Below, piece after piece: positions 1 to 58,071 of a stretch of DNA of 58,071 nucleotides (within the stretch, counting starts at the first letter, position 1; the number at the start of each line of letters is the position of its first letter). Source of the DNA: Eubacteriales bacterium (lineage in GTDB: Bacteria; Bacillota; Clostridia; Saccharofermentanales; UBA5734); assembly GCA_028684955.1 (NCBI GenBank), contig JAQUEY010000004.1:1-58071 (forward strand). Direction: 5' to 3'. The notes under the pieces were generated by a model. It was not told the DNA's origin. It did no database searches and worked only from the letters and a program-made list of their open reading frames with translations. The translations under genes and the position numbers were made by a program.

Positions 1-2
1 TG

Positions 3-230
3 ATGCTGGCGCCGTTTGGCCGTGAGATCGACTACAGCCAAGCTGGAACGATTTCGTTTCTGGCCAATATCCTCTGGATTCTCCTTTTAGGCTGGGAGCT
101 GGCTGTTACAGCGGTTGTGATCGGCCTTGTCTACTGCGTGACCATTGTCGGCATTCCTTTCGGTCTCCAGTCTTTCAAGTTTGCCCGCCTGGCCCTGATG
201 CCGTTTGGTGCCCGGATCGTCCGGGTCTGA
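3..230 (+). CDS. YccF-type inner membrane protein, C-terminal part (5' end outside window)
   Basis: Only the last 75 residues lie in the window; the reading frame is open to the left edge, so the ATG at 3 is probably internal. The visible part has a hydrophobic segment (about residues 18-50) and the repeated pattern of the YccF/DUF307 family: a 'PFG' motif before the membrane segment, an 'IVGIPFG' turn, then a second 'MPFGARIV' near the end. The family consists of small membrane proteins of unclear function. The next gene begins about 70 bp downstream. Confidence 0.7.
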   Translation: MLAPFGREIDYSQAGTISFLANILWILLLGWELAVTAVVIGLVYCVTIVGIPFGLQSFKFARLALMPFGARIVRV

Positions 231-301
231 AATTGACGAAAGACAGACACAATGGGTTAATAAAAGAACGTGTATTTAAGTGTAAACCAGGGGGGACAAC
301 A

Positions 302-1402
302 ATGTATTACAAAAATTACGGCAACACGGGCCTGAAGGTATCTGCCATCGGCATGGGCTGCATGCGCTACGATGAAGACGATGTGCGAGCTGGTCGCCTC
401 GGACACTGTGCTGAAGTGCCCCTTTATGCCTATAGCAAAGGAATCAATTATTTCGATACAGCGCCCTTCTATTCCGAAGACAAGAGTGAAGAAATCACTG
501 GACTGGCTTTGGGGCAGCTGCCGCGCAACAGCTTTCTGGTCTCGTCAAAAGCCAATATTGGCACCACCGGCAAAACGGTAACAGCGGATGCCTTTCGCAG
601 ACGCCTGGAGAAAACCCTGACCCGGCTCAAGGTCGACTATCTGGATTTCTACCATCTCTGGTGCTTGATGTCCCTCGAAGACTATAAAAAGCAACACGAT
701 GCCCTGTATGATTTCTTTGTGCAGGCGCAAAAAGATGGACTGATTCGCAACATTGTCTTTTCATCCCACATGCCCGGCGATGAATTGGAACTGGTCATCG
801 CCCGCAACCAGTACCGGGGCATGCTCATTGGATACAACGCCTTGAATTACCGCTTCCGCCAAAGCGGGATCGAAGCAGCTGCCGCCAAGGGCATGGGTGT
901 CGTTGTCATGAATCCCCTCGGTGGCGGCGTCATCCCGCAAAACCCGGATTATTTCAGGTACCTGACTGCCGGTACGGATCTCACCGTCGCCCAGGCGGCC
1001 TTGCGCTTTGTCGCGTCTCACCAGGAGATTTCCATCACGCTCAATGGCCTGACCACCAGAGAGCAGGTCGATGAAGCCTGCGCAGCGGTTGAAGGCCTTG
1101 TCGAAAAACCCGTTCGCCAGATCGTGGCTGACATGGAAGGGCAGGGCGTGGCGATGAACAACTTGTGCACAGGCTGCGGCTACTGCGACGAATGTCCGGT
1201 CGGTATTGAAATTCCCAAATACATGGATGCCTATAACCAGCAGCTCTTCGGGGGCTCGATCCTTGAACGGCTGAAATGGCACTGGTCTTTGCCCGCCGAG
1301 GGCGCAGCCATCTGCACGGCCTGCGGCAAATGTGAACGTCTGTGCACCCAGCATCTGCCGATCATTGCCCGCCTGGCTGAAATTGCGGCCATCAAAGACT
1401 GA
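302..1402 (+). CDS. Aldo/keto reductase with C-terminal double [4Fe-4S] ferredoxin domain
   Basis: A 366-residue protein. The N-terminal TIM-barrel shows the aldo/keto reductase tetrad: Asp52 in 'FDTA', Tyr57, Lys83 in 'SSKAN' and His118 in 'FYHLW'. The last 80 residues carry two Cys clusters (about Cys289/292/295/298 and Cys338/341/344/348), as in the Fe-S-containing aldo/keto reductases common in anaerobes. I chose the ATG at 302 because GGGGGG lies just upstream (about 290-295) and the barrel starts directly after it; an earlier in-frame start at 233 would add 23 residues with no family similarity. The substrate cannot be told. A TTGACG (233-238) sits upstream but lacks a convincing -10. 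Confidence 0.85.
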   Translation: MYYKNYGNTGLKVSAIGMGCMRYDEDDVRAGRLGHCAEVPLYAYSKGINYFDTAPFYSEDKSEEITGLALGQLPRNSFLVSSKANIGTTGKTVTADAFRRRLEKTLTRLKVDYLDFYHLWCLMSLEDYKKQHDALYDFFVQAQKDGLIRNIVFSSHMPGDELELVIARNQYRGMLIGYNALNYRFRQSGIEAAAAKGMGVVVMNPLGGGVIPQNPDYFRYLTAGTDLTVAQAALRFVASHQEISITLNGLTTREQVDEACAAVEGLVEKPVRQIVADMEGQGVAMNNLCTGCGYCDECPVGIEIPKYMDAYNQQLFGGSILERLKWHWSLPAEGAAICTACGKCERLCTQHLPIIARLAEIAAIKD

Positions 1403-1449
1403 AAACCTGTTTGGAACAGGTAAAATCGCTTGTGATTTGCGGCTATTTG

Positions 1450-1478
1450 TTGTATCTTTCTTCACGTTTTTGTACAAT
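1450..1478 (+). promoter_or_regulatory. Candidate promoter for the carboxynorspermidine operon
   Basis: TTGTAT at 1450-1455, 17 bp spacer, TACAAT at 1473-1478. The -10 is 5/6 consensus; the -35 is weak. It lies in the 133-bp gap ahead of the saccharopine-dehydrogenase-like gene. Confidence 0.4.
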
Positions 1479-1535
1479 CGTGACGATGAATCGGCCGCAT
1501 CCATTTGTAAAAAATCAGATAATCCAGGAGGATCT

Positions 1536-2735
1536 ATGGCCAAAGTATTGATTATTGGAGCTGGCGGTGTCGCCAGTGTTGTTGTCCACAAATGTTGCCT
1601 CAATCCGGAGATTTTCACCGATATTTGCATCGCCAGCCGGACGAAATCCAAATGTGACGCCTTGAAGGCAGAACTGGACGGTGGCAAGACCCGGATCACA
1701 ACGGCCCAGGTCGATGCCGATGATACCCAGCAGGTGATCGACCTGATCAAAGGTTACGGACCGGAATTGGTCATCAACGTCGCCTTGCCTTACCAGGACC
1801 TGACGATCATGGATGCCTGCCTGGCAACTGGCGTGCATTACCTCGACACTGCCAATTATGAACCGCTTGACACGGCCAAATTCGAATACAGCTGGCAGTG
1901 GGCCTACCGCGAACGCTTTGCCGCAGCCGGACTGACTGCGATCCTCGGCTGTGGCTTTGATCCCGGCGTAACCGGTGTTTTCACGGCTTATGCTTTGAAG
2001 CACCATTTTGACCAGATTCGCCAGATCGACATCGTCGATGCCAATGCCGGCGACCATGGCTATCCGTTTGCAACCAATTTCAATCCTGAGATCAATATCC
2101 GCGAGATCACGGCCAATGGCCGCTATTTCGAAAATGGCCAATGGATTGAAACAGCTCCTCTGTCGGTCAAGACCTCCTACGACTTGCCTGAAATCGGACC
2201 CAAGAACATCTATCTGCTCTACCATGAAGAACTCGAATCCCTGGCCGCCAATATCCCGGGCGTCGAGAAAATCCGTTTCTGGATGACCTTCTCAGACAAT
2301 TACCTGACCCACCTCAAGGTGCTCGAAAACGTCGGCATGACCTCGATTGAACCCGTGATGTTCGAAGGCCGCCCGATCGTCCCGCTGCAGTTCCTGAAGG
2401 CACTGCTGCCGGATCCAGCCTCGCTTGGTCCGCGCACCAAAGGCAAGACCAACATCGGTGTCATTGTCCAGGGGACCAAGGATGGCCAGCCCAAAACCTA
2501 CTATGTCTACAATGTTTGCGACCACCAGGCCTGCTACCGTGAGGTCAAGTCCCAGGCCATCTCCTATACGACCGGTGTCCCGGCTGTGGTCGGTGCAATC
2601 ATGCTCCTGAAAGGTTTGTGGAAGAAACCCGGCGTCTATAACGTCGAAGAGTTTGATCCGGATCCGTTCATGGCCGAACTGGGCCCGCAAGGCTTGCCCT
2701 GGGTCGAAGATTTCAGCCCGGTCCTTCTGGACTGA
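1536..2735 (+). CDS. Carboxynorspermidine/carboxyspermidine dehydrogenase (saccharopine dehydrogenase family)
   Basis: A 399-residue Rossmann-fold reductase starting at ATG 1536 behind a consensus AGGAGG (1527-1532). The N-terminus reads 'VLIIGAGGVASVVVHKC', the NAD(P)-binding glycine motif typical of the saccharopine-dehydrogenase-like family. The family member that sits immediately upstream of nspC condenses diaminopropane or putrescine with aspartate semialdehyde and reduces the imine, giving carboxynorspermidine or carboxyspermidine. The decarboxylase gene follows after 11 bp, so the two are surely co-transcribed. The family and neighbour make the function likely; which diamine is used cannot be read from the sequence. 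Confidence 0.88.
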   Translation: MAKVLIIGAGGVASVVVHKCCLNPEIFTDICIASRTKSKCDALKAELDGGKTRITTAQVDADDTQQVIDLIKGYGPELVINVALPYQDLTIMDACLATGVHYLDTANYEPLDTAKFEYSWQWAYRERFAAAGLTAILGCGFDPGVTGVFTAYALKHHFDQIRQIDIVDANAGDHGYPFATNFNPEINIREITANGRYFENGQWIETAPLSVKTSYDLPEIGPKNIYLLYHEELESLAANIPGVEKIRFWMTFSDNYLTHLKVLENVGMTSIEPVMFEGRPIVPLQFLKALLPDPASLGPRTKGKTNIGVIVQGTKDGQPKTYYVYNVCDHQACYREVKSQAISYTTGVPAVVGAIMLLKGLWKKPGVYNVEEFDPDPFMAELGPQGLPWVEDFSPVLLD

Positions 2736-2746
2736 AAGAGGACATC

Positions 2747-3883
2747 ATGCCAATCGATTTTCACTCGGTCCCCACGCCTTGTTATGTCGTCGATGAAAAG
2801 CTGCTGGAAAGAAATCTGAAGATTCTGGACTCGGTCCAGCAGCGCACCGGCTGCAAAATCCTCCTGGCCCTCAAAGGATTCTCGATGTTTGCCACATTCC
2901 CGCTGGTCGGGCGCTACTTGCAGGGTATCACAGCCAGTTCCCTGCATGAGGCGCGCCTGGGCCGGGAAGAGATGGACAAGGAAGTCCATATCTTCGCCCC
3001 TGCCTACATCGAAGAGGATTTTGACGAAATTTTGAGCCTGGTGGACCATGTTGTGTTCAATTCTTTCAACCAGCTGGCCAAATACAAAGACCGGGTCAAG
3101 CAATCCGGTCGCCCGATCGAGATCGGCGTCCGGGTCAATCCGGAATACTCGGAAATTGCCACGGACCTGTACAACCCCTGCGCCCCCTACTCGCGTCTGG
3201 GCATCACCCGGGCCAATTTCCGGCCAGAAGAGATGGAGGGCGTGGATGGTATTCATTTCCATACGCTCTGCGAACAGAATTCGGACGCCCTGGCCCACAC
3301 CCTGCCAGTGTTCGAGGAGAAATTCGGCCCCTTTCTCAAAGGTTTGAAATGGATCAATTTTGGTGGCGGTCACCACATCACCCGGCCTGACTATGACATT
3401 GAGTCGCTGATCCGTTCGATCACCACTATCCAGGACAAGTACCAGGTGCAGGTTTATCTCGAGCCTGGCGAAGCCATTGCCCTGAACACGGGTTATTTGG
3501 TGACATCGGTCCTGGATATCATCGAAAATGGCAAGCAGCTGGCGATCCTGGATACATCAGCAGCCTGCCATATGCCGGATGTCCTGGAAATGCCCTACCG
3601 GCCGATGATCATCGGTTCTGGAGAAGGTGGGGAGAAGCCGTACACATACCGCCTCGGTGGTCCGACCTGCCTGGCGGGCGATGTGATCGGCGACTATTCC
3701 TTCGACGCGCCCCTTTCGCCCGGAGACCGTCTGGTTTTCACGGACATGGCCCATTACACCATGGTCAAGAACAACACCTTCAATGGCATCGGTTTACCAT
3801 CGATCGCACTGTCTGATTTATCCGGCCAGTTGCGTGTGATCAAACGCTTTGGCTACGACGACTTTAAAGGCCGTCTATCCTGA
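2747..3883 (+). CDS. nspC: Carboxynorspermidine decarboxylase
   Basis: A 378-residue fold-III PLP decarboxylase related to DAP and ornithine decarboxylases. The PLP lysine lies in 'LLALKGFSMF' near the N-terminus, and 'FGGGHHITR' and 'EPGEAIAL' are the glycine-rich phosphate-binding and C-terminal-half motifs seen in NspC. It decarboxylates carboxynorspermidine or carboxyspermidine to the triamine. Start at ATG 2747 with GAGG upstream, 11 bp after the partner dehydrogenase. Together they provide aspartate-semialdehyde-dependent polyamine synthesis, an alternative to the S-adenosylmethionine route. Confidence 0.9.
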   Translation: MPIDFHSVPTPCYVVDEKLLERNLKILDSVQQRTGCKILLALKGFSMFATFPLVGRYLQGITASSLHEARLGREEMDKEVHIFAPAYIEEDFDEILSLVDHVVFNSFNQLAKYKDRVKQSGRPIEIGVRVNPEYSEIATDLYNPCAPYSRLGITRANFRPEEMEGVDGIHFHTLCEQNSDALAHTLPVFEEKFGPFLKGLKWINFGGGHHITRPDYDIESLIRSITTIQDKYQVQVYLEPGEAIALNTGYLVTSVLDIIENGKQLAILDTSAACHMPDVLEMPYRPMIIGSGEGGEKPYTYRLGGPTCLAGDVIGDYSFDAPLSPGDRLVFTDMAHYTMVKNNTFNGIGLPSIALSDLSGQLRVIKRFGYDDFKGRLS

Positions 3884-3910
3884 TTCGGCAGGGAGAAAGG
3901 AGTACCCGGC

Positions 3911-4444
3911 ATGGACGCGATTGAATGCATCCTGAAACGGCGCAGCATCCGGCGTTACCAACCAGAACCGCTGGCTGAAGGGGACCTCGAGCGGATCATC
4001 GAACTGGCTTCCTGGGCTCCCAGCTGGGCCAACAGCCAGTGTGTCCGCTACATCGCCATCACGGGTTCAAGAAAAGCTCAGCTGGCTGAATTTCTCGGAC
4101 AGGGTAGCAAGGCCATTGCAGTCAGCCAGGCGCCTGTAGTCCTTGCCGTCTGTGCGATCCACGGCAAATCCGGCGTCCTGCCAGGCCGGCCAGATAACGA
4201 CAAAGGCGATGCCTGGACCTACTTTGACTGCGGTGGTGCGGTCCAGACGCTCTGCTTAGCTGCTTTTGCCCTTGGTTATGGCACGTTACAGATCGGTGCT
4301 TTTGACTATCTAGGGGCGGCGCACCTGCTTGAGATTCCAGCTGACATGGAACTGGTCGAACTGGTTGCAGTTGGCCATGCCGACATCGACCCTGCTGCGC
4401 CGGCCCGGCTGACCGTTGCGGAACTACTGGACCACAGGGATTAA
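3911..4444 (+). CDS. Nitroreductase family protein
   Basis: A 177-residue FMN-binding flavoprotein. The N-terminus 'CILKRRSIRRYQPEPL' is the classic nitroreductase FMN-phosphate motif, followed by 'ASWAPSWANSQ', the second conserved patch. The length is typical for the short single-domain type. Start at ATG 3911 with AGAAAGGAG 10 bp upstream, 27 bp after nspC, so probably the same transcript. The physiological substrate is unknown; members reduce quinones, nitroaromatics or flavins with NAD(P)H. Confidence 0.85.
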   Translation: MDAIECILKRRSIRRYQPEPLAEGDLERIIELASWAPSWANSQCVRYIAITGSRKAQLAEFLGQGSKAIAVSQAPVVLAVCAIHGKSGVLPGRPDNDKGDAWTYFDCGGAVQTLCLAAFALGYGTLQIGAFDYLGAAHLLEIPADMELVELVAVGHADIDPAAPARLTVAELLDHRD

Positions 4445-4487
4445 ATCTGAATTCACGTTTGAATACACTGGGAAAGAGGAATCGAGC

Positions 4488-4838
4488 ATGATCAAGACAC
4501 CTGAACAGATGACCCATGAAATCAAGGCCCAGATGCGCGGCGGTACCGGGGAAGTGGAGATCCTCCACCTGTTCGACCCTGCAGAACTGACCGGCAAATC
4601 ACGCTTTGTCGCCAAAGTGACGTTGCAGCAAGGCTGTTCGATTGGATTTCATGAACATGGCCAGGAAGAAGAGATCTATTACATTCTCGAAGGCGAAGGT
4701 GTCTTCAACGAAAACGGCCAGGAAACGATCATCTTTCCCGGCACGGCTACGCTGACAGGTAATGGAGCTAGCCACAGCATCCGCAATGACAAGGCGGAGC
4801 CGCTGGTTCTTCTGGCCATTATCCTGCTTTTTGCCTGA
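4488..4838 (+). CDS. Cupin-domain protein
   Basis: A 116-residue single-domain cupin. The metal-binding motif 1 is visible as 'GFHEHGQEEEIYYILEGEG' (about residues 53-71) with two His and a Glu, followed by motif 2 around 'FPGTATLTGNGASHSI'. I chose ATG 4488 because AAAGAGGA lies 8-14 bp upstream; an in-frame start at 4416 would overlap the nitroreductase gene and add 24 residues without cupin similarity. Small cupins of this kind are isomerases or sugar/metal-binding proteins; the substrate is unknown. Confidence 0.8.
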   Translation: MIKTPEQMTHEIKAQMRGGTGEVEILHLFDPAELTGKSRFVAKVTLQQGCSIGFHEHGQEEEIYYILEGEGVFNENGQETIIFPGTATLTGNGASHSIRNDKAEPLVLLAIILLFA

Positions 4839-4850
4839 AATCAGACGCGA

Positions 4851-5480
4851 ATGTGCGGTCGGTACTACATCGAAGTCGAATCAGACCTGGTCGAGATCAG
4901 GAAAATCCTGTCTGACCTGAATGAGCGCTTCGCAGAACGTCCGGCTCTTGACCGTCTGAAATCAGGGGAGATTTTCCCGACTGACATTGTCCCTGTGATC
5001 CGGCCCTGGGAAACCCAGGAAGGAATCAAGCTCTTGCCCGACCTGATGCAGTGGGGATTTAGCGAACCCTATCCTTTGATCAATGCCCGGGCAGAAACGG
5101 CAGACAGCAAACCAACTTTCAGGAAATCCTTCCAGGAACACCGGGTTTTGGTCCCGGCCACTGCGTTTTTCGAATGGCAAAAGCCCGTCGAGCCCGGGCA
5201 GAAGAAGACCAAGCTGAAATTGTCCCGGCCACAAGAAGCGGTTTTCTACATGGCTGGACTCTACCGTCCCTTGGCGCCAGAGCAAAATCCCCTGCAGTTG
5301 ACCGGACAATTTGTCATCCTGACAGCTGCCGCCAATGAATCCATCCGTCCAATCCATGACCGGATGCCCCTGATCGTCCCCAGCCACCTGCTCCGGCCCT
5401 TTCTGCAGGATGTCAAATTGGCCAGAGACCTGCTGCACTCGGCTGTGCTGCAACCTTTCCTGGCAGAAATCGCACATTGA
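4851..5480 (+). CDS. SRAP-family abasic-site protein (YedK/HMCES-like)
   Basis: A 209-residue SOS-response-associated peptidase domain protein. The start MCGRYY exposes Cys2, the residue that in YedK/HMCES forms a covalent thiazolidine link with abasic sites in single-stranded DNA. Other active-site residues align: Asn78 in 'NARAET', Glu108 in 'FFEWQ' and His169 in 'IHDRMP'. The start must be the ATG at 4851, since Cys2 is catalytic. It lies 12 bp after the cupin gene. No LexA-type site was recognised in front of it. Confidence 0.92.
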   Translation: MCGRYYIEVESDLVEIRKILSDLNERFAERPALDRLKSGEIFPTDIVPVIRPWETQEGIKLLPDLMQWGFSEPYPLINARAETADSKPTFRKSFQEHRVLVPATAFFEWQKPVEPGQKKTKLKLSRPQEAVFYMAGLYRPLAPEQNPLQLTGQFVILTAAANESIRPIHDRMPLIVPSHLLRPFLQDVKLARDLLHSAVLQPFLAEIAH

Positions 5481-5498
5481 CACAAAGGAGTATCGCCC

Positions 5499-8159
5499 TT
5501 GGAATTACCAGCAGCTACGCCTCTGCCAGATAAAAGACGGCGACTCTCGACCCTCATGCGTGAAAACCGGCTGTTGCTGGGCTCATTTGCGATTCCCTTT
5601 GTGATCCTGATGGTCAGTTATTTCAGCCGCGGTGTTTTTCCGATCGGCAACCGTGACGTCCTGACGATTGACCTGTACCACCAGTATGCCCCGTTCCTCG
5701 CAGAAATGCAGGCCCGCCTGAGATCGCTGGATGGTCTGTTCTACTCCTGGTCTGGTGGACTTGGCACCAATTTCTATGCCTTGCTGGCTTATTATGTCGC
5801 CAGCCCTTTGAATGTGATTCTGGTCCTGTTTCCAGCCAGCTTGCTGACGGAAGCCATTTTCCTGATCATCCTGTTGAAAGTCGGCCTGGCCGGCGCAACA
5901 TTCCATTATTTCCTGCGTGAAGTCCACCGGGAAGAAAGCCCGGTCATGATGGCCATCGCCAGCAGTTATGCCTTGTCCAGCTATGTTTTGTCCTACAGCT
6001 GGAACGTCATGTGGCTCGATGGCATCGTCCTGCTTCCCCTCATCATTCTGGGTCTTGTCCAGATCATCCGTGACCAGCGCTACCTGCTCTACCCGGTTGC
6101 TCTGGGTCTGACCTTGATTTCCAACTATTACATCGCCTTTTTCATTGTCCTGTTCACCGCTGTGTATGCCTTGGCGGCCCTGTTTTTGTACCAGGACTTG
6201 CCCAGTCCCTGGAAACTGACCGGACAGCTGCTCCGGATTTTTGCCCTGTCTGTCCTGGGCGGTACCCTGTCAGCCGTGCTGACTTGGCCAACCTATCTGT
6301 CGCTCAAGCTGACATCTGCGGCGGATGATGCATTCACTGGCAAAGTCTCGGACTATTTCGACTTGTTTGACTACATCAGCCAGCACTTCATGTTGATGAA
6401 ACCGACCATCCGGGACGGCATGCCCAATCTCTATGCCGGTTTGTTTGCCCTGGCGATGTTACCCTTGTTTTTCTTTGCCCGCCAGATTTCCCACAAGGTC
6501 AAGTACCTGCATCTGGCTTTGCTTTTATTCCTGATAGCCAGTTTCAACATCAACTGGCTCAATTTTGCCTGGCATGGCTTCCACTATCCCAACCAGCTAC
6601 CATACCGTAATTCCTTCGTCTATATCTTCCTGGTTCTTACAATGAGTTATCCGGCCTGGAAAAGCCGGCTCGAGTTTACCGGCAAACAGATCGGCACCGT
6701 CATCGTGACTTTGCTGATACTTTTGCTCCTGGCCCAGAAAATCAATGAGCAAGAATTGCCTGTCCAGGCGCTCTATGCGACTCTTGTCTTCCTCCTGATC
6801 TATGCGGGTGTTCTCACGCTGGACAAAGCACACCGGATCCACCCGTCAGATATGGCGATCGCTTTGCTGATCACGGTGGTCGTGGAGCTGACCGTGTATG
6901 CTCTGTTGACGATGCACACCATTGACACGACGGAATATTTGTCATCCCGGGAAGGTTACACGGCAGGGACCGAAGTGTCCCAGATCCGGGAGGAACTGGA
7001 GCGGATCGAGCGGACGGAAGAAGATTTTTACCGGGTCGAGGTGTATCCGCCGCGGACAACCAACGACGGATTCCTGTACCAGTACCGCGGCTTGTCCATT
7101 TTCGCATCGACCATGTCCACCCAGCCTGTCCAGTTTTTTGAAAAAATGGGCTTTCACAGCAACAGCATCAACAGCTACAAGTACGAAGGATCCACCTTGG
7201 TCCTGGATTCCCTGTTTGGAATCAAATACCTGGTCCGGCGCAGCAATTTCATCCATGATGAACTGCGTGAACAGATCGCCACAACCAGCGAGCTGGAGAT
7301 CTACCGCAATCCGTTTGCCCTCCCCCTGGGCTATCTGGCACCGGCCGATCTCAAGAACTGGTCTGTAGCCGGCAACAACCCCCTGCAGGCTCAGAACGAG
7401 TTCCTGCTAGCCCTGGGCGGCCAACCGGACGTCCTGGTCCCGGTCAACCAGCTCACCGGACAGCAAACCAATATTGAACTGGTTCCCTTTGGAACCAATG
7501 GCTACAATTTCAACCGGCCCAGCAAGGATCAGACCTCACGGGCCCAGATCCTGATCGACAACCCTGAAGCCCGTCAAGTCTACCTCTATCTGGATGTGAC
7601 AGCCAACCAGCCCGACCAGGGCTATGTCCTGGTCAATGACGAGCGGATCGATTTCAATGCCAAGCGCTCGACCCTGGTTGACTTGGGCTTCATTCCTGCC
7701 GGTGCCCGGGTGGAATTCAATCTGACATTCAAGGCCACCAGCAATGCCACAGGAACGTTCAGCCTTTACAGCAGCGCACTCGATTTATCGTCATTTGCGG
7801 CCTCGGTGGCCCGGCTCCAAAGCCAGGCCTTGGAGCTGGATGACTTTTCTGACAGCCATGTGAAAGGACACGTGACTACCCAGAGCAATGGGACCTTCTT
7901 GATGTCGATCCCCTTCGACCAGGGATGGCAGGTCAAAGTGGATGGCCAAGTTGTCGAGACCTATGCCGTGTCCGATGGCCTTCTGGCGTTTGACCTGGCA
8001 GCGGGTACGCATGAGATCGATTTGCGTTTCACACCACCCGGATTCTGGCCAGGCCTTGCTGTTTCAATGACTGCCTTGCTCGCTTTACTGGCACTGGCCT
8101 TTTTTGAACGTCGAAAATCCCGTTTCCAGCCTGAACTCAAGGCTGGTGATATGGTATAA
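5499..8159 (+). CDS. YfhO-family polytopic membrane protein (GT-C type)
   Basis: An 886-residue protein with a cytoplasmic N-terminus of about 30 residues, roughly a dozen membrane segments between residues 28 and 480, and a large soluble C-terminal region (about 490-860) ending in one more membrane helix and a basic tail. The early luminal loop 'DVLTIDLYHQYAPFLAEMQ' and the 'YSWSGGLGTNFYALLAYY' stretch are hallmarks of YfhO (GT-C fold). Family members in Firmicutes glycosylate cell-wall polymers or lipoteichoic acid. I used the TTG at 5499 because AAAGGAG lies 8 bp before it; ATG at 5556 is an alternative. It begins 18 bp after the SRAP gene. Confidence 0.85.
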   Translation: MELPAATPLPDKRRRLSTLMRENRLLLGSFAIPFVILMVSYFSRGVFPIGNRDVLTIDLYHQYAPFLAEMQARLRSLDGLFYSWSGGLGTNFYALLAYYVASPLNVILVLFPASLLTEAIFLIILLKVGLAGATFHYFLREVHREESPVMMAIASSYALSSYVLSYSWNVMWLDGIVLLPLIILGLVQIIRDQRYLLYPVALGLTLISNYYIAFFIVLFTAVYALAALFLYQDLPSPWKLTGQLLRIFALSVLGGTLSAVLTWPTYLSLKLTSAADDAFTGKVSDYFDLFDYISQHFMLMKPTIRDGMPNLYAGLFALAMLPLFFFARQISHKVKYLHLALLLFLIASFNINWLNFAWHGFHYPNQLPYRNSFVYIFLVLTMSYPAWKSRLEFTGKQIGTVIVTLLILLLLAQKINEQELPVQALYATLVFLLIYAGVLTLDKAHRIHPSDMAIALLITVVVELTVYALLTMHTIDTTEYLSSREGYTAGTEVSQIREELERIERTEEDFYRVEVYPPRTTNDGFLYQYRGLSIFASTMSTQPVQFFEKMGFHSNSINSYKYEGSTLVLDSLFGIKYLVRRSNFIHDELREQIATTSELEIYRNPFALPLGYLAPADLKNWSVAGNNPLQAQNEFLLALGGQPDVLVPVNQLTGQQTNIELVPFGTNGYNFNRPSKDQTSRAQILIDNPEARQVYLYLDVTANQPDQGYVLVNDERIDFNAKRSTLVDLGFIPAGARVEFNLTFKATSNATGTFSLYSSALDLSSFAASVARLQSQALELDDFSDSHVKGHVTTQSNGTFLMSIPFDQGWQVKVDGQVVETYAVSDGLLAFDLAAGTHEIDLRFTPPGFWPGLAVSMTALLALLALAFFERRKSRFQPELKAGDMV

Positions 8160-8160
8160 T
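8152..8160 (+). promoter_or_regulatory. Extended -10 promoter for desulfoferrodoxin
   Basis: TGG followed by a perfect TATAAT (8155-8160), so TGnTATAAT. No good -35 is needed for this type, and none is seen (TGAACT at 8132-8137). It overlaps the last codons of the yfhO-like gene and lies 71 bp ahead of the desulfoferrodoxin start. Confidence 0.65.
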
Positions 8161-8231
8161 TGTGTCATCGGTTTACTGGCCAGATTCAGTCAGACTGATA
8201 TAAGTATCGAATCAACAGGAGGTATTTAGAA

Positions 8232-8612
8232 ATGGCAGCTCCCAAGAAGTTCTTCCGTTGCAGTCACTGCGGCAATCTCGTCGGAGTCATCAATGATTCG
8301 GGCGTCCCGATGATTTGCTGCGGCGAACCCATGACCCTTCTCGTACCCAACACCTCAGACGGTGCCACTGAAAAGCATGTCCCAGTCCTGACACGCGAGG
8401 GCAATAACCTTCATGTTGCCGTGGGCAGTGTGCCGCATCCGATGACTGAGGCGCACCTGATCCAGTGGATCTATGTCAGCCAGGGTAACCGCAGCCAGCG
8501 CGTCGCCTTGTCAGCCGGATCAGAGCCTGCCGCTGATTTCATCGTCGAAGATGGCCCTGTTTCTGTCTATGAGTATTGCAACCTGCACGGCCTCTGGATT
8601 GCCGAAGGCTGA
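8232..8612 (+). CDS. dfx: Desulfoferrodoxin (superoxide reductase, two-iron class)
   Basis: A 126-residue protein with both iron sites of class I desulfoferrodoxin. Centre I (rubredoxin-like) has Cys10, Cys13, Cys29 and Cys30. Centre II has His49, His69, His75, Cys116 and His119, the square-pyramidal site that reduces superoxide to peroxide without making oxygen. The start is fixed by AGGAGG at 8218-8223. The gene is a single cistron: an extended -10 promoter ahead and an intrinsic terminator behind it. It indicates an anaerobe with defence against transient oxygen. Confidence 0.97.
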   Translation: MAAPKKFFRCSHCGNLVGVINDSGVPMICCGEPMTLLVPNTSDGATEKHVPVLTREGNNLHVAVGSVPHPMTEAHLIQWIYVSQGNRSQRVALSAGSEPAADFIVEDGPVSVYEYCNLHGLWIAEG

Positions 8613-8641
8613 TCCTTCCACCACCCCTGACCTGCAAGACC

Positions 8642-8665
8642 AAGCCGGCCTTCTGGCCGGCTTTT
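8642..8665 (+). terminator. Intrinsic terminator after desulfoferrodoxin
   Basis: A 9-bp GC-rich stem (AAGCCGGCC / GGCCGGCTT) with a TTCT loop, followed by TTTTCTTG. It ends the dfx transcript. Confidence 0.85.
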
Positions 8666-8666
8666 C

Positions 8667-8695
8667 TTGATCTTTTTGCCAGTTTCGTCTATTCT
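8667..8695 (+). promoter_or_regulatory. Candidate promoter for lysA
   Basis: TTGATC (8667-8672), 17 bp spacer, TATTCT (8690-8695), directly behind the dfx terminator and 34 bp before the GTG start of lysA. Confidence 0.45.
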
Positions 8696-8729
8696 CATTT
8701 CAGTTAAAGACGAAAACAGGAGGCTTTCC

Positions 8730-9983
8730 GTGAAAACTCAATCCTATCTTGCAAGTTCCGACTTCATGGCCGGCAATCGTCCAGATGAATTGATCCAACA
8801 GTTTGGCAGTCCGCTCTACGTTTACAGCGAAGCTGTCTTTCGCCAGCGCTGCCGGGACATGCAGCAGCTGGTCGATTATGATCAGTTTACAGCCAATTAC
8901 TCGATCAAGGCCAACAGCAACTTGCACCTTCTGGAAATTGCCAGGGAAGAGGGCATGTACGCCGATGCCATGTCGCCGGGCGAAATCCTGTTCCTCGAAA
9001 AAGCAGGGTTCAAACCTGAACAGATTTTCTTTGTGCCCAACAATGTCTCCCGTGATGAATTGCAGTTTGCCATTGACCACCTGGTTCTGACCAGCCTGGA
9101 TTCCTTGTCCCAGCTGGACCTTTACGGCCAGCTCGATCCGGGTGGCCGGGTCGCGATCCGGATCAATCCAGGCGTTGGGGCTGGCCATCATGAGAAAGTT
9201 GTCACAGGTGGCAAGAAGACCAAGTTTGGCATCAGTATGGACCAGGTCGCTGAGGTCCACGAGATTCTGGAGCGCCACAACCTGCATCTGGTCGGAGTCA
9301 ACCAGCACATCGGATCCTTGTTCATGGAACCACAGCCTTACCTGGAAGCGGCCCGCCATTTCCTGTCGCTGGCCGAACAGTTCCCGGAGCTCGAGCTGAT
9401 CGATTTCGGTGGTGGGTTCGGCATTCCCTACCACAAGCTGGAAGGGCAGCCCCGACTGGACCTTGCGACACTGCGCCGCGAGCTGACACACTTGATTCGT
9501 GATTTTGTCGACCGATATGGTCGACCGGTTCATTTCAAAAGTGAACCTGGCCGCTATGTGGTGGCGGAAAGCGGTGTTCTGCTGGGTACGGTCCATGCAG
9601 TCAAACAAAATGATGCAACCACTTTTGTCGGCACGGATCTGGGCTTCAATATCCTGGCCCGGCCGATGGTGTATGATTCCTGGCATGACATCGAGGTCTA
9701 TCACAACGGTCAGCTGGTTGAGTCTGAGGAAACCAGCCCGGTGACCGTGGTTGGCAATATCTGCGAGAGTGGCGACATCATTGCCAAGCACCGCGAGTTG
9801 CCTCACGTGGCAGAAGGTGATCTCCTCTGCGTTCTGGACGCCGGTGCCTATGGCTACTCCATGAGCTCTTCCTACAACAACCGGCCTCGCCCGGCTGAAA
9901 TCCTGATCACTAAAACTGGTGAAGTTCGCCTGATCCGGCGCCGCGAAACCATTGATGACTTGTTCCGTCTTTTCGACTTCTAA
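8730..9983 (+). CDS. lysA: Diaminopimelate decarboxylase
   Basis: A 417-residue fold-III PLP enzyme that decarboxylates meso-diaminopimelate to lysine, the last step of lysine synthesis. The PLP lysine is in 'NYSIKANSN'; 'IDFGGGFGIPY' is the glycine-rich phosphate loop, 'SEPGRYVV' the substrate motif, and 'CESGDIIA' and 'DAGAYGYSMSS' the Cys and Tyr motifs supplied across the dimer. I chose the GTG at 8730 because a perfect AGGAGG (8718-8723) lies 6 bp upstream; an ATG at 8667 would start inside the terminator T-run and the proposed promoter. Apparently transcribed alone or with the dCMP deaminase 26 bp downstream. Confidence 0.95.
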   Translation: MKTQSYLASSDFMAGNRPDELIQQFGSPLYVYSEAVFRQRCRDMQQLVDYDQFTANYSIKANSNLHLLEIAREEGMYADAMSPGEILFLEKAGFKPEQIFFVPNNVSRDELQFAIDHLVLTSLDSLSQLDLYGQLDPGGRVAIRINPGVGAGHHEKVVTGGKKTKFGISMDQVAEVHEILERHNLHLVGVNQHIGSLFMEPQPYLEAARHFLSLAEQFPELELIDFGGGFGIPYHKLEGQPRLDLATLRRELTHLIRDFVDRYGRPVHFKSEPGRYVVAESGVLLGTVHAVKQNDATTFVGTDLGFNILARPMVYDSWHDIEVYHNGQLVESEETSPVTVVGNICESGDIIAKHRELPHVAEGDLLCVLDAGAYGYSMSSSYNNRPRPAEILITKTGEVRLIRRRETIDDLFRLFDF

Positions 9984-10009
9984 CCTGGAATTGAAAGGGG
10001 ACCCCTTAC

Positions 10010-10507
10010 ATGAGCAAAAGAAACAACTACATCAGCTGGGATGAATATTTCATGGGCATCGCCCTGCTGTCGGCCCAGCGCAGCAAAGACCCCAGTACCC
10101 AGGTCGGTGCCTGCATTGTCAATCCCCGCAACAAGATCATTTCCGTTGGCTACAATGGCATGCCTACCGGGATCAGCGATGATGAATTCCCCTGGGTGCG
10201 CGAAGGCGCCCCGCTGGAAACCAAGTACCCCTATGTGTGTCACGCGGAGCTCAATGCTATCCTGAATAACATCGGCATCAGTCTGGAAAACTGCAAAATC
10301 TATGTTCCGCTCTTTCCCTGCAATGAATGTTGCAAGGCCATCATCCAGTCGGGAATCCGCGAAGTTATCTACATCTCGGACAAATACAAGGAAACTGATT
10401 CGGTCAAAGCATCCAAGCGCATGATGGACCGGGCAGGTGTTACCTATCGCCGCCTGCATACACCACTCGAGACATTGACCATTTCCTTCAGGGAATCCGA
10501 CATCTGA
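10010..10507 (+). CDS. dCMP deaminase (ComEB-type)
   Basis: A 165-residue zinc-dependent deoxycytidylate deaminase, making dUMP for thymidylate synthase. The zinc site is clear: His78 in 'CHAE' with the catalytic Glu80, and Cys104/Cys107 in 'PCNEC'. The 'DPSTQVGA' and 'GYNGMPTG' patches are the nucleotide-binding motifs of the family. Preceded by AAAGGGGA, 26 bp after lysA, and followed by a strong terminator. Its product feeds thyA, which lies 42 kb away in this window. Confidence 0.93.
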   Translation: MSKRNNYISWDEYFMGIALLSAQRSKDPSTQVGACIVNPRNKIISVGYNGMPTGISDDEFPWVREGAPLETKYPYVCHAELNAILNNIGISLENCKIYVPLFPCNECCKAIIQSGIREVIYISDKYKETDSVKASKRMMDRAGVTYRRLHTPLETLTISFRESDI

Positions 10508-10538
10508 GCCATCACATCTGAGCTAAGAGACCTGCCAG

Positions 10539-10575
10539 AACCTGCCCCGACGAGAGCCGTCCGGGCAGGTTTTTT
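10539..10575 (+). terminator. Intrinsic terminator after dCMP deaminase
   Basis: A 9-bp perfect stem (AACCTGCCC / GGGCAGGTT) with a 15-nt loop, followed by TTTT. Confidence 0.85.
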
Positions 10576-10635
10576 GCTGTTCCAAGCAGCTGGTGTGCTG
10601 CATGCAAAGAAAAAGAACAAAAGTTCGGAAATCTC

Positions 10636-10664
10636 TTGACAGTGAAGTTTGAGCGGTTTATCAT
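10636..10664 (+). promoter_or_regulatory. Near-consensus sigma-A promoter for the small membrane protein
   Basis: TTGACA (10636-10641), 17 bp spacer, TATCAT (10659-10664). One of the best promoters in the window, 46 bp before an 88-residue ORF. Confidence 0.75.
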
Positions 10665-10710
10665 GAAACAAGACAAACCGAACATATGTTTCTGCAAGGG
10701 AGGATTTCAC

Positions 10711-10977
10711 ATGTCACTGTTGACTGGACTGTTTTTTATCGGACTTGCACTACTGGCTTTTTTCACCTATCTGACGTTGGAACAACATAACCAGGCAGAA
10801 TTATCCGCATATCGCCAGCTGGTCCAGATTCAACAGGCGATCTATCCGCCTCAGGTTCCTGCCAGCATTCCCCCTCATTTATTGGAACCGTCTGGTTTTT
10901 TCTCGATTGGGACGAGCGATTCTGTTGAACTGAGCACCAGGGGTGAATCTGCTCCATCCAAAGAGCAGGCTGCCTGA
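10711..10977 (+). CDS. Small single-pass membrane protein, unknown function
   Basis: An 88-residue protein I do not recognise. Residues 2-22 form one hydrophobic membrane helix (LLTGLFFIGLALLAFFTYL), followed by a polar, Gln- and Pro-rich tail of about 65 residues with no cysteines. An ATG at 10711 with AGGGAGG 6-12 bp upstream and the near-consensus promoter at 10636 make it a credible gene. It is monocistronic: the next gene downstream is on the other strand. It may be membrane-anchored with the tail either inside or outside; the sequence does not say which. Confidence 0.65.
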   Translation: MSLLTGLFFIGLALLAFFTYLTLEQHNQAELSAYRQLVQIQQAIYPPQVPASIPPHLLEPSGFFSIGTSDSVELSTRGESAPSKEQAA

Positions 10978-11009
10978 TCCTGCTTGTGCCGAGAGCATTG
11001 GATTTATAC

Positions 11010-11046
11010 AAAAAAGAACCTGCTCTCTGATGAGAAGAGCAGGTTC
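11010..11046 (-). terminator. Intrinsic terminator on the minus strand
   Basis: Perfect 11-bp stem (GAACCTGCTCT / AGAGCAGGTTC, arms 11016-11026 and 11036-11046) with a 9-nt loop. Six A residues at 11010-11015 read as TTTTTT after the stem on the minus strand. The plus side lacks a T-run, so it serves a leftward transcript. Confidence 0.8.
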
Positions 11047-11310
11047 ACCAATTTGTAGGACTTTGTTGCCGCAACCGCTTCTGACCAATCTTTTCTTGTA
11101 TTCTGGTAATACAAGTCAATCTATTCAGGCCAATATGCAGTTTTTAACCATGTTGGGTCTTCGAGACTAAAAGCGATCTTTAGCTCCTTTCACGAATCCC
11201 AGAGGGAGGCCGATGTGACATTCGATGCAGCGAATTTCAGATGTTACTGAAACAAAGCGGATGTTCTTCGAAGAGTCAATCGGTGCAGGGGCTGCGGCAA
11301 CTTCTTGGTT
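11047..11310 (-). ncRNA. Candidate structured noncoding RNA (leftward), unknown class
   Basis: A stretch of about 315 bp without a convincing gene between the HD hydrolase and a leftward terminator. Read leftward it can form a long-range stem of 12 bp between 11290-11301 and 11065-11076 (one G-U pair), plus an outer 5-bp ACCAA/TTGGT helix. Inside lie local hairpins: an 8-bp perfect stem (11095-11102 with 11108-11115, 5-nt loop), a 6-bp stem (11235-11240 with 11247-11252) and an adjacent 4-bp stem (11221-11234). A TATAAT (11322-11317) precedes it and the terminator at 11010-11046 follows. By eye it lacks the signature motifs of tmRNA, RNase P RNA and SRP RNA; 6S-like RNA cannot be excluded. 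A weak 52-codon ORF without ribosome-binding site (11325-11167) is the alternative reading. Confidence 0.45.
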
Positions 11311-11316
11311 AATTTC

Positions 11317-11322
11317 ATTATA
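11317..11322 (-). promoter_or_regulatory. Possible -10 element for the leftward ncRNA
   Basis: A perfect TATAAT on the minus strand, 16 bp before the 5' arm of the proposed closing stem. No good -35 was found (ACATTA at the 17-bp position), so it is only suggestive. Confidence 0.35.
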
Positions 11323-11362
11323 CACGTGTCACTATAGAATAATGTTACATTTGTGTGAAGTT

Positions 11363-11944
11363 TTACGTGTTAGCTGCTGATCCATCCAGACCGATCTCAG
11401 TCGCAACGGTCCGCATGGCTTGAATGGTTGAATCCAGGACATCATCCAACGTCCAGCTTAGCATTTCTGCACCTTTTTCAATGATGGATCGATCGACACC
11501 AGCAGCGAAACTGGGTGTTTTGTATTTCTTCTTCAATGATTTCAGTTCCAGATCGAGAACACTTTTTGATGGCCTCATGAGAGCAGCTGCCATGATCAGA
11601 CCGGTTAATTCATCGATGGTGTACAGGACTTTCTCCAAATCACGCTCTGGTTTGATGTCCGTGACGATACCATAGCCATGACTCATGACAGCTCGGATGA
11701 ATGTGTTGTCGTATCCTTCCTCCTGCAGGATTTCGGCAGCCTTGTGACAATGCTGGTCTGGGTATTTTTCATAGTCCAGATCGTGCAGAAGACCTGCCAT
11801 GCCCCACTCATCTGGGTCTGCTCCGGGGAAACGAGCAGACAGTGCCCGCATGGTTCCCTCAACAGCCAGCGCATGGCGGCGCAAGCTTTCGCTTTGATTG
11901 TAACGGGTCAATAATTCCCAAGCTTGTTCTCGTGTTTTTGCCAT
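11363..11944 (-). CDS. HD-domain hydrolase (HDIG type)
   Basis: A 193-residue metal-dependent phosphohydrolase of the HD superfamily. The first His is in 'SLRRHALAVEG', the HD doublet in 'GLLHDLDYEKYPDQH', followed by a His in 'VMSHGYG' and a conserved Asp in 'YTIDELTGLI'. This is the short HDIG protein often annotated as a hydrolase of unknown substrate in Clostridia. AAAGG lies about 14 bp before the ATG, and the promoter at 11978-12007 drives it leftward, divergent from purF. Confidence 0.85.
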   Translation of the reverse strand: MAKTREQAWELLTRYNQSESLRRHALAVEGTMRALSARFPGADPDEWGMAGLLHDLDYEKYPDQHCHKAAEILQEEGYDNTFIRAVMSHGYGIVTDIKPERDLEKVLYTIDELTGLIMAAALMRPSKSVLDLELKSLKKKYKTPSFAAGVDRSIIEKGAEMLSWTLDDVLDSTIQAMRTVATEIGLDGSAANT

Positions 11945-11977
11945 GGTCCGATGATCTACCTTTCTTCGTTTTCAGTT

Positions 11978-12007
11978 ATTCTAGCCTGTCCCGGATTGGA
12001 TTGACAA
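11978..12007 (-). promoter_or_regulatory. Promoter for the HD hydrolase, overlapping the purF -35
   Basis: On the minus strand: TTGTCA (12007-12002), 18 bp spacer, TAGAAT (11983-11978). Both hexamers are 5/6 consensus. Its -35 overlaps the -35 of the rightward purF promoter by five bases. Confidence 0.6.
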
Positions 12008-12030
12008 CACTTGGCGCGATGAGGGATACT
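12001..12030 (+). promoter_or_regulatory. Promoter for purF (first copy)
   Basis: TTGACA (12001-12006), 18 bp spacer, GATACT (12025-12030), 78 bp before the TTG start. Consensus -35, moderate -10. Confidence 0.5.
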
Positions 12031-12107
12031 TGCACTGTTGAGGCAGCGGGTGGATCTCGCTGGACCGGGCACCTCTTGAGGGCCCATGTGTGCAAGGGGA
12101 GGCAATC

Positions 12108-13511
12108 TTGATTCACGAAGAATGTGGTGTCTTTGGCATCTTTGGACCGGAAGGTACAGACGCTGCTGCTGCCACCTATTATGGTCTTTTTTCACTACAG
12201 CATCGCGGCCAGGAAAGTTGTGGCATCGCGGTCAATAATCAGGGTGATGTCCATGTCTATAAGGACATGGGGTTGGTTTCTGATGTCTTTAGCCAACCTG
12301 TTCTCGATTCTCTGACAGGTAGGGCAGCGATTGGTCATGTCCGATATTCGACAACCGGACAGAGCGTCCGCGAAAATGCCCAGCCGCTCGTCACCCGGTA
12401 CAGCAAGGGGACCCTGGCGATCGCTCACAATGGCAACCTTTCCAACACCCTCACGCTCCGCCAGCAACTGGAAGACCAGGGCGCCATTTTCCAGACGACG
12501 ATTGATTCGGAAATCATGGCTTATTTGATAGCCCGCTATCGGTCCCAGACCGAGACCGTTGAGGAAGCTGTCGCTCTAACCATGGAACAATTGGAAGGCG
12601 CCTATTGCCTTTTAGTCTTGAGCCGAGGCAAGATGATTGCTGCACGAGACCCACTCGGTTTCAGGCCGCTTTGCATCGGCCAGCTGGGTGATGCGATCGT
12701 ATTTGCCAGTGAGAGCTGTGCCCTGGACACCGTAGGAGCCACCTTCATCCGCGATGTCGAACCCGGAGAAATTGTGGTCGTCGACAAAAACGGCATGAGA
12801 TCATTAAAGTCACACTGCCATGGACGGCGGCATCACTGCATTTTCGAGTACATCTATTTTGCCCGTTCTGACAGCAAACTGGACTCGGTCAGCGTCTATG
12901 AAGCCAGGCTCAGAGCTGGCCGCCTGCTGGCCGAACAATATCCAGTTGCGGCCGACATTGTCCTGGGCGTTCCGGATTCTGGACTGGATGCGGCCATGGG
13001 CTATAGCATGGCTTCGGGTATACCCCTGGTACGCGGATTCGTCAAGAACAATTATGTTGGCCGGACCTTTATCAAGCCGACACAAAGCCAGCGTGAAAAC
13101 GCGGTTCGAATCAAGCTCAATCCTGTGCGCAGCAGTGTCGAGGGCAAGCGCGTGATCATGGTGGATGACTCGATCGTGCGCGGGACAACCAGTGCCCGGA
13201 TTGTCCAGCTACTCAAGAAAGCCGGGGCTACCGAGGTGCACGTCCGGATCAGCGCGCCACCTTTTCTCTGGCCCTGCTATTTTGGCACGGACATCCCATC
13301 GATAGACCAGCTGACAGCGCGCCAGCATTCACTCGATGAAATCTGCCAGATGATCGGCGCAGATTCTCTGGGCTTTCTCAAATTGGACAGTCTGCATGAA
13401 ATGATGGGTGAGAAGGAAAAGCATTACTGTGATGCCTGTTTCTCTGGGCTCTATCCCTCACTGGATCCTGCTGCGGAAAATGGACTCGTCTATGCAATGG
13501 AAGCGCGATAA
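12108..13511 (+). CDS. purF: Amidophosphoribosyltransferase, canonical copy
   Basis: A 467-residue enzyme for the first committed purine step (PRPP plus glutamine to phosphoribosylamine). The TTG at 12108 is the best start: GGGGAGG (12096-12102) lies 5 bp ahead, and it gives MIHEEC, so Cys6 is the glutaminase nucleophile exposed after propeptide removal. Glutamine-site motifs are intact (Arg79 in 'RYSTTG', 'HNGNL', 'DSE'), the PRPP loop reads 'IMVDDSIVRGTTS', and the [4Fe-4S] cysteines of the Bacillus-type enzyme are present ('HHCIFEY', 'WPCYFG', 'YCDACFSG'). It stands alone, unlike the second copy in the pur cluster at 42.8 kb. Confidence 0.95.
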   Translation: MIHEECGVFGIFGPEGTDAAAATYYGLFSLQHRGQESCGIAVNNQGDVHVYKDMGLVSDVFSQPVLDSLTGRAAIGHVRYSTTGQSVRENAQPLVTRYSKGTLAIAHNGNLSNTLTLRQQLEDQGAIFQTTIDSEIMAYLIARYRSQTETVEEAVALTMEQLEGAYCLLVLSRGKMIAARDPLGFRPLCIGQLGDAIVFASESCALDTVGATFIRDVEPGEIVVVDKNGMRSLKSHCHGRRHHCIFEYIYFARSDSKLDSVSVYEARLRAGRLLAEQYPVAADIVLGVPDSGLDAAMGYSMASGIPLVRGFVKNNYVGRTFIKPTQSQRENAVRIKLNPVRSSVEGKRVIMVDDSIVRGTTSARIVQLLKKAGATEVHVRISAPPFLWPCYFGTDIPSIDQLTARQHSLDEICQMIGADSLGFLKLDSLHEMMGEKEKHYCDACFSGLYPSLDPAAENGLVYAMEAR

Positions 13512-13542
13512 GCGCCATCAGGTACGCTGATACTTCCAGGTT

Positions 13543-14289
13543 TCAGCCGCGTGATTGCTGGGTCAGTCTTTTCAATTCCGATACTTCCTTAGGGGTCAGA
13601 TAGCGCCATTGTCCCGGTTTGAGACTGCCCAAGGTCACATGCATGATCCGGACACGGGTCAGACGGACGACCTCATATCCAAGCGCCTCACACATCCGGC
13701 GGATTTGCCGGTTCAATCCTTGCGTCAGGATGATGCGAAACGTACGGCTGGATTCCGGAATGACTTGGCAAGGCAAAGTGGTGGTGTCAAGAATCGCAAC
13801 GCCCGCCATCATGGATCTGACAAAATCATCCGTGATGGGGCGATCCACTTTGACCCGGTATTCTTTTTCGTGCCGGTTACCGGCCCGGAGGATTTTGTTG
13901 ACGATGGTGCCATCGTTGGTCAAAAAGATCAGGCCTTCCGAATCCCGGTCGAGACGGCCGATTGGGAAGACCCGTTTGGGAAACTTGAGAAAATCAATGA
14001 TGTTGTCGCCGCGGCGCGAATCGGTCGTTGTGGTGACGCCGATCGGTTTATACAAGGCCAGATACACCAAGTCGTCATCGGGGAGCACCGGTTCGCCATT
14101 GACCCGTACTGTTTGGCCGGAAAGAACGCGACTGCCCACCTGGGCAATTGCATCGTCGAGCGTTACGTGTCCCTCAGCAATCAGGCGATCTGCTTCACGT
14201 CGGCTGCAATAGCCGGTGTCAGCCAGATATTTGTTGATCCGGATGCCGTGGATGGCTGGATCACCGGAGGATGGATTTTCTTGGTGCAC
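13543..14289 (-). CDS. RsuA/RluF-family pseudouridine synthase
   Basis: A 248-residue rRNA pseudouridine synthase. An S4 RNA-binding domain ('IRINKYLADTGYCSRREAD') is followed by the catalytic domain with the nucleophilic Asp in 'GRLDRDSEGLIFLTN' and the 'GLNRQIRRMCEALGYEV' motif near the C-terminus, a pattern closest to RluF (23S rRNA). I chose the GTG at 14289, which has AGGAG 8 bp upstream. In-frame ATGs at 14352 and 14397 would extend it by 21 or 36 residues and overlap the upstream gene. The convergent purF gene ends 31 bp away, with no clear terminator between them. Confidence 0.85.
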   Translation of the reverse strand: MHQENPSSGDPAIHGIRINKYLADTGYCSRREADRLIAEGHVTLDDAIAQVGSRVLSGQTVRVNGEPVLPDDDLVYLALYKPIGVTTTTDSRRGDNIIDFLKFPKRVFPIGRLDRDSEGLIFLTNDGTIVNKILRAGNRHEKEYRVKVDRPITDDFVRSMMAGVAILDTTTLPCQVIPESSRTFRIILTQGLNRQIRRMCEALGYEVVRLTRVRIMHVTLGSLKPGQWRYLTPKEVSELKRLTQQSRG

Positions 14290-14341
14290 CTGAAAGACTC
14301 CTGTCCGATCGTCCGCGATTTTGAAGGGGCCACCGGACAGG

Positions 14342-14746
14342 TCAGGCGTCATATTCCTCAGCCTGGACTTTAACAAGCTGCAAGGATCCATGCCCATCGA
14401 TGCTGATCACCGGAATTTCCGGGAAGCCAGATTCGAGTTCATGGATGAAGACACTTTGGTCCGGATCGGGCGGCATTCCGACGATCACGTAATGAGTATC
14501 GTTGTTCCGGATGAAATTGGCAACTGCTTCCGGTGCGTAGTCATGGAATAATACATTCATTTCAGCGTCCAGCTGTTTGGAAATCGAAAATAGATATTCG
14601 AGGCTGTCACCAGAGAGTCCATCTTTCGCATGATGCGGCCGGACGGTGATGACTTTGAGTTCGAGATGTTCGATCGTTGCCAGCCTCTTGCCGGCGAATA
14701 TCAGACGATCACACGCATCCTGATCTGTCACGCAAACCAGTACCAT
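14342..14746 (-). CDS. UspA-like domain protein
   Basis: A 134-residue protein with the alpha/beta fold of universal stress proteins, closest by eye to the Usp domain of KdpD sensor kinases: 'MVLVCVTDQDACDRLI' at the N-terminus and 'FIRNNDTHYVIVGMPPD' near residue 85. The glycine-rich ATP loop of true UspA proteins is not obvious. The stop codon falls 53 bp before the chosen start of the pseudouridine synthase gene, and in-frame upstream starts of that gene would overlap it, so the two are probably cotranscribed. Role unknown. Confidence 0.7.
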   Translation of the reverse strand: MVLVCVTDQDACDRLIFAGKRLATIEHLELKVITVRPHHAKDGLSGDSLEYLFSISKQLDAEMNVLFHDYAPEAVANFIRNNDTHYVIVGMPPDPDQSVFIHELESGFPEIPVISIDGHGSLQLVKVQAEEYDA

Positions 14747-14855
14747 GATCTAATCCTTTCTCACAGGGTGGGTCGGGCCTGTGATCCCTAGTTCCCAGTC
14801 TAGAGATTGTTTGTGAATGCTTTGTGACGCCCAAACAACAATTGCGTGTCGACCG

Positions 14856-14864
14856 TGTTATAAT
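14856..14864 (+). promoter_or_regulatory. Extended -10 promoter for the rRNA methyltransferase
   Basis: TGT followed by TATAAT (14859-14864), a TGnTATAAT element 28 bp before the ATG at 14893. No consensus -35. Confidence 0.6.
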
Positions 14865-14892
14865 AACGCAATCGAAACGATGCAGGTGAAGT

Positions 14893-15768
14893 ATGTACCT
14901 TTCTGACCGATGGCTTGATTATGAATTGCTGGATGCTGGAGATGGCGACAAGCTGGAACGCTGGGGAGACGTGATTCTCCAGCGGCCGGATCCTCAGGCG
15001 ATCTGGCCCCATGGCCACTGGCCCAAACCCGATGCCCGTTACCACAGGAGCACCTCCGGAGGTGGCCATTGGCAGATCAACCGACCGTATCCCCGCCAGT
15101 GGGTGATCCACTATCCCGGTATCCAAGCCCCTTTGTCATTCATCATTGAACCAACAGGTTTCAAACACACGGGTTTATTTCCAGAGCAGGCAGCCAACTG
15201 GGATTATTGCACCGAGCGGATTGTGACTGCGCGACTGGCAGGCCGGGAGGTCCGGATCCTGAATTTGTTTGCATACACGGGTGCTGCATCCGTGGCCTGC
15301 AGTGCCGCCGGTGCCACCGAGGTTGTCCACGTCGACGCATCCAAAGGCATGAATGCCCGCGCCAGGGAAAATCTGGCCGAGAGTGGCCTCAAAGACAAGG
15401 TGGTGCGATGTCTGGCTGATGATGTCCAGAAATTCGTCGAACGGGAAATCCGGCGCGGTCACAAATACGAGGGGATTATCATGGATCCGCCTTCGTATGG
15501 ACGCGGCCCTTCCGGCGAGCTTTGGAAACTCGAAGATGCCCTGTATGACTTGATCGAGAAGGCCAGCCAACTCCTGTCGGACCAGCCATTGTTCTTCCTG
15601 GTCAATTCCTACACAACGGGGCTGGCCCCCCTGGTTTTGCGAGATATTCTCAGCCTGGTCATCCGGCCGCGTTTTGGCGGCAGGGTGGAAGCTGAGGAAC
15701 TCGGTCTGCCGGCGACGATGCGGGAGCTGATCTTGCCCTGTGGCGCGACCGGACGTTGGGAACCCTGA
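14893..15768 (+). CDS. Class I SAM-dependent rRNA methyltransferase (RlmI/RlmK-like)
   Basis: A 291-residue methyltransferase. The SAM-binding motif I is 'ILNLFAYTGAASVACSAAG', followed by the acidic 'VVHVDASKGM' and the catalytic 'IIMDPPSYGRG' motif, as in the COG1092 family of 23S rRNA methyltransferases. The N-terminal PUA domain of E. coli RlmI is missing; the protein begins directly in the linker region, as in several short Firmicutes homologues. GCAGGTGAAG precedes the ATG. It overlaps the next gene by one base (TGATG). Confidence 0.85.
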   Translation: MYLSDRWLDYELLDAGDGDKLERWGDVILQRPDPQAIWPHGHWPKPDARYHRSTSGGGHWQINRPYPRQWVIHYPGIQAPLSFIIEPTGFKHTGLFPEQAANWDYCTERIVTARLAGREVRILNLFAYTGAASVACSAAGATEVVHVDASKGMNARARENLAESGLKDKVVRCLADDVQKFVEREIRRGHKYEGIIMDPPSYGRGPSGELWKLEDALYDLIEKASQLLSDQPLFFLVNSYTTGLAPLVLRDILSLVIRPRFGGRVEAEELGLPATMRELILPCGATGRWEP

Positions 15769-16484
15769 TGCAACCAGTCCCGCCTGTGGAAATCATCTAT
15801 GAGGACAATCATGTTCTGGTTGTGAAAAAACCGGCTGGAATCCTGTCCCAGGCCGATGATACCGGCAATCCGGACCTTTTATCCCTGCTGAAAGCTGATA
15901 TCAAGTTGCGCTACCAGAAACCCGGAGCTGTGTTTCTCGGTTTGGTTCATCGCCTGGACCAGCCGGTTGCTGGCCTGATGGTATTTGCCCGGACATCCAA
16001 AGCCGCCGCGCGCCTGTCTGAACAGGTTCGTTCCCATCAGCTGGGTAAACACTACCTTGCTGTTGTCTCTGGCTGCCCGGTTCCTGCTAGTGGCCACCTG
16101 GAAGACGACCTGGAGAAAGACCGCCAGGCCAACCGGGTGCGAGTCGTAGAAACAGGGAGAGGGCAACCTGCTTATCTGGATTATGAGGTCATTGCATCAG
16201 ATCCTGGACGAAACTGTTCCCTGGTGCGCATTACCTTGGGTACTGGGCGCAGCCATCAGATCCGGGTCCAGTTTGCATCCCGGGGCTGGCCTTTGCTGGG
16301 TGACCAGCGCTATGGGCCTGACTCCCGTGACGACAAACAAAAAAGCAAGGTCCGGATGGACCTTGCCTTGTTTGCATATCGTTTGAGCTTCAAACATCCG
16401 ACCCGGGATGAGTTTCTGGACTTTTCGATTCTACCGCCGGATGGACCACCCTGGTCCTATTTTCGAGCTTCTCTGGAACACTAA
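15768..16484 (+). CDS. RluA-family pseudouridine synthase
   Basis: A 238-residue catalytic domain without an S4 domain. The active-site Asp is in 'GLVHRLDQPVAGLMVFARTS'; other family motifs are 'IIYEDNHVLVVKKPAG' near the N-terminus and 'LGTGRSHQIRVQFASRG'. I used ATG 15768, which overlaps the preceding stop as TGATG and implies translational coupling; a TTG at 15756 is possible. Its 3' end overlaps the tail of the convergent next gene by 4 bp. RNA target (tRNA or rRNA) unknown. Confidence 0.9.
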   Translation: MQPVPPVEIIYEDNHVLVVKKPAGILSQADDTGNPDLLSLLKADIKLRYQKPGAVFLGLVHRLDQPVAGLMVFARTSKAAARLSEQVRSHQLGKHYLAVVSGCPVPASGHLEDDLEKDRQANRVRVVETGRGQPAYLDYEVIASDPGRNCSLVRITLGTGRSHQIRVQFASRGWPLLGDQRYGPDSRDDKQKSKVRMDLALFAYRLSFKHPTRDEFLDFSILPPDGPPWSYFRASLEH

Positions 16485-17158
16485 AGAATCACGCGTGTGA
16501 CGATTTCCCCAGCTGTTTTGTAGATGCTGTTGGGCGGTACGACACCCCGGACCATGGAGAGTGGGTACACGTGGCTGGAACGGCCGACGATGGATCCGGG
16601 ATTCAGGACGCTGTTGCAGCCGATTTCCACTCGATCGCCCAGCAACGCGCCAAATTTCTTCAGGCCAGTTTCGATTTTCTCCTCTCCGATCCGGACGGTG
16701 ACCGGGGATTTGTCTGACTTGACGTTGGAAGTGATCGACCCTGCCCCCATATGAGCCTTGAAGCCAAGTACGGAATCCCCGACATAATTATAATGCGGGA
16801 CTTGGACCTGGTTCATCAGAATCACGTTTTTCAGCTCGGTGGAATTACCGACAACGCAGCCCTCGCCAATGAGTGCGTTCCCGCGGATGTAGGCGCAATG
16901 GCGGACTTCGGTTTCATGGCCGATGATCAGAGGGCCGTTCAGGGCCGCAGAAGGTGCAATCAAAGCAGTTTTGGCTACCCAGATGGTTTCGGCAATCTGC
17001 TCATATTCTGTTTTTGGCAGCTTGGCACCCAGTTCAATGATCATGGCTTTGATCTTGGGCAGGATTTCCCATGGGTATTCAAGCGATTCCAGCCAGACAG
17101 CAGCCAGGGTCTGTTTCAGGTCAAACAGGTTTTTGACCTGCAGTTCAGATTCTTTCAT
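16481..17158 (-). CDS. Left-handed beta-helix (hexapeptide-repeat) protein, GlmU-like
   Basis: A 225-residue protein. After a helical N-terminus of about 65 residues comes a run of imperfect hexapeptide repeats (for example 'ALIAPSAALNGPLIIG', 'NALIGEGCVVGN', 'RVEIGCNSVLNPGSIVG'), which fold as a left-handed beta-helix, like the acetyltransferase half of GlmU. The nucleotidyltransferase half is missing, so it is a stand-alone acyltransferase-like or sugar-nucleotide-binding protein. It starts at ATG 17158 with GGAGGT 7 bp upstream and lies downstream of tRNA-Pro on the same strand, separated by a terminator. Confidence 0.8.
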   Translation of the reverse strand: MKESELQVKNLFDLKQTLAAVWLESLEYPWEILPKIKAMIIELGAKLPKTEYEQIAETIWVAKTALIAPSAALNGPLIIGHETEVRHCAYIRGNALIGEGCVVGNSTELKNVILMNQVQVPHYNYVGDSVLGFKAHMGAGSITSNVKSDKSPVTVRIGEEKIETGLKKFGALLGDRVEIGCNSVLNPGSIVGRSSHVYPLSMVRGVVPPNSIYKTAGEIVTRVIL

Positions 17159-17239
17159 GAAGTGACCTCCGTTTCGTCGGTTGAATCAAGTGATGCAACA
17201 CTATCTGGATTTTACCAGAAACAGATGTCAAGAGAAATG

Positions 17240-17271
17240 AAAAACCGCCAGAGCTCAAATGCTCCAGCGGT
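17240..17271 (-). terminator. Intrinsic terminator after tRNA-Pro(UGG)
   Basis: On the minus strand an 11-bp stem (ACCGCTGGAGC / GCTCTGGCGGT, two G-U pairs) with a short loop, followed by TTTTT. It separates the tRNA from the beta-helix gene. Confidence 0.75.
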
Positions 17272-17278
17272 CTTGGTC

Positions 17279-17355
17279 TGGTCGAGGTGAAGGGATTTGA
17301 ACCCCCGACATCCTGCTCCCAAAGCAGGCGCGCTAGCCAGCTGCGCTACACCTCG
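17279..17355 (-). tRNA. tRNA-Pro (anticodon UGG)
   Basis: A 77-nt cloverleaf on the minus strand with encoded CCA. Acceptor arm CGAGGTG/CACCTCG, D-arm GCGC/GCGC, anticodon stem CCTGC/GCAGG with loop TTTGGGA (anticodon TGG), and T-loop TTCAAAT with two G-U pairs in the T-stem. Confidence 0.96.
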
Positions 17356-17374
17356 ATCTGGTTTGACCTTGATC

Positions 17375-17403
17375 ACTATAACAAATCATGTTCCAGTTTG
17401 CAA
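17375..17403 (-). promoter_or_regulatory. Promoter for tRNA-Pro(UGG)
   Basis: On the minus strand: TTGCAA (17403-17398), 17 bp spacer, extended -10 TGTTATAGT with TATAGT at 17380-17375, 20 bp before the mature 5' end. Confidence 0.65.
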
Positions 17404-17500
17404 TTACTCGCGGCAATCAGATTTTACATGGTTATAATTGAAAGTGACCAGCTGATTTGTGACAATCAACTGATCCACAAAATATAGGTGGGGGAATAGG

Positions 17501-18595
17501 ATGATGGGCAAGAAAATTGGATTACTGACCAGTGGCGGCGATTGCCAGGGTTTGAATACGGCTTTGCGTGGTGTGGCCAAAGCCCTTTATGAACAAGTCA
17601 AGGGTGTTGAACTGATCGGTTTTCGCGATGGATACCGCGGCCTGATTGAAAAAGACTATAAAAACATGGTGTCTTCTGATTTTTCAGGGATTCTGACGGT
17701 GGGTGGGACTATCCTCGGGACTTCGCGCCAGCCTTTCAAGCAGCTCCAGGAGCCTTCCGATCCACAAAAGCCAGATGGTCCGACCCGGCAGGAAGCCATG
17801 ATGGCCACTTATAAAGCACTGAAACTTGATGGCCTGGTCATCCTGGGCGGCAATGGCACCCACAAAACAGCCCATGCCTTGTCCCAGGCGGGACTCAACA
17901 TCCTCACTTTGCCCAAGACGATCGACAATGATCTCTGGGGTACGGATGTCACCTTTGGTTTCCAGAGCGCTGTGGATATTGCAACTCTGGTGATCGACAG
18001 CATCCACACCACGGCTACTTCGCACGGGCGGGTGTTTATCATTGAACTGATGGGCCACCGGGCAGGCTGGCTGACCTTGCACGCAGGGGTTGCCGGAGGC
18101 GCAGATGTCATCCTGATCCCGGAGATCCCCTATAGCATTGATTCGATCGCCCGTTCGCTCAAACAGCGTGAAGCGCAGCACAAGCGGTTTTCGATCATCG
18201 CTCTGGCTGAAGGCGCTCTGACGCAAGAGGAGGCCAGCTTGTCGAAAAAAGAGCTGCGGAAGATCAGGGAACTGGAATCCTATCCGTCTGCTGCCTATCG
18301 CCTGGCCCATGACCTGGGCGAGAAAACGGGCCAGGAAATCCGTGTGACTGTCCCAGGCCATTTCCAGCGTGGCGGACAACCAGTTGCTTTTGACCGTGTG
18401 CTGGCCACTACCCTCGGAACCGCTGCGGCTGATTTTGTCCGTGATAACCGGTATGGTTGCATGGTTGGCCTGGTCAACAACCAGACTGTGGCTGTTCCCC
18501 TGGAAGAAGTGGCCGGCAAACTGAAAAAAGTGCCCGAAGATTCAATCATCATCCGTTCTGCCCGGGCGATCGGCACGTGTTTCGGCGACGATTGA
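17501..18595 (+). CDS. 6-phosphofructokinase, mixed-signature (Gly104/Lys124) type
   Basis: A 364-residue phosphofructokinase. N-terminal 'LLTSGGDCQGLNTALRG' is the phosphate-binding loop. The donor-specificity residues are mixed: 'GGNGT' (116-120) has the Gly of ATP-dependent enzymes, while 'PKTIDND' (138-144) has the Lys of PPi-dependent enzymes. Catalytic Asp142/144 and the sugar-binding 'MGHRAGW' are intact. A TATAAT at 17433-17438 lacks a -35; GGTGGGGG precedes the ATG at 17501 (the next codon is also ATG). Genes of polyphosphate metabolism follow after 34 bp. The phosphoryl donor cannot be decided from sequence. Confidence 0.92.
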   Translation: MMGKKIGLLTSGGDCQGLNTALRGVAKALYEQVKGVELIGFRDGYRGLIEKDYKNMVSSDFSGILTVGGTILGTSRQPFKQLQEPSDPQKPDGPTRQEAMMATYKALKLDGLVILGGNGTHKTAHALSQAGLNILTLPKTIDNDLWGTDVTFGFQSAVDIATLVIDSIHTTATSHGRVFIIELMGHRAGWLTLHAGVAGGADVILIPEIPYSIDSIARSLKQREAQHKRFSIIALAEGALTQEEASLSKKELRKIRELESYPSAAYRLAHDLGEKTGQEIRVTVPGHFQRGGQPVAFDRVLATTLGTAAADFVRDNRYGCMVGLVNNQTVAVPLEEVAGKLKKVPEDSIIIRSARAIGTCFGDD

Positions 18596-18629
18596 ATGAT
18601 GTAGACCGAGTGAGTGCAGGAGTTGACTG

Positions 18630-20168
18630 ATGGCGAAGAAACGAACGATTGCGGCCCTGGATGTGGGTTCACATGAAATCACCCTCAAGATTGCCCAGCT
18701 GGATCGCACGGGATTGCCGCTCGAGCTGGAGACGGTCCGGCAAACCCTGGCGATCGGCACGGATACCTACCGGACCGGTGAGATCAGTGATGAGACGGCA
18801 AGAGAGCTGGTCTCAGTCATCGAGCGCATGGCAGAAAAAATCCGCGAGTACAAAGTGAACCAAGTTCTGGCAGTCGCCACCAGTGCCATCCGCGAAGCTC
18901 GCAACCGGCAAGTGGTCCTGGACCAGATTGACCGGATCTTCCGGCATCCGATCCAGGTCCTGAGCAATGCCCAGGAACGGTATTTCCACAACCTGGCAAC
19001 CATTGCCCATTGGCCACAGTTTGCTGACCAGATCAAAGAAGGGACCTTGGTGCTTGATTTGGGATCAGGATCCATCCAAGTCACTGTCTATGACAAAGGA
19101 ACATTCTTGTTCAGCCAGAACATGCGCCTGGGGGCTTTACGCATCCGCGAGCTGCTCGCTGACCTTGAACGCCGGACCGCGGATTTTGGCCGCCTCATGG
19201 AAGACTACATCTCGACGGATCTGGAAAACTACCGGGCCTTGGAGCCCAAGGGGACAACCTATAAAAACTTGATTGTCCTCGGTGCGGACACCTGCTACAT
19301 GAAACTGCTGGCCGGACTTGCCCCTGACCAACCTGCCAGTCTGTCATCTGGCCAGATTGAATCCATTTACCGCAAGCTGCTGGCCATAAGCCCCGCAGAG
19401 CTTTCCATGGATTATGACATTCCCGGTGAGCATGCTTCGCTGCTGCTGCCAGCCGCAATCCTGGTCCAGAAATTCATCGATTTTTCTGGCGTCAAGAGCA
19501 TCAGCATGCCAGTGGCATCTTTATCCGATGGTCTGCTGGTCGATCTGGTCCGCCAGCATGGCCACATCGTGCTCAGCCATGATCCAGACGGAGACATCCT
19601 GCATGCAGCCCGCCAGATGATGCGGCGCTATCAGAGCAACAAACGCCATGTCCAATATGTGGAACAAGCTGCCGCCAGGATTTTTGATGCGACCCGCCGT
19701 TTGCACCGCCTGGGCACCAGGCATCGCCTGCTTTTGCAACTGGCCTCGCTATTGCATGACACCGGCAAATTTGTCAACATGAACCACCATAAGATCCGCT
19801 CTTACCACATCATCCTGTCGACTGAAATCATCGGTCTCAGCGATGAAGAACAGCGTCAGGTGGCCTGGGTGGCCCGCTTCTACAGTGGTGTGGTCAGCTC
19901 TTCAGAACCTGGATTTGAGGAGCTCGGCCCCAAGGCACAGCTGGAGGTGCTCAAGCTGGCGGCGATCCTGCGCCTTGCAGACTCACTCGACGCCAGCCAT
20001 CGTCAGGCGGTCACGATCGAAAACATCATTATGGACGAAGACACTCTGATCCTTGGCATCACCTCTCCGGAAGACTTGACCCTGGTCCAATGGAGTTTTG
20101 AACACAAATCCCCGTTGTTCCGCAGCGTTTTCGGAATCACACCCCGGATCAAGGTCAGGAGGAAGTAA
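18630..20168 (+). CDS. ppx: Exopolyphosphatase (Ppx/GppA) with C-terminal HD domain
   Basis: A 512-residue protein. The N-terminal half (1-300) has the ASKHA fold: 'AALDVGSHEITLKI' for phosphate 1, 'VATSAIREARN', and 'LVLDLGSGSIQVTVYD' for phosphate 2. The canonical Glu of the usual 'NAxEE' motif is replaced by 'SNAQERYF'. The C-terminal region carries an HD-type helical domain ('LASLLHDTGKFVNMNHHK') as in long Ppx/GppA enzymes. It hydrolyses terminal phosphate from polyphosphate or pppGpp. AGGAG lies 7 bp ahead of ATG 18630; ppk follows after 4 bp. Confidence 0.88.
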   Translation: MAKKRTIAALDVGSHEITLKIAQLDRTGLPLELETVRQTLAIGTDTYRTGEISDETARELVSVIERMAEKIREYKVNQVLAVATSAIREARNRQVVLDQIDRIFRHPIQVLSNAQERYFHNLATIAHWPQFADQIKEGTLVLDLGSGSIQVTVYDKGTFLFSQNMRLGALRIRELLADLERRTADFGRLMEDYISTDLENYRALEPKGTTYKNLIVLGADTCYMKLLAGLAPDQPASLSSGQIESIYRKLLAISPAELSMDYDIPGEHASLLLPAAILVQKFIDFSGVKSISMPVASLSDGLLVDLVRQHGHIVLSHDPDGDILHAARQMMRRYQSNKRHVQYVEQAAARIFDATRRLHRLGTRHRLLLQLASLLHDTGKFVNMNHHKIRSYHIILSTEIIGLSDEEQRQVAWVARFYSGVVSSSEPGFEELGPKAQLEVLKLAAILRLADSLDASHRQAVTIENIIMDEDTLILGITSPEDLTLVQWSFEHKSPLFRSVFGITPRIKVRRK

Positions 20169-20172
20169 GCCC

Positions 20173-22323
20173 ATGAAGAAAGACAAAAGCGCACCCATCC
20201 AACTCTCCCATTACATCAACCGTGAATTGAGCTGGCTCGAATTCAATGACCGGGTGCTGGAAGAAGCTCGTGACAAACACAATCCTTTGCTGGAGCGGTT
20301 CAAGTTCTTGGCCATCACCGCATCCAACCTGGATGAATTTTTCATGGTGCGGGTCGCGTCACTCAAGGATCTGGTCAATGCCCGTTATGACCAGCCTGAT
20401 CCAGCCGGGTTGACACCTGAAAACCAGCTGGCAGCAATTTCCGAACGGACCCACCAGATGGTCAGCCGCCAGTATTCGACCCTGAACCGGTCTTTGCTGC
20501 CTGCACTGGCCAACCAGAACGTCCGGCTCTTGACGCCGGGGGAGTTGAGCAGTGAACAGAAAACTGCGGCTCTCGACTATTTTAAAACGACGGTTTTCCC
20601 GATCTTGACGCCCATGGCAGTGGATGCAGCCCGCCCGTTCCCTCTGCTGGCCAACCGGTCCTTGAACTTGATCGTGAAAATCACCGGCAATACGCGGACT
20701 GGCATTGTGGCCAATCTGGATGCTTCCGGTGAGGAGCAAGCTTTTGATTTCGCTTTGATCCAGATTCCCACGGTGATCCCGCGCCTGTTTGAATTGCCCA
20801 GCACCACTGGCAAAGACTTGATCTTGCTCGAAGACATTGTCCGGATGCATCTGGACCATTTGTTCACGGGTGTGTCCTATGGGGAGGCATCGTGTTTCCG
20901 CATCATGCGCAATGCTGATTTTGATTTGGAAGAAGAAGATGCGGCTGACCTTCTGAAAGCCATCGAAAAACAGCTCAAACTGCGCCAGTGGGGCCAGGTC
21001 ATCCGCCTGGAGGCTGAGGATTCGATTGACGATGAGCTTTTGTCAGTCTTGACTCGCTCCCTGTCCATCCATGAACCGGATATCTTCCTGATCAATGGTC
21101 CCCTGGACCTGACCTTCCTGTTCAGGCTCCATCAATTACCTCTCGATCCGAGCCTGCGCTTTCCAGCTTACGAATCACAGCCGATCGCCCAGCTGCAAAC
21201 GGATGATTTGTTTGCCGCCATCCGCCAGTCCGATGTCATGCTGCATCACCCTTATGAGGCCTTTGACCCTGTCATCGAACTGGTTCGCCAGGCTGCAGAA
21301 GATCCGGCTGTTCTGGCCATCAAGCAGACCTTGTACCGGGTCAGTGGCGAATCGCCCATTGTCCGTCACTTGGCGTCCGCGGCAGAAAAGGGCAAGCAAG
21401 TGCTGGTCCTGGTTGAACTCAAAGCCCGTTTTGATGAGGAAAACAACATTCAGTGGGCCCGGCGCCTTGAGCAAGCAGGGTGCCACGTGATCTATGGTCT
21501 GGTCGGCTTGAAAACTCACAGCAAAATCACCTTGATCGTGCGGCGCGATGACGATCGGATCCGCCGCTACATTCATCTGGGCACCGGCAATTACAACGAC
21601 ATCACTGCCGGAATCTATACCGACTTGGGTCTCATAACATGCAACGAGGGCATTGGTGCCGATGCCACTGAATTTTTCAACATGCTCTCAGGCTATTCTG
21701 CGCCCATGTCGTGGCGTAAGCTGATCATGGCGCCATTCTGGTTGCGGACCAGCTTGACCCGCCGGATTGAACGGGAAAAGAACCATGCACTCCAAGGCAA
21801 GCCCGCCCGGATCATTGCCAAACTCAATTCACTGGTCGACCCGGACCTGATCGCGAGTCTGTACGAGGCTTCGCAGGCCGGCGTCCAAATCGATCTGATC
21901 GTCCGCGGGATTTGCTGTCTCAAACCAGCAGTCCCGGGCCTTTCCGAGACGATCACCGTGCGCAGCATCGTCGGCCGCTTTCTCGAGCATAGCCGGATCT
22001 ACTATTTTGCCAATGACAATGCTCCGGAATTGTTCTTGTCCAGTGCCGACTGGATGCCAAGAAACCTGGACCGGCGGGTGGAGCTGATGTTCCCGATCGA
22101 AGATGAGGCTGCGTGGGAAAAGGTCATGGCTGTCCTGGAAACGCAGCTGTCCGATACCGAACGCAGCTGGCTGATGGGACCGGACGGGCAGTATACGCGT
22201 GTAGACCGACGTGGTAAAATGCATCTGGACTGCCAGCAACACTTTTGCGACCAGGCTATCCTGGTCGCAAAGCAAGTCAAGACTTACCTGTCTGACCAGG
22301 TTCTGGTTCCAGTCCAGCGCTAG
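20173..22323 (+). CDS. ppk1: Polyphosphate kinase 1
   Basis: A 716-residue enzyme that reversibly transfers the ATP gamma-phosphate to polyphosphate. The N-terminal 'YINRELSWLEFNDRVLEEA' is the family signature, 'FKFLAITASNLDEFFMVRV' follows, and the PLD-like core has 'YGLVGLKTHSKITLIVRRD' with the His that becomes phosphorylated. 'GTGNYNDITAGIYTD' is also conserved. Start ATG 20173 with AGGAGGAAG 10 bp upstream (inside the preceding ppx end); an ATG at 20098 would be inside ppx. It lies between two ppx-like genes. Confidence 0.97.
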   Translation: MKKDKSAPIQLSHYINRELSWLEFNDRVLEEARDKHNPLLERFKFLAITASNLDEFFMVRVASLKDLVNARYDQPDPAGLTPENQLAAISERTHQMVSRQYSTLNRSLLPALANQNVRLLTPGELSSEQKTAALDYFKTTVFPILTPMAVDAARPFPLLANRSLNLIVKITGNTRTGIVANLDASGEEQAFDFALIQIPTVIPRLFELPSTTGKDLILLEDIVRMHLDHLFTGVSYGEASCFRIMRNADFDLEEEDAADLLKAIEKQLKLRQWGQVIRLEAEDSIDDELLSVLTRSLSIHEPDIFLINGPLDLTFLFRLHQLPLDPSLRFPAYESQPIAQLQTDDLFAAIRQSDVMLHHPYEAFDPVIELVRQAAEDPAVLAIKQTLYRVSGESPIVRHLASAAEKGKQVLVLVELKARFDEENNIQWARRLEQAGCHVIYGLVGLKTHSKITLIVRRDDDRIRRYIHLGTGNYNDITAGIYTDLGLITCNEGIGADATEFFNMLSGYSAPMSWRKLIMAPFWLRTSLTRRIEREKNHALQGKPARIIAKLNSLVDPDLIASLYEASQAGVQIDLIVRGICCLKPAVPGLSETITVRSIVGRFLEHSRIYYFANDNAPELFLSSADWMPRNLDRRVELMFPIEDEAAWEKVMAVLETQLSDTERSWLMGPDGQYTRVDRRGKMHLDCQQHFCDQAILVAKQVKTYLSDQVLVPVQR

Positions 22324-22374
22324 ACTCCTCAGGGCTATCAAAGCCTTGCAGATTCTTATCCCTGGAGGTGTGCC

Positions 22375-23292
22375 ATGCCTGAGACGATTGCCATCGTTGA
22401 CTTGGGTTCGAACACGACCCGGCTCAATGTCTATTCCGTCCGGAAAAAGGGCGAGCCAGAGCTCGTGGCAGAAGCCAAGCGTAAGGTTCGACTGGGCGAG
22501 GACATGGGGGATGACAAACTCCTGATCAATCCCGCCGCGACCAACAGGGCCATGGAAGCCATGGCTGATTTTGCCCAGATCCTCGCAAAATACCCAGGCA
22601 CGCGAACCCTTGCCGTTGCCACGGAAGCCATGCGCCGGGCCAGGAATGGCAAAGCACTGGCTGAGTTGATCGAGCAGACAACGGGCATCCCGGTCCGGAT
22701 CATCACGGGCGACGAGGAAGCGTATTTTGATTTTCTGGCCGTCCGGCACACCATGGGCCTGGATGACGCCCTGATCATTGATACCGGCGGTGGCAGTTGC
22801 GAACTGATCCTGATGCGCGGCAAAACCTGCGTCGAGAAGACCAGCCTGCCGATCGGATCTGTGGTTTTGTCAGAAAAATTCACGGACAAAGGAGATATGA
22901 GCGCAGCCGCCATTTTCCGGCTGTTCAACCACGTCCATGCCCGGCTGTCCCAGATCGACTGGCTGGAACAGGCGCGCGGTCTGCCCGTGATCACGGTCGG
23001 CGGCAACCACAGGGCTGCCGGCAAGATCTGGAAGAACAACCTGGATGATGATGCCCCTCTGCATGGTTACGCCATCACGCGCGAGAACCTCAACAGCCTC
23101 TACATTGATTTGCTGGACGCAGACAACAACCGACGCCAGGCCATGCTCGGCAAGAACAAAGACCGATCCGACATCATCTCAGCTGGCTTGTCGCCTTTGA
23201 TCCAGACCATCCGGATACTAGGCTCCAAGACCATTTATTTCTGCGAAACGGGCTTGCGCGATGGAGTCCTGTACGATACCTTATACACCTGA
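22375..23292 (+). CDS. Ppx/GppA-family phosphatase, short form
   Basis: A 305-residue protein containing only the ASKHA catalytic half: 'IVDLGSNTTRLNVYSV', 'AVATEAMRRARNG', 'RIITGDEEAYFDF' (with the catalytic Glu in the 'EEAYF' position) and 'LIIDTGGGSCELILM'. Unlike the long copy at 18.6 kb it keeps the canonical Glu and lacks the HD domain. The two could therefore differ in substrate (long polyphosphate, short chains, or pppGpp). GGAGG 7 bp before ATG 22375; argS follows 16 bp after its stop. Confidence 0.88.
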   Translation: MPETIAIVDLGSNTTRLNVYSVRKKGEPELVAEAKRKVRLGEDMGDDKLLINPAATNRAMEAMADFAQILAKYPGTRTLAVATEAMRRARNGKALAELIEQTTGIPVRIITGDEEAYFDFLAVRHTMGLDDALIIDTGGGSCELILMRGKTCVEKTSLPIGSVVLSEKFTDKGDMSAAAIFRLFNHVHARLSQIDWLEQARGLPVITVGGNHRAAGKIWKNNLDDDAPLHGYAITRENLNSLYIDLLDADNNRRQAMLGKNKDRSDIISAGLSPLIQTIRILGSKTIYFCETGLRDGVLYDTLYT

Positions 23293-23308
23293 CGAGGAGG
23301 ACTTTTCC

Positions 23309-25042
23309 ATGAATTTCCGCCAAGCCATTATCGATGGCCTCGCCCCTTTGACCCAGCTGCCGGTACAGGCGATCGGTGACTTGCTTGAAATTCCGCCCCA
23401 GCCCCAGATGGGTGACTACGCGTTCCCTTGCTTCACCTTGGCCAAAACTTTGCGCAAGGCCCCTCCTGCGATCGCCTCTGATCTGGCGGGAAGGCTGGGC
23501 CAGTCGCTGTCTTTTATCGATCGGATCGAGACCAGCGGCGGCTATTTGAATTTTTTCATCGATCGCGCCACCTTGGTGAGCCAGACCGTGCGCGACACGA
23601 TTTGTGCCGGTGACCAGCTCGGTCTCTCTGATCTGGGCAAGGGCCAGACCATCCTGGTCGAATTTTCGTCCCCCAATATTGCCAAGCCCTTTCATGTAGG
23701 TCATGCCTTCACCACCATCCTGGGCAATGCTCTGGCCCGGTTCTACCAGCATCTGGGATATACCACCATCCGGATGAACCACCTGGGTGACTATGGCACC
23801 CAGTTTGGCAAGCTGATCGTGGCCTTCAAGCTCTGGGGCAACGAAGCCGCCTTGAACGAACACCCGATCCAGGAACTTCTGCGGATTTATGTCAAATTCC
23901 ACGACGAAGCCAAAGAACAGCCAGAACTGGAGACAAAGGCCCGTGACCAGTTCAGACGCCTCGAAGCCGGCGAGCCCGAACAAATCGCCCTCTGGCAGCG
24001 CTTCCGCGACCTGAGCCTGCTGGAATTCGAACGCGTCTACCAGCGCCTGGGTGTGTCGTTTGACAATTACAACGGTGAAAGTTTCTATTCCGACCAGATC
24101 CCGGCCGTCGTGGACTGGCTCAAGCAAAAAGAGCTGCTCGAGGACAGTGAGGGGGCCCAGGTCGTCCGCCTGGACGAAAAGAACTTGCCGCCCTGCATCA
24201 TCCTGAAATCAGACGGTACGACGATCTATGCGTCGCGTGACATCGCGGCCGTCCTGTACCGGGACAGAACCTACCATTTTTCCAAGAATATCTATGTGGT
24301 CGGCACGCCGCAAGCGTTGCATTTCCGCCAGGTTTTTGCCGTCCTTGAGAAGGCTGGCTTTGAAAAAGCCAGCGAGTGTATCCATGTAGGATTCGGCCTG
24401 GTCAAATTTGCCGATCGCAAACTGTCCACCCGCAGCGGAGACGTGATCTTGCTGGAGGACTTGCTCTCGGAAAGTGTCGAAAAGACCCTCGAGATCATCC
24501 AGAAGAATGCTGCCCTGCGCCACCCGGACATGACCGATCTTGACATGCGGCAGATCGCCGAGAAAATCGGTATCGGCGCCGTTGTCTTCACCTTCCTCAA
24601 GAACAGCCGTGAGCGCGACATCGTCTTTTCCTGGGAGGAAATGCTGGATTTCGAGGGAGACTCAGCCCCTTATGTCCTCTACACCTATGCCCGTGCCCGC
24701 AGCATCCTGCGCAAGGCCGAGCAGGAAGGTGCAGCATACCAGAACTGTCCGGACGAGTCTTTGCGCCTTTTGGCTTCAGATGACGAGTTCGCTCTGGCCA
24801 AGCTCTTGGAGAGCTTCGGTCCGACTCTGGAAAAGGCCGTCAGTGTCCATGAGCCCTTCATGCTGGTCCGCCTGATCACCAGCCTGGCCCGAGTCTTCAA
24901 CAAATATTATCATCATGAGTCCATCCTCAAAACCCAGGATCCCAATTTGCGTGCGGCTCGCCTGGCGCTGGTCGATGCGGTCAGCATCGGGATCCGGACC
25001 GGCCTGGACCTTTTGGGCATTTCAGCCGTTGAACGGATGTAA
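23309..25042 (+). CDS. argS: Arginyl-tRNA synthetase
   Basis: A 577-residue class I synthetase. The N-terminal Arg-tRNA additional domain is followed by the HIGH motif as 'SSPNIAKPFHVGHAFTT', the 'HLGDYGTQFGKL' stretch, and a C-terminal DALR anticodon-binding domain ('KYYHHESIL'). The KMSKS loop is degenerate ('DRKLSTRSG'), as is usual for ArgRS. Start ATG 23309 with GAGGAGG 9 bp ahead; the ORF could be opened earlier (23261), but that lies inside the preceding gene. Confidence 0.96.
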   Translation: MNFRQAIIDGLAPLTQLPVQAIGDLLEIPPQPQMGDYAFPCFTLAKTLRKAPPAIASDLAGRLGQSLSFIDRIETSGGYLNFFIDRATLVSQTVRDTICAGDQLGLSDLGKGQTILVEFSSPNIAKPFHVGHAFTTILGNALARFYQHLGYTTIRMNHLGDYGTQFGKLIVAFKLWGNEAALNEHPIQELLRIYVKFHDEAKEQPELETKARDQFRRLEAGEPEQIALWQRFRDLSLLEFERVYQRLGVSFDNYNGESFYSDQIPAVVDWLKQKELLEDSEGAQVVRLDEKNLPPCIILKSDGTTIYASRDIAAVLYRDRTYHFSKNIYVVGTPQALHFRQVFAVLEKAGFEKASECIHVGFGLVKFADRKLSTRSGDVILLEDLLSESVEKTLEIIQKNAALRHPDMTDLDMRQIAEKIGIGAVVFTFLKNSRERDIVFSWEEMLDFEGDSAPYVLYTYARARSILRKAEQEGAAYQNCPDESLRLLASDDEFALAKLLESFGPTLEKAVSVHEPFMLVRLITSLARVFNKYYHHESILKTQDPNLRAARLALVDAVSIGIRTGLDLLGISAVERM

Positions 25043-25048
25043 GCATCC

Positions 25049-26785
25049 ATGATCCCGCCGTCAGATTCAGTCAGTAAAGACAGCCTTTCTGCCGGTCTGC
25101 CCAGCCACTACCAGCGGCCTGACCTCAAGCTGATCCTCGAGCAGATCCGGCGTGCCCGGCTGCGCGTGCGCCTGGCCATGAGTGCACCCTCCGCGTGCCG
25201 GGCCAGCCAGGAACTGATGGCATGCTGGCAGGATTATGTCCATGGCAAGACCCTGGCCAGCCTGCTCCACGAGCAAAAATCCAGTGATCCCCAGCGTGCC
25301 CTCGAACTGGCATTCTACCTTCATGCAGACGGCCTGGTCAAAGCCAGCCTGGCCCAGGCTTTCAAAGCGATCCAGGATTGTCGTTTCCGGGAAGACATCC
25401 TGCCCCTGATCCGGCCATTCCACTTGGAAACAGCCCTGTTCTGGGCGGAGCTTTCCAGCGAGCGCATCCAGCCCGAATGCGAGGCCGAGGCCACCAAGAT
25501 CCGCGAACTTTCCGACTGGCTGGCCCAGAGCCGGATTTTCTGTCTGGGGCAGCGCTGGCCGGTGGCCGCCTTGCCAGCCTTGCTGGAGTCTCCCCAGCGG
25601 TCGATCCGCCGCGCGACATTCCGTGGCATCCAGGATTTCATTCGCACCCACGAGGACTGGCTCAATCTTCAGATCGGCGATCTCCTTGATTTGCGCAGCC
25701 AGATGGTCAGGAAATTACGATTATCCCGTCCGTTCGAGCTGACCCGCCATCTGGCCGGCCTGAGCGGTGTGACAGAAGACCAGTTTCTGCTGTTCAAGAA
25801 CCATGTCCAGCATTATTTTGTCCCGATGGGGCAGGAAATCAGACGCTTGCAACGCAAGCGCCTGAGTCTTGAACTGCTGTCCGAACACGATTTGTTTTGT
25901 TTCTTGCCGGATGGACACCCCGTGCCAACCATCAGCAGAGAGATCCAGTTCCAGGCCATCACCCGGGTCCTGACTCATCTGTTGCAGCAAGATCCAGACA
26001 GCCTGGCCCTGGATGGGTCTTGCCTGGAACGCCCCGTTACTGATTTCCAGCTGGGTCCGGACATGTATGGCGAGACCACCGCTTGCCTGTTGAGTCCCCA
26101 TGGTCCTGTGTACTGGCGCCTGCCGCATCATGGCACCATGACGGATATCGGCCATCACCTTTATGCCTTCGGACCTTTGCTGGCATCACTGGCTGACCAG
26201 GCAATTGCCCGTGAGACGGGCAGTGATGCAGCTCCTGTTTTGCCGGATGTCGCTCGCTCCACCCTTCAAGCGTATCTGACTGAGCTGGTCGCCCAGCCGA
26301 ATCTTGGGGAATTGATCCAGGAGAAAGAACTCCACCATCTGTTGCGCCTGACCCAGTTGTCGGAAACGCTCGTTTTCCTGACCTTGATGGCTGATTTTTC
26401 GCTCCAGATCCATCAGGAGAATCTCAAGGATCCGCACGAACGGTCGCGTCTCTGGCTGGAGCTGGAACAGCTGTACTTGCCTGATCTGACCCACGAAGAC
26501 TGGCCCTATCTTGCTGCAGGCGGTCTGCAGCATCTCGCGCATGAGGCATGGCTCAAACCTGGCTATTCCATGGCCCGGGCGCTAGGGTTGTTTGCTGCGC
26601 TGGCCATCTGGCAAAAAAACCGCAGGTTCCCCGACCAATTATGCCAGGACTGGACCCGGATGATCGGATTGGGTAATGGGTTGCCCTTTGACCAGTTGCT
26701 TGTACGGTTCACTCCGTCGATGCCTTGGGATGAAGCTGCCTTCAAGCGGGTTGCTTTTGCCGTCAGTGCAGAATTGAGTTTGTGA
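25049..26785 (+). CDS. Degenerate M3-family (PepF/thimet) oligopeptidase homologue, probably inactive
   Basis: A 578-residue protein starting 7 bp after argS. The helical pattern resembles M3 oligoendopeptidases: 'RATFRGIQDFIRTHEDWLNLQIGDLLDLRSQMV' spelled across residues 188-220, 'FKNHVQHYFVPMGQEI' (249-264), and a strand-turn before residue 363 ('HGTMTDIGHHLYAFGP'). At that place an active enzyme has 'GTxxDVxTLAHExGH'. Here the HExxH zinc helix reads 'YAFGP' in an ungapped alignment (or 'TDIGH' if shifted), and the third ligand Glu is Asp400 ('DVARST'). So zinc binding is most likely lost. By-eye alignment only. Role unknown; it could be a scaffold or binding protein. Confidence 0.6.
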   Translation: MIPPSDSVSKDSLSAGLPSHYQRPDLKLILEQIRRARLRVRLAMSAPSACRASQELMACWQDYVHGKTLASLLHEQKSSDPQRALELAFYLHADGLVKASLAQAFKAIQDCRFREDILPLIRPFHLETALFWAELSSERIQPECEAEATKIRELSDWLAQSRIFCLGQRWPVAALPALLESPQRSIRRATFRGIQDFIRTHEDWLNLQIGDLLDLRSQMVRKLRLSRPFELTRHLAGLSGVTEDQFLLFKNHVQHYFVPMGQEIRRLQRKRLSLELLSEHDLFCFLPDGHPVPTISREIQFQAITRVLTHLLQQDPDSLALDGSCLERPVTDFQLGPDMYGETTACLLSPHGPVYWRLPHHGTMTDIGHHLYAFGPLLASLADQAIARETGSDAAPVLPDVARSTLQAYLTELVAQPNLGELIQEKELHHLLRLTQLSETLVFLTLMADFSLQIHQENLKDPHERSRLWLELEQLYLPDLTHEDWPYLAAGGLQHLAHEAWLKPGYSMARALGLFAALAIWQKNRRFPDQLCQDWTRMIGLGNGLPFDQLLVRFTPSMPWDEAAFKRVAFAVSAELSL

Positions 26786-26786
26786 C

Positions 26787-28352
26787 ATGCGCCTGCCTGA
26801 AAAATTTCAAGCTGAAATGGACCGCTTGTGGTCTGAATACGCCCCAGAGGGGAGTTTGACAGACTTCCTGGCCGTCCATGACCAATCATCGGCGTCAGGA
26901 CTGAGGGCCAATTTGCTCAAGACGACGCCAACAGAGCTGAAAAGGCTGCTTTCGGATCTGGTGCAGGACACTGTCCCCTGGTCCGACTCCGGATTCTATA
27001 CCCGTGAAAAAACCAGTCCAGGGCGACTGCCCCATTATCATGCCGGATTGTTCTATATCCAGGAACCCAGTGCCATGCTGCCGGCAGAGGCCCTGGATGT
27101 CAAACCGGGGGATATAGTCCTTGATTTGTGTGCCGCACCAGGTGGCAAATCGACCCGGCTGGCAGCTGGAATTGGACCCGGTGGATTGCTCTGGGCCAAT
27201 GAAATCAATGGTGACCGGGTCAAGGCATTGTTGCGCAATCTCGAACTTGCCGGGGCTGGCCGGACCATCATCACGCAGGATACGCCCGAGCGGCTGGCCG
27301 AACGGTTGCCAGGTTTTTTCGACCGCATCCTGGTCGATGCTCCTTGCTCTGGGTCCGGCATGTTCCGGCGCGATCCCCAGGCGACAGCCAGCTGGGAACG
27401 CTACGGCCCTGCCACTTGCACGCCGGTCCAGTCTGATATCCTCGAAGCAGCAGATCGCATGCTCAAACCAGGCGGCTATCTGGTCTATTCCACGTGCTCG
27501 TTTTCCGTGTCCGAAGATGAAGCCATGATCCTGTCGTTCCAAAAACGCCATCCGTGCTACAAGATCGCGCCTATCCCGCAAAGCAGAGGATTGAGCCCCG
27601 GATTGTCCCTGGCTCCCGGCCTGGAACAGACAGTCCGGATCTGGCCCCACCTGACCCGTGGTGACGGACATTATTGTGCTCTGCTGCAAAAAAGTCTGGA
27701 TGCCAAGCCTTATCAGATAAGCGCAGCTAAGCAATCTCTACCCGATGAGCAAATCCAGTCGAGCCGCAAGAAGCGCAAAAATCCGGCCCTGGAAACCAGA
27801 CAGGCTGTTCTGGGTGATGGGGCCATCCAGGCATGCTTCAGGGAATGGGCACAGGCGACCTTGTCTGTAACTGGACTGGAAAAGCTGGACCAGATGGAGC
27901 AGTCTGCCTTTTACCGGATCCATCAGGATCGCTTGCATCTCATGCCGAGCCAGGCTGAAGACCTGGAGGGCCTGCACTTTGTCAAGACAGGTCTGTATCT
28001 GGGCCAGGTCCATAACCGCCGCTCGAACAACGACAGGACTAAAACCACCGGATTGCCAATCGCCCGGTCCGCGGCCAAACTCGTTTTTGAACCAGCCCAT
28101 GCACTGGTACTGGCCCTGGAAGCCAATGATTTCCAGTATGCCCTGAGACTGGATGCCGCCGATCCGCTGTTGCAGAAATACTTGCGCGGAGAAACCCTGG
28201 AGTGGCCCCAATCCCTGTGGCCAGCTGCCGGCTGGACACAGGGTGCCTACGTGGCCGTTTGCCTGGAGCGGTTCCCGCTCGGATGGGCGAAGGCGCAAAA
28301 CCAGGGGATGCTAAAAAACCTCTACCCGCCAGGTTGGCGGAAAATGACTTGA
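26787..28352 (+). CDS. RsmF-like rRNA (cytosine-C5) methyltransferase
   Basis: A 521-residue NOL1/NOP2/Sun-family methyltransferase. SAM-binding motif: 'VLDLCAAPGGKSTRLAA'. The two catalytic cysteines are in 'VDAPCSGSGMFRRD' (motif IV) and 'VYSTCSFSVSEDE' (motif VI). The C-terminal 170 residues form the PUA-like RNA-binding extension typical of RsmF/YebU, a 16S rRNA enzyme. Its start is the ATG at 26787, one base after the stop of the upstream gene. It is likely co-transcribed from argS onward. Confidence 0.9.
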   Translation: MRLPEKFQAEMDRLWSEYAPEGSLTDFLAVHDQSSASGLRANLLKTTPTELKRLLSDLVQDTVPWSDSGFYTREKTSPGRLPHYHAGLFYIQEPSAMLPAEALDVKPGDIVLDLCAAPGGKSTRLAAGIGPGGLLWANEINGDRVKALLRNLELAGAGRTIITQDTPERLAERLPGFFDRILVDAPCSGSGMFRRDPQATASWERYGPATCTPVQSDILEAADRMLKPGGYLVYSTCSFSVSEDEAMILSFQKRHPCYKIAPIPQSRGLSPGLSLAPGLEQTVRIWPHLTRGDGHYCALLQKSLDAKPYQISAAKQSLPDEQIQSSRKKRKNPALETRQAVLGDGAIQACFREWAQATLSVTGLEKLDQMEQSAFYRIHQDRLHLMPSQAEDLEGLHFVKTGLYLGQVHNRRSNNDRTKTTGLPIARSAAKLVFEPAHALVLALEANDFQYALRLDAADPLLQKYLRGETLEWPQSLWPAAGWTQGAYVAVCLERFPLGWAKAQNQGMLKNLYPPGWRKMT

Positions 28353-28368
28353 AAAATGGAGCAATAGG

Positions 28369-28989
28369 ATGTCTGTTATGATCCTGGCAACAGAAAATGA
28401 AGGAAAAATTGGTGAGTTTCTCGATTTGGCCAGACACTCAGGATTTGAACTGGTCAGCATGCGGGCTGCAGGATTCACCGGCACCATCGTGGAAGATGGC
28501 CAGACCTATGAGGCTAATGCTTTGATTAAGGCGCGTGCCGTGCATCGCCAGCTGGGTGGCTTTGTCCTGGCGGATGATTCAGGTCTGTCTGTGGATGTGC
28601 TGGACGGAGCACCTGGCATTTACTCAGCGCGATTTGCCGGTGAAAACGCCACCTATCAGGACAAGATCGCCCAGTTGCATGCCTGGCTGGCTCCATACCC
28701 CCCTGAGACCTGGCAGGCCTCCTTTGTCTGTGCCATCGCCATCATCCAGCCGGATGGCAGGGAAGAGGTTGTGCGCGGTGAATGTCGCGGCATCATTGCA
28801 CAGCAGGCTGCGGGGTCGAATGGGTTTGGTTACGATCCGATTTTCTTTTTACCTGACTATGGCCAGACCATGGCCCAGATCGATCCGGCTCTGAAAAACC
28901 AGATCAGCCACCGTGCCCGTGCCCTGGCTTTGGCTGCCCTGGTCTTGCCCCATGGTCTCACAGGTCCGGATCAGGTTGTCAGGACCTGA
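28369..28989 (+). CDS. rdgB: RdgB/HAM1-family dITP/XTP pyrophosphatase
   Basis: A 206-residue non-canonical purine NTP pyrophosphatase that removes ITP, dITP and XTP from the nucleotide pool. Signature motifs: 'ATENEGKIGEFLDL' at the start, 'ADDSGLSVDVLDGAPGIYSARFAG' (spanning residues 66-89), and 'GSNGFGYDPIFFLPDYG'. All catalytic and metal residues appear present. Starts at ATG 28369 behind 'GCAATAGGAT', 16 bp after the rRNA methyltransferase gene. Confidence 0.94.
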   Translation: MSVMILATENEGKIGEFLDLARHSGFELVSMRAAGFTGTIVEDGQTYEANALIKARAVHRQLGGFVLADDSGLSVDVLDGAPGIYSARFAGENATYQDKIAQLHAWLAPYPPETWQASFVCAIAIIQPDGREEVVRGECRGIIAQQAAGSNGFGYDPIFFLPDYGQTMAQIDPALKNQISHRARALALAALVLPHGLTGPDQVVRT

Positions 28990-28990
28990 T

Positions 28991-29536
28991 ATGGATGCGG
29001 TGCTCAATCATCTGGAAAGCGCCAGTGCTGTCCGCTTGCTTGTGGTCTCAGATTCACATGGCCGCACCGATGGCATTGCAACCCTGATCCAGCAGACCGG
29101 ATTGCCGGATTTGCTGATTCATCTGGGCGACCACCAGGACCCGCTGGAAGAAATCGCCTGGGAACTGGATTGCCCTGTCCTGGGGGTTGCTGGCAACTGT
29201 GATCACTGGCAGCCAGCGGCCAATTTGCCGGAAAACCGGCTGATCATCCTGGCCGGGCAGCGATTTTTCCTGACCCATGGTCACCGTTACCAAGTCAAGA
29301 GTGGTTTGAACGCTTTGATCCAGACAGCCGTGCAAGATCCTTGGCGGGCGGATTTCATTCTATTCGGCCACACCCACCAGCAAAGGATTCAGCACCTGGT
29401 CCAGGGGGACCGTCCTGTCGTCGTGATCAACCCTGGATCGGCCTATCCTGGACGCGAAGGTCCGCATGGCGTCTGGATTGACCTCGCAGAGGGAAAAATC
29501 AGGATTGATCCCTTGCCGGATTCGCAAAGGCCATGA
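28991..29536 (+). CDS. YfcE/MJ0936-family metallophosphodiesterase
   Basis: A 181-residue calcineurin-like phosphoesterase. Metal motifs: 'VVSDSHGRTDG' (DxH), 'LIHLGDHQDP' (GD), 'GVAGNCDHW' (GNCD), 'FLTHGHRYQV' (GH) and 'ILFGHTHQQRI' (GHxH), all in canonical order. It starts at ATG 28991, one base after the rdgB stop; the reading frame is open further upstream but there it overlaps rdgB. Family members hydrolyse phosphodiesters, often with RdgB as neighbour in Firmicutes. Substrate unknown. Confidence 0.9.
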   Translation: MDAVLNHLESASAVRLLVVSDSHGRTDGIATLIQQTGLPDLLIHLGDHQDPLEEIAWELDCPVLGVAGNCDHWQPAANLPENRLIILAGQRFFLTHGHRYQVKSGLNALIQTAVQDPWRADFILFGHTHQQRIQHLVQGDRPVVVINPGSAYPGREGPHGVWIDLAEGKIRIDPLPDSQRP

Positions 29537-29542
29537 TATAGT
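29513..29542 (+). promoter_or_regulatory. Promoter for the ACT protein-hom operon
   Basis: TTGCCG (29513-29518), 18 bp spacer, extended -10 TGATATAGT with TATAGT at 29537-29542. It starts in the 3' end of the phosphodiesterase gene. Confidence 0.55.
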
Positions 29543-29595
29543 ATCCTTCACGGACGAATGTTCTCCCTAAGCGTACAACGAAAGGATGCCTGGTC

Positions 29596-30036
29596 GTGTC
29601 TGACAGCGAGTTTTTCCTCGTCAAAGCCGAAGTCTTGCCCGATGTGTTCAACAAGGTCATGGCGGTCAAGCGATTGCTCAGCAGTGGCAAGGCTGAATCC
29701 ATCAACGTTGCCTGCAATAGGATCGGTCTTTCGCGCAGTGCCTATTACAAATACAAAGACGCGGTGCTGCCGTTTTATGAGACCTCACGCGGCCGGATGG
29801 TGACGCTGATTTTCGCGGTGGAGAATTTTCCCGGTATCCTCTCCGGGATCATCACGGTGCTGGCCAAGGAAAGGGCCAATGTCCTGACTATCAACCAGAA
29901 CATCCCCATCAACGGACTGGCCGATGTGTCGATCTCGATTGAAACAGACCGGATGACTGGCAGCCTGGAGGAATTGCTTGATGAGCTGGGCAAGATCCCC
30001 GGTGTGCGTTCGTACAAAATCCTGGCTCGCGACTGA
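29596..30036 (+). CDS. pheB: ACT-domain protein (PheB family)
   Basis: A 146-residue protein: an N-terminal helix-turn-helix-like segment ('KVMAVKRLLSSGKAESINVACNRIG', spanning residues 21-45) followed by an ACT domain ('RMVTLIFAVENFPGILSGIITVLA'; amino-acid-binding fold). This arrangement matches the PheB family (UPF0735), which in Firmicutes typically sits ahead of hom, the gene that follows here after 26 bp. The start is a GTG at 29596 with AAAGGA about 10 bp upstream. Likely a regulatory, amino-acid-sensing role in the threonine/homoserine branch. Confidence 0.85.
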   Translation: MSDSEFFLVKAEVLPDVFNKVMAVKRLLSSGKAESINVACNRIGLSRSAYYKYKDAVLPFYETSRGRMVTLIFAVENFPGILSGIITVLAKERANVLTINQNIPINGLADVSISIETDRMTGSLEELLDELGKIPGVRSYKILARD

Positions 30037-30062
30037 AATCACTACAACTTGGAGGACATGTC

Positions 30063-31319
30063 ATGATCAATATTGCCATTCTGGGCTATGGTGTCGTCGG
30101 CAGTGGTGTCGGCGAAGTGATCTATATGAACCAGGCTTCGCTCGAAACCAGGACTGGGCAACGCATAGACGTCAAGAAAATCCTGGACTTGCGGGAATTC
30201 CCCCAGGATCCTTATGGCGACCGGGTTACCCGTTCAGCCGACGAGATCATGGATGATCCTGATATTTCCGTTGTGGTCGAGACAATCGGTGGCGCGTCGA
30301 TCGCCTATGACCTGACCAAAAGGGCACTTCTGGCTGGCAAGCACGTGGTTACCTCGAACAAGGAACTCGTTGCCACCCACGGACCCGAGCTCATGGCCCT
30401 CGCGGATGCCAACAATGTCAGCTATCTGTTTGAGGCCAGTGTAGGCGGCGGCATCCCGATCATCCGCCCCTTGCACAAATGCCTGGCAGCCAACGTCATC
30501 CTCGAAATCTCCGGCATCCTGAACGGGACCACCAATTACATCCTGACCCGGATGGAACATGCCGGAATCGATTTTGATGCGGCACTCAAGGAAGCCCAGG
30601 AACGGGGCTATGCTGAGCAAAATCCAACTGCAGATATTGCAGGCATCGATGCCTGCCGCAAAATCGCCATCCTCGCCAGCATCGCGACTGGAGAATACAT
30701 CGACAGCCGCAAAATCCACACCGAAGGCATTGCCTCAGTGACCACTGCTGACATGGCCTATGCCCGCCAGATGAACCGTAAAGTCAAGTTGCTGGGCCGG
30801 TTTTTGAGCCATGACGGTCAAACATACAACTTGATAGTGGCCCCGATGCTGGTCAGAACCACAGAGCCGCTTGCAGTGGCTGATGATGTTTTCAATGCGA
30901 TCCAGGTCCGCGGCAATGCACTTGGAACAGCCATGTTCTATGGCCGCGGCGCCGGCAAGTTGCCCACGGCCAGTGCAGTTGTGGCTGACATCATCGAATG
31001 TGTCATGCACCTGGGCAAAAAGCCTCATGTCGCCTTATGGCAAGATACAGGGCGCGACAACATCCTGGCGCACAACAAGGCACCGGTCCAGGCCTTGATC
31101 CGTCTCGATCCCCAGGTTCCCCGCACTCAAGTGGAGTCGTTATTCAGTCCTTACGGCATGGACTGGCTTGAACCGGTGATCCCCGGCGAAATAGCCTGCA
31201 CAGTGGGTTTCAATCCGGAAAATCCCTTGCTGGAAGGCCAGCTGGCCGACAGTCTCTCCCTATTGGGAGATTATCTGGCTGGCTGGATGCGGCTTTGCAC
31301 CTGCGAAAGCACCCTGTAA
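30063..31319 (+). CDS. hom: Homoserine dehydrogenase
   Basis: A 418-residue NAD(P)-dependent enzyme converting aspartate semialdehyde to homoserine, the branch point to threonine and methionine. 'IAILGYGVVGSGVGEV' is the nucleotide-binding motif; 'NGTTNYILTRM' and 'YAEQNPTADIAGIDA' contain the catalytic and substrate-binding residues. The C-terminal part (about 340-418) is in the ACT-domain position. GGAGG lies 8 bp upstream of ATG 30063. The operon ends at a strong bidirectional terminator. Confidence 0.95.
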   Translation: MINIAILGYGVVGSGVGEVIYMNQASLETRTGQRIDVKKILDLREFPQDPYGDRVTRSADEIMDDPDISVVVETIGGASIAYDLTKRALLAGKHVVTSNKELVATHGPELMALADANNVSYLFEASVGGGIPIIRPLHKCLAANVILEISGILNGTTNYILTRMEHAGIDFDAALKEAQERGYAEQNPTADIAGIDACRKIAILASIATGEYIDSRKIHTEGIASVTTADMAYARQMNRKVKLLGRFLSHDGQTYNLIVAPMLVRTTEPLAVADDVFNAIQVRGNALGTAMFYGRGAGKLPTASAVVADIIECVMHLGKKPHVALWQDTGRDNILAHNKAPVQALIRLDPQVPRTQVESLFSPYGMDWLEPVIPGEIACTVGFNPENPLLEGQLADSLSLLGDYLAGWMRLCTCESTL

Positions 31320-31322
31320 TTG

Positions 31323-31377
31323 AAAAAACCGTCCCCGCTGCACTTGACAGCCAAGGGACGGTTTTTTGATTTTTAAG
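31323..31377. terminator. Bidirectional intrinsic terminator
   Basis: A perfect 13-bp stem (AAAAAACCGTCCC / GGGACGGTTTTTT) with a 29-nt loop; the A and T runs give a U-tract in both directions. It lies between the ends of hom (+) and the zinc-ribbon gene (-). Confidence 0.9.
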
Positions 31378-31404
31378 GTTTGGACAGAGGAGAGGCTTTG
31401 CAGA

Positions 31405-31581
31405 TCAGAATCTGTTGTCCATGCCACCCTGCTGACGTCTGCTGTTCTTGCGGGCCTTGCGGCAGTCCGGGCAACGAACGGGTTCGTTCTCAAAGCCCTT
31501 CTCTTTGTAGAATGCCTGTTCACCTTCGGTGAACGCGAATTCGACTCCACAGTCTTTGCATGTTAAGATTTTGTCTGGCAT
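31405..31581 (-). CDS. Small zinc-ribbon protein (zf-trcl type)
   Basis: A 58-residue protein with two CxxC pairs: 'TCKDCGVEFAFTEGEQAFY' and 'RCPDCRKARK', the pattern of the trcl zinc-ribbon family (PF13451) found in Firmicutes. The tail is basic and Gln/Gly rich. I chose ATG 31581 because GGGAGG lies about 10 bp upstream. The in-frame TTG at 31599 would start within the ribosome-binding site. The function of the family is unknown; nucleic-acid binding is plausible. Confidence 0.85.
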   Translation of the reverse strand: MPDKILTCKDCGVEFAFTEGEQAFYKEKGFENEPVRCPDCRKARKNSRRQQGGMDNRF

Positions 31582-31710
31582 GTCGGAAAAACCTCCCAAT
31601 TATTCTCGGATCAAGAAAGTGACAGTGGCTTTTTCTAAGAAATCAGGAGGTCAGGACCTACCCATTCTGTCCGGCTCAGGCTGTGAACAAACTTTATCCG
31701 TTGTTCGGAT

Positions 31711-31740
31711 CATAGCATACATGTTATAATAGTTTCAAGT
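31711..31740 (+). promoter_or_regulatory. Promoter for the DRTGG/HATPase/hydrogenase operon
   Basis: TTGTTC (31711-31716), 18 bp spacer, extended -10 TGTTATAAT with a perfect TATAAT at 31735-31740, 96 bp upstream of the first gene. The 230-bp gap to the zinc-ribbon gene holds no other gene. Confidence 0.7.
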
Positions 31741-31835
31741 GTGTTTAGACAAACTGTTGGACACATTGCTGGAAAATCGCCTTTAATCTGTGCAAGATCA
31801 ACCTATTCTTAGAACTACCTCGCAAGGAGTCCGCT

Positions 31836-32186
31836 ATGAAACTGAGTGAATGTGTCGACGTCATCTCTGCCAATGTCCTGGTCACGGGTGAAGACATGGA
31901 CCTGGATGTCCATGTCGCCTGTGGGGCTGACCTGATGAGTGACGTCATGGCTTTTTCCTGCTCGACCAACCAGATGATGCTGACAGGTCTGGTCAATCCG
32001 CAAACCATCCGGACTGCTGAGATGATGGATGTCAAAGTGGTCGTTTTCGTTCGCGGCAAAGTGCCAGACCGAGGCATGCTCGACCTGGCCCAGGAGAAGG
32101 GCATTTGTGTCTTGTCGACGCCACTGCCGATGTTTTCTGCCTGTGGCATCTTGTACCAGAACGGTGTCAAGGGCAAGGGGGAGTAG
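31836..32186 (+). CDS. DRTGG-domain protein 1
   Basis: A 116-residue single-domain protein with the DRTGG fold, a domain also found next to CBS domains and in phosphotransacetylases and regulatory proteins. Hydrophobic strands alternate with short acidic segments ('VLVTGEDMDLDVHVACGADLM'-like pattern, residues 14-34; 'VVVFVRGKVPDRGMLDLAQ'). AAGGAG lies 6 bp before ATG 31836. It is the first gene of a six-gene operon with a hydrogenase-like protein; similar DRTGG-ATPase-hydrogenase sets occur in Clostridia. Function inferred only from context. Confidence 0.75.
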   Translation: MKLSECVDVISANVLVTGEDMDLDVHVACGADLMSDVMAFSCSTNQMMLTGLVNPQTIRTAEMMDVKVVVFVRGKVPDRGMLDLAQEKGICVLSTPLPMFSACGILYQNGVKGKGE

Positions 32187-32615
32187 ATGATCGAACCGGT
32201 CAAACTCGAATACAAGATCCGCGGCTCTGATTTCATCAACGCCGGTGAGGCTTCCAGCGGCACCAAGAAGGCCCTCAACCGGCTTGGTGTGTCCCCGGCA
32301 GCTGTCAAGAGGGCTGCCATTGCCATGTACGAGGCTGAGATCAATGCCGTGATTCATGCAGATGGTGGAGAAGCAGAGGTATTCATCTATTCAGACCATG
32401 TGATTATCCGGATCATCGACCAAGGTCCGGGCATTCCTGACGTCAGCCTGGCCATGCAGGAAGGCTGGTCGACAGCCCCTGACATTGCACGCGAAATGGG
32501 TTTTGGCGCTGGCATGGGCTTGCCCAATATCAAAAAGCATTCGGACGATATGTCCATCGAAACGGAGATCGGCAAAGGCACCACCGTCACGATCACCGTC
32601 CGTTTCCAAGTCTAA
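32187..32615 (+). CDS. RsbW-like HATPase (anti-sigma/serine kinase type) 1
   Basis: A 142-residue GHKL ATPase domain protein. N-box: 'AMYEAEINAVIHADGG'; G1: 'IIDQGPGIPD'; G2: 'EMGFGAGMGLPNIKKH'; then 'KGTTVTITVRF'. Lacking a His-phosphorylation domain, it resembles anti-sigma-factor kinases such as RsbW or SpoIIAB, not sensor kinases. It starts directly after the DRTGG stop codon (AAGGGGGAG ahead) and is followed 11 bp later by the hydrogenase-like gene, so translation is coupled. Partner protein unknown. Confidence 0.85.
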   Translation: MIEPVKLEYKIRGSDFINAGEASSGTKKALNRLGVSPAAVKRAAIAMYEAEINAVIHADGGEAEVFIYSDHVIIRIIDQGPGIPDVSLAMQEGWSTAPDIAREMGFGAGMGLPNIKKHSDDMSIETEIGKGTTVTITVRFQV

Positions 32616-32626
32616 AGGGAATTCTC

Positions 32627-33988
32627 ATGGCTAAACTCCATTCTGTGCGGCTGAACGAAGACAAATGTGTGGGCTGCACAAACTGCATCAAGAAATGTCC
32701 AACCGAAGCGATCCGGGTTCGTGACGGCAAGGCAAGGATTGCCGAGGAGCGCTGCATCGATTGTGGCGAATGCATCAAAGTGTGTCCCCATCATGCCAAG
32801 AGTGCTGAGATGGATACCCTGGATGCTCTGAAACCTTACCGTTACACGATTGCCCTGGCTGCTCCGTCGCTCTATGCCCAGTTCGGGACCCCGGCGACAC
32901 GCCCCATGGTTCTGGCTGCCCTGCTCAATATCGGGTTCGATGATGTCTACGAAGTCGCAATCGGAGCGGAAGTGGTCACCAAGGGGACCTGCGATTACCT
33001 GCCCCTGGCCCGATCGTCTTCCAGGCTACCTCTGATATCCTCTGCCTGTCCGGCTGTTGTCCGGGTGATCCAGGAAAAATATCCCGGCCTGATTGACAAC
33101 CTGGTTCCATTTGATTCTCCGATGGAGGTGACTGCAGAACTGGCCCGGCGCGATGCCCTGGCCAGGACCAACCTCAAACCACAGGAAATCGGCATCTTTT
33201 TCATCAGCCCCTGTCCGGCCAAGCGGACCGCCGTGACCAATCCGATCGGCAATCGCCTGACCCAGGTGGACGGCGTCCTGGCTATTGCCGAAGTCTACCC
33301 CCAGATCCTGGCCAAACTCGAGAAAATGAACCCGGACCAGGTGGTGGAATTCGAACAGCGGATCCTGGCTGATGCCACTGGCGTCGGCTGGGGTGCCAGC
33401 GGCGGTGAAGCCATGGGTCTCCAGACCGAAAAATACCTGGTGGTGGATGGCATCCATAATGTGATCGATATCCTCGAAGAGATCGAGAACGAGCGTCTGC
33501 GTGACATCGAATTCATTGAGGCCAACTCTTGCATGGGTGGCTGTATTGGCGGACCTCTGACGGTTGCCAACCGTTTTTCTGCCAAATCACGCATGAATCG
33601 CTACATCCAGGAAGCGCTAGTTTTTGAAGCAGAACACCAGGACTCTGTCTACAAACCGGACCGGGATGTGATCCGGCCCTGGACCGAAATGCCGCAGGCC
33701 AACAACGCCCTGACCTTGGATCCGGATATTTTCAAGGCCCTGGAAAAATACGAGCAGATGGAGAAAATCACCCACCACTTGCCAGGCCTCGATTGTGGAG
33801 CCTGTGGGGCGCCTGATTGTGCTGCTCTGGCAGAAGACATCGTACGCGGTCTGGCAGTTGAATCGGACTGCATTTTCAAACTCAAGGAACGGATCCGCTC
33901 GGTGGCCGCCCAGATGAGCGAACTGGAATTTGAAATGAACAGGCATACCAAACCAGCAGAAGGGGAACAAGAACATGGCCACACTTGA
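32627..33988 (+). CDS. Putative sensory [FeFe]-hydrogenase (group C/D type)
   Basis: A 453-residue iron-sulfur protein. Two [4Fe-4S] ferredoxin sites (Cys14/17/20/24 and Cys43/46/49/53), then an H-cluster domain with the three ligand motifs in altered form: 'SSACPAVV' (Cys141; the proton-relay Cys of catalytic enzymes is Ala140), 'ISPCPAKR' (Cys196) and 'NSCMGGCIGG' (Cys302, Cys306). A C-terminal [4Fe-4S] domain has Cys390/393/398/415. No PAS domain. Catalytic enzymes have 'TSCCPGW', 'MPCxxKK' and 'MxCxGGC', so these changes point to a sensory type rather than bulk H2 turnover. Start ATG 32627 with AAAGGGA upstream. Confidence 0.82.
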   Translation: MAKLHSVRLNEDKCVGCTNCIKKCPTEAIRVRDGKARIAEERCIDCGECIKVCPHHAKSAEMDTLDALKPYRYTIALAAPSLYAQFGTPATRPMVLAALLNIGFDDVYEVAIGAEVVTKGTCDYLPLARSSSRLPLISSACPAVVRVIQEKYPGLIDNLVPFDSPMEVTAELARRDALARTNLKPQEIGIFFISPCPAKRTAVTNPIGNRLTQVDGVLAIAEVYPQILAKLEKMNPDQVVEFEQRILADATGVGWGASGGEAMGLQTEKYLVVDGIHNVIDILEEIENERLRDIEFIEANSCMGGCIGGPLTVANRFSAKSRMNRYIQEALVFEAEHQDSVYKPDRDVIRPWTEMPQANNALTLDPDIFKALEKYEQMEKITHHLPGLDCGACGAPDCAALAEDIVRGLAVESDCIFKLKERIRSVAAQMSELEFEMNRHTKPAEGEQEHGHT

Positions 33989-34319
33989 TCAGGTGCGAGA
34001 AGTCCTGGGAGCTCAGATCCTGGTGGGCAACGATCTGGACCAGCGCCCAGTCGCCGGCGGCTATGCCTGTGACATGCTCAGCTGGGTGATGTCCCATGCT
34101 CAGCCGACGGATGTCTGGATGACGATTCTGAACAGCATCAATGTGATTGCCGTGGCAGTGCTGACCGACTGTGCCTGTGTCTTGCTCACAGAAGGTGTGG
34201 AACTGCCTCCCGATGTGGCCGCCCGGGCCCAGGACAAAGGTGTGGTGGTCCTTGGCACCCAAGCCTCGACATACGAGGCAAGTGCACGGCTGCATGCGTT
34301 TCTGAACCAGCACCCGTGA
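33975..34319 (+). CDS. DRTGG-domain protein 2
   Basis: A 114-residue DRTGG-domain protein, paralogous in fold to the first gene of this operon ('ILVGNDLDQRPVAGGYACDMLSWVM', spanning residues 16-40; 'NVIAVAVLTDCACVLLTEGVELP'). AGAAGGGGAA lies 5 bp before ATG 33975; it overlaps the end of the hydrogenase-like gene by 14 bp. Its stop overlaps the next start by 4 bp. Two DRTGG proteins in one operon suggest a heteromeric switch, but that is inference. Confidence 0.75.
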   Translation: MATLDQVREVLGAQILVGNDLDQRPVAGGYACDMLSWVMSHAQPTDVWMTILNSINVIAVAVLTDCACVLLTEGVELPPDVAARAQDKGVVVLGTQASTYEASARLHAFLNQHP

Positions 34320-35056
34320 TTGCCCACTGTGATTTTCATATCCACTCTGCCTTGTCGCCGTGTTCTGATGATGACATGTCACCAGGTCTGATTGTTGGAC
34401 TGGCCAAATTGGCCGGGCTTGATTTCATTGCGATCACGGATCATCAGTCTTGTGGCAACTGTGCAGCCGCCATGGCCATTGCGCAAGCTTATGAGGGACC
34501 GGTCGTTGTGCCAGGCATGGAGATCGAGTCGAGCGAGGAAATCCACCTGCTCTGCCTGTTTCCGGATTTGCAGGCCGCCAAAGAGATGGAAGCATTGGTG
34601 CAGCAGGCAATGCTGCCTCTGAAGAATCGGCCGGAAATTTTCGGCGAGCAGTTGCTGTTCAATGAAGAGGATGAAGCAACTGGATGCGAATGGCGCCTGC
34701 TGATGCAAGCCTGCCAGCTGTCCTGTGATGAAATTGCCCGCCAGGTGCTGGCACGAGGCGGGGTCTGCATTCCGGCCCATCTGGACCGGGAGGCCAACAG
34801 CATGCTGCAAACCCTCGGTGCTGTCCCGCCGGATTTTCCCACCGATTGGATCGAATTGTCCCAACGGGCTGACCTTGACCAGTTTTTCCGGAATCATCCG
34901 GACTTGGTCCGCTACCATGTCCTGATCGATTCGGATGCCCATCACCTGGTCCAGATCGATGAGCCAGGCTGGCCGATTGATGTACAGCCCTGGTCCGATC
35001 CTGCCGAGGCCCGGTTACAGGTGCTTTCTGCCTTGCGACCTCAATTCAGGCAATGA
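34316..35056 (+). CDS. PHP-domain metal-dependent phosphoesterase
   Basis: A 246-residue PHP protein. Metal motifs: 'HCDFHIHSALSPCSDDD', 'AITDHQSCGNC', 'VPGMEIESSEEIHLL' and 'DSDAHHLVQ'; 'IPAHLDR' adds a further His/Asp. The GTG at 34316 overlaps the previous stop (GTGA). Family members hydrolyse phosphodiesters or monophosphates; a PHP protein is a recurrent partner of DRTGG and hydrogenase genes in Clostridia. Substrate unknown. Confidence 0.85.
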   Translation: MIAHCDFHIHSALSPCSDDDMSPGLIVGLAKLAGLDFIAITDHQSCGNCAAAMAIAQAYEGPVVVPGMEIESSEEIHLLCLFPDLQAAKEMEALVQQAMLPLKNRPEIFGEQLLFNEEDEATGCEWRLLMQACQLSCDEIARQVLARGGVCIPAHLDREANSMLQTLGAVPPDFPTDWIELSQRADLDQFFRNHPDLVRYHVLIDSDAHHLVQIDEPGWPIDVQPWSDPAEARLQVLSALRPQFRQ

Positions 35057-35062
35057 TATAAT
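35033..35062 (+). promoter_or_regulatory. Internal promoter before the second HATPase gene
   Basis: TTGCGA (35033-35038), 18 bp spacer, extended -10 TGATATAAT with TATAAT at 35057-35062. It overlaps the PHP stop codon and would allow separate transcription of the last gene. Confidence 0.55.
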
Positions 35063-35093
35063 ATTTTCCAGTTTCACGCTGATTGGAGAACTT

Positions 35094-35660
35094 ATGCGCG
35101 ATCTTTCGCTCCACCTGATGGACATCATCCAGAATTCCGTCAAAGCGCGGGCGACTGCGATCGAGATTGAGATTGACGCCAGGCCGCATACAGACCAGCT
35201 CGTCCTGACTGTCCGGGACAATGGCTGTGGCATGCCGCCGGACATGGTGGCCAACGTGCAGGATCCTTTTGTAACAACCAGGACAACACGCTCGGTTGGA
35301 CTCGGTATTTCTTTGTTCAAGGAACTGTGCGAATTGACCGGAGGCCACCTGGAGATCGATTCCAGAGAAGGGGTCGGGACCGGTCTGGTGGCCACTTTGG
35401 GGTTGACCAGCATTGACCGCCTGCCATTGGGAGATCTGGGTGATACATTCTATATCCTGCTGTCCGCTGATCCTGGTCTGGACTATTCGCTCAAACTGAC
35501 CGCCCCGGACAGGACCTTCGAGCTGGACATGACTGAAATCAGGGCAGAGATCCCTGATTTGCCTGTTGATGACCCAGCAGTCCTGAACTGGATTCGGGCG
35601 TACATCCAGGAGAACCAGTCCGCAGTTTTCAGTGGGGTGCTCGGCGAAATCGAAAGCTGA
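35094..35660 (+). CDS. HATPase-domain protein 2 (sensor-kinase-like ATPase)
   Basis: A 188-residue GHKL ATPase. N-box 'LMDIIQNSVKARATAIEI', G1 'VRDNGCGMPPDM', F-box/G2 region 'DPFVTTRTTRSVGLGISLFKEL' spanning 62-83, and 'GVGTGLVATLGL'. The N-terminal His-acceptor domain is absent, and a C-terminal 65-residue extension follows. The start is ATG 35094 with TTGGAGAA 5 bp upstream; earlier in-frame starts lie inside the PHP gene. It differs from the first HATPase in having a histidine-kinase-like rather than RsbW-like arrangement. Confidence 0.8.
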   Translation: MRDLSLHLMDIIQNSVKARATAIEIEIDARPHTDQLVLTVRDNGCGMPPDMVANVQDPFVTTRTTRSVGLGISLFKELCELTGGHLEIDSREGVGTGLVATLGLTSIDRLPLGDLGDTFYILLSADPGLDYSLKLTAPDRTFELDMTEIRAEIPDLPVDDPAVLNWIRAYIQENQSAVFSGVLGEIES

Positions 35661-35703
35661 TCTGGCAGGACTTGATATCCGGCCAATGACCGTCAATGAG
35701 TGA

Positions 35704-35740
35704 CCTTGCGGACTCGACAACGGCTCCGTGAGGTTTTTTT
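35704..35740 (+). terminator. Terminator of the hydrogenase-sensor operon
   Basis: A 9-bp stem (CCTTGCGGA / TCCGTGAGG, two G-U pairs) with a 12-nt loop, followed by seven T. It isolates the operon from the next gene. Confidence 0.75.
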
Positions 35741-35753
35741 CAAAGGAGAAGAC

Positions 35754-36500
35754 ATGAACCTGATTCTGACGCTAGAGGCCTTGAAAGTTTACAAAGTCAA
35801 ACATGAACGACTGGTCCAGCTCGCTTTTGTCGTTTTGTATCTGGTCAACATCGCCCCTTATGTGCTGCCTGTGGGCGACATGGATTTTTCCGGTTTCCTG
35901 TACGCCACGGAAACATTCATCCAGGACCCTTCAAAGCCACTGCCCCTGCTGACTTCCGGCAATCTGCTCTCGCTTGGCCTGATTGCAGTCACCGGACTGG
36001 TCGATCTTCTGGCTACGATGGGTTATTCGGTTTTAATGGCCGGCGAACATGCCGGATTTTCTGGCAAAACCATGCTGCTTCGCCTCGCCAAGGGGCTTCC
36101 CGCGCTGTTGTTGACCTTGCTTTTGCTCCTGGTTCCGGTCATACTGTCGTCATTTCTTTTCATGATTCCCGTCCTGCTTCTGGTTACTAATCTCTACGTC
36201 CTGCCTGTCCTGATCCTCTCCGAAAACCGCAAACTGACTGAAGCACTGCAGGCAGCGATCCAGCTGGTCAAGGGTTTCAAAATGATGATCTTGCTGCAGA
36301 TGTTTTTCCTTTCAATCATCCTCTCCCTGCCGGAAAGCCTGGTCCTTGGTTTTATGCCACAGACCCTTCTAACCTCCATCCTCGTCCCCCAGTTTTTCGT
36401 AGTGCTCCAAGTATTTGCCCAAGGTCGCCTTTTAGGCATGTTCTATCTTTTTCTTGTAAAGAAAGTTCCGGTTGTGATACCATCGAAGCCACAACTTTGA
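35754..36500 (+). CDS. Polytopic membrane protein, unknown function
   Basis: A 248-residue membrane protein I do not assign to a family. About six hydrophobic segments can be seen (roughly residues 22-40, 70-100, 110-165 as two helices, 180-205 and 212-235), separated by short polar loops. The N-terminus is basic and cytoplasmic. Start ATG 35754 with AAAGGAG 6 bp upstream, which excludes an earlier in-frame ATG at 35700. It follows a terminator and precedes the Lrp regulator by 40 bp, so it may be the first gene of that operon. Confidence 0.7.
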   Translation: MNLILTLEALKVYKVKHERLVQLAFVVLYLVNIAPYVLPVGDMDFSGFLYATETFIQDPSKPLPLLTSGNLLSLGLIAVTGLVDLLATMGYSVLMAGEHAGFSGKTMLLRLAKGLPALLLTLLLLLVPVILSSFLFMIPVLLLVTNLYVLPVLILSENRKLTEALQAAIQLVKGFKMMILLQMFFLSIILSLPESLVLGFMPQTLLTSILVPQFFVVLQVFAQGRLLGMFYLFLVKKVPVVIPSKPQL

Positions 36501-36540
36501 GCCTTTGGCCACGGTTGAACATCAAAAAATGGAGGTCGTC

Positions 36541-37029
36541 ATGAACAAGAAAGAAGAAATCCTCAGTCTGTTGGAAAGCAATGCCAAGCTGTCGGCAGCA
36601 GAACTGGCCGTGATGGTAGGACGACCCGCCGCAGAAGTAGAAAAAACCATCGCCGATCTGGAAGCGAATAAAACCATTCTGGGCTACAACGCTGTCGTCA
36701 ACTGGGAGAAAACCTCCTCAGCACCCGTCACGGCTTTGATCGAGGTCCGAGTCACGCCACAACGTGGCCAAGGTTTCGACCACATCGCCCAGCGCATTTT
36801 CCGCCATGACCAGGTCAAATCCTGCTATCTGATGTCGGGCGGGTTTGACCTGATGGTGATCATCGAAGACAAGAGTCTCAAGGATGTGGCCATGTTTGTC
36901 TCTGACAAAATTGCCCCGCTCGATTCAGTCCTGTCCACCCAGACTCATTTCATCCTGAAAAAATACAAGATGAACGGAACAGAATTCCACAGCAAGGATG
37001 AGGACAACCGAGAGGCGGTTGTCTTATGA
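36541..37029 (+). CDS. Lrp/AsnC-family transcriptional regulator
   Basis: A 162-residue regulator. N-terminal winged helix ('ILSLLESNAKLSAAELAVMVGRPAAEVEKTIADLEANK' pattern, residues 5-42) and C-terminal AsnC/RAM domain ('VTALIEVRVTPQ', 'CYLMSGGFDLMVIIE'). Start ATG 36541 behind GGAGG; the earlier start at 36505 has no such site. The aminotransferase overlaps its end by 4 bp (ATGA), suggesting it regulates amino-acid metabolism through its neighbour; this is inference. Confidence 0.88.
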   Translation: MNKKEEILSLLESNAKLSAAELAVMVGRPAAEVEKTIADLEANKTILGYNAVVNWEKTSSAPVTALIEVRVTPQRGQGFDHIAQRIFRHDQVKSCYLMSGGFDLMVIIEDKSLKDVAMFVSDKIAPLDSVLSTQTHFILKKYKMNGTEFHSKDEDNREAVVL

Positions 37030-38204
37030 ATGTAGACTCCATGCTGTCTGACAAGGTCAAGGCCATTCCGCCATCAGCCATCCGGCGGTTTTTCGACTTG
37101 GCCAATGAGATGAAAGGGCAAGTGATCTCCCTCTCCATCGGCGAACCAGATTTTGTCACGCCCTGGGCGATCCGCGAGGCCGGGATCTATTCCCTGGAAA
37201 CAGGCAATACCCATTATTCGCCGAACCAAGGTTTCATCGAATTGCGCGAAGCCATCAGCCATTACATGAAGCGCCGTTTCCACATCCAGTATGCGCCCAA
37301 ATCTCAGGTCGTTGTCACAGTGGGTGGCAGTGAAGCCATCGACATCGCCGTGCGCGCGGTCGTCAACCCGGGTGATGAGGTCATTATCCCTGAGCCGTGT
37401 TTTGTGGCCTACAAGAATTGCGTGCTCATGGCGGGAGGTGTGCCTGTGACCATCCCGCTCCGGGCTGAAGACAATTTCGTCCTCAAGCCGGACCAGCTCC
37501 GGGCAGCTCTTTCGCCGAAGACGAAGATGATCATGCTGGGCTACCCCAACAATCCCACCGGTGCAGTCATGAGCCGGGAGCAGCTGCAGGACATCGTGGC
37601 CGTGATCCGCGATTTGCCAGTTCTGGTTTTATCTGATGAGCTCTACGCTGAGCTGACCTACGAACCAGCCAGCCATTGCTCGATCGCGGAGCTGGATGGC
37701 ATGGCCGAACGGACGATCCTGATCGGCGGTTTCTCCAAGGCGTTTGCCATGACTGGCTGGCGCATCGGTTTTGCTTGCGGACCGGAGTCAATCTTAGCTG
37801 CGATGAACAAGATCCACCAGTACGTCATCATGAGCTCACCGACGACCGCCCAGGATGCGGCCATCGAAGCCCTGCGCCACAGCCATGAACACATCACGCC
37901 GATGCGAGAGGAATACAACCGCCGCCGCCGCCTGGTCGTTCATGCCTGCCGTGAGATGGGTCTTGGCTGCTTTGAACCCCTGGGGGCCTTTTATGTCTTC
38001 CCCGATATCCGCAGCACGGGCCTTTCATCGAACGAATTTTGCGAACGTTTCCTCCAGGAAGAAAAAGTTGCCATCGTTCCCGGTCATGCCTTTGGTGAAT
38101 GTGGTGAAGGATTTGTCCGGATCAGCTACGCGTCTTCCCTGGAAAACATCCGTGAAGCCATGGTGCGCCTGAAACGATTTGTAGAAAGGAATTCCCCGAA
38201 ATGA
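37026..38204 (+). CDS. Class I/II pyridoxal-phosphate aminotransferase
   Basis: A 392-residue fold-I aminotransferase (aspartate aminotransferase superfamily). The PLP Lys is Lys238 in 'GGFSKAFAMTGWRIGF'; 'GYPNNPTGAVMS' and 'SDELYAEL' are the Asn and Asp/Tyr cofactor motifs; a C-terminal 'FVRISYASS' carries the carboxylate-binding Arg. It overlaps both neighbours by 4 bp, so it is translated together with the Lrp regulator and prfB. Substrate pair unknown; such Lrp-linked members are often aspartate- or aromatic-type. Confidence 0.9.
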   Translation: MNVDSMLSDKVKAIPPSAIRRFFDLANEMKGQVISLSIGEPDFVTPWAIREAGIYSLETGNTHYSPNQGFIELREAISHYMKRRFHIQYAPKSQVVVTVGGSEAIDIAVRAVVNPGDEVIIPEPCFVAYKNCVLMAGGVPVTIPLRAEDNFVLKPDQLRAALSPKTKMIMLGYPNNPTGAVMSREQLQDIVAVIRDLPVLVLSDELYAELTYEPASHCSIAELDGMAERTILIGGFSKAFAMTGWRIGFACGPESILAAMNKIHQYVIMSSPTTAQDAAIEALRHSHEHITPMREEYNRRRRLVVHACREMGLGCFEPLGAFYVFPDIRSTGLSSNEFCERFLQEEKVAIVPGHAFGECGEGFVRISYASSLENIREAMVRLKRFVERNSPK

Positions 38205-39310
38205 TTGAATACGACCAGTACCGTCAAGAACTGGGCCAGTACGTGGAAAAGCTGGACCAGTTGCGGCTGGCCTTGCACATTGACCATGTCCGCGACGAAA
38301 TTGCAGAGCTTGAGGCCCGGGCTCAGGAGCCAGGCTTCTGGGATGATGTCGAAAGAGCCCAGAAAATCCAGACCAAGGTCAAGCACCTGCAGAAGAAAGT
38401 CGACCGTTTCCAAGCCCTGGTCCAGGAATATGAAGACCTGGAGGTTCTGCGTGAGCTTGGTGAAGAAGCTGAAGACAAGGAAATCGCCCAGGAGATTGCT
38501 GAAAATCTCAAGAATCTGCAGCACGACTTTGAACAGATGCGACTTGAGACCCTGTTCACTGGCGAATACGATGGCAGCAATGCCATTGTCACTTTGCACG
38601 CAGGTGCAGGCGGGACCGAAGCCCAGGACTGGAATGAAATGCTGTACCGCATGTACACCCGCTGGGCTGAAGCGCACGATTTTGAAATCAAGCTGCTTGA
38701 TATCCTCGATGGGGATGAGGCGGGCCTGAAAAGTGTCTCCTTCATGCTGATCGGGGACAATGCCTACGGGTACATGAAATCCGAAATGGGTGTCCATCGC
38801 CTGGTCCGGATTTCCCCCTTCGATTCGTCTGGACGTCGCCATACGTCTTTTGCCTCGGTTGAAGTCATGCCGGAGCTGGATGACTCGATCAAGATCGACA
38901 TCCGGTCCGACGACCTCAAGGTTGACACCTTTCGTTCATCTGGTGCCGGTGGCCAGCACGTCAACAAGACCGAGTCCGCGATCCGCATCACCCATGTCCC
39001 GACCGGTGTGGTTGTTTCCTGCCAGACCGAACGCTCCCAGGTCCAGAACCGGGAGACTGCGATGGGCATGTTGAAAGCTAAATTATTCGCCATGGCCCGT
39101 GCGGCCCACATGGACAAGATCGAAGACTTGAAGGGCAACCAGATGGCCATCGCCTGGGGCAGCCAGATCCGCTCCTATGTGTTCTGCCCCTACACCATGG
39201 TCAAGGACCTGCGCACCGGATACGAAGTTGTGGATGTGGACAGTGTCATGGATGGCAATCTGGACGGGTTCATCAATGCCTATCTGTCCGGTCAGAAAGC
39301 AAGCAAATGA
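38201..39310 (+). CDS. prfB: Peptide chain release factor 2, without programmed frameshift
   Basis: A 369-residue release factor recognising UGA and UAA. The stop-codon-recognition tripeptide is SPF (205-207) and the peptidyl-hydrolysis motif is GGQ (250-252). In many bacteria prfB has an in-frame UGA near codon 26 and a +1 programmed frameshift; here the reading frame runs straight through the equivalent region ('LRLALHIDHV'), so this autoregulation is absent. ATG 38201 overlaps the aminotransferase stop by 4 bp. The larE gene starts 4 bp before its end. Confidence 0.95.
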   Translation: MIEYDQYRQELGQYVEKLDQLRLALHIDHVRDEIAELEARAQEPGFWDDVERAQKIQTKVKHLQKKVDRFQALVQEYEDLEVLRELGEEAEDKEIAQEIAENLKNLQHDFEQMRLETLFTGEYDGSNAIVTLHAGAGGTEAQDWNEMLYRMYTRWAEAHDFEIKLLDILDGDEAGLKSVSFMLIGDNAYGYMKSEMGVHRLVRISPFDSSGRRHTSFASVEVMPELDDSIKIDIRSDDLKVDTFRSSGAGGQHVNKTESAIRITHVPTGVVVSCQTERSQVQNRETAMGMLKAKLFAMARAAHMDKIEDLKGNQMAIAWGSQIRSYVFCPYTMVKDLRTGYEVVDVDSVMDGNLDGFINAYLSGQKASK

Positions 39311-40164
39311 GTGACCATGCCTTGAGAAGCCCGGAAGAGCTACTGGCAGACCTGGCGGATGTCATCTTGCCCATGGGTAAAATCGCCGTTGCCAGCTCAG
39401 GAGGGGTGGACAGCACGGTTCTGCTTGTAGCGGCCGCACAGATCCTGGGTCCGGATAATGTCCTGGCTGTGACGGCACTGGCCCCCATGGTTCCAGCAGA
39501 TGACCAGGCAGACGCCGGGCGTGTCGCCAGTCTGGCCCAGGTCAGGCAGTTGATTGCCCGTCTGCCGGAGTCGATACTTGATCTGGCGCCCTTTGCCGAG
39601 AATCCGCCCGACCGCTGTTATCACTGCAAGAAAATCATTTTCAACGCCTTGCAGGCCTTGGCTCGCGGTGCCGGGTTCACTGTCCTGTGTGACGGAACCA
39701 ACCGTGACGATCTCAAAGACTACAGGCCCGGCCTTCAAGCGTTGCAGGAAATGAAAGTCTTGAGCCCGCTGGCGGAGGCTGGTTTTTCCAAAGCGGACGT
39801 GCGCGCCCTGGCAGCCCGGATCTGTCCGGATTTTGCCGAAAAGCCAGCCATGGCTTGCCTGGCCACACGCATTCCGACCCATACGCCCGTCACTCTGGCC
39901 GCAATGGCTCGGATCGACAAAGCCGAAACCTTGCTGCGCCAGAAAGGACTGGGCCAGGTTCGTGTGCGTGACCACGCAGGACTGGCCCGGGTTGAGCTCG
40001 AGCCAGCTTTTTTGGAGAAAGGGCTTGCCCCGGACTGGATTGTGCTGGTGCGCGACTGCCTCCTGGAGGCAGGATTTGCATTTGCCACCCTGGACCTTCA
40101 GGGTTACCGCACCGGTAGCATGAATCCAGCGGCAAAACAGACCAGACAGGAAGACTCTCAATGA
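39307..40164 (+). CDS. larE: ATP-dependent sacrificial sulfur transferase LarE
   Basis: A 285-residue protein of nickel-pincer-nucleotide (NPN) cofactor synthesis. The PP-loop is 'ASSGGVDSTVLL' (29-40). The sacrificial Cys is Cys184 in 'KPAMACLATRIP', which loses its sulfur to the pyridinium substrate. 'RCYHCKK' gives a further CxxC. Overlaps prfB by 4 bp and larB by 4 bp. LarE normally acts after LarB and before LarC. Confidence 0.94.
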   Translation: MSDHALRSPEELLADLADVILPMGKIAVASSGGVDSTVLLVAAAQILGPDNVLAVTALAPMVPADDQADAGRVASLAQVRQLIARLPESILDLAPFAENPPDRCYHCKKIIFNALQALARGAGFTVLCDGTNRDDLKDYRPGLQALQEMKVLSPLAEAGFSKADVRALAARICPDFAEKPAMACLATRIPTHTPVTLAAMARIDKAETLLRQKGLGQVRVRDHAGLARVELEPAFLEKGLAPDWIVLVRDCLLEAGFAFATLDLQGYRTGSMNPAAKQTRQEDSQ

Positions 40165-40877
40165 CAGAGCAATTTGAAGATTTGGGCTTTGCCAAGGTAG
40201 ACCATTCGCGCAAAATGAGGAATGGGTTTGCCGAGGTGGTTTTTTGCGAGGGCAAGACCCCTGAGCAAACCGCTCAGATAACAACCAGCATCCTCGACCA
40301 TGGTGACAATCTCCTGGCCACCCGGGCCGATCTGGAACATTTTGAAGCCATCCAGGCAGTCGCGCCGGATGCTGCCTATTCAGCCCGGGCCCGGGTGATC
40401 ACAGTCCGCCGGTATCCAGTTGCCTGCATTGGAGAGGTCGCGGTCGTTTCGGCCGGGACAGCAGACCAGCCGGTGGCTGAAGAAGCTGCCCTGACTGCCG
40501 AAGCGCTGGGCTGCCAGGTCACACGCTTCTCGGATGTCGGTGTGGCTGGCCTGCACCGTCTGCTGGCAGTCATAGATGACATCCGGAAAGCCGATGTGAT
40601 CATTGCTGTCGCCGGCATGGAGGGAGCTCTGGTCAGTGTTCTGGGCGGTCTGGTCGACAAACCGGTGCTGGCAGTCCCGTCAGGGATCGGGTATGGGGCC
40701 AATTTCGGCGGCGTGACCACTTTGCTGGCCATGGTCAATTCCTGCGCCAGTGGGGTTGCGGTCCACAACATCGGCAATGGCTTTGGTGCCGGATTCATGG
40801 CTGCGACCATCTGCCGTCAGATCGACCAACGCGTCCGCACCGCACTGGCTGCCCATGACGCTGAAAGGTATACATGA
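40161..40877 (+). CDS. larB: NPN cofactor biosynthesis carboxylase/hydrolase LarB
   Basis: A 238-residue LarB. The C-terminal PurE-like (AIR carboxylase) region reads 'VVSAGTADQPVAEEAALTAE' and 'AVPSGIGYGANFGGVTTL'; the N-terminal part is LarB-specific. It carboxylates nicotinate adenine dinucleotide and hydrolyses it, giving the pyridinium-3,5-dicarboxylate mononucleotide. Overlaps larE and larC by 4 bp each. Confidence 0.94.
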   Translation: MTEQFEDLGFAKVDHSRKMRNGFAEVVFCEGKTPEQTAQITTSILDHGDNLLATRADLEHFEAIQAVAPDAAYSARARVITVRRYPVACIGEVAVVSAGTADQPVAEEAALTAEALGCQVTRFSDVGVAGLHRLLAVIDDIRKADVIIAVAGMEGALVSVLGGLVDKPVLAVPSGIGYGANFGGVTTLLAMVNSCASGVAVHNIGNGFGAGFMAATICRQIDQRVRTALAAHDAERYT

Positions 40878-42181
40878 ACATGAAACAGAAAATCCTCTAC
40901 CTTGATTGTTTTTCCGGTATCAGTGGCGACATGTTCCTGGGCTCCCTGATTGATGCAGGTGTACCCTTGTCTGTTATTGAGACGGGCCTTTCGGCACTCG
41001 GCCTGGCAGGCGAATACCACCTCCATGCCGAAAAGACCAGTAAAAGCGGCATCCAGGGCACCTCTTTTTCGGTGCACCTGACTGACCACCACCACGATGA
41101 CCATCACCACCACGATGACCATCACCATCATTCACATGGCCGGACCTATGCGGATATCCGGCATTTGATTGAAACTTCCCAACTGCCTGGTCCAGTACGC
41201 CAGATGGCGCTCTCGGTCTTTCTTGAAATCGGCCAGGCCGAGGCGGCTGTGCACGGAGTACCTTTGGACCAGGTCCATTTCCACGAAGTTGGTGCCATCG
41301 ATTCTATCGTTGACATCGTGGGAGCTGCCATTGCGCTTGACTACCTCAAGATAGACCGGATCCAGTCATCTCCGCTCCATGATGGGTCCGGAAGTATTCT
41401 GTGCCAGCATGGCGCCATGCCGGTTCCCGTCCCAGCCGTCATGAAGATGCTGGAAAACACCGACATCCCCTTTGTGACTGGCACCAGTGACACCGAACTG
41501 GTCACCCCGACCGGGTTTTCCCTGGTCAAGACCCTGGTGTCTACGTTTGGATCCATGCCCCAGATGAAGCGTCTGGCGATTGGCTATGGGTTTGGCCAGC
41601 GGGAAATCGGCCGTCTCAATGCCCTGCGGATCATTCTGGGTGAAACGAACGAATCTGCTGCACAAGCGACCATGACTCAGCCAGAACAGGGGAGAGAGGG
41701 TCAACAGCCTGCCTCGTCTCTGCCGGGCTTTGATCCAGCTGAAATGGATCGTGTGGTCTTATTGTCCTGCCATATTGACAACACGACCGCCGAGGAACTG
41801 GGGTATCTGAGCGAACAGATGCACCAGATGAGTGTGCTCGATGTTGCTTTCAGCCCGCTCCAGATGAAAAAGAATCGACCCGGGCATTTATTGACAGTCC
41901 TTGTGCCAGAAAACCTTGAAAAAGATGCTGTCCGGCTCCTGTTCTCTCATGCAGGAACCATCGGCATCCGGCGCGAATGGATCGACCGCCATGTCATGAC
42001 TCGCAGCACCCGTTCCATTCAGGTCCTGGGCCAGACCGTCCGGATCAAGACGGTGCAGTGGCAGGACATCACACGTTCTTACCCGGAATATGATGACACC
42101 GCAGATCTGGCACGGCATAACCAGATCAGTCTTGAAGCAGCCAAAGCGCTGATCAGAGAAGCCATGAACCGTCTGATTTGA
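40874..42181 (+). CDS. larC: Nickel insertion protein LarC, single reading frame
   Basis: A 435-residue CTP-dependent cyclometallase that inserts nickel into the pincer nucleotide. N-terminus 'YLDCFSGISGDMFLGSLID' is the family signature. A His/Asp-rich loop (residues 72-88, 'HHHDDHHHHDDHHHHSH') probably binds nickel. In Lactiplantibacillus plantarum LarC is made from two frames by frameshifting; here it is one continuous frame. No larA (lactate racemase) is present in the window, so the target enzyme is elsewhere or different. Confidence 0.93.
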   Translation: MNMKQKILYLDCFSGISGDMFLGSLIDAGVPLSVIETGLSALGLAGEYHLHAEKTSKSGIQGTSFSVHLTDHHHDDHHHHDDHHHHSHGRTYADIRHLIETSQLPGPVRQMALSVFLEIGQAEAAVHGVPLDQVHFHEVGAIDSIVDIVGAAIALDYLKIDRIQSSPLHDGSGSILCQHGAMPVPVPAVMKMLENTDIPFVTGTSDTELVTPTGFSLVKTLVSTFGSMPQMKRLAIGYGFGQREIGRLNALRIILGETNESAAQATMTQPEQGREGQQPASSLPGFDPAEMDRVVLLSCHIDNTTAEELGYLSEQMHQMSVLDVAFSPLQMKKNRPGHLLTVLVPENLEKDAVRLLFSHAGTIGIRREWIDRHVMTRSTRSIQVLGQTVRIKTVQWQDITRSYPEYDDTADLARHNQISLEAAKALIREAMNRLI

Positions 42182-42233
42182 CGAACCAAGACCTCACTTG
42201 TTAAACTTGAATGCATTTGCAGGAGGAAATACA

Positions 42234-42734
42234 ATGTCCAGGAACGTGCTCGTCGTCATGGGATCTGATTCAGACTTTCCTGTCATGGAAGCCTGTTTCA
42301 ATACTTTACGCGAATTCGGAGTCTCTTTTGAAGCGACCGTCTGCTCAGCCCACCGTACCCCGGACCGGGCCGCTGAACTTGCCAAATCCGCTGCTGCAAA
42401 AGGCTTTGGAGTCATCATTGCTGCTGCAGGCCTGGCGGCTCATCTGCCTGGGGTCCTGGCAGCCATGACCACACTGCCTGTAATCGGGGTCCCGGTCCAC
42501 GGTGGCGCCCTGAATGGTCTCGATGCTTTGTACGCCATTGTCCAGATGCCCAGTGGCATACCGGTTGCCACGGTTGCCATCGATGGGGCAGCCAATGCGG
42601 CCATTCTGGCTGTCCAGATGCTCAGCCTCGGTGATCCTGCGCTGATGGATAAATTAGCTGATCACAAAATCCGCCTGGCAAGTGCAGTGGCCCAGCGTGA
42701 CCAGCGTCTCCAGGAGAAGCTGAAAAGCCTGTGA
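42234..42734 (+). CDS. purE: N5-carboxyaminoimidazole ribonucleotide mutase
   Basis: A 166-residue PurE. Motifs 'VVMGSDSDFPVMEACFNTL' and 'CSAHRTPD' bind the substrate and place the catalytic His; 'AAAGLAAHLPGVLAAMT' completes the active site. Start ATG 42234 with AGGAGG 7 bp upstream. No purK lies next to it, so it may be a class using N5-CAIR made elsewhere, or CO2 directly. First gene of a five-gene purine cluster; the gap from larC is 52 bp. Confidence 0.95.
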   Translation: MSRNVLVVMGSDSDFPVMEACFNTLREFGVSFEATVCSAHRTPDRAAELAKSAAAKGFGVIIAAAGLAAHLPGVLAAMTTLPVIGVPVHGGALNGLDALYAIVQMPSGIPVATVAIDGAANAAILAVQMLSLGDPALMDKLADHKIRLASAVAQRDQRLQEKLKSL

Positions 42735-42753
42735 CACCGTTGGGAGATCACAC

Positions 42754-44187
42754 ATGATACATGATGAATGTGGCGTATTTGCTGTCTTTGACCCTGCTGG
42801 CACGATCGAAACAGCCGCCCGGCTGACTTTTCTGGGTTTGTTTGGCCTCCAGCACCGCGGGGAAGACAGCTCTGGCATTGCTGTCAACCAGTCCGGCACT
42901 CTGATTTGCCAGCGCCGGCGCGGCCTGGTGACCGAAGGATTCGATGAGATGGCCCTTTTGGTCTTGAAAGGACATGCCAGCATTGGTCATGTCCGGTATC
43001 CTTCACCTTTGGACCAGAGCCTCGAAGCCGCCCAGCCGATGCTGATCAAATCCCGCCGGGGCCAGATTGCCCTCTCGTTTAACGGTGCGTTGACCAATGC
43101 AGCCCAGCTGCGCAGCAAGCTCCAGGAGCAAGGCGCGATCTTCCAGTCCCGGGCTGACTCAGAAATCATCCTGGCATTACTGGCCCGCCACCAAGTGCTC
43201 GAAGACAACCTGGAGCAGTCACTGCTGGCCATGCAGTCTGAGCTCGAAGGTGCCTATGCGATGGTCCTGATGACTCAAGACCGGGTCGTCGGGGTCCGGG
43301 ACCCGCACGGGATCCGTCCTTTGTGCCTGGGTGAACAAAACGGTCTTTACATGCTCGCCTCTGAGAGCTGTGCGATCGATTCTGCTGGAGGGCAATTCCT
43401 GCGTGATATCAAGCCGGGTGAAATCATCAGCCTGACGACTGAGGGAGTCCTGTCCAGATTGCCTGCCCAAACGTTGCCCCGCCATTCCTGTTTGTTCGAA
43501 TATGTCTATTTTGCCCGGCCAGACAGCATCCTGGATGGAACCAACGTCTTTGCCGCCCGCACAGCTGCAGGCCGCCAGCTGGCCGAAGAACAACCGTGCC
43601 CCGCCGATCTCGTGATCGGAGCTCCGGATTCCGGTCTGGCTGCCTCGATCGGATATGCGCAGGCCCTGGGCGTCTTGCACGGCAGTGGGCTCTTGAAAAA
43701 CCGCTATGTCGGCCGCACGTTCTTGCACGCAGACCAGATACGACGGGAATTGCTCATTGACTTGAAATTCACAGCCCTGACTGATGCGGTCAAGGACAAA
43801 TCCATCGTCCTGGTGGATGACTCGATTGTCCGCGGGACGACGACACGCCGGGTGATCAGCCTGCTGCGCAAAGCTGGTGCCAAGTCTGTCCATATGCGCG
43901 TGGCGTCGCCGCCTTTGCAGTATCCGTGCCTGTATGGCGTGGAAACACCCGGCCAGCACGACCTTTCGGCTTGCGAAATGACACTGGCACAACTGACGGA
44001 GCACATCGGTGCTGACAGCCTGCAATTCTTATCCCTGGCGGGCTTGCAAGTGGCCTGCGGCGACCCGGGAACCAGCTGTTCCGCCTGTTTCAGCGGCCAC
44101 TATCCGGTTGCGCCTTCCACTGCCATTGCTGCCAGCATTCGCCACATTGACCCCCGCTGGTTTTTTGGCCATCCGGACGAAAGGTAA
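42754..44187 (+). CDS. Amidophosphoribosyltransferase paralogue with altered glutamine site
   Basis: A 477-residue PurF homologue. MIHDEC places the nucleophile at Cys6, the PRPP loop 'VLVDDSIVRGTTT' and the Fe-S cysteines ('CLFEYVYF', 'YPCLYG', 'TSCSACFSG') are intact. But the glutaminase pocket differs: canonical 'RYSTTG' is 'RYPSPL' (81-86) and 'HNGN' is 'FNGA' (109-112). The DSE motif is kept. It sits between purE and purN while the canonical copy is at 12.1 kb. It may have poor glutamine use, depend on ammonia, or serve a regulatory role. GGGAG 7 bp ahead of ATG 42754. Confidence 0.85.
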   Translation: MIHDECGVFAVFDPAGTIETAARLTFLGLFGLQHRGEDSSGIAVNQSGTLICQRRRGLVTEGFDEMALLVLKGHASIGHVRYPSPLDQSLEAAQPMLIKSRRGQIALSFNGALTNAAQLRSKLQEQGAIFQSRADSEIILALLARHQVLEDNLEQSLLAMQSELEGAYAMVLMTQDRVVGVRDPHGIRPLCLGEQNGLYMLASESCAIDSAGGQFLRDIKPGEIISLTTEGVLSRLPAQTLPRHSCLFEYVYFARPDSILDGTNVFAARTAAGRQLAEEQPCPADLVIGAPDSGLAASIGYAQALGVLHGSGLLKNRYVGRTFLHADQIRRELLIDLKFTALTDAVKDKSIVLVDDSIVRGTTTRRVISLLRKAGAKSVHMRVASPPLQYPCLYGVETPGQHDLSACEMTLAQLTEHIGADSLQFLSLAGLQVACGDPGTSCSACFSGHYPVAPSTAIAASIRHIDPRWFFGHPDER

Positions 44188-44195
44188 GCCCAAAG

Positions 44196-44831
44196 ATGTT
44201 CAACCTGGCCGTTTTCGTTTCCGGTGGTGGAACAAATCTGCAAGCTATCCTGGACCAGATTGAGTCCGGCCTTTTACCGGGTGTGTCCATTGCCTGCGTC
44301 CTCGCTTCCAAACCAGATACCTATGCCCAGACCCGGGCGGAAAAAGCCGGGATTCCGTGCTTTGTCATCGCCCGCAAATCATTCCCGGAGCTTGCCTCCT
44401 ATGACCAGGCCATTCTTGCTGCCTTGCAGCCATTTGAGGTGGATCTGGTTGTTCTGGCAGGCTTTTTGAGCCTGCTCGGACCGGGTGTGGTGTCTTGCTA
44501 CAAAAACCGGATCATCAACATCCATCCAGCCCTGATCCCAGCCTTCTGTGGTCCCGGTCTGTATGGCATCAAGCCACACCAGGCTGCACTGGATTATGGC
44601 GTCAAAGTATCGGGTGCCACCGTTCACTTTGTAGATGAACACTACGATGAAGGTCCAATCATGCTGCAAAAGGCGGTTGACATCCTGGAGGGAGATACAC
44701 CAGAGAGTTTGCAGCAACGGATCATGATCGAGGCGGAACAAGTCATCTTGCCCCAGGCCATTAAGCTGATCGCAGCAGGCCGGGTCCGGATTGAAGGTCG
44801 CCGCGTCCATATCAGCCCCAGCCAACCTTGA
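44196..44831 (+). CDS. purN: Phosphoribosylglycinamide formyltransferase
   Basis: A 211-residue PurN transferring formyl from 10-formyl-THF to GAR. '[16 protein letters not shown]' is the GAR-phosphate loop; catalytic Asn/His in '[14 protein letters not shown]'; the Asp is in '[10 protein letters not shown]'. The usual 'HPSLLPAFxG' appears as '[10 protein letters not shown]', a mild variant. It starts at ATG 44196, 8 bp after the purF-like gene. Confidence 0.94.
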
Positions 44832-44875
44832 ATCAACCATCCACCCGATCTTTCATGCATTTGGAGGTTACTAAA

Positions 44876-46444
44876 ATGATGAAACGCGCCCTGCTCAGTG
44901 TCTCTGACAAGACCGGCCTGATTGAACTGGCCACACAACTGCACCAGCTTGGCATCGAGCTGCTCTCAACCGGTGGAACCGCCGCTGCGCTGGTCCGGGC
45001 CGGTATTCCCGTCATCAATGTTTCGGATGTGACGGGATTTCCGGAGTGCCTTGATGGCCGGGTCAAGACGTTGCATCCGAAAATCCACGGTGGAATCCTG
45101 GCGATCCGGGACAATCCAGAGCACATGGAAACCCTTGATCGCCTTGGCATCGAGCTGATTGACCTGATCATCATCAATCTGTACCCCTTCAAACAGACTG
45201 TGATGAAACCCGGTGCCACCGCGGAAGAATGCATTGAAAACATTGATATCGGTGGTCCGAGCATGCTGCGTGCAGCCGCCAAGAACCACCACGATGTCAC
45301 AGTCCTGGTTGATCCGGCCGATTATGCCAAGGTACTGGCAGAGATCACAGCCACGGGCAACACGACACTCGACACACGCTTTGGCCTGGCCCGCAAAGTC
45401 TTCGAACACACGGCGGCTTACGATGCTTTAATTGCGCAGTACTTCCAAAGCCAGTCCGGCCCGAGCAACTCCAATGAGCAGGACCCTGCAAAATGGCCTG
45501 AGCAGCTGACTTTGACCTACGAACGGGTGAGTAGCCTGCGCTACGGTGAAAACCCACACCAGAGTGCTTCGTTTTATCGTGAAGCCCTGCCCAAGTCCGG
45601 ATCACTGACCGAAGCCGAACAGTTGGGCGGCAAAGAATTGTCCTACAACAACATTGCTGACACCGATGCGGCCATAGCCCTGCTCAAGGAGTTTTCCGAG
45701 CCCACAGTCGTCGCCATCAAACATGCCAACCCCTGTGGCGTCGGCAGTGCGGACTCGTTGCTTTCCGCCTGGACGAAGGCGTACGAAGCCGACACGGTCT
45801 CGATCTTTGGTGGCATCGTGGCCCTGAACCGGCCGGTCACGGCAGATGTAGCCGATCAGATGAAAGAGATCTTTCTCGAGGTCATTGTCGCTCCCGACTA
45901 CGAAGCGGATGCCCTGGAGATTCTAAGGAAAAAGAAAAACCTGCGCCTTTTAAAGTTACCCGCCGTTGCTGAACCGATTGCAGTGGGCGAACAAATGATC
46001 AAAGCTGTGTACGGAGGCATTCTGGTCCAGGACCAGGACACCCAAGTCTTGCCCGACACAGGATATACTGTTGTGACCGAAGCTCAACCATCAGATGCTG
46101 ACAAGGATGATTTGCTTTTTGCCATGAAAGTGGTCAAACATGTCAAATCCAATGCAATTGTCCTGGTCAAAGACCGGCAGACCGTCGGTATTGGTCCTGG
46201 CCAGCCCAACCGGATCACATCTGCCGGTATTGCGATTGCCAATGCCAAAGACAAAGCCAAAGGATCGGTTTTGGGCTCGGATGCATTCTTCCCCTTCGCC
46301 GATACGGTCCAGGCTGCTGCCGCCGCTGGCATCGCGGCCATCATCCAGCCAGGCGGTTCGCTGCGTGACCAGGAATCGATCGACGCGTGCAATGCGGCCC
46401 ACATACCGATGGCATTCACCGGTATGCGCCATTTCCGCCATTGA
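44876..46444 (+). CDS. purH: Bifunctional AICAR transformylase/IMP cyclohydrolase
   Basis: A 522-residue PurH catalysing the last two steps to IMP. The N-terminal MGS-like cyclohydrolase has '[15 protein letters not shown]' and '[16 protein letters not shown]'-type stretch ('[17 protein letters not shown]'); the transformylase domain has 'KHANPCGVG' and a C-terminal '[14 protein letters not shown]'. Start ATG 44876 (ATGATG) with TTTGGAGG 8 bp upstream; an earlier in-frame ATG at 44828 lies in purN's tail. All key motifs are present. Confidence 0.95.
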
Positions 46445-46502
46445 GCCTGTCCAGGCCAGAACCACACGAGAGCATCACCAGCAGAGGAGCACCCTTCTTG
46501 CC

Positions 46503-47756
46503 ATGAACGTTTTGATCGTCGGCGGCGGTGGCCGTGAACATGCCATCGCCTGGAAATTCAGCCAGAGCCCCAAGATCACCCAGCTGTATTGCGCCCCTGG
46601 CAATGCCGGGATTGCAAAGCTTGCCACTTGCGTCCCGATCAAGGCAACCGATCTGGATGCAATGGTCCAGTTTGCGGTGGCAAAGGGCATCGACCTGGTC
46701 TTTGTGGCACCGGATGATCCACTGGCGCTGGGCATGGTGGATGCCCTGTTGCAGGCTGGGATCCGGGCATTTGGCCCATCGAAGGCGGCGGCCCGGATTG
46801 AGGCCAGCAAATCCTTTGCCAAAGATCTGATGCGCCGCTATCACATTCCAACTGCAGACTATGCGGTGTTTGAATCCTTAGAACCAGCCCTGTCCTACCT
46901 GTGCAGCTGCGATCTGCCGATAGTGATCAAAGCGGATGGCCTTGCCCTGGGCAAAGGCGTCATCATCGCCCAGACCCAACTGGAAGCTGAACAAGCCGTG
47001 CGCGACATGCTGGAAGGCAACGCTTTCGGCCAGGCAGGCAGCCGGGTGGTCATCGAGTCTTTCCTGACTGGACCGGAATTGACGATCCTGGCTTTTGCCG
47101 ATGGCAAGACTGTCGTACCGATGGTGTCTTCTCGCGATCACAAGCGTGCCTTCGACCAGGACCAGGGACCCAATACAGGAGGCATGGGGACGATCGCCCC
47201 GGGGGCCAGTCTTTCAGAACAAGACCAGCAGCACATGATGGATACGATTTTCCAGCCCACAATCGATGCCATGGCTGCAGAAGGCTGTCCCTTTAAAGGT
47301 GTCATCTATTTTGGTCTCATGCTGACGCCCACCGGGCCGAAAGTGATCGAGTACAATGCTCGCTTTGGTGATCCGGAAGCCCAGGTTGTACTGCCGCTTC
47401 TTCAGACAGACCTTGTGGAAATCTGCGAGGCTGTTCTGGATGAACGCCTCGACCAGATCGAAGTCCGCTGGCAGGACGAGCGCAGCGCCTGCTGTGTGGT
47501 CTTGGCTTCCGGCGGTTATCCGGGAACCTACACGACGGGCCATCCGATCACAGGCCTTGAGACGGTCACTAAGAGTCTGGTTTTCCATGCAGGTACCAGG
47601 CAGGAAGGCTCACAGATCGTGACCGCCGGCGGCCGCGTCCTGGGCGTCACCGCTGTGGCCGACTCACTCGATGCTGCTATAGACCAGGCTTACCAGGATG
47701 TGGCCAGGATCCATTTCGATCAGGTCCACTATCGCAAGGATATCGGCCGGACGTGA
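46503..47756 (+). CDS. purD: Phosphoribosylamine-glycine ligase
   Basis: A 417-residue ATP-grasp enzyme. N-terminal 'VLIVGGGGREHAIAWKF' and the ATP-grasp strand 'PIVIKADGLALGKGVIIA'; 'EFLTGPELTILAFADG'-type segment ('SFLTGPELTILAFADG') and the metal-binding 'FGDPEAQVVLPLL' follow. Start ATG 46503; GAGGAG lies 14 bp ahead, longer spacing than usual. The nadD-yqeK gene overlaps its end by 4 bp, so the purine cluster runs on into cofactor and ribosome genes. Confidence 0.95.
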   Translation: MNVLIVGGGGREHAIAWKFSQSPKITQLYCAPGNAGIAKLATCVPIKATDLDAMVQFAVAKGIDLVFVAPDDPLALGMVDALLQAGIRAFGPSKAAARIEASKSFAKDLMRRYHIPTADYAVFESLEPALSYLCSCDLPIVIKADGLALGKGVIIAQTQLEAEQAVRDMLEGNAFGQAGSRVVIESFLTGPELTILAFADGKTVVPMVSSRDHKRAFDQDQGPNTGGMGTIAPGASLSEQDQQHMMDTIFQPTIDAMAAEGCPFKGVIYFGLMLTPTGPKVIEYNARFGDPEAQVVLPLLQTDLVEICEAVLDERLDQIEVRWQDERSACCVVLASGGYPGTYTTGHPITGLETVTKSLVFHAGTRQEGSQIVTAGGRVLGVTAVADSLDAAIDQAYQDVARIHFDQVHYRKDIGRT

Positions 47757-49012
47757 TCAAAATTGGCTTGATTGGCGGGACATTCGATCCCTTTCACAAT
47801 GGACACCGCAAACTGGTCGAAGCCGTTCTGGAATCGGGCCTGGTCGACCGGGTTGTCTTGATGGTCGCTGGCCAGCAGCCACATAAAACCAAGCTGAAAG
47901 TCTCAGCAGCCGGTTATCGCTATGAAATGGCCTTGCGCGGGGTGTCAGACCTGGACATGGTTGAAGTCTCCGATTTGGAAATCAGACGCTCAGGCCGTTC
48001 TTACACGGTTGACACGCTGGCACTTCTGCGGCACGAACTATCCCCAGATGATCAAATTATCCTGGTCTACGGCTCGGATGTCCTGTTTGATCTGCCATCG
48101 TGGCGTTTCCCGGAAAAAATCCTGGCCGCAGCAGACTTGCTGATTGCTCATCGTGGCGGGATCCGGCCACAGGACGCACAGTCCCAGGCAGATCTGCTGC
48201 AGCAGCAGTTCAACGCCCGGATCCGGTTCCTGGATGCTCCGATGCTGGAACTTTCGGCAACCGAAGTCCGGGAAGCTGCAGTCAGAGGTGAGCTCGATAC
48301 CGGCAAGATTCCGGAACGGGTGGCTGCCTTGATCACTCGTCATGATTTGTATGGCTACGATGATGAATTGGCTTTGGTCGAACCGGCAATCTGGCACAAG
48401 CTGTCGGATTACGAATGCCAGGTCCGGCCTTTGCTCAACCACAAACGACTGCTTCATTCGCTCAATGTCATGCGCTATGCCATGCACCTGGCTCATAAAC
48501 ATGGCGTGTCGGTCGAAAAAGCAGGCATTGCCGGCCTGATGCATGATTGCGCCAAATGCCTTGAAGCCCACACGGTGCTTCATTATGCCCGTCTGGCAGG
48601 TGACCCTGAATTGCTGGAACCCGCCCTGGCCCATGGTCCAGCCGGTGCCTGGCTGGCCCGGCACCAGTTCGGCATCGAAGATCCGGAGATCCTCCAGGCT
48701 ATCTTCTTCCATACCACGGGAAGCTCGGATATGTCGGACCTGGACCTTCTGATCTATGTGGCCGACAAAGTCGAACCTGCCCGGACTTACCACAACCTGG
48801 AAGCCATCCGAGAGGCTGCTGAAACCGATCTGGTCCAAGCCATGCGGTTGTGCCTGGTCGAAGTCGAAGCGTTTCTCGCGCGGGAAAACAAGCCATCTCA
48901 TCCCTATGCCCAGGCTGCATTGGTGAAACTGGGTATTTTGGTCCAACAACCCGAACAGACAGACAAAAATCCGCCGGGGCTAGCCCGGAAAAATAAAGGA
49001 GAGAAAAATTGA
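47753..49012 (+). CDS. NadD-YqeK fusion (nicotinate mononucleotide adenylyltransferase + HD Ap4A hydrolase)
   Basis: A 419-residue fusion. Residues 1-205 are NadD: 'GLIGGTFDPFHNGHRKLV' (nucleotidyltransferase HxGH) and 'LELSATEVREA' (the ISSTxxR equivalent). After a linker, residues 215-395 are YqeK: His in 'RLLHSLNVMRYAM', HD in 'AGLMHDCAKCL', and 'YVADKVEPART'. In many Firmicutes these are separate neighbouring genes, nadD-yqeK-rsfS, so the gene order is kept and the two are fused. GTG 47753 overlaps purD (GTGA). YqeK homologues hydrolyse Ap4A symmetrically. Confidence 0.92.
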   Translation: MIKIGLIGGTFDPFHNGHRKLVEAVLESGLVDRVVLMVAGQQPHKTKLKVSAAGYRYEMALRGVSDLDMVEVSDLEIRRSGRSYTVDTLALLRHELSPDDQIILVYGSDVLFDLPSWRFPEKILAAADLLIAHRGGIRPQDAQSQADLLQQQFNARIRFLDAPMLELSATEVREAAVRGELDTGKIPERVAALITRHDLYGYDDELALVEPAIWHKLSDYECQVRPLLNHKRLLHSLNVMRYAMHLAHKHGVSVEKAGIAGLMHDCAKCLEAHTVLHYARLAGDPELLEPALAHGPAGAWLARHQFGIEDPEILQAIFFHTTGSSDMSDLDLLIYVADKVEPARTYHNLEAIREAAETDLVQAMRLCLVEVEAFLARENKPSHPYAQAALVKLGILVQQPEQTDKNPPGLARKNKGEKN

Positions 49013-49347
49013 CTGCATCAGATTTAGCTCAGAAAATCAAAACCATCCTGGAAGACAAGAAGGCCAAAGACATCGACGTCATCGACGTCTCGGACAAGAC
49101 GATCCTGGCAGACTATTTCGTCATTGCCACGGGTACATCGACCACCCACGTCAAGGCTCTGGCGGATGAAGTCGAGTTCATGGTCAAAGAAAAAGACAAC
49201 CGCCAGGTCGACCATGTCGAGGGATTCGAATCTTCACGCTGGATCCTCCTCGATTATGGCGACGTTGTCGTCCATGTCTTCCACAGCGAAGAAAGAGATT
49301 TCTACAGTCTGGAGAAACTCTGGCAGCAAAGCCGCAGCCGCGCTTGA
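49009..49347 (+). CDS. rsfS: Ribosome silencing factor RsfS
   Basis: A 112-residue RsfS/Iojap protein that blocks subunit joining by binding ribosomal protein uL14. Motifs 'DKTILADYFVIATGTSTTHVKALADEV' (spanning 29-55) and 'WILLDYGDVVVHVFHSEERDFYSLEKLW' are characteristic. TTG at 49009 overlaps the previous stop by 4 bp (TTGA) with AAAGGAG 7 bp upstream. Usual position after yqeK. Confidence 0.95.
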   Translation: MTASDLAQKIKTILEDKKAKDIDVIDVSDKTILADYFVIATGTSTTHVKALADEVEFMVKEKDNRQVDHVEGFESSRWILLDYGDVVVHVFHSEERDFYSLEKLWQQSRSRA

Positions 49348-49438
49348 CTTGTCGTCTGAGACGGGGCCGCAAACCCTTCGGGGCGTAAGAACCGGCCAAG
49401 CTTGGTGTCGAAACCTGTCGAGTTTTGTCGTTGAAAAG

Positions 49439-49462
49439 AGGGTAGGGGAACCTGCCCTTTTT
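49439..49462 (+). terminator. Intrinsic terminator before comEA
   Basis: An 8-bp stem (AGGGTAGG / CCTGCCCT, one G-U pair) with a GGAA tetraloop, followed by TTTTT. It ends the purE-to-rsfS transcript. Confidence 0.7.
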
Positions 49463-49499
49463 GCTATGCTGGTCATGAACCTGTTAGGGAGCATGAACC

Positions 49500-50153
49500 A
49501 TGCAGACAATCGAACTGAAACGACATTCCTTTTGGATCCTGATTGGACTTTGCCTGTTCTCGCTGACTGCGGTTGCTTTTGAGATCAGGCGCGGCCAGCC
49601 TGCAGGTATCGAGATCACAGCCCACGAAAGCACGCAGGCGAGTGCGGTGGCAAGGTTGGAACCCCAGGACCAGCCGTCCGGGACACCCACGGCCCCTTCA
49701 ACCGTGAGCCAGGACCTCGTCCCTGTCTATCTGGTCGGGGCTGTACAAAAGCCCGGGATCTATCTGGTTGTGCGTGGCAGCTACCTGTACGAATTGGTGG
49801 AACAAGCTGGTGGACTGAGGGAAGATGCAGCCAGGGACGAAATCAATCTGGCCCTGGCGTTGACGGGCAATTGCCACATCCGGATTCCAACTGTGTCCGA
49901 AGCAGCCGGGGATCCAGGTAAACGTACAATCCTGGTCATTACAGACCCGACAGAGACTGTGTTGATCAATATCAACAGCGCTACTGAGGAAACACTCGAC
50001 CAGTTGCCTGGCATTGGTCCTGCCACGGCCAAAGCCATCCTTGACTTCAGGGAGAGAAACGGTCCGTACAAGAGCATAGAGGATTTGATGAAGGTCTCCG
50101 GCATCAAGCAGAGCCGTCTGGATGCCATCCGCGATTTGATCACAATCTCCTGA
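49500..50153 (+). CDS. comEA: ComEA family DNA-binding protein (SLBB + helix-hairpin-helix)
   Basis: A 217-residue membrane-anchored protein. One hydrophobic segment (about residues 10-28, signal anchor), then a low-complexity linker, an SLBB-type domain (about 73-125, 'VPVYLVGAVQKPGIY') and a C-terminal double helix-hairpin-helix ('ININSATEETLDQLPGIGPATAKAI' pattern, then 'SIEDLMKVSGIKQSRLDAI'), which binds double-stranded DNA at the surface in transformation. No comEC or comEB follows. ATG 49500 with GGGAG 10 bp ahead. Confidence 0.92.
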   Translation: MQTIELKRHSFWILIGLCLFSLTAVAFEIRRGQPAGIEITAHESTQASAVARLEPQDQPSGTPTAPSTVSQDLVPVYLVGAVQKPGIYLVVRGSYLYELVEQAGGLREDAARDEINLALALTGNCHIRIPTVSEAAGDPGKRTILVITDPTETVLININSATEETLDQLPGIGPATAKAILDFRERNGPYKSIEDLMKVSGIKQSRLDAIRDLITIS

Positions 50154-50216
50154 TATGGACTGGATTTCCAACTGGATACAAGGGTTACTGGCATGACATC
50201 TGAATGTCAGTCATAA

Positions 50217-50245
50217 TTTACAAATCCAGATAGATTGATTATCAT
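50217..50245 (+). promoter_or_regulatory. Promoter for thrS
   Basis: TTTACA (50217-50222), 17 bp spacer, TATCAT (50240-50245), both 5/6 consensus, 54 bp before ATG 50299. No T-box motif (AGGGTGGNACCGCG) is seen in the leader, so tRNA-sensing control is not indicated. Confidence 0.65.
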
Positions 50246-50298
50246 AGAAAGGCCTGTCCAGATTGTCCGATAATTGGCTGGCAGGCGCGGAGGTTACC

Positions 50299-52074
50299 AT
50301 GTCAGATTTTTCCGATGCGTCCTATCGTCACGCATTTCGCCATACCTCGTCCCACATCCTGGCCCAGGCGGTCAAACGCTTGTACCCACAGACCAGGCTG
50401 GCCATCGGGCCTGCGATTGAGTCAGGCTATTATTATGATTTTGACCGGGCCGAACCTTTTTCGCCAGAAGAACTGGGCAAGATCGAAGATGAAATGAAAA
50501 AAATCGTCAAAGCCAATTTCCCGATCGAACGATTCGAGTTGCCGCGGGAAGAAGCGAAAGCCCTGATGGCTGAGGCTGGCGAGACATACAAGGTTGAATT
50601 GATTGATGACCTGCCGGCAGACGCAACGATCAGTTTTTATCGCCAAGGTGAGTTTGTTGATTTGTGTGCTGGCCCCCATCTGTCTTCCACCGGTGAGGTC
50701 AAGGCATTCAAACTGACTCAGGTGGCAGGTGCGTACTGGCGTGGCAGCGAGAAAAACAAGATGCTGCAGCGCATCTATGGCACCAGTTTTCCAGACAAAC
50801 AGCAGCTCAAGGATTACCTCGACCAGCAAGAGGAAGCAAAAAAGCGCGACCACAACAAACTGGGCCGGGAACTGGGCTACTTCACGACCGTTGATTACAT
50901 AGGCCAAGGGTTGCCGATCCTGCTGCCGAAGGGCGCCCGGACGATCCAGCTCCTGCAGCGCTTCGTCGAGGACGAAGAAGAACGCCGCGGCTACCAGTTG
51001 ACGAAGACCCCCTTCATGGCCAAGTCCGACCTGTACAAGATTTCCGGTCACTGGCATCACTATCGTGATGGCATGTTCATCATTGGCGATCCTGAGAAGG
51101 CTGATACGGAGGAGGTCCTGGCTTTGCGCCCGATGACCTGCCCGTTCCAGTTCCAGGCTTATCTGACCAAGACCCGCAGCTATCGCGACCTGCCGATCCG
51201 GTATGGCGAGACGTCAACCTTGTTCCGCAACGAATCATCTGGCGAAATGCACGGCCTGATCCGGGTGCGCCAGTTCACCATTTCCGAGGGCCATCTGATC
51301 TGCACCCCGGACCAGCTGGAACACGAATTCCAGGGGGCTTTGGACCTGGCCAATTTCATGCTCCAGGCTGTCGGCCTGGATGATGATGTCAGCTACCGCT
51401 TCTCGCTCTGGGATGAAAGCAACCGGGAGAAATATATTGGCTCAGCTCAGGAGTGGGAGGCTGTCCAGGGGACAATGCGCCAGATCCTCGACCGCGCGAA
51501 GATCCCCTATGTCGAGGGGGTCGGCGAGGCCGCATTCTATGGCCCGAAGCTGGACATCCAGATCCGCAATGTCTTCGGCAAGGAAGACACCTTGATCACG
51601 ATCCAGATCGATTTCCAGCTGGCTGAGCGGTTTGAAATGGACTATACGGACCGGGATGGTGAAAAACACCACCCCTACATCATTCATCGCACCTCCATCG
51701 GCTGCTATGAACGGACTTTGGCCTTGCTGATTGAAAAGTATGCGGGTGCACTGCCGCTCTGGATCGCACCAGAGCAGGCCAGGATTCTGCCGATTTCCGA
51801 ACGTCACCTCGATGCAGCCAAGTCTATTGCTGCGCGTCTGAGACAGGCTGGCCTGCGGGTAGAAATCGACAGCCGGGATGAGAAAATCGGCAAGAAGATC
51901 CGCGAAGCCCAGATGGACAAATTGCAGTACATGCTTGTCCTCGGGGATGCCGAGATTGAAACGGACAGCCTCGCCGTACGTTCCCGCCAGGAAGGTGACC
52001 TTGGGGTCATGAAAGTCGATGCGGTCAGCGCCAAGCTTGTCCATGAAGTCCAGACCCGCTACATAGCCCGCTGA
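50299..52074 (+). CDS. thrS: Threonyl-tRNA synthetase lacking the TGS domain
   Basis: A 591-residue class II synthetase. It begins directly at the editing region ('YRHAFRHTSSHILAQAVKRL'; His pair for editing) and continues with the catalytic core: zinc ligands in 'RPMTCPFQFQAY', 'SGEMHGLIRVRQF' and 'IIHRTSIGCYERTL', then the anticodon domain ('WIAPEQARILPIS'). The N-terminal TGS domain (about 60 residues) of the usual enzyme is absent. Start ATG 50299 has GGAGG 5 bp upstream; the open frame begins only at 50263. Canonical 'MNCPGH' reads 'MTCPFQ'. Confidence 0.94.
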   Translation: MSDFSDASYRHAFRHTSSHILAQAVKRLYPQTRLAIGPAIESGYYYDFDRAEPFSPEELGKIEDEMKKIVKANFPIERFELPREEAKALMAEAGETYKVELIDDLPADATISFYRQGEFVDLCAGPHLSSTGEVKAFKLTQVAGAYWRGSEKNKMLQRIYGTSFPDKQQLKDYLDQQEEAKKRDHNKLGRELGYFTTVDYIGQGLPILLPKGARTIQLLQRFVEDEEERRGYQLTKTPFMAKSDLYKISGHWHHYRDGMFIIGDPEKADTEEVLALRPMTCPFQFQAYLTKTRSYRDLPIRYGETSTLFRNESSGEMHGLIRVRQFTISEGHLICTPDQLEHEFQGALDLANFMLQAVGLDDDVSYRFSLWDESNREKYIGSAQEWEAVQGTMRQILDRAKIPYVEGVGEAAFYGPKLDIQIRNVFGKEDTLITIQIDFQLAERFEMDYTDRDGEKHHPYIIHRTSIGCYERTLALLIEKYAGALPLWIAPEQARILPISERHLDAAKSIAARLRQAGLRVEIDSRDEKIGKKIREAQMDKLQYMLVLGDAEIETDSLAVRSRQEGDLGVMKVDAVSAKLVHEVQTRYIAR

Positions 52075-52145
52075 CGACCCTCTTGCCAACTTTTGCTTCT
52101 GCCGGCTTTGAAATCCCCGGATCTTGGCGAAGTTCGAAAACGCCC

Positions 52146-52174
52146 TTGACACTGTGGTTTTTTATCAGTAGAAT
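52146..52174 (+). promoter_or_regulatory. Near-consensus promoter for tRNA-Pro(CGG)
   Basis: TTGACA (52146-52151), 17 bp spacer, TAGAAT (52169-52174), 13 bp before the mature tRNA. Confidence 0.75.
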
Positions 52175-52186
52175 AGCAAAAGTCAA

Positions 52187-52262
52187 CGGGGTGTGGCTCA
52201 GGTGGTAGAGCGCTTGGTTCGGGACCAAGAGGCCGGAGGTTCAAGTCCTCTCACTCCGACCA
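52187..52262 (+). tRNA. tRNA-Pro (anticodon CGG)
   Basis: A 76-nt cloverleaf with encoded CCA: acceptor CGGGGTG/CACTCCG (one G-U), D-arm GCTC/GAGC, anticodon stem CTTGG/CCAAG with loop TTCGGGA (anticodon CGG), T-arm GGAGG/CCTCT with TTCAAGT. Flanked by its own promoter and terminator. Confidence 0.96.
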
Positions 52263-52268
52263 GTTGTG

Positions 52269-52318
52269 AAAATGACCAGTTTCCAGATGGCAGTGCCAGA
52301 AGGAGCTGGTCATTTTTT
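52269..52318 (+). terminator. Terminator after tRNA-Pro(CGG)
   Basis: A 9-bp stem AATGACCAG/CTGGTCATT (52271-52279 with 52306-52314) with a 26-nt loop, followed by a run of T. Confidence 0.75.
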
Positions 52319-52319
52319 A

Positions 52320-52349
52320 TTGTGAGAACCATCAGATTTGTCATATACT
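52320..52349 (+). promoter_or_regulatory. Promoter for thyA
   Basis: TTGTGA (52320-52325), 18 bp spacer, TATACT (52344-52349), 48 bp before the ATG. Confidence 0.5.
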
Positions 52350-52397
52350 GGAACAAACCACTCGTGTTTGCGCCAGACAGGAAGGATACTAAACAGC

Positions 52398-53228
52398 ATG
52401 AGCCATGCAGATGATCTTTTTATTGCCAATTGCGAGCAGATTCTGAGCCAGGGGTACGATGAGACAGGTAACGATGTTCGTCCGCGCTGGGAGGATGGTA
52501 CGCCTGCCTATACCATCAAGTCATTTGGAATTGTCAACCGGTATAACCTGGCCGAGGAATTCCCGATCCTGACGTTGCGTCCGATCAATTTCAAGGCTGC
52601 CATTGATGAGCTGCTCTGGATCTGGCAGAAAAAATCAAATCGAGTTGCTGACTTAAGCAGTCACATCTGGGACAGCTGGGCTGATTCTCAGGGGACAATC
52701 GGGAAAGCTTATGGTTACCAGCTGGCCCAAAAAGCGATCTACAAAGAGGGTGAGTTTGACCAGGTTGACCGTCTGCTCTACGATCTCAAGCACAACCCAA
52801 GCAGCAGGCGGATGCTGACCAACCTGTACAACCACCAGGACTTGCATGCCATGCAGCTGTATCCGTGTGCTTACAGCCTGACTTTGAATGTCTCTGGGAA
52901 CACGCTCAACGCCATCCTCAACCAACGTTCGCAAGACATGCTTGTTGCCAATAGCTGGAACGTCACCCAGTACGCGGTTCTTGTCCACCTGTTTGCCCAG
53001 GTCAGTGGCCTGTCCGTGGGTGAACTGGTCCACGTCATCGCAGACGCCCATATCTATGACCGCCATGTGCCACTGGTCAGGGAATTGATTACCCGGTCAG
53101 CCTATCCGGCTCCGGTCCTGTCCATTAACCCCGAGATCAAAGATTTCTACCAGTTCACACTCGCCGATCTCGAACTTTCAGACTACAAGGCCGGGGAGAA
53201 AATGGTCCGGATCCCTGTGGCGGTTTGA
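52398..53228 (+). CDS. thyA: Thymidylate synthase
   Basis: A 276-residue ThyA making dTMP from dUMP with methylene-THF. The nucleophile Cys157 is in 'LYPCAYSLTL', the phosphate-binding 'RSQDMLVANSWN' follows, and the C-terminus 'KMVRIPVAV' closes the active site. I chose ATG 52398 with AGGAAGG upstream over the earlier ATG 52338, which lies inside the proposed promoter. The folA gene starts 4 bp after its stop, a classic pair. Confidence 0.96.
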   Translation: MSHADDLFIANCEQILSQGYDETGNDVRPRWEDGTPAYTIKSFGIVNRYNLAEEFPILTLRPINFKAAIDELLWIWQKKSNRVADLSSHIWDSWADSQGTIGKAYGYQLAQKAIYKEGEFDQVDRLLYDLKHNPSSRRMLTNLYNHQDLHAMQLYPCAYSLTLNVSGNTLNAILNQRSQDMLVANSWNVTQYAVLVHLFAQVSGLSVGELVHVIADAHIYDRHVPLVRELITRSAYPAPVLSINPEIKDFYQFTLADLELSDYKAGEKMVRIPVAV

Positions 53229-53232
53229 GGGT

Positions 53233-53727
53233 ATGGATGCGATCGTTGCCGTCGATCTGGATTGGGGCATTGGCTACCAGGATGACTTGCTGTTTCGGAT
53301 CAAAGCTGATTTGAAACGGTTCAAACACATGACCCAGGGGCAGGTTGTCATCCTGGGCCGAAAAACCCTCCAGACCTTTCCCGGCGGGCGGCCGTTGCCT
53401 GAGCGGGTCAATCTGGTGGTTTCCCGAAACCCGTCCCTGGCCATTGCAGGAGCAACCGTCTGCCACAGCCGCGCAGAGGTTCTTGCAACTGTAGCATTGT
53501 ATCCGGACAAACACGTCTATGTCATCGGTGGCAGTACCATCTATCGCGAGTTCCTGCAGGACTGTCAGCGTGTCTACGTGACTCGCGTCCAACACCGGCA
53601 GCAATCGGACACCTACTTTCCCGACCTCGACGCACTACCAGGCTGGGAGTGTGTTCTGTCAGAGCCCGTCCAGGAAGAAAATGGTCTCTTGTTCAATTAT
53701 CTGGTCTATGAACAAACACACCGGTGA
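53233..53727 (+). CDS. folA: Dihydrofolate reductase
   Basis: A 164-residue DHFR. N-terminal 'AIVAVDLDWGIGYQDDLLF', 'FKHMTQGQVVILGRKTLQTFPGG' (spanning 30-52) and 'VIGGSTIYREFL' are the cofactor- and folate-binding motifs; the catalytic acidic residue lies in 'FRIKADLKRF'. Start ATG 53233 with GTTTGAGGG ahead, 4 bp after thyA. It regenerates the THF oxidised by ThyA. Confidence 0.94.
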   Translation: MDAIVAVDLDWGIGYQDDLLFRIKADLKRFKHMTQGQVVILGRKTLQTFPGGRPLPERVNLVVSRNPSLAIAGATVCHSRAEVLATVALYPDKHVYVIGGSTIYREFLQDCQRVYVTRVQHRQQSDTYFPDLDALPGWECVLSEPVQEENGLLFNYLVYEQTHR

Positions 53728-55189
53728 TGGAAGCAGCCCCACATCAGGACGCCGGGCCAGGCTGATCTGCCTGATCTTTGTCTGCCTCAGTCTTGTGGGC
53801 TGTTCTCTGCCTGCTCAATCGAATTATCCTGAGGTGCCGGTGCAGCCGGGTCGCCAGGAGACGTCACCAGGTGGTCTGTCGCAGCCTGACTCATCCGGCC
53901 AGGACGATGCAGGGACTGAACGCCCGGGCACCATCACGCTGCGTGTGGCCGGATCGTGGCCAGCGGATCAGCTCAACCTTCTGGGCCGCTTTTACGAACT
54001 CACCACAAACCAGGTCAGCACTCTGGGACATGAAGACAGCCGGGGCAACCACATCAGTCTGGATTACCTGTCTGCTTATGAATCCGATCTTCGCCTGGTC
54101 GCCGTGCCTCTGGCGCAAGTCCAAGGGGTGACTGATGAGATGGCGCGCGCATGGACAGCTGCTGGCAATTGGCCGGATCTGGTGCTGACTGATCATCATT
54201 CTGCAATCCAGGCAAACCAGCTCCTGGACCTGACACCCTACTTAGCGGACGACAAGCGGCTCTCAGCAGACAAAGTCAGCCCTGCATTGCTCTCTGCCTG
54301 TAAAACCCCACAAGGCCTGTTGTATCTCCCATGGCGCCTTTCGGTGCCGGTCTTGCTGTTTGATCCGCTAGCGGTCCCAGATGCTGCTGTCAAGTTCGAT
54401 CAGGTGCTCAGCTGGCCGGAGTTTGTCGAGTATTGCCACCAGCTGGCTCTCTCCACTGAAAACCGGCTGATTCTTGCCAATCCGGAAATCCTTCTGCCGG
54501 TGTTGCCCTTTGGCCAGGACGCCCAAACAGGCTGGACAGGCTGGGATGGCAGCAGATTTGATTTCACCAGCCGAGATTTTACGAGCACTGTCAATGCCTT
54601 GCGTCATTTGGTTTCAGATGGGGCCACCTCTGTGGACAAAACCATCAGCTACCCTGAGTATCAGGCTGCGACACAAGCCCTGCTGCAAGACCGAAAGGTA
54701 GCCTATCGGGCCATGGATTCCGGCCAGCTGGCTACCCTGACTGGCAGCAGATCCGCTGTGCAGGTCATCCCGCTGCCCAGGACAGTCGATGTGACAAGCC
54801 CCTATCCTGTGAACGTCAAGGCTCTTGCTGTCAGCAAATCTACGGGCCAGCCTGACCTGGCCAGCCAAGTTGCGGCTTTTTTAGCAGCAGATCCTGACGC
54901 GCTGTATTTGCAAAACCGTCTTGAACCACAACCAGGCTTTTTCCCGATCATCCGGGACAGGGAAGTCTGGTCGGTTTTCCTCGAGCAGACCCCTGGTCGA
55001 ACCGGAGCCCTGGAGCAGTTGCCAGACCTGCTGGAAAGACCTGCTCCTGGCGGATCGTTTGCATCTGATGCCTGGCCCGCTCTGCAGCAGGAACTTGCCG
55101 GTCCATCAGCCTATCGCTTGCTCGCTGAAACAGCGATTGATCCGGTCACGCAAAGCCTGCAGCAGCTCTGGGATGAGAAGGATGGGTGA
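53708..55189 (+). CDS. Extracellular solute-binding lipoprotein
   Basis: A 493-residue lipoprotein of the family-1 type (sugar/oligosaccharide) ABC binding proteins. It has a basic N-terminus, a hydrophobic core and a lipobox 'LSLVGC' about residue 31. The linker is Pro/Gln/Gly rich. Motifs fitting the fold: 'ITLRVAGSW' near 75, 'WPDLVLTD' and 'LLYLPWRLSVPVLLFDP'. ATG 53708 lies inside folA (20-bp overlap) and has no clear ribosome-binding site, so translation may be coupled. No permease or ATPase gene is nearby; the ligand is unknown. Confidence 0.75.
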   Translation: MNKHTGDGSSPTSGRRARLICLIFVCLSLVGCSLPAQSNYPEVPVQPGRQETSPGGLSQPDSSGQDDAGTERPGTITLRVAGSWPADQLNLLGRFYELTTNQVSTLGHEDSRGNHISLDYLSAYESDLRLVAVPLAQVQGVTDEMARAWTAAGNWPDLVLTDHHSAIQANQLLDLTPYLADDKRLSADKVSPALLSACKTPQGLLYLPWRLSVPVLLFDPLAVPDAAVKFDQVLSWPEFVEYCHQLALSTENRLILANPEILLPVLPFGQDAQTGWTGWDGSRFDFTSRDFTSTVNALRHLVSDGATSVDKTISYPEYQAATQALLQDRKVAYRAMDSGQLATLTGSRSAVQVIPLPRTVDVTSPYPVNVKALAVSKSTGQPDLASQVAAFLAADPDALYLQNRLEPQPGFFPIIRDREVWSVFLEQTPGRTGALEQLPDLLERPAPGGSFASDAWPALQQELAGPSAYRLLAETAIDPVTQSLQQLWDEKDG

Positions 55190-55192
55190 GAC

Positions 55193-55738
55193 ATGAGCAG
55201 TCTGACGCGCAAAGAAGAAAGAAATGACCAGACCTGCTATGATGCCATCCTGACGTTTGCAGCTGGTGCACTTCACATCCAGAGCAACAAAAACGCCATC
55301 ATCAGGATCCATTTCCTGGCCCCTGACTTTCCTGGCGCCGGCCGGCCGGGTCGCCAGATGGTCGTGGATGATGCACCGCCTGTGCTCGTGGAGGCCTGCC
55401 AGCAATTGCGGGCGTATTTTTCCGGTCAGTTGCAGCAATTCACCCTACCGATCGAAATCCAGACGGGCAGTCTGTTCCAGCGCCAAGTCTGGGAGCAGCT
55501 GCGCCAGATTCCCTTTGGTGCGACCTGGTCCTATGAAGATCTGGCCTTTAGGATTGCCAAGCCTGGCCAGGTGCCGCACCAGCTGGCCAGGGCAGTGGGG
55601 GCAGCCTGTGCCGCCAATCCTGTACCGGTGATGATCCCTTGCCATCGGGTGATAGGCAAAAATGGCCGTCTGGTAGGATTTGCCGGAGGAATCAACTTGA
55701 AAGCCTATCTGCTCAATCATGAAATGCTGGGCATCTGA
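55193..55738 (+). CDS. ogt: Methylated-DNA-[protein]-cysteine S-methyltransferase
   Basis: A 181-residue O6-alkylguanine DNA alkyltransferase. The acceptor cysteine is in 'MIPCHRVIGKNG', and 'FQRQVWEQLRQIPFGATWSYEDLA' (spanning 84-107) is the DNA-recognition helix pattern. It repairs alkylated guanine by self-inactivation. Starts at ATG 55193, 3 bp after the lipoprotein stop. Confidence 0.94.
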   Translation: MSSLTRKEERNDQTCYDAILTFAAGALHIQSNKNAIIRIHFLAPDFPGAGRPGRQMVVDDAPPVLVEACQQLRAYFSGQLQQFTLPIEIQTGSLFQRQVWEQLRQIPFGATWSYEDLAFRIAKPGQVPHQLARAVGAACAANPVPVMIPCHRVIGKNGRLVGFAGGINLKAYLLNHEMLGI

Positions 55739-55750
55739 AAGCGAGGTACC

Positions 55751-56497
55751 ATGGATCAAAATCCTGATTTGAAAAACAAAACTGAGCGGACTGCTCCAAC
55801 CAAGGTGGAGCTGAATCCTGCGACCTTGCTGGCACCGGTTCCGGTTGTTCTTTTGTCCTGTCAAGGGCTGCCCGGTGAAGGCTGCGACCAGCCCAATCTG
55901 ATCACAGTCGCCTGGACTGGCACAATCAATTCCGAACCCCCCATGGTGTCTGTTTCCATCCGGCCATCCCGTTATTCCCATGCCCAGATCAGCCAGAGCC
56001 GCGAATTTGTGATCAATCTCGTTGACGAAAAGCTGCTTTGGGCGACAGATTTTTGTGGTGTCAAATCTGGCCGGGACTTGGACAAATTTGCTGCCTGCCA
56101 TCTTAAGGCAGTCAAAGCCAGCCAGATGGCCCACGCACCAGCCGTCGCCCAAAGCCCTCTGACGCTATCCTGCCAGGTGGAGCAAATCCTGCCCCTCGGT
56201 TCACACGACTTGTTTCTGGCCCGTGTGACAGCCGTTGAAGTGAGTCCAGGCTTGCTCGATCATGACAATCGCTTGCGCATTGACAAAGCACGGCTGGTGG
56301 CCTATGCCCATGGCAATTATTACGCCCTGGGCAAGCTGCTGGGATTTTTTGGCTATTCCATTGCCCGGCCCAGCGTACTGGCCAAGCGGATGCCCCAGGT
56401 AAAACAAGAAGCGAAAGTCAAAGTAATACCGGAGAGAAACAGAAGGCCCCGGAAACTGGGCACAGGAGGCAGTAAAAGCCGTTCCAACGACCAGTAA
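55751..56497 (+). CDS. Flavin reductase family (FMN-binding split-barrel) protein
   Basis: A 248-residue protein of the flavin-reductase-like split-barrel family. The core has 'LLAPVPVVLLSC', 'NLITVAWTGTINSEPPMVSVSIRPSRYS' (spanning about 50-77), 'INLVDEKLLWATDFCGVKSGRD' and 'HGNYYALGKLLGFFGYS'. The C-terminal 40 residues are basic. GAGG lies upstream of ATG 55751, 12 bp after ogt. Its physiological substrate is not evident; relatives bind FMN and may be ferric- or flavin-reductases. Confidence 0.85.
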   Translation: MDQNPDLKNKTERTAPTKVELNPATLLAPVPVVLLSCQGLPGEGCDQPNLITVAWTGTINSEPPMVSVSIRPSRYSHAQISQSREFVINLVDEKLLWATDFCGVKSGRDLDKFAACHLKAVKASQMAHAPAVAQSPLTLSCQVEQILPLGSHDLFLARVTAVEVSPGLLDHDNRLRIDKARLVAYAHGNYYALGKLLGFFGYSIARPSVLAKRMPQVKQEAKVKVIPERNRRPRKLGTGGSKSRSNDQ

Positions 56498-56539
56498 GGT
56501 AAAGTCGCCAATTGCATTCGAAGGCTTTCAGATAGCATC

Positions 56540-56578
56540 AAAAAGGGCTGCCTGTCGTTGATGACAGTGCAGCCCTTT
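56540..56578 (-). terminator. Terminator of the minus-strand phosphofructokinase gene
   Basis: A 15-bp GC-rich stem (AAAGGGCTGC/GCAGCCCTTT plus CTGTC/GACAG, one bulge) with a short loop; on the minus strand it ends in TTTTT. The plus orientation is also stem-forming and may stop the convergent flavin reductase gene. Confidence 0.75.
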
Positions 56579-56607
56579 GCAGGGTTTTGTGGCGTCTGAG
56601 AGTAGTC

Positions 56608-57855
56608 TTACTTCTTCTCGACGAGGACTTTCTTGAGCTTGGCGAAGCGGGGCAGACCATCCTCGATGGCGATCTTCGATTCACCCTGGATCAGGGGCAG
56701 GGCATACTCGATGAATTTTTCGTTGACAAAGTTGCCTTCGTCATTGATCCATTCTTTCGGGACGACCTTTTCGGTGTTAGCGACCTCGTTCAGGGGGATC
56801 AGTTTGATTTCGCACTTGTACTCACCCTGTTCCGGACGCTGGAAGCCAACCATGAAATCAGTCATGCCGTCAACTGCAATACGGACTGCAGTCTGGCCGG
56901 AGAGGAAGGACTCTTCGACGTCGTTCTTGGAGGCCAGGTGAGCGGCACAGCGCTGCATCAAAGACAGCTCGATACCACGGACCTTGCAGCCCATTTTCTC
57001 CTTGAGGTAGTTGGCCAGGACAGCAGCGGTGCCGCCCATCTGCTTATGGCCGAAAGCGTCAACGGAGACTTCACCGACCAACTCGGGGATGTACTTGCCT
57101 TCCTTGGTTTTGACGCCTTCGGAGACACAGACGATGACTTTCTTGTCTTTCTCGTAAATCTTCTTGACATCAATCAGCATCTGGTCGAGGTCAAAATCGA
57201 CTTCCGGCAGGTAGATCAGGTCCGGGCCGTGGCCTTTTTCAGCAGCCAGGGCAGAGGCGGCTGTCAGCCAGCCGGCGTTGCGGCCCATGATTTCGATCAC
57301 TGTGATCATGCCTGTGTCATAGACGCGGGCGTCGAGGTAGACTTCCATGACGGTGGTGGCGATGTATTTGGCTGCAGAAGCGAAACCGGGGCAATGGTCG
57401 GTGCCGAACAGGTCATTGTCGATGGTCTTGGGCACACCGATGACGCGGCATTCGTAGCCGGACTTGGCGATGAATTTGGAGATTTTGTTGCAGGTATCCA
57501 TCGAGTCGTTGCCGCCATTGTAGAAGAAATAGCGGATGTTGTATTTCTTGAAGACCTCGAGAATGCGCTTGTAGTCGGTATCGTCGACTTCTGGCTTGGC
57601 CAGCTTGTAACGGCAGGAACCAAGGGCAGAGGAGGGGGTCGTCTTCAACAGTTCGAGCTCGGCTGGATCTTCCTGGCCGATATCATAGAATTTCTCGTTC
57701 AGGATGCCCACGATGCCATTAGCCGCACCGTAGACCTTCTCGATCACGCCGGTCTGCTTGAGGGCTTCTGTAAAGACACCTGCAGCACTGGCGTTGATGA
57801 CCGAAGTCGGGCCGCCGGACTGGCCAAAAATCGCATTACCAATCAGTTTGCTCAT
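56608..57855 (-). CDS. pfp: PPi-type 6-phosphofructokinase
   Basis: A 415-residue phosphofructokinase with the PPi signature: 'GGNDS' (114-118, Asp in the position that blocks ATP) and 'PKTIDND' (142-148) with Lys. N-terminal 'FGQSGGPTSVINASA' is the phosphate loop; 'IEIMGRNAGWLTA' holds the sugar-binding residues. Longer than the ATP-type enzyme (about 320) and the mixed copy at 17.5 kb. GGAGG lies 7 bp before the ATG. Reversible PPi-dependent activity fits an anaerobe with low ATP. Family-based inference. Confidence 0.93.
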   Translation of the reverse strand: MSKLIGNAIFGQSGGPTSVINASAAGVFTEALKQTGVIEKVYGAANGIVGILNEKFYDIGQEDPAELELLKTTPSSALGSCRYKLAKPEVDDTDYKRILEVFKKYNIRYFFYNGGNDSMDTCNKISKFIAKSGYECRVIGVPKTIDNDLFGTDHCPGFASAAKYIATTVMEVYLDARVYDTGMITVIEIMGRNAGWLTAASALAAEKGHGPDLIYLPEVDFDLDQMLIDVKKIYEKDKKVIVCVSEGVKTKEGKYIPELVGEVSVDAFGHKQMGGTAAVLANYLKEKMGCKVRGIELSLMQRCAAHLASKNDVEESFLSGQTAVRIAVDGMTDFMVGFQRPEQGEYKCEIKLIPLNEVANTEKVVPKEWINDEGNFVNEKFIEYALPLIQGESKIAIEDGLPRFAKLKKVLVEKK

Positions 57856-57909
57856 GAAAAATCCTCCTGTAATTCCCGGAATCCTTCCGGAACATCAAAT
57901 ACCGAAACT

Positions 57910-57938
57910 ATCTTACCATGCAAGGCCCAGTGGGACAA
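57910..57938 (-). promoter_or_regulatory. Promoter for the PPi-type phosphofructokinase gene
   Basis: On the minus strand: TTGTCC (57938-57933), 17 bp spacer, extended -10 TGGTAAGAT with TAAGAT at 57915-57910, 54 bp before the ATG. Both hexamers 4/6. Confidence 0.45.
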
Positions 57939-57969
57939 GATAAACGTTGTCAGGCAGTCTTAAAACACC

Positions 57970-58071
57970 TCAGAGTGATCTGGCTGCGAGGTATTCGTCG
58001 CGCAAAAGGCCAAACACCAGCATGTCGCGAAACTCACCAGAGCGACGCACGTGGCGGCGCAAGATGCCTTC
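57970..58071 (-). CDS. GNAT-family acetyltransferase, C-terminal 33 residues (5' end outside window)
   Basis: The frame is open to the window edge on the minus strand and ends at TGA (57972-57970). The visible residues read 'EGILRRHVRRSGEFRDML' and then 'VFGLLRDEYLAAR', the end of a RimJ/RimL-type GNAT domain: 'EGxLRRxVRRxGxFRDxL', then 'GLLRDEY'. Substrate unknown. Confidence 0.75.
   Translation of the reverse strand, partial: EGILRRHVRRSGEFRDMLVFGLLRDEYLAARSL

Follow-up and report, generated by a model that had tools for sequence, protein, structure and literature searches.

A group D [FeFe]-hydrogenase gene cassette detached from hydABC in Saccharofermentanales and its possible role in H2 or redox sensing

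Which function is served by a [FeFe]-hydrogenase that is encoded together with two DRTGG proteins, two GHKL ATPases and a PHP phosphoesterase, and which of these neighbours act with it? The question arises from six genes in the window analysed here, a stretch of 58,071 nt (contig JAQUEY010000004.1 of assembly GCA_028684955.1) from a Eubacteriales bacterium of the order Saccharofermentanales. How H2 controls fermentation in Clostridia of the gut and of digesters matters for the yields of methane and biofuel. The answer we prefer, to which we give about an even chance, is that the cassette forms an H2/redox-sensing relay that has a group D [FeFe]-hydrogenase at its core and ends in the control of hydrogenase-linked electron flow.

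The six open reading frames all lie on the + strand and span positions 31836-35660. Gene 1 (31836..32186, 116 aa) encodes the DRTGG-like protein a, gene 2 (32187..32615, 142 aa) a SpoIIAB/RsbW-like GHKL ATPase/kinase, gene 3 (32627..33988, 453 aa) the hydrogenase, here named HydS, gene 4 (33975..34319, 114 aa) the DRTGG protein b, gene 5 (34316..35056, 246 aa) the predicted PHP phosphoesterase, and gene 6 (35094..35660, 188 aa) a GHKL ATPase with a C-terminal extension, which is HydE-like in Acetobacterium woodii naming. The distances between consecutive genes are 0, 11, −14, −4 and 37 bp, the last value resting on the ATG at 35094 as start of gene 6. These coordinates confirm the same-strand operon with overlaps and short gaps that an earlier note on this DNA had described.

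The main promoter (31702..31730, + strand) reads TTGTTC, a 17 bp spacer and TATAAT, with TGn before the −10 box. Its −35 box is weak and it was not listed by a consensus scan, and the extended −10 box is kept in all five genus members compared. The earlier note had placed a single promoter at 31711-31740; the promoter as such is real, but this range covers the −10 box and misses the weak −35 box, and the word "single" is uncertain. We speak of a main promoter, since a second promoter-like site (35033..35062, + strand; TTGCGA, 18 bp, TATAAT, with a TG) precedes gene 6. This site is partly conserved, being largely retained in three relatives, and about as many such sites were seen as expected by chance (2.7 per region). 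Downstream of gene 6, a stem-loop followed by a T7 tail (35704..35741, + strand) forms an intrinsic terminator with a stability of −19.7 kcal/mol (z −3.6). Its pairing is retained in two sister species.

Class and residues of the hydrogenase

Low H2 turnover and a raised affinity for H2 are among the traits expected of group D hydrogenases. Pfam detects two N-terminal [4Fe-4S] motifs, the H-cluster domain (Fe_hyd_lg_C) and a C-terminal FeS region in HydS, and no Pfam match to a PAS domain was found in the protein. The four H-cluster cysteines are C141, C196, C302 and C306, and the position of the proton-relay cysteine (C299 in CpI) is occupied by A140, both as the earlier note had seen. Three of these cysteines are present in 103/103 HydS homologues, and at least 90% of them also have the fourth. 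One relative was left out of one of the alignments because of a spurious translation.

For residue comparison, HydS was aligned with the orthologue of Thermoanaerobacter wiegelii, whose numbering agrees with the published positions of TamHydS, the enzyme of Thermoanaerobacter mathranii (positions taken from PMC8163306, PMC10407848 and PMC13104023). All hallmark positions of TamHydS are matched by HydS in this alignment: A140 (A137 in TamHydS), S194 (the M353 site), E261 (E252) and E298 (E289), together with a C-terminal Cx2Cx4Cx16C motif in which C390, C393, C398 and C415 correspond to C379, C382, C387 and C404 of TamHydS. Further matched TamHydS positions are D389, D414, K35 and K58. The E252/E289 path (TamHydS numbering) is also retained among the HydS homologues, and this path matters for H2 turnover by TamHydS (PMC10407848).

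In a tree of the H domain with 66 proteins, HydS falls into the group D clade with a support of 100/100, and each of groups A, B and C has a clade of its own; all 27 group D members form one clade, D being defined via the Thermoanaerobacter orthologue and A, B and C by our own labels based on domain make-up and motifs, rather than by HydDB. On these grounds the gene 3 product is assigned to the group D (M2e, TamHydS-type) [FeFe]-hydrogenases, and the phylogeny that was proposed for telling groups A to D apart places it outside group A. A catalytic group A enzyme is rejected by this placement and by Ala140 at the proton-relay site, and a sensory group C enzyme by the lack of a PAS domain and the position outside the C clade. 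With TamHydS, HydS shares the clade that includes the Thermoanaerobacter orthologue, the domain order, the H-cluster pocket and the residues of the C-terminal cluster.

TamHydS turns over H2 reversibly and slowly (PMC8163306; slow turnover also in PMC10407848). A sensing role for group D was proposed by Land et al. 2020 (PMC8163306), and how signalling might work without a PAS domain was left open by the describers of the first member (PMC8163306). The group C proteins TmHydS, HfsB of Thermoanaerobacterium and HydS of Ruminococcus albus resemble the protein studied here in the two N-terminal [4Fe-4S] clusters, the C-terminal [4Fe-4S] cluster and an H domain that often lacks the proton-relay cysteine, but differ in carrying a PAS domain and in adjoining a PP2C phosphatase gene. 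For two of these PAS-type relatives, HfsB and R. albus HydS, a regulatory role has genetic support (PMC11837493, PMC8924675), which makes sensing plausible for group D by analogy.

The predicted partner proteins

The protein encoded by gene 4 scores 41.7 bits for DRTGG, above the Pfam PF07085 cut-off of 25.2, whereas gene 1 stays below it with 18.2 bits. The gene 1 product is conserved at S35 (100/100 homologues), C103 (98/100) and C29 (92/100), and a search of PDB structures gave no usable match for it, the best being a Mn-dependent pyrophosphatase with an E-value of 0.034. In one relative from another genus of the same family (G012), HydS and the DRTGG protein b are encoded by a single frame of 545 aa, in which residues 1-430 correspond to HydS and 432-544 to DRTGG-b. 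This one natural fusion hints that the two proteins probably touch, with DRTGG-b as the direct contact of HydS. No paper that ties DRTGG proteins to group D hydrogenases was found in a search of the open-access literature.

Gene 2 matches HATPase in Pfam, and SpoIIAB is its best match in the PDB. Its N, G1, G2 and G3 boxes are intact and kept across about 100 homologues. The GHKL kinase fold, these boxes and the small partner gene next to it are all reminiscent of the SpoIIAB/RsbW anti-sigma kinases; the difference is that the neighbour of gene 2 encodes a DRTGG-like protein and not a sigma factor or STAS protein. Neither a sigma factor nor a STAS antagonist is present among the six cassette genes, and gene 2 as a canonical SpoIIAB/RsbW anti-sigma factor was rejected for lack of such a cognate partner in the cassette.

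Gene 5 scores 21.9 bits for PHP, below the Pfam threshold of 26.4, but its fold and metal ligands are clear. The ligands H8, H10, H43, E69, H77, H155, D207 and H209 are invariant in 34 homologues, and the AlphaFold model has a pLDDT of 96.3. By metal-ligand motifs and modelled fold the product is a PHP phosphoesterase. The nearest folds are the PHP domain of Endonuclease Q (Z 20.9) and RNase AM (Z 16.4), followed by nucleotide phosphatases, although fold likeness, for this protein as for gene 6, is no proof of substrate. EndoQ and RNase AM are closest to gene 5 in their PHP domain, and differ from it in that gene 5 lacks a nucleic-acid-binding domain. A protein tyrosine phosphatase of the YwqE/CpsB type was rejected (Z about 8 versus 20.9 for EndoQ).

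Gene 6 matches only families of the HATPase_c type in Pfam (residues 7-104). Pfam finds no HisKA/DHp phosphoacceptor domain in it, and the predicted secondary structure leaves no room for a DHp hairpin ahead of the ATPase domain. The N, G1 and G2 motifs and a TTRTTR.VGLG lid are conserved, so that the predicted active sites of both ATPases, like that of the PHP enzyme, are preserved. In the AlphaFold model (pLDDT 91.7), residues 1-166 have MutL, PMS2, TopoVI-B and GyrB as the best folds among the 50 matches listed (Z 11-13). Kinase CA domains are absent from these 50 Z-ranked matches, which excludes nothing, and they provide the top Foldseek E-values. Judged by Z, the predicted fold thus resembles MutL/GyrB-type ATPases more closely than a two-component kinase, whereas the E-values favour kinase CA domains. 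A two-component histidine kinase was rejected for want of a HisKA/DHp domain. The earlier view of a histidine-kinase-like ATPase as the output is doubtful, because gene 6 has no phosphoacceptor domain and MutL, topoisomerase VI and GyrB lead the Z ranking for its predicted fold.

Inheritance of the cassette and its relation to hydABC

The neighbourhood of HydS was compared in 64 loci from named genomes with enough flanking sequence. Genes 1, 2, 4 and 5 adjoin HydS in 62, 62, 62 and 61 of these, and the co-occurrence of all six genes in relatives, suggested earlier as a check, was found. A bifurcating-type HydA lies within about 10 kb of HydS in 34 of the 45 loci elsewhere that have long flanks. 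The usual order is gene 1, gene 2, HydS, gene 4, PHP, hydC, gene 6, a small gene, hydB and hydA, as seen in T. wiegelii, Acetivibrio and many gut Clostridia. The kind of neighbourhood is already known: in all Thermoanaerobacter, genes for a group D hydrogenase and a histidine-kinase-like protein were reported upstream of those for the bifurcating hydrogenase (PMC3608648, which cites earlier work on clostridia). Given this report and the sensing role proposed in PMC8163306, the partner logic can no longer be called undescribed. The DRTGG-GHKL-HydS-DRTGG-PHP module usually precedes HydABC. The five-gene module around HydS is identical in make-up in T. wiegelii; in Thermoanaerobacter, however, it precedes hydABC, with gene 6 between hydC and hydD-B-A, while here gene 6 directly follows PHP.

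New is the detachment of the cassette from HydABC in this order. HydS is present in 18 of the 23 genomes of the source family. In this family and in a second family of the order, genes 1-6 stay together with no other hydrogenase in the flank examined. Sixteen hydABC loci of relatives (one truncated by a contig end) contain hydC, hydB, hydA and sometimes a small 2Fe-2S gene; none of the 16 contains gene 6, and they are found on other contigs or more than 230 kb away on the same contig. The source genome carries hydC and hydB on one contig (C246) and hydA on another (C172), which would be the two parts of one probable, split hydABC locus. Past hydA, contig C172 encodes a 2Fe-2S protein, a group C hydrogenase with a PAS domain and a phosphatase of the SpoIIE type. 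The self-contained operon of the earlier note is a special trait of this lineage, most species having the cassette followed by hydABC. Horizontal transfer was rejected as the main reading, because a homoserine dehydrogenase gene upstream and membrane-protein/Lrp genes downstream keep their order around the cassette in both families. The detached cassette can be regarded as an experiment of nature, in which the likely signalling partners are the genes that remain beside HydS while HydABC is elsewhere.

Gene 6 is such a gene, and the tallies, compiled by hand from search tables, support this. Of 142 genomes of the order, 35 have HydS, and precisely these 35 have gene 6, while HydA of this type is present in 119. 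Among 293 genomes of the class, 142 have HydS, 151 gene 6 and 139 both (phi 0.90, from raw counts that ignore kinship); the corresponding phi values versus HydA, likewise ignoring kinship, are 0.41 for HydS and 0.45 for gene 6. None of the 293 has gene 6 while lacking HydS as well as HydA. Twelve genomes have gene 6 and HydA without HydS, so gene 6 can persist without HydS. Its distribution tracks that of HydS rather than that of HydA. A subunit of hydABC was rejected as the identity of gene 6 on this ground, and the gene likely belongs with the sensor module, though it lies inside the hydABC operon in most species.

The hydABCDE operon of A. woodii (hydC-hydE-hydD-hydB-hydA, PMC3315566) has in HydE a gene of the place and type of T. 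wiegelii gene 6; it differs from the present case in that gene 6 lies outside the hydABC operon here. Gene 6 is identified as HydE from gene position and family rather than from the A. woodii sequence. HydE was not part of the active A. woodii enzyme and "may be involved in assembly or signalling" (PMC3315566). This remark, the usual location of the cassette just upstream of or around hydABC, and the predicted similarity of gene 6 to MutL/GyrB-type ATPases, which use ATP-driven conformational change, would all fit a cassette that is an ATP-driven factor for assembly, repair or activity tuning of HydABC and not an H2 sensor for regulation. We regard this as the strongest competitor, yet rather unlikely. 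HydABC does not depend on either protein, because 79 genomes of the class carry HydA of this type without gene 6 and 88 carry it without HydS. Moreover, in nine genomes of the class, the source genome included, HydS and gene 6 are present but no HydA of this type passes the cut-off that was applied.

A possible relay and the role of the H-cluster

Returning to the preferred sensing relay, it starts from what the data show directly, namely gene content, group D membership, co-inheritance, the fusion and the intact active sites; its signalling steps, all of which we infer, would run as follows. HydS would bind H2, or convert it slowly, at an H-cluster whose proton path is damped, to judge from TamHydS, and its redox state could be passed to the C-terminal [4Fe-4S] cluster. 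From the C-terminal domain the signal would reach the DRTGG-b protein, a contact that the natural fusion supports, and would then set the state of the two ATP-dependent GHKL proteins and the PHP enzyme. Gene 2 may act on the adjacent DRTGG-a, much as SpoIIAB acts on its small partner, gene 6 may work as an ATP-driven switch, and the PHP enzyme probably cleaves a nucleotide-type phosphoester. The most likely end point would be the activity or expression of the bifurcating hydrogenase, or the electron flow linked to it. No output is visible in the cassette itself, because DNA-binding proteins, sigma factors, STAS proteins and response regulators are all missing from it.

A more specific version is tentative. 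Group D may have a relay of its own, in which DRTGG proteins, two GHKL ATPases and a PHP enzyme replace the PAS domain, histidine kinase or PP2C phosphatase, gene 6 (HydE), for a long time assigned to the operon of the bifurcating hydrogenase, is a component of the sensor module, and a nucleotide or other phosphoester serves as the signal in place of a phosphorelay. With gene 6/HydE on the sensor side and DRTGG-b as probable direct contact, the assignment of partners is sharper than in the literature searched.

HydF is required for H-cluster maturation. It is encoded in the source genome and its genus, and above the family cut-off it is absent from 14 of the 35 module-bearing genomes of the order by a manual tally (one of the 14 has a fragment). 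This absence is consistent in several genera with near-complete assemblies, and the cluster cysteines are retained in HydS and in the examined HydA of the HydF-negative genomes. The gaps may speak against a mature H-cluster being strictly required, or may reflect loss, divergence or missing assembly. Together with the extra C-terminal cluster and the lost group A proton-relay cysteine, the lack of HydF in several module-bearing genera could speak for HydS as a sensor of redox state (or of O2/CO) that is past needing H2, with the accessory clusters and not the H-cluster carrying the signal. We consider this improbable in view of the near-complete conservation of the H-cluster cysteines, the retained E252/E289 path with its importance for H2 turnover, and the HydF gene of the source genome.

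That HydS is instead a slow catalytic hydrogenase of a minor electron path, with the neighbouring genes as bystanders, is very unlikely: the slow and reversible turnover of TamHydS would suit such an enzyme, but the near-invariant linkage with four signalling-type genes, the tight co-inheritance with gene 6 and the HydS-DRTGG-b fusion all argue against it.

Genes flanking the cassette

Divergent from the cassette, a small treble-clef zinc-finger protein (zf_Tbcl) is encoded on the minus strand at 31405-31599. On the other side, the protein encoded at 35754-36497, which had no Pfam match, is kept beside the cassette in both families of the order, as is the Lrp/AsnC regulator at 36505.

Other hydrogenases and the HydF maturase

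At loci L042 (contig C172, 837-6483) and L155 (contig C246), the genome of the window (G000) harbors a second sensory hydrogenase, a PAS-bearing group C protein, which is found with a SpoIIE-type phosphatase and adjoins a group A HydA. A further locus of this genome (L043, contig C234, 7685-11266) encodes a 1194 aa protein in which a group A hydrogenase domain is fused to 2Fe-2S and GltD-like pyridine nucleotide oxidoreductase domains, and fusions of the same type occur in genus relatives.

In most HydABC-type enzymes adjoining the cassette, e.g., the HydA at locus L070 (15757-17499), the L1 motif is TSCSPGW, in which the second Cys of TSCCP is replaced by Ser. The motif is TSCCPAW in HydA of the window's genome and of its genus relatives.

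The maturase HydF (TIGR03918) is present in the window's genome (C15, 3216-4394) and did not score above the cut-off in many genomes of the order (e.g., G001, G003, G005, G012, G021, G022) whose HydA and HydS retain the cluster cysteines.

Downstream features of the window

ARAGORN predicted a tRNA-Arg on the minus strand at 37794-37885, within an aminotransferase gene. Rfam gave no support for a tRNA at this position, and the call is probably false. The region 39307-42734 probably includes nickel-pincer cofactor genes, a LarB-like gene (40161) and a LarC gene (40874), which are adjoined by a PurE-like gene (42198).
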